Of a stretch of 10,838 bases of DNA, positions 1 through 10,838 are shown piece by piece; position 1 is the stretch's first letter; each line of letters starts with the position of its first letter. The DNA is from Acetobacterium sp. (GTDB taxonomy: Bacteria > Bacillota > Clostridia > Eubacteriales > Eubacteriaceae), in NCBI GenBank assembly GCA_022013395.1, contig JAKLQL010000006.1, positions 1-10,838 of the forward strand, given 5' to 3'. A program made the translations under genes and the position numbers. The notes under the pieces were generated by a model, which searched no databases, was not told where the DNA came from, and worked only from the letters and a program-made list of their open reading frames with translations.

Positions 1-163
1 CTCCCGATGAGAATTTTTCTCCAACCACACTCATCGAATCCACCATGGCCTCCAAAATTTCTCCCGGTGCGGTTCCTTCGTCTAATGCTTCTTGAACCAG
101 ACCTGGTACCAATTTAGCTTTTCCTGCTTCGACCTTTGCTTTGACTTCTTCAATTTTTGACAT
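1..163 (-). CDS. Corrinoid (B12-binding) methyltransferase protein, N-terminal part, cut by window edge
   Basis: This is the start of a corrinoid protein that would carry a methyl group on cobalamin between a substrate methyltransferase and a methyl-THF methyltransferase. Only about 54 residues are inside the window. They open with MSKIEEVKAKVEAGK and reach VGEKFSSG, the four-helix cap region found before the B12-binding domain; the DxHxxG cobalamin-ligand motif would lie outside. By hand alignment about 35 of 54 residues match the complete corrinoid protein at 3518-4150, so the two are paralogues. The ATG at 161-163 is preceded on the minus strand by a strong AGGAGGAA site. It follows the MttB-family gene in the same direction with a gap of about 147 nt, so it is probably the dedicated corrinoid partner of that enzyme. 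The family is clear; the substrate is not. Confidence 0.9.
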   Translation of the reverse strand, partial: MSKIEEVKAKVEAGKAKLVPGLVQEALDEGTAPGEILEAMVDSMSVVGEKFSSG

Positions 164-248
164 GATTTCTTCCTCCTATTTTATTACACGGCCTTATTTT
201 TATACCTTAAATAATGACCTATTTACAATTTTTTAAATTTCTGAGAAT

Positions 249-282
249 ATTTTATGGAAGATAAGATCATCTTCCATAAAAT
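249..282 (-). other. Intercistronic stem-loop between the MttB-family and corrinoid genes
   Basis: A perfect 14-bp inverted repeat (arms ATTTTATGGAAGAT and ATCTTCCATAAAAT, 6-nt loop) lies 29 nt after the MttB-family stop codon. No run of T follows it on the minus strand, so it does not look like a classic intrinsic terminator. It could be a transcript-stabilising or processing hairpin, or a partial attenuator that sets the ratio of the two proteins. The structure is plain in the sequence; the role is inferred. Confidence 0.75.
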
Positions 283-310
283 CTTATTGCTTATAACTAG
301 CTAGCTTTGG

Positions 311-1756
311 TCAACACAGTTCTTTTTCGGCTCTAGTCATAATTTCATCCAGTTGCTTAACCGTTTTCGCCGGTAATGGATTTTTGACGCCTTTTGAAAG
401 AATTTCTTTAACCCGATCTTTTATTCGGCCTTCTAAACCTCGCTTGTCGGATTTTTCCCATTGGTTAAAAGTTTGTGGTACCATCAGATCCGGGGTGTAA
501 AAATCATGGATGTGTTCAATGGTATGCTCTTCTGCAATAAAATTCCCACCTGGCCCCACTTCATCAATGGTTTCTTCCGCCAAGGTTTCTTCATTTATTT
601 CAATCCCATTTACTAATACCTTCATAAACTCGATCATTTCATTACACAGAACAAAATCTTCAAGCTTGGTTAAATTCCCAGCCTCATAGGCACCAATGGC
701 AAATGACATGTTGGTGCCGGAAAGCATGGAAGAGTAAAGCTGGATGGATTTATCGAATGTTGAAATTTCATCAAAGACACCGCTGTCAGTATTGCCAAAG
801 TTTGAACAAAATGGCAGCTGGAGATACCTGAATACATCAGATGTGGCACATTGAGCAATGATGAGTTCGGGTCTAGAGTGAGCCATCAAAATAGCGCTCA
901 TATCGATATTATCATTAAATTTACTGACAATAAATGGGGCCCCAGGATTTGTCAGTTGACTGACAACCAGTCCCACCAGGGTATCTGCCAGACCAACCGC
1001 AATACTGCCTGCCAGTGTCATAGGACCACTGAGACCAAATCCAATCCCGGCAATATAAACGGAAGGTGAATTTTTTTCAGCCATAAACATTACCTGTTCC
1101 AGCCCGTTATCGGTATGAACCAGGGGATCCATGGGGCAAATTAGATTCACGGCAAAAGGTTTTGCTTTAAAAGCGTCGGCGCTCCCGGCAACCGCTTCAA
1201 ACATTTCGAACTCATATTCCAGATTTTTGATGTTATGAGCCCAATACATAATCGGTTTCTTGGTATTTTGGAGAATCGTATGAATCTCGGCGATATCAGC
1301 TGCTTCGTTCTTTGCATCAGAAACAGAAATGAGACCGCTGGCCCATGAAATATTGGGAAGTGCATCAATCAATTGTGCTACATTAGCGGCATCCGCTTTG
1401 GTTCCTGGCCGTCTTTCACCCGTTTCATAATCAACAATTTGTGTACATGTAATAGCCGGGCCGTGATGAACATTGTTTTTTGACAACTTCATAGCCGGTT
1501 CCCCATCTCGGTTATAGATTGTCAACGCCTTGGGGGCACGATCCACAGCCCATTGGAGTAAACCATAAGGAATTTTTACATTATCATCTTCAACGACACA
1601 GCCGGCATTTTTCAATAGTTCGATTGCTTTTTTGTTACGCACACTGCATCCGGTTCGTTCCAATATCCGGTATGCTGAATCCACAACCTCTTCACACTGA
1701 ACCTCATTCCACACCTTGTATTGAATACTTTGATTAGAAATACTGTTTGGTTTCAT
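311..1756 (-). CDS. MttB-family (non-pyrrolysine) corrinoid-dependent methyltransferase
   Basis: A 481-aa member of the trimethylamine methyltransferase (MttB) superfamily, a cytoplasmic enzyme that moves a methyl group from a substrate to a corrinoid protein. The reading frame is open throughout with no in-frame TAG, so this is a non-pyrrolysine member. Characterised relatives in Desulfitobacterium and Eubacterium limosum act on quaternary amines such as glycine betaine, proline betaine, carnitine and gamma-butyrobetaine. Visible family features are the LERTG segment near residues 32-36, a GERRPGTKAD region near 113-122, and the C-terminal GPGGNF...EEHT motif near 401-412. Length fits the family. 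I chose the ATG at 1754-1756 because GAAAGG sits 9 nt upstream and the sequence then matches the family N-terminus; an in-frame extension upstream runs into a hairpin and lacks a good ribosome site. The gene lies between an MFS transporter and a corrinoid protein. The exact substrate cannot be read from the sequence. Confidence 0.93.
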   Translation of the reverse strand: MKPNSISNQSIQYKVWNEVQCEEVVDSAYRILERTGCSVRNKKAIELLKNAGCVVEDDNVKIPYGLLQWAVDRAPKALTIYNRDGEPAMKLSKNNVHHGPAITCTQIVDYETGERRPGTKADAANVAQLIDALPNISWASGLISVSDAKNEAADIAEIHTILQNTKKPIMYWAHNIKNLEYEFEMFEAVAGSADAFKAKPFAVNLICPMDPLVHTDNGLEQVMFMAEKNSPSVYIAGIGFGLSGPMTLAGSIAVGLADTLVGLVVSQLTNPGAPFIVSKFNDNIDMSAILMAHSRPELIIAQCATSDVFRYLQLPFCSNFGNTDSGVFDEISTFDKSIQLYSSMLSGTNMSFAIGAYEAGNLTKLEDFVLCNEMIEFMKVLVNGIEINEETLAEETIDEVGPGGNFIAEEHTIEHIHDFYTPDLMVPQTFNQWEKSDKRGLEGRIKDRVKEILSKGVKNPLPAKTVKQLDEIMTRAEKELC

Positions 1757-1778
1757 AAGCCACTGCCTTTCTTTATAA

Positions 1779-1812
1779 TCAACCGCAGATGTACATATGC
1801 ATCTGCGGTTTG
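1779..1812 (-). other. Intercistronic stem-loop between the MFS and MttB-family genes
   Basis: An 11-bp perfect inverted repeat (arms AACCGCAGATG at 1781-1791 and CATCTGCGGTT at 1800-1810, 8-nt loop) can be extended by three pairs past a single bulged T. It fills most of the 72-bp gap between the MFS stop and the MttB-family start, about 23 nt before that ATG. No T-run follows it on the minus strand, so a simple terminator is unlikely. A role in mRNA processing, stability or translation of the downstream gene is inferred. Confidence 0.75.
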
Positions 1813-1828
1813 ACACAAAACTTATTGA

Positions 1829-3055
1829 TTATTCTTGAACCAGCTCTTGTTTCCCAGTTGGAAACTGTTTCTTTTCTATTGATGCAACGACAATATCCGC
1901 AATAACCATTGCTACTAAAATAATTGCCGACACGGTCCATGTTTTTGTAAAACTTTCAGTATTCATAACGCCTAAAAGCCAGGTTGCATAATAAGTGCTG
2001 ATAAATGAACCAATCCCGTAAACAGCCGTTATAACTGAAACAGAGTCGTCATATCGTGATTTTGGGACGATATTAAAACCATGGGCATAAGCATTTGAAA
2101 AAGCAATTTTATAAGTACAGGCTCCGATGGTTCCAACGATTAACAAAACACTAACGGATGGATATAAGACGAGAATAAATAATGAAACCGCTGCGATTGC
2201 GTAACAGGTAGTAACCGTATACCGTTTCAGCTTACCGTAAATAAAACCGAAACCGAGACAAATCAAAAATCCAACAATCGATTTAACCGAAGCTGATATC
2301 CCGGCTAATTCTGTTCCGCCAAGATTGTTTTCAAAAATATATGGTGAAAGATAATACAGGACTGTTCCGCCTAAAACTATGTTTAGCAGAAAAAATCCAA
2401 ATGACATCCACCAAAATCGCCATCCCAGTGGTTCTTTGACACCAGTAGCCGCTTTTGCTCTTTCTTCAGCGGTTTCTTTTGAAGGTTTGATACTGGGAAT
2501 AAATAGAATCAGCAGAATAACCATTGGTACTGCTGTCCAGTACAACATAAAAACACTTTGCCATGGCTGGCCGCTTGATAACATCCCAGCAAAATAACTG
2601 AAAATTACCCCAACCAGACTTAATGCGGCATTGTAATAACCGGTAATTTTTGCCCGGGTCTTACTGTCAGTATAGAGATCTGCGATCAGAGCAACGGCTA
2701 CAACGTTTACAATACCAGCCCCTAAACCAACCAATGTACGCATAACACACATATACATCCAGTCATCAACGAATACTCCGAGAATCGCACCAACTGCAAA
2801 GATCACACCACCTGCGATCATGACAATTTTTTTGTCCATTTTTTTAAGCAGTGCTGCCGTAAGCAATGATGCGAAAACAATGACTAACATTGGACCTGAT
2901 ACAAAATAATTTACATACCCCATGGATTCAGGATATGTCTTATACAATACTCCAATAATTGGATTAATTGCTAAATCCGCCATAACCGCAATTGCTGTGG
3001 CCATAATCGCAATGGTCGCTAGTATTCTTTTTGTTTTTGACATTTCGACTGACAT
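1829..3055 (-). CDS. MFS transporter, probable uptake of the methylated substrate
   Basis: A 408-aa major facilitator superfamily membrane protein with about 12 hydrophobic segments in two halves. A charged central loop lies near residues 187-212 (KPSKETAEERAKAATGVKEP). Family hallmarks are a motif-A-like loop, LKKMDKKIV, at about 70-78 between helices 2 and 3, and an arginine at 106 opening helix 4, followed by a glycine-rich GLGAGIVNV stretch. I chose the ATG at 3053-3055 because AGGAG lies 7 nt upstream; an upstream in-frame ATG has no such site. It is the first gene of a likely operon with the MttB-family enzyme and a corrinoid protein, driven by the promoter at 3182-3210. The context suggests import of the MttB substrate, but MFS subfamily and direction of transport cannot be settled here. 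Characterised MttB-type quaternary-amine loci often carry a BCCT transporter instead. Confidence 0.9.
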   Translation of the reverse strand: MSVEMSKTKRILATIAIMATAIAVMADLAINPIIGVLYKTYPESMGYVNYFVSGPMLVIVFASLLTAALLKKMDKKIVMIAGGVIFAVGAILGVFVDDWMYMCVMRTLVGLGAGIVNVVAVALIADLYTDSKTRAKITGYYNAALSLVGVIFSYFAGMLSSGQPWQSVFMLYWTAVPMVILLILFIPSIKPSKETAEERAKAATGVKEPLGWRFWWMSFGFFLLNIVLGGTVLYYLSPYIFENNLGGTELAGISASVKSIVGFLICLGFGFIYGKLKRYTVTTCYAIAAVSLFILVLYPSVSVLLIVGTIGACTYKIAFSNAYAHGFNIVPKSRYDDSVSVITAVYGIGSFISTYYATWLLGVMNTESFTKTWTVSAIILVAMVIADIVVASIEKKQFPTGKQELVQE

Positions 3056-3127
3056 AAAATTTCTCCTTACCTGTTTTTTTATCCCTAAAATATAAAGTCG
3101 TTTTAAATATCTGTTTTGCACTTTTTT

Positions 3128-3139
3128 TACCTGCAGGTA
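3128..3139. promoter_or_regulatory. Perfect 12-bp palindrome in the MFS gene leader
   Basis: TACCTGCAGGTA is a perfect palindrome about 40 nt downstream of the predicted transcription start of the MFS operon and 72 nt before its ATG. The position suits a repressor roadblock or an activator site, but no binding protein can be assigned. Confidence 0.4.
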
Positions 3140-3150
3140 GCCTAACAATA

Positions 3151-3166
3151 TTTAAGCGCGCTTTAA
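3151..3166. promoter_or_regulatory. GC-cored palindrome just downstream of the MFS promoter
   Basis: A perfect 10-bp palindrome AAGCGCGCTT (3154-3163) with AT-rich flanks stands out in AT-rich DNA. It begins roughly 12 nt after the predicted transcription start, a usual place for an operator. The regulator is unknown; the PucR-type protein at 6778-8322 is one candidate. Confidence 0.4.
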
Positions 3167-3181
3167 TTTAAGTATAGTTAA

Positions 3182-3210
3182 ATAATAGTTCCATTATTTC
3201 TTTTTGTCAA
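3182..3210 (-). promoter_or_regulatory. Sigma-70-type promoter for the MFS/MttB/corrinoid operon
   Basis: On the minus strand a perfect -35 box TTGACA (3205-3210) is followed after exactly 17 nt by TATTAT (3182-3187), one base from the consensus -10. The start would fall near 3175, giving a leader of about 120 nt. This places the MFS, MttB-family and downstream corrinoid genes under a promoter separate from that of the upstream UroD/MtqA/MtqC-like genes. Confidence 0.75.
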
Positions 3211-3517
3211 GTTGTTTTTGTAATATATTCAGATTTTATGAAACCGATATTTATTGATGAACTTAATAATGGATTATTCACAAAGTTATAATTTAACCGT
3301 TCAACGCCTGTGATACCAGCAGATCCAGTCAGACCTGTTTTACTCGTTAAGTGAAAAGATAAAATAAACAAAGCACACCAATTTCTAGTAAACTCCCATT
3401 ATTTCTGGTAATTGCTTACTTTCAAATATTCTCAATCCGAAAGCAAGCTTTTTCCTGAGGACTGTCTTTTATTCTATTTCTTTCCTTCGCAGTCCAATAT
3501 CTTGTTTATTTTGTATA
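3211..3517. other. Intergenic stretch between the two methyltransferase modules
   Basis: No convincing gene is present. Downstream of the corrinoid gene on the minus strand there are two possible hairpins. One has 6-bp arms GGACTG/CAGTCC at 3459-3464 and 3490-3495. The other has 10-nt arms at 3414-3423 and 3439-3448 with one mismatch on the plus strand (a G-U pair in the minus transcript) and a 15-nt loop. Neither has a T-run, so termination by them is uncertain. A short inverted repeat AATAAT-GG-ATTATT lies at 3265-3278, about 55 nt upstream of the MFS promoter -35 box. A minus-strand frame stays open for tens of codons but has no usable start. Confidence 0.5.
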
Positions 3518-4150
3518 TTATTTATCTCCGATGAGTTCCTTCGCTTTAGCTGCTGAGCTTCCGGCATCCGGTGCATAACCATCAGCTCCAATTTCGTCGG
3601 CATAGGCCGGGGTGACTGGTGCCCCGCCCACGATAACTTTCATATCTGGGAAAGCGGCTTTAACCGTTTGAACGGCTTCTTTCAACGCTGGCATGGTGGT
3701 CGTCAACAGACCAGAACAGGCAACCAGTACCACGTTTTCATTTTCTTTAACTGCTTCTACAAAGCGTTCAGCTGGCACATCGACGCCCAGATCAACCATA
3801 TCAAATCCGGCACTTTCCAGCATCATCACAACCAGATTTTTGCCAATATCATGAAGATCTCCGGCAACCGTTCCCATGATGCAGGTTCCCAGGGAGGTCG
3901 ATTCATCTCCAGCCATAGCTGGTTTTAAGATTTCCACACCTTTTGACATCGCTTTGGCAGCGATCAGCATTTCCGGCACAAAAATTTCTCCGGATGAAAA
4001 TTTTTCACCGACTATACCCATGGAAGCGATCATGGCATCCAGAATATCCTGTGGTTTGACTCCAGCATCCAGAGCTTCCTGAACAGCAGCGGCAACTTTT
4101 TTTGATTTACCAGTTTCTACTAATACTTTTACATCTTCAATTTTTGACAT
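3518..4150 (-). CDS. Corrinoid protein of a methyltransferase system (MtqC/MttC-like)
   Basis: A complete 210-aa cobalamin-binding methyl carrier. It has the two-domain build of MttC/MtaC/MtqC proteins: a helical cap (about residues 1-85) and a Rossmann-like B12-binding domain (about 88-210). The cobalt-ligand motif DLHDIG is at 98-103, with D98, H100 and G103 forming DxHxxG. It is followed by SGL at 146-148 and a GG pair at 175-176, which line the nucleotide tail pocket. A ribosome site AAAGGAG lies 8 nt before the ATG. It is the last gene after the UroD-type and pterin-binding methyltransferases, 124 nt behind the latter. Expected role: accept methyl from a substrate methyltransferase and pass it to the MtqA-like enzyme. 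Family assignment is firm; which substrate enzyme it serves is inferred from position. Confidence 0.95.
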   Translation of the reverse strand: MSKIEDVKVLVETGKSKKVAAAVQEALDAGVKPQDILDAMIASMGIVGEKFSSGEIFVPEMLIAAKAMSKGVEILKPAMAGDESTSLGTCIMGTVAGDLHDIGKNLVVMMLESAGFDMVDLGVDVPAERFVEAVKENENVVLVACSGLLTTTMPALKEAVQTVKAAFPDMKVIVGGAPVTPAYADEIGADGYAPDAGSSAAKAKELIGDK

Positions 4151-4274
4151 TTTGATTTCTCCTTTGATTTAAATTCAAATACTTATTTTTATTTAATCCA
4201 CCCGGAACTTGTGTGAATTCCTGAGTTTTATTAGACCTTTTTTAAATAGACATATTTCTCGTAACATGAACCTT

Positions 4275-5072
4275 CTATTTTACAAAAATTCCTTCGCGGA
4301 AAGCACCAATGTATTCCATACAGTATTCATCTTCGCCCATCATGGCCTCGGTAGCGAAAAGCATCCCCATCATGTCTTTATTAAGCGGGTCAAGAATAAA
4401 ACTATCCATCCCGGCGCTCATGGCCAAAACGGCAAAAGCCTGATTGGCAATCCGTCGTGCTGGCAGGTTGAATGAGATATTACTGACTGCTCCGGTCACA
4501 TGGATGGTCGGATATTGCTTTTTGATTTCCCTGATTACTTCGGTAACCATGGCGATACCATCTTCAGAGGTACAAAGCATTTCAATCAATGGATCAATGT
4601 GCATCCGGGATGGATCAATTTTGTATTCTTTGCATTTCGCCATTAAGTCGGTAAAGACATCAAGACGGTCTTTGGCCGTTTTTGGTATTCCTTTATCACT
4701 ATTAAGCAATGCTACACATTCCCATTTAGTGTCAGCAAGCACTTTAAAAGCGATATCAACTTTACCACCTTCCAACGATACGGAATTGAACAGTCCTGGT
4801 TTATTACAATATTTCATCGATTCAATACAGGTATAAACATTCGGACTATCGACTGCGATGGGAACATCCGTAGCGTCCTGAACGATATCAATCAGCCATT
4901 TCATGGTTTCCAGTTCGATGTCGTCATCGACAGAAGCACAAACATCAATAAAGTTTGCTCCTGCCTCAGCTTGCCTAATTGCCAGACTCTTGATAAACTC
5001 AGCGTCTTTCTCAGCAATGGCCTTTCCCGTTGAAGGAATGGCGCCATTTATTTTTTCTCCAATAATAATCAT
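4275..5072 (-). CDS. Methyl-THF:corrinoid protein methyltransferase (MtqA/AcsE-like)
   Basis: A 265-aa pterin-binding (DHPS-fold TIM barrel) methyltransferase, cytoplasmic, which in acetogens moves methyl from a methylcorrinoid protein to tetrahydrofolate. It opens with the family signature MIIIGEKING. Residues matching the pterin pocket of AcsE-type enzymes are visible: D75 in VDSPN, N96 in FNSVS, D160 in HIDPLI and N198 in SNISFN. Length matches AcsE and MtqA. AAGGAG lies 9 nt before the ATG. The stop is TAG, with another stop 11 codons further on, so readthrough would add little. It lies 52 nt behind the UroD-type gene and 124 nt ahead of the corrinoid gene, consistent with one operon. It is not the carbonyl branch AcsE itself, since no acs genes are nearby. 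It is the only methyl-THF enzyme visible here, so it may also serve the MttB module. Confidence 0.93.
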   Translation of the reverse strand: MIIIGEKINGAIPSTGKAIAEKDAEFIKSLAIRQAEAGANFIDVCASVDDDIELETMKWLIDIVQDATDVPIAVDSPNVYTCIESMKYCNKPGLFNSVSLEGGKVDIAFKVLADTKWECVALLNSDKGIPKTAKDRLDVFTDLMAKCKEYKIDPSRMHIDPLIEMLCTSEDGIAMVTEVIREIKKQYPTIHVTGAVSNISFNLPARRIANQAFAVLAMSAGMDSFILDPLNKDMMGMLFATEAMMGEDEYCMEYIGAFREGIFVK

Positions 5073-5124
5073 AGAGCATCTCTCCTTTTAATAAAGTATT
5101 GATTTTTCATTTCGTAGACTCGAT

Positions 5125-6207
5125 TTAATTCGAAAATTTAATCCGTGAATAGCGATAAACTTCTTCGAAAAATTCGATTGTGCAGGGGTTTGAATAATAC
5201 ACTTCCATAATCACCGGGTATTTCAGTTCTAACACCTTATCCACCAGTTTTCTTGCCGCCGCAACGTATTCCTCTTTACTGGCACCTGGTTCTGGAACCT
5301 CTGGCGCATAGTGGAGTGTGATCTGATCCCCATATTGAGGGACAACCGTATCAAAATCAATTAGCGGCTGACATTCTAACATATCAAATCCGGCTTCAAT
5401 ATAACAAGGCACTAACTGATCAACCTTGCCGCAGCTATGGCATTCGGTATAAAGGCCTTTGCTGTGGGCATAATCATTCACCTTTTTGATATGAGGTACC
5501 AGCATTTCCCGAATTGTGGCCGGCGAGAGAAACAAGCCTCTCTGGTGACCCCAGTCATCATGGAGGCAAATCGCGCCAATCTGGCCAGGAAACACTTCCA
5601 TGTATTTATCAATAATCATGATATAAAGGTCCGAGAGCTTATCAAATAATTCATGAATTGCATCCTGCTGGTCTTCATCAATCATGGCAATAAGAGACGC
5701 TTCAAAATCCATAAACGATATTAATCGCTCAAAATAACCGGTGCAGATTACTGGTTCCCACAGGTAGGGACCTTTTAGGTTTTTTTCAGCGGTAACCTTG
5801 CAATCAGCCCAATCCCAGGAGTCAATCACTTCCTTTGTTGGGAAAACAATTTTTTCTTTCCACTCATTGGCATCATCCAGACGCGGTTTTCCCGGTCTGA
5901 CAGTTGAACCGCCAATATCGACGCCATATTCCCAATCGATGCCGAACATATCCAGTCCTCCCAATTGTTCCGGGGGCAGTTTTTCATCGGATACATTGCC
6001 TTTAGCCGGATTATCCGGGATGCACTTTGGAAACAGATACTGATAATCAAATATGGTTACCTGCCATAACGGGTCTTTTTCTTTAAGCATTCGCTCGAAA
6101 TTTTCTTTGGGAGTGATGGGTGTGTTAAACTCTGGACATTCACAGCCAAACATAACCTGGGTATCCATGATTTTTAATTCTTCTTCTGAAAATGGAATTT
6201 TTGACAT
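5125..6207 (-). CDS. UroD-fold methyltransferase with H-x-C...C zinc site
   Basis: A 360-aa protein of the uroporphyrinogen decarboxylase/MtaA superfamily. The superfamily shares a TIM barrel and includes zinc methyltransferases such as MtaA/MtbA and the MT I proteins of aryl-ether O-demethylases. A likely zinc site is visible: H257 and C259 in ECHSCG, and C342 in SNPCTIEF, giving H-x-C-x82-C, the arrangement of MtaA-type enzymes. A further family-like HDDWG motif is at 216-220. The N-terminus (CEC at 22-24) is not typical of haem biosynthesis UroD, and no haem genes are nearby. AGGAGG precedes the ATG. As first gene before the MtqA-like and corrinoid genes it is probably the substrate-side methyltransferase, perhaps acting on a methoxy compound or a methylated thiol. 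The substrate is unknown, and a redundant thiol-type acceptor role cannot be ruled out. Confidence 0.85.
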   Translation of the reverse strand: MSKIPFSEEELKIMDTQVMFGCECPEFNTPITPKENFERMLKEKDPLWQVTIFDYQYLFPKCIPDNPAKGNVSDEKLPPEQLGGLDMFGIDWEYGVDIGGSTVRPGKPRLDDANEWKEKIVFPTKEVIDSWDWADCKVTAEKNLKGPYLWEPVICTGYFERLISFMDFEASLIAMIDEDQQDAIHELFDKLSDLYIMIIDKYMEVFPGQIGAICLHDDWGHQRGLFLSPATIREMLVPHIKKVNDYAHSKGLYTECHSCGKVDQLVPCYIEAGFDMLECQPLIDFDTVVPQYGDQITLHYAPEVPEPGASKEEYVAAARKLVDKVLELKYPVIMEVYYSNPCTIEFFEEVYRYSRIKFSN

Positions 6208-6255
6208 AATTATTTCCTCCTACTTTTTTGTTTTTTTATAACTTCTTGTAGATAT

Positions 6256-6406
6256 TTAATTCATTTCTGCTACTTTGGGTGTCAGTTCTGGAAAGAGAAC
6301 GATATCATCGATATCGCAATACTTGAATGAACAATATGGGCTTGTTAATCAATCCTAGATTGGTACCGATTACAATAAATTTCTTTTCAACCATAAAACT
6401 GAACAT
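6256..6406 (-). other. Possible decayed ORF in the leader of the UroD-type gene
   Basis: On the minus strand a short frame starting at ATG 6404-6406 encodes MFSFMVEKKFIVIGTNLG and stops at 6305-6307 after 33 residues. In a second frame the next stretch, 6348 to 6256, reads protein-like, including YCDIDDIVLFPELTPKVAEM, and ends in TAA. The change of frame with no stop-free path could mean a gene fragment broken by frameshifts, or simply chance. No family is recognised. The inverted repeat CGATATC/GATATCG with a 3-nt spacer (6300-6316) lies inside it. Confidence 0.2.
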
Positions 6407-6531
6407 CAACAGGCAATGATGATTCTAGTCATATTTACCCATCAGAATCGAACACGCTATCGCTCACGGCGTAATTTTTGATTTTCTTTTACTGTCCACC
6501 TCACTTTTAAGTATTTTCTTTGATATTTTGT

Positions 6532-6560
6532 ATTATATCGCTGATTTTACAAATTGTGAA
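6532..6560 (-). promoter_or_regulatory. Sigma-70-type promoter for the UroD/MtqA/MtqC-like operon
   Basis: On the minus strand TTCACA (6555-6560) and a perfect TATAAT (6532-6537) are separated by exactly 17 nt. Transcription would start near 6525, leaving an unusually long 5' leader of about 320 nt before the UroD-type ATG. I saw no cobalamin riboswitch box in the leader. Confidence 0.65.
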
Positions 6561-6597
6561 TCGGCAGTAAACTCCAAAATGTCATGATAGACTTGAC

Positions 6598-6627
6598 GAA
6601 TATGAGTATGAATTAGTATTCTTATTC
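6598..6627. promoter_or_regulatory. Imperfect inverted repeat in the divergent regulatory region
   Basis: Eleven-base arms GAATATGAGTA and TATTCTTATTC (9 of 11 pairs) flank an 8-nt spacer. The site lies between the two divergent promoters and just upstream of the minus-strand -35 box. It is a candidate site for the PucR-type regulator. A weak plus-strand promoter-like pair (TTGACG, 18 nt, TATTCT) overlaps it. Confidence 0.35.
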
Positions 6628-6646
6628 TGATAGCGCCAGACCCTTA

Positions 6647-6662
6647 GTTTGAATCTTCAAAC
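6647..6662. promoter_or_regulatory. Perfect inverted repeat upstream of the regulator promoter
   Basis: Arms GTTTGAA and TTCAAAC are separated by TC, 45 nt upstream of the regulator gene's -35 box. The compact symmetry and position fit an activator or autoregulatory site. A second, longer-range pair TCCACC/GGTGGA lies at 6666-6671 and 6696-6701. Function is inferred. Confidence 0.4.
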
Positions 6663-6707
6663 ACCTCCACCTCATTTTGACGTTTATGATTAGACGGTGG
6701 AATTATC

Positions 6708-6735
6708 TTGAATATTTCTGTAAACGTGCTATGAT
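6708..6735 (+). promoter_or_regulatory. Extended -10 promoter for the PucR-type regulator
   Basis: TTGAAT (6708-6713), a 16-nt spacer and TATGAT (6730-6735) form a good sigma-70 promoter. TG at 6727-6728 adds an extended -10 element. The start would lie about 35 nt before the regulator ATG, leaving a short leader with GGAAG placed 7 nt ahead of the start codon. Confidence 0.7.
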
Positions 6736-6777
6736 GCTATATATGAATGCGATTATTTTTTGAAAGGAAGATAAGAA

Positions 6778-8322
6778 ATGTTAATAAATCTCACCATGGC
6801 CGCCGGTCACCTGTCAGATCTGACCATTCTTTCCAGTAAGATGGATCGGCTGTCGGAACGCCTGCTTCAATTCCCGGTACACTACACTGGGGAAACATCG
6901 TTTAAATCTGATCGGCTCTACATTGCTAAATCAGAAGATCTCACCGGGAACCCAACCTTTGAAGGGTTGACGACAATCGTTTCCATCGGTTATCCCCCGA
7001 TGGCTTACCATCATGATTCAGCAGAACTTCTGTGTATTGGACAAAATACTGCACCCGAGGTGCTCTTAAATATTCTTCAGGGAATTTTTGGTATGTATCA
7101 GGCCTACGAATCGGAAATATTTGAGATTTTCCAGACGGAGAACTTTTATGAAAAAATGGGGGAACTTGCGCTTAAACTCTTTAATAATCCGGTTTCGGCC
7201 TATGATGCTCATGAAAAACTGCTTTTTTTTCAGTATGATCCAACTCGGAAAGCACTCGATAACACCTATGAAAATGTTCAGAAACCGGGGGAATTTATGC
7301 CGGAGGAAGAACGTCGGATTCTTCAGCTCGATCCGCAGTTTTTAGCCACCTATGCCACTATTGGTCCATCCCTGGATGAAAAAAGAATCTATCACACCAA
7401 TGCATTATATACAAATCTGCGGGAAGACATGATTTATCTGGGTCGATTTCTGGTTGAAGATGCCTATAAGAACTTTGAGGATTTTGAATATCCCTTACTG
7501 GATTGGTTTGGGGGTTATCTTAAAAAGTCGCTATTAAACAAAGGCAATCCAAGATTCGGAGATTCAAATGAAGTGGAAGAAATGATGCGTCAGCTTCTAC
7601 TGCTGCGGATGCCCTACGCCCCCGAATATGATCGCCTTCTTAAAACCTTAGGTTGGGAGAAGGACGATGATTATATATGTGTCTGCATATCTTCGATTCA
7701 TGGCAGCCACCCCAAGACTCCCCAATTAGATGCCGCTATTTATCTCAATGAACTTTTTGACAGTCATTATATTCTTTTGAATGATCCTCGAATTATTCAG
7801 ATTTTTAATCTCACTCGCAGCCAGTATTCCATGGAACAATACCTCAGACGCCTGGAGATATTCCTGCATGATGATAATTGTATAGCCGGCATGGGGGTCA
7901 CTATCCAGCATTTCCCTGACGTCCGGATCTGTTTGCAGCAAGCGATTTACGCCCTGGATTATCATCAGAAATCTGGAAATCAACGTCTCGTAAAATTTGT
8001 CGACTGCGTCCTGGATATCCTGATCGATAATGCCAAAGGTAACTACGGTGGCGAATTCTATTGTACCGATGCCGTCAAAAAGTTGATGGAATACGATCGT
8101 ATCAACAATACCGAACTCTTTAAAACGTTACGTTGTTATATTGAAAACAATATGAATGCAACCAAAACTCAGGAAGTGCTGCACATCGCCCGAACCACTT
8201 CCCTGTATCGGATCAATCGTATTGAAGAAATTACGCATTTATCCCTGCAAGATCCGGATATCCGATTATACCTCCTGCTGTTGTTTCGTCTGATTGATCA
8301 TGATTACAACCTGGTGGATTAA
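6778..8322 (+). CDS. PucR-type transcriptional regulator
   Basis: A 514-aa DNA-binding regulator transcribed away from the methyltransferase operon. The C-terminus carries the PucR/CdaR-type helix-turn-helix region: LFKTLRCYIENNMNATKTQE at about 447-466, then LHIARTTSLYRINRIEEIT at about 468-486. The middle part (about 270-410, with YALDYHQKSGN near 391-401) resembles the degenerate GGDEF-like domain common in this family. The N-terminal part (1-120) looks like a sensory region without a recognised motif. Length suits the family. The start ATG follows GGAAG at good spacing. PucR-type proteins usually sense a catabolic substrate and activate neighbouring genes; here the divergent UroD/MtqA/MtqC-like operon and the MFS/MttB operon are the natural targets. 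The ligand is unknown. Confidence 0.88.
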   Translation: MLINLTMAAGHLSDLTILSSKMDRLSERLLQFPVHYTGETSFKSDRLYIAKSEDLTGNPTFEGLTTIVSIGYPPMAYHHDSAELLCIGQNTAPEVLLNILQGIFGMYQAYESEIFEIFQTENFYEKMGELALKLFNNPVSAYDAHEKLLFFQYDPTRKALDNTYENVQKPGEFMPEEERRILQLDPQFLATYATIGPSLDEKRIYHTNALYTNLREDMIYLGRFLVEDAYKNFEDFEYPLLDWFGGYLKKSLLNKGNPRFGDSNEVEEMMRQLLLLRMPYAPEYDRLLKTLGWEKDDDYICVCISSIHGSHPKTPQLDAAIYLNELFDSHYILLNDPRIIQIFNLTRSQYSMEQYLRRLEIFLHDDNCIAGMGVTIQHFPDVRICLQQAIYALDYHQKSGNQRLVKFVDCVLDILIDNAKGNYGGEFYCTDAVKKLMEYDRINNTELFKTLRCYIENNMNATKTQEVLHIARTTSLYRINRIEEITHLSLQDPDIRLYLLLLFRLIDHDYNLVD

Positions 8323-8413
8323 CGATGAGTTCATAAAAAAACGAATGCTCTCGTGAATTTGAATTAACTTTTTTAAAGTCCTAAAATTGATAGTCCCGTT
8401 CAGAATATAAAAA

Positions 8414-8457
8414 AAACTTATGCCTCGCCTCTTGTTTATAAAGCGATGCATAAGTTT
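8414..8457. terminator. Bidirectional terminator between the convergent regulator genes
   Basis: Ten-bp perfect arms AAACTTATGC and GCATAAGTTT are extended inward past a mismatch by TCGC/GCGA (8425-8428 and 8443-8446). On the minus strand the stem is followed by an eight-T run, a strong terminator for the TetR-type gene. On the plus strand it is followed by TTTGTTTTGTT, a fair terminator for the PucR-type gene. Confidence 0.85.
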
Positions 8458-8494
8458 GTTTTGTTCATTAAAGAATTCGTTCTTAAACCCTGTT

Positions 8495-9076
8495 TTATTT
8501 TTTTATAAATCGCAGAAAGTACATATTGTATTGATTAAACTTTTCTTCTAAATCGTAACTGCCATTTCTTCTTGACCAATCAAGAGCAAAACCACGAATA
8601 AAGATGATGTACAGATCGGTTATTTCTTTGGCACTCATTTCCGAAATAAACTGACTCTTCGCCTGGCCTTTTTCAATTATTTTCAAAGGGATGCTGAAGA
8701 ACATTCTCTCCCACTCTTTGTCGTTTCCTTCTGGGGTATTAGGCAATGGAATTCCACTGATCAAGCCGGCAATAACATGACCGGTACTGGCGATTTGTTT
8801 CATGACCATCCGACCATACTCGAACAAATTTTCATATTCATCTTCATCGATCAGATTATCAACAGCCTGTTCTTCCAGATAATTATCAATTTCTCCCAGA
8901 ATTTCGTAGATCAGAGCGTTTTTATCGGCAAAATAATGATAGAAGGTTCCGGTCGAAATGTTTGCCGTATCACAGATCATTCTGACAGTTAAGGAATCAA
9001 ACTCGTACTCCTCCATCAATTGCAGAACTGCATCCATTATTGCTTTTCTCTTTAACAGTTGTTTCTCTTTAACCAA
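8495..9076 (-). CDS. TetR-family transcriptional regulator
   Basis: A 193-aa TetR/AcrR-type repressor when started at TTG (9074-9076). The N-terminal helix-turn-helix is clear: TVRMICDTANISTGTFYHYF at about residues 30-49, then ADK. The C-terminal helical domain would bind an unknown ligand. The TTG start is chosen because AGGAGG lies exactly 7 nt upstream and the resulting N-terminus, (M)VKEKQLLKRKAIMDAV, has typical TetR length. A longer frame upstream would start inside the -35 box. It lies downstream of the CoA-transferase gene in the same direction but behind a stem-loop terminator, and has its own promoter. Likely target: itself and perhaps the CoA-transferase/thiolase genes, as TetR proteins often respond to acyl-CoA or acid ligands. 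Confidence 0.9.
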   Translation of the reverse strand: MVKEKQLLKRKAIMDAVLQLMEEYEFDSLTVRMICDTANISTGTFYHYFADKNALIYEILGEIDNYLEEQAVDNLIDEDEYENLFEYGRMVMKQIASTGHVIAGLISGIPLPNTPEGNDKEWERMFFSIPLKIIEKGQAKSQFISEMSAKEITDLYIIFIRGFALDWSRRNGSYDLEEKFNQYNMYFLRFIKK

Positions 9077-9083
9077 GCGCTTT

Positions 9084-9089
9084 CCTCCT
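9084..9089 (-). promoter_or_regulatory. Ribosome binding site that fixes the TTG start of the TetR gene
   Basis: A perfect AGGAGG on the minus strand, 7 nt before TTG at 9074-9076. No ATG sits at a suitable distance, so this site decides the non-ATG start. Confidence 0.8.
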
Positions 9090-9115
9090 GACTGCAACAA
9101 ATGATTGCCGCATAT

Positions 9116-9151
9116 TGTTAAAATTTTAGCAGATAAAAGCTCCTGAGTCAA
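9116..9151 (-). promoter_or_regulatory. Promoter of the TetR gene with overlapping palindrome
   Basis: On the minus strand TTGACT (9146-9151), a 17-nt spacer and TAAAAT (9123-9128) with an upstream TG form a strong extended -10 promoter. A 16-bp near-perfect palindrome (9116-9131, core TAAAATTTTA) covers the -10 box, the usual position of an autorepressor operator. Autoregulation by the TetR protein is inferred. Confidence 0.7.
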
Positions 9152-9195
9152 ACGTAATTCTATAATGCGGTTCTAACAATTTATGTAATAACTAA

Positions 9196-9233
9196 AACAG
9201 CAACTACCCATTACCTTTCAAGTAGTTGCTGTT
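9196..9233 (-). terminator. Stem-loop terminator after the CoA-transferase gene
   Basis: A perfect 12-bp stem (arms AACAGCAACTAC and GTAGTTGCTGTT, 14-nt loop) lies 38 nt after the CoA-transferase stop. On the minus strand it ends in TTTTAGTTATTA, a moderate T-rich tail. It separates the CoA-transferase transcript from the TetR gene. Confidence 0.7.
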
Positions 9234-9271
9234 CCAGGTTCAATATCTATTTACTATTTATTCAATCAAAG

Positions 9272-10507
9272 TTACTTTTTTTTAATATCATCCCATTCAA
9301 CAAAAATTCTTTTTTCCTTCAATCCGTTGATTTCTTCATTAGTATAACCTAATTCCATCAACACTTCCTGGCTGTGTTCACCAATATAGGGTCCTCTGAT
9401 ATATTCCGGCAGTCCCATTTCTTTGAATTTAATGGGCTGGCGCAATAATGTTCGGGTATTGCCATTGTCATATTTCAGTGAACAAAGAAAATCATTGGCC
9501 CAGGCTTGCTCATCTTCCAGAATTTCTTCCCAGAGCTGAGCAATGGCAAAAGGAATGTCTTCTTTAACAAATATCTCTTTATGCTCAGCCACTGTTTTGG
9601 TTTTCATATAGTTATTAACCAGATCGTAGATCTTTTTAGAATTGTCTCCCAGGGTTTCGAAATGACAATATGCCGGATCATCCTTTAATTCTGATTTGCC
9701 GATTATTTCCATGAATTTGGGAAAGTAAACATTGTATGGTGGCATCGCCAGCTGGATTAATCGTTCATCACTGGTTTTGAATGCATTCATAAAGGGATTT
9801 AGCATCTCTCTTTTATTGATGGGGTAGCGGTTGCCATACTGTGCTGATTGAACCAGTAACCCAAGGGCGTAAATTGCACAGTGATAGAGACTGACGGTTA
9901 CCTTTTCCCCCTGACCGGTTTTTTCCGCTTTGTAAAGCGATGACATAATCCCTGCTGACAGGTACAGTCCGGCCTGATGATCGCCTAATCCGGCAACAAG
10001 ATTCATTGGGTCCGAGCCCTTTTCATATAAGGTGCCCAGCCATCCGCCTCTGGCAAAAAAAGCGGTGAAGTCAAATCCTGGTAAATCTTTGTCAGGTCCC
10101 AGTTCACCGTAGCCAGTTAGATGGGCGTAAATAAGTTTCGGGTAACGGACTTTGATCGTCTCATAATCAAGCCCTGCTCTTAACAGTGCGTCGGTGCGCC
10201 AGTTGGTAATGAAGATATCGGCCTCATCCAACATTCTAAACAGGATATCTTTTCCGGCCTGATCTTTTAAATTAAGGGCAATGCCTTTTTTGCCGGCATT
10301 TTCCAAATCCCAGGTAGTATCCTCATAAGGGTCAGATGGTCGGCCTTCACTTGGTGCGGTGGTTCTGAGCGGATCACCGCCAAAACCTTCAATTTTTACC
10401 ACGCTTGCGCCTAAATCTGCAAAATATCTCCCTGCACATGGAGCTGCTACATAAGTTGCTAACTCCACTACTTTTATTCCACTAAATACGTTCTCTTGCG
10501 GACTCAT
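9272..10507 (-). CDS. Class III (CaiB/BaiF) acyl-CoA transferase, FldA/HadA-like
   Basis: A 411-aa cytoplasmic CoA-transferase that would move CoA between two carboxylic acids through an aspartyl-CoA thioester. The N-terminus has the family's GIKVVELATYVAAPCAGR nucleotide-binding start. The catalytic aspartate is probably D176 in GLGDHQAG, the position of the GDxxxG-type motif of formyl-CoA transferase. By memory, many stretches closely resemble cinnamoyl-CoA:phenyllactate CoA-transferase FldA of Clostridium sporogenes and the related HadA, for example LPGFDFTAFFARGG (142-155) and the AIAQLWEEILEDEQAW region. A substrate such as a 2-hydroxy acid or aryl-acrylate is therefore plausible, not proven. 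AAGGAGG lies 7 nt before the ATG. The gene follows a thiolase gene by 45 nt and ends before a terminator, so the two are probably co-transcribed. No dehydratase subunits are visible in the window. Confidence 0.9.
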   Translation of the reverse strand: MSPQENVFSGIKVVELATYVAAPCAGRYFADLGASVVKIEGFGGDPLRTTAPSEGRPSDPYEDTTWDLENAGKKGIALNLKDQAGKDILFRMLDEADIFITNWRTDALLRAGLDYETIKVRYPKLIYAHLTGYGELGPDKDLPGFDFTAFFARGGWLGTLYEKGSDPMNLVAGLGDHQAGLYLSAGIMSSLYKAEKTGQGEKVTVSLYHCAIYALGLLVQSAQYGNRYPINKREMLNPFMNAFKTSDERLIQLAMPPYNVYFPKFMEIIGKSELKDDPAYCHFETLGDNSKKIYDLVNNYMKTKTVAEHKEIFVKEDIPFAIAQLWEEILEDEQAWANDFLCSLKYDNGNTRTLLRQPIKFKEMGLPEYIRGPYIGEHSQEVLMELGYTNEEINGLKEKRIFVEWDDIKKK

Positions 10508-10552
10508 TTTTTTGCCTCCTTAGGCTGTTTCCAACTATTAACGAACAAATTA

Positions 10553-10838
10553 TTAACCTACTTTTACGATGATAGCCGCTGCTGAGTCACCAGCTGCGCA
10601 TCCGCAGGCTAAGACATAACCGCCGCCTTTAATAACCGCTTCTTCGATACCTTCCATTAGTAGTCTGGCGATTGTTGGACCTTGAGGATGTCCAAATACT
10701 AATGAGGTTCCATAATTGTTGATACGAGATTGTTCAATCCCCAATGTTTTTCCCAAATGAAGGTCATTCGCAATAAACGGACTATGATTTTTGATGGCTA
10801 CCAAATCATTGACACTAATACCGGCATTGTCCAGTGCC
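10553..10838 (-). CDS. Thiolase-family protein, C-terminal part, cut by window edge
   Basis: The last 94 residues of a thiolase (acetyl-CoA acetyltransferase-type) protein, which joins or splits acyl-CoA with acetyl-CoA. The frame runs off the right edge, so the N-terminal half with the acylated cysteine is missing. Visible motifs are GHPQGP, holding the catalytic histidine, and ACGCAAGD near the C-terminus, holding the second catalytic cysteine. The usual NEAF motif is replaced by NHSPF, a variant I associate with a divergent thiolase subgroup of anaerobes rather than classic ThlA. It lies 45 nt upstream of the CoA-transferase in the same direction. Together they suggest CoA-dependent degradation or synthesis of an acid. 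The subgroup, and whether it is active, need the full gene. Confidence 0.85.
   Translation of the reverse strand, partial: ALDNAGISVNDLVAIKNHSPFIANDLHLGKTLGIEQSRINNYGTSLVFGHPQGPTIARLLMEGIEEAVIKGGGYVLACGCAAGDSAAAIIVKVG

Follow-up and report, generated by a model that had tools for sequence, protein, structure and literature searches.

Methyltransferases of the MttB family that lack pyrrolysine demethylate quaternary amines and load the methyl group onto the Co(I) of a corrinoid protein, from which a methyl-THF:corrinoid methyltransferase (MeTr) passes it to tetrahydrofolate (PMC12155760). Eubacterium limosum carries 42 MttB members without pyrrolysine, and three of its substrate enzymes, MtpB, MtcB and MtyB, all use MtqC and MtqA (PMC12155760). 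The use of one carrier and one MtqA by several demethylases is already known. These E. limosum systems and MthBCAK resemble the locus described here in combining a non-pyrrolysine MttB-family enzyme, a corrinoid protein and a MeTr, but their substrate enzymes have the MttB fold, and the main text of PMC12155760 names no UroD partner for them. The glycine betaine cluster of 'Candidatus Formimonas warabiya' DCMF is similar in listing several demethylases (three MtgB), two carriers (MtgC), one MeTr (MtgA) and two BCCT transporters, but all three demethylases are MtgB proteins of the MttB fold (PMC9768040).

UroD-fold enzymes, for their part, transfer methyl groups from aryl ethers and haloalkanes to corrinoid, and the UroD tree presented in PMC13222342 has clades with unknown substrates. 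The cdmBCA genes for chloromethane use in Acetobacterium dehalogenans encode a UroD-fold methyltransferase I, a corrinoid protein and the MeTr CdmA, as in our locus, although the substrate is a haloalkane and the cluster as described there has no MttB (PMC13222342). CdmA is 59% identical to MtqA, and its paralogs appear to be tied to systems for different methyl compounds (PMC13222342). The mec cassette for dichloromethane likewise has three UroD-superfamily methyltransferases, one corrinoid protein, one MTII and a transporter, but its description includes a two-component regulator and no MttB (PMC9768040). Type 1 mlp clusters also encode bacterial UroD-superfamily corrinoid methyltransferases, but these are three Mlps with His-Cys-Cys sites, accompanied by a Ram/RACE protein (PMC10418091); our locus has one UroD-type gene and no RACE gene among ten genes, on a contig that is cut on both sides. 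A conserved pairing of the two unrelated demethylase folds, UroD and MttB, seems to be new: titles and abstract openings in the open-access literature revealed no conserved unit that combines them.

The DNA analysed (the window) is an entire contig of 10,838 bases (C652) in a draft genome of 666 contigs that is 81.9% complete with 5.8% contamination. Profile matches and open frames confirm that the genes named in the initial annotation are present and intact, except for the second corrinoid gene, which is truncated by the contig end. Six genes lie on the reverse strand. The most upstream (5125-6207) encodes a UroD-type corrinoid methyltransferase of 360 amino acids that is presumably a methyltransferase I; its URO-D domain (PF01208, 26.6 bits, cut-off 23.9) and its adjacent MeTr and corrinoid genes place it among the UroD-superfamily corrinoid methyltransferases. 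The MeTr (4275-5072, 265 amino acids) resembles PDB 4o0q (E 1.2e-82) and scores 332.2 bits against NF005719 (cut-off 259), a model that represents MeTrs of the MtqA/CdmA kind in general, not MtqA alone. Corrinoid protein 1 (3518-4150, 210 amino acids) has both domains of methyltransferase corrinoid proteins (PF02607 and PF02310). There follow an MFS transporter (1829-3055, 408 amino acids from the ATG at 3055; PF07690, 114 bits) and an MttB-superfamily methyltransferase (311-1756, 481 amino acids from the ATG at 1756; PF06253, 271 bits), these ATGs being the likelier starts as judged by ribosome-binding sites. The MttB frame is open, with no in-frame stops, and covers profile positions 22-499 of 500. 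In a profile alignment inspected by eye, it carries Asn at the pyrrolysine place of PDB 7xcl. By sequence, the enzyme belongs to the non-pyrrolysine MttB superfamily, and quaternary-amine demethylation is its predicted activity. Corrinoid protein 2 (1-163) is represented by its first 54 codons, a fragment that allows a match to PF02607 only (29.6 bits, cut-off 23). A PucR-type regulator of 514 amino acids (PF13556) is encoded divergently from UroD on the forward strand (6778-8322), and to its right Pfam identifies a TetR gene, a CaiB-type CoA-transferase and a cut thiolase. Base composition, considered as a sign of import, gives no clear contrast (0.38-0.47 across genes), and Rfam yields no match in the window at gathering cut-offs.

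In all three loci with available DNA and an MttB about 50% or more identical, namely the window and two loci from distant gut bacteria, the genes run UroD, MFS, MttB along a single strand. In the first of these (L014, draft G067), UroD is 71%, MFS 52% and MttB 54% identical to the window's proteins, although this UroD falls just below the PF01208 cut-off at 23.4 bits. Its genes run in one direction as UroD, a 183-amino-acid protein without a Pfam match, a BCCT transporter, MFS, MttB and TetR. In the second (L123, genome G269, from the same family as G067), UroD is 56% and MttB 49.9% identical to the window's, and MFS is 71% identical to that of L014. A PucR-type regulator stands opposite, followed by UroD, MFS, MttB and BCCT, and a RACo-type activator is nearby. 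Thus BCCT transporters, which are of the betaine/carnitine/choline type, lie within the gene run in two of three loci. No MeTr or corrinoid gene is seen beside the unit in L014 or L123.

Four of the 397 genomes in the family of G067 have MttB matches with E values of 1e-90 or lower (G067, G269, G200 and G348), and those of G200 and G348 reach at best 41% and 36% identity. Across the 18 other genomes of the window's own genus, MttB matches reach at most 40% identity and UroD matches at most 43%. No match to the window's UroD is found beside MttB in L125, L126, L127 and L128, where MttB is 35-36% identical. Two loci that look similar were not counted as support. L124 (MttB 41%) has the order UroD-UroD-MFS-MFS-MttB and an opposing PucR-type gene, but UroD identity there is only 25-31%, and in L074 (MttB 40%) the UroD (33%) is 2.3 kb away and may belong to a separate cassette. 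Eubacterium callanderi has an MFS relative 71% identical to the window's, whereas MttB matches do not exceed 32% in the five genomes of a genus that we take to be Eubacterium, so this MFS need not go with this MttB.

Contigs shared between matches suggest that the association extends beyond these loci. Two hits were taken to be on the same contig when their longest contigs were of exactly equal size, which shows a common contig but not adjacency; the best 120 of 638 MttB hits and the best 120 of 1298 UroD hits were used. Among the matches listed, at least 14 of 33 MttB relatives with 50% or greater identity on contigs of at least 5 kb share a contig with a UroD or MFS relative, and at least 9 of the same 33 with a UroD relative. 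Controls in which sizes were shifted by 1 to 25 bases either way give means of 0.14 and 0.08, respectively, and at most 1. For MttB relatives below 44% identity, again on contigs of at least 5 kb, the listed matches include 1 of 30 sharing a contig when four hits on a single 2,649,597-base contig, all matching UroD there, are left out; with these four included, UroD links number 5 of 34 among the matches listed. MFS hits on contigs of at least 4 kb, the window's own excluded, match an MttB or UroD contig in 18 of 45 listed cases (control mean 0.42, at most 2). When all sizes are considered, the listed matches contain 15 exact MttB-UroD pairs, compared with about 1 per shift of 1 to 5 bases.

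In the MttB tree, 20 of the 21 rows linked by a shared contig or by DNA belong to one 31-row clade (support 100/92). Eleven of these 31 rows have no link among the matches listed, and the link label needs 12 changes on the tree; since the listings hold the best 120 hits, links can have been missed, and the absence of a link is not established. UroDs at about 50% identity or more form one 23-row clade that includes the window's (support 100/99), and a neighbouring four-row clade contains UroDs paired by shared contig with P0011, P0027 and P0119. In a mirror-tree comparison, the distances of the UroD and MttB families correlate weakly (r 0.275, with 714 of 10,000 permutations as high, based on 13 pairs that do not include P0119/P0179), and two of the pairs draw their UroD from the neighbouring clade.

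The gene order in relatives and the shared contigs suggest one substrate unit, with the MeTr-corrinoid cassette lying between UroD and MFS. In line with this reading, other UroDs on contig C481 of the same draft and in G002 likewise stand before a MeTr, a corrinoid gene and an MFS-type gene. We consider it probable that the genes form one inducible unit for the uptake and demethylation of a single methylated compound or a close pair, most likely quaternary amines. The MFS protein would import the methylated compound, and MttB would charge a corrinoid protein in its Co(I) state with an N-methyl group. The UroD-type enzyme would supply a further methyl group to a corrinoid protein, and the donor could be that molecule, the product formed from it or a companion compound. 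The MeTr beside corrinoid protein 1 would then pass methyl groups to tetrahydrofolate and on to the Wood-Ljungdahl pathway. The MeTr-corrinoid cassette is of a kind that has many similar copies in the genus, and corrinoid protein 2 could serve MttB as an additional carrier or else mark where another cassette begins. Acetogens and gut bacteria have many corrinoid demethylases of unassigned substrate, and the conserved association with a partner enzyme and a transporter limits the candidates, such that a single induction experiment could reveal the substrate for both enzyme families. Quaternary amine demethylation by gut MttB-family enzymes has also been discussed as a route to lower trimethylamine production (PMC12155760).

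It had been proposed, from the window, that two substrate enzymes of unrelated folds may feed one pterin enzyme through two paralogous carriers. The two enzymes do seem to belong together, and they may share a carrier, but the argument from a single MeTr does not hold. The draft contains 10 matches to the window's MeTr, counting the one in the window; 8 of them span 256 or more of the 265 residues, with identities of 37-100%, and the other 2 are partial. One of the other copies in the draft is 94% identical to the window's, and copies that are 97-98% identical occur beside other UroD genes in G013 and G002 (L076 and L077). The draft also has 13 PF02607 matches, counting the window's two. The single MeTr is an effect of the window, whose count therefore says nothing about how many pterin enzymes serve these carriers.

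A shared carrier is instead suggested by G067. This draft has one PF02607 match, in a protein 53.8% identical to corrinoid protein 1 that adjoins a MeTr with 64% identity to that of the window; UroD and MttB lie on a different contig. If the draft is near complete, UroD and MttB are limited there to one PF02607-family carrier, and it is plausible that both folds act on it. G269, G200 and G348 have 5, 3 and 5 corrinoid-domain matches, respectively, so the single-carrier case is not general among relatives. Corrinoid protein 2, over its 54 residues, is up to 94% identical to genes of the genus (the 94% relative is a gene with a 213-amino-acid frame in G010) and 65% identical to corrinoid protein 1. 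We surveyed 20 of its 21 nearest relatives, leaving out G004:C33. The gene downstream is UroD in 15 of the 20, MeTr in 3 and TetR in 1, and the contig ends in 1. A MeTr lies directly upstream in 2 of 20, and none of the 20 has a gene labelled MttB among up to three upstream genes. Corrinoid protein 2 may thus be part of a further UroD cassette or precede a second MeTr past base 1. Contig C238, which has a corrinoid gene cut at its end, was rejected as the continuation because its protein is only 27% identical to corrinoid protein 1 and its end does not match the start of the window. Of the 666 contigs of the draft, 11 were compared with the window, L109 (part of C487) not being among them, and none of the 11 overlaps either end by 15 bases or more.

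The initial annotation had divided the locus into two modules, and one alternative holds that these are independent neighbours, with UroD, MeTr and corrinoid protein 1 acting on a methoxylated or other methyl compound, and MFS, MttB and corrinoid protein 2 acting on a quaternary amine. The two parts have separate promoter-like sites, and relatives of corrinoid protein 2 mostly precede UroD, as counted above. Moreover, in L077 and L079 a UroD-MeTr-corrinoid run leads into an MFS-type gene without MttB. The division nonetheless finds no support in L014 and L123, where UroD, MFS and MttB of the same clades occur together, nor in the number of shared contigs, which is far above control, and we regard independent modules as unlikely. 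A draft contig could also join unlinked pieces. The incompleteness and contamination of the draft are compatible with such an error, as is a genome of the same species that is assembled as one contig (G009), which has a TetR-CaiB stretch 89% identical to 8410-10526 but no close MttB (best 29%) or UroD (42%). An assembly artefact is very improbable, however, given that the UroD recurs at 97% identity on another contig (P0121, 19 member sequences, 7,535 bases), as does the MttB at 96% (P0001, 13 member sequences, 3,323 bases), and that the window's own MFS cluster (P0241) has 13 member sequences on 2 contigs. The gene order also recurs in unrelated genomes, and the frames are open over family lengths.

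Further readings concern what the UroD-type enzyme does within a single unit. MttB might remove the first methyl group of a quaternary amine and UroD a second, either from the resulting tertiary amine or from a different atom of that molecule, with both enzymes charging one corrinoid pool. We know of no UroD-fold enzyme that acts on a tertiary amine, which would be a new activity, and a conserved relay of two folds on one substrate would be a new design. We regard this serial scheme, including its second methyl source, as a tentative idea of low probability. Alternatively, UroD could be the second methyltransferase, transferring methyl from corrinoid to a thiol. In methanogens, MttB is paired with the UroD-fold partner MtbA in this role. 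His257-x-Cys259 of the window's enzyme aligns with the His-x-Cys of MtaA, although the match to 4ay7 is non-significant (E 0.63, compared with E 0.35 for an unrelated chain). However, S-methyltransferases of the UroD superfamily use a His-Cys-Cys zinc site, of which O-methyltransferases lack one or both Cys (PMC10418091). In an alignment of 40 rows made up of the window's UroD and its relatives, His257, Cys259 and His216-Asp217-Asp218-Trp219 are invariant, but the C-terminal part has no conserved Cys column, with Cys342 present in the window's row alone. UroD also adjoins a MeTr, and acetogens usually employ a MeTr as their second enzyme. The thiol role seems quite improbable, and because only His257 and Cys259 of the expected triad are invariant, we provisionally favour a substrate-side role, as in the one-unit reading.

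Upstream of UroD is a promoter-like site, TTCACA-17-TATAAT (6532-6560, reverse strand), and upstream of MFS another, TTGACA-17-TATTAT (3182-3210, reverse strand). Both come from a consensus scan only. With 11 of 12 matches each and the correct orientation, they are the top two sites of the window, in which promoter-like sites overall are not enriched (36 versus 30.9 expected, sd 5.6). MFS with its own promoter-like site makes two transcripts possible. A common operator for UroD and MFS was considered and rejected: between their upstream regions the local score is 14 compared with a shuffle mean of 14.8, and 78 of 100 shuffles score as high. The gene opposite UroD in L079 has no Pfam match. A divergent PucR-type regulator is found in two of the three UroD-MFS-MttB loci, and over 495 amino acids that of the window is 35% identical to its positional counterpart in L123.

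The TetR-CaiB segment on the right side of the window (8406-10526), which includes the genes for a TetR regulator and a CaiB-type CoA-transferase, is 82-89% identical at the DNA level to segments in the comparison genomes G009, G013, G016 and G006. Within the TetR-CaiB stretches fetched from these genomes, there is no match to the window's MttB, methyl-THF:corrinoid methyltransferase (MeTr), corrinoid or UroD genes, and G006 carries a different URO-D gene ~4.4 kb from TetR. In the same four stretches, CaiB is preceded by a gene of 483-489 amino acids that is missing from the window and from G001; its G009 and G013 versions belong to the sodium:solute symporter family.

A remnant of MeTr is found between a UroD gene and a corrinoid gene in G000 (stretch L078, contig C42, 426-566), where 47 residues within a 58-amino-acid frame show 85% identity. 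A UroD of the neighbouring kind (42%) occurs in G017 (stretch L110, 7234-9876) as a solitary gene ahead of a citrate-transporter-family gene, and the wider UroD group is therefore also found without MttB.

Relatives of the transporter include an MFS protein, 71% identical, from an organism named Eubacterium callanderi (P0242). A further protein, P0311, combines MttB and MFS domains in 466 amino acids, and is either a fusion or an assembly product. In L014, a stretch from a gut relative, the genes opposite UroD (2359-5316) encode a BadF-type ATPase together with a pair of proteins similar to DUF2229/HGD-D. These proteins could possibly constitute an ATP-driven corrinoid-protein reductant that replaces the RACo-type activator.

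Inverted repeats lie between MttB and the second corrinoid gene (window 246-285; 17 bases, 94% complementary) and between the end of the MFS gene and the start of MttB (1781-1810; a perfect repeat of 11 bases with an 8-base spacer). The promoter-like site of MFS is followed immediately downstream by a palindrome (3150-3167), a possible operator.
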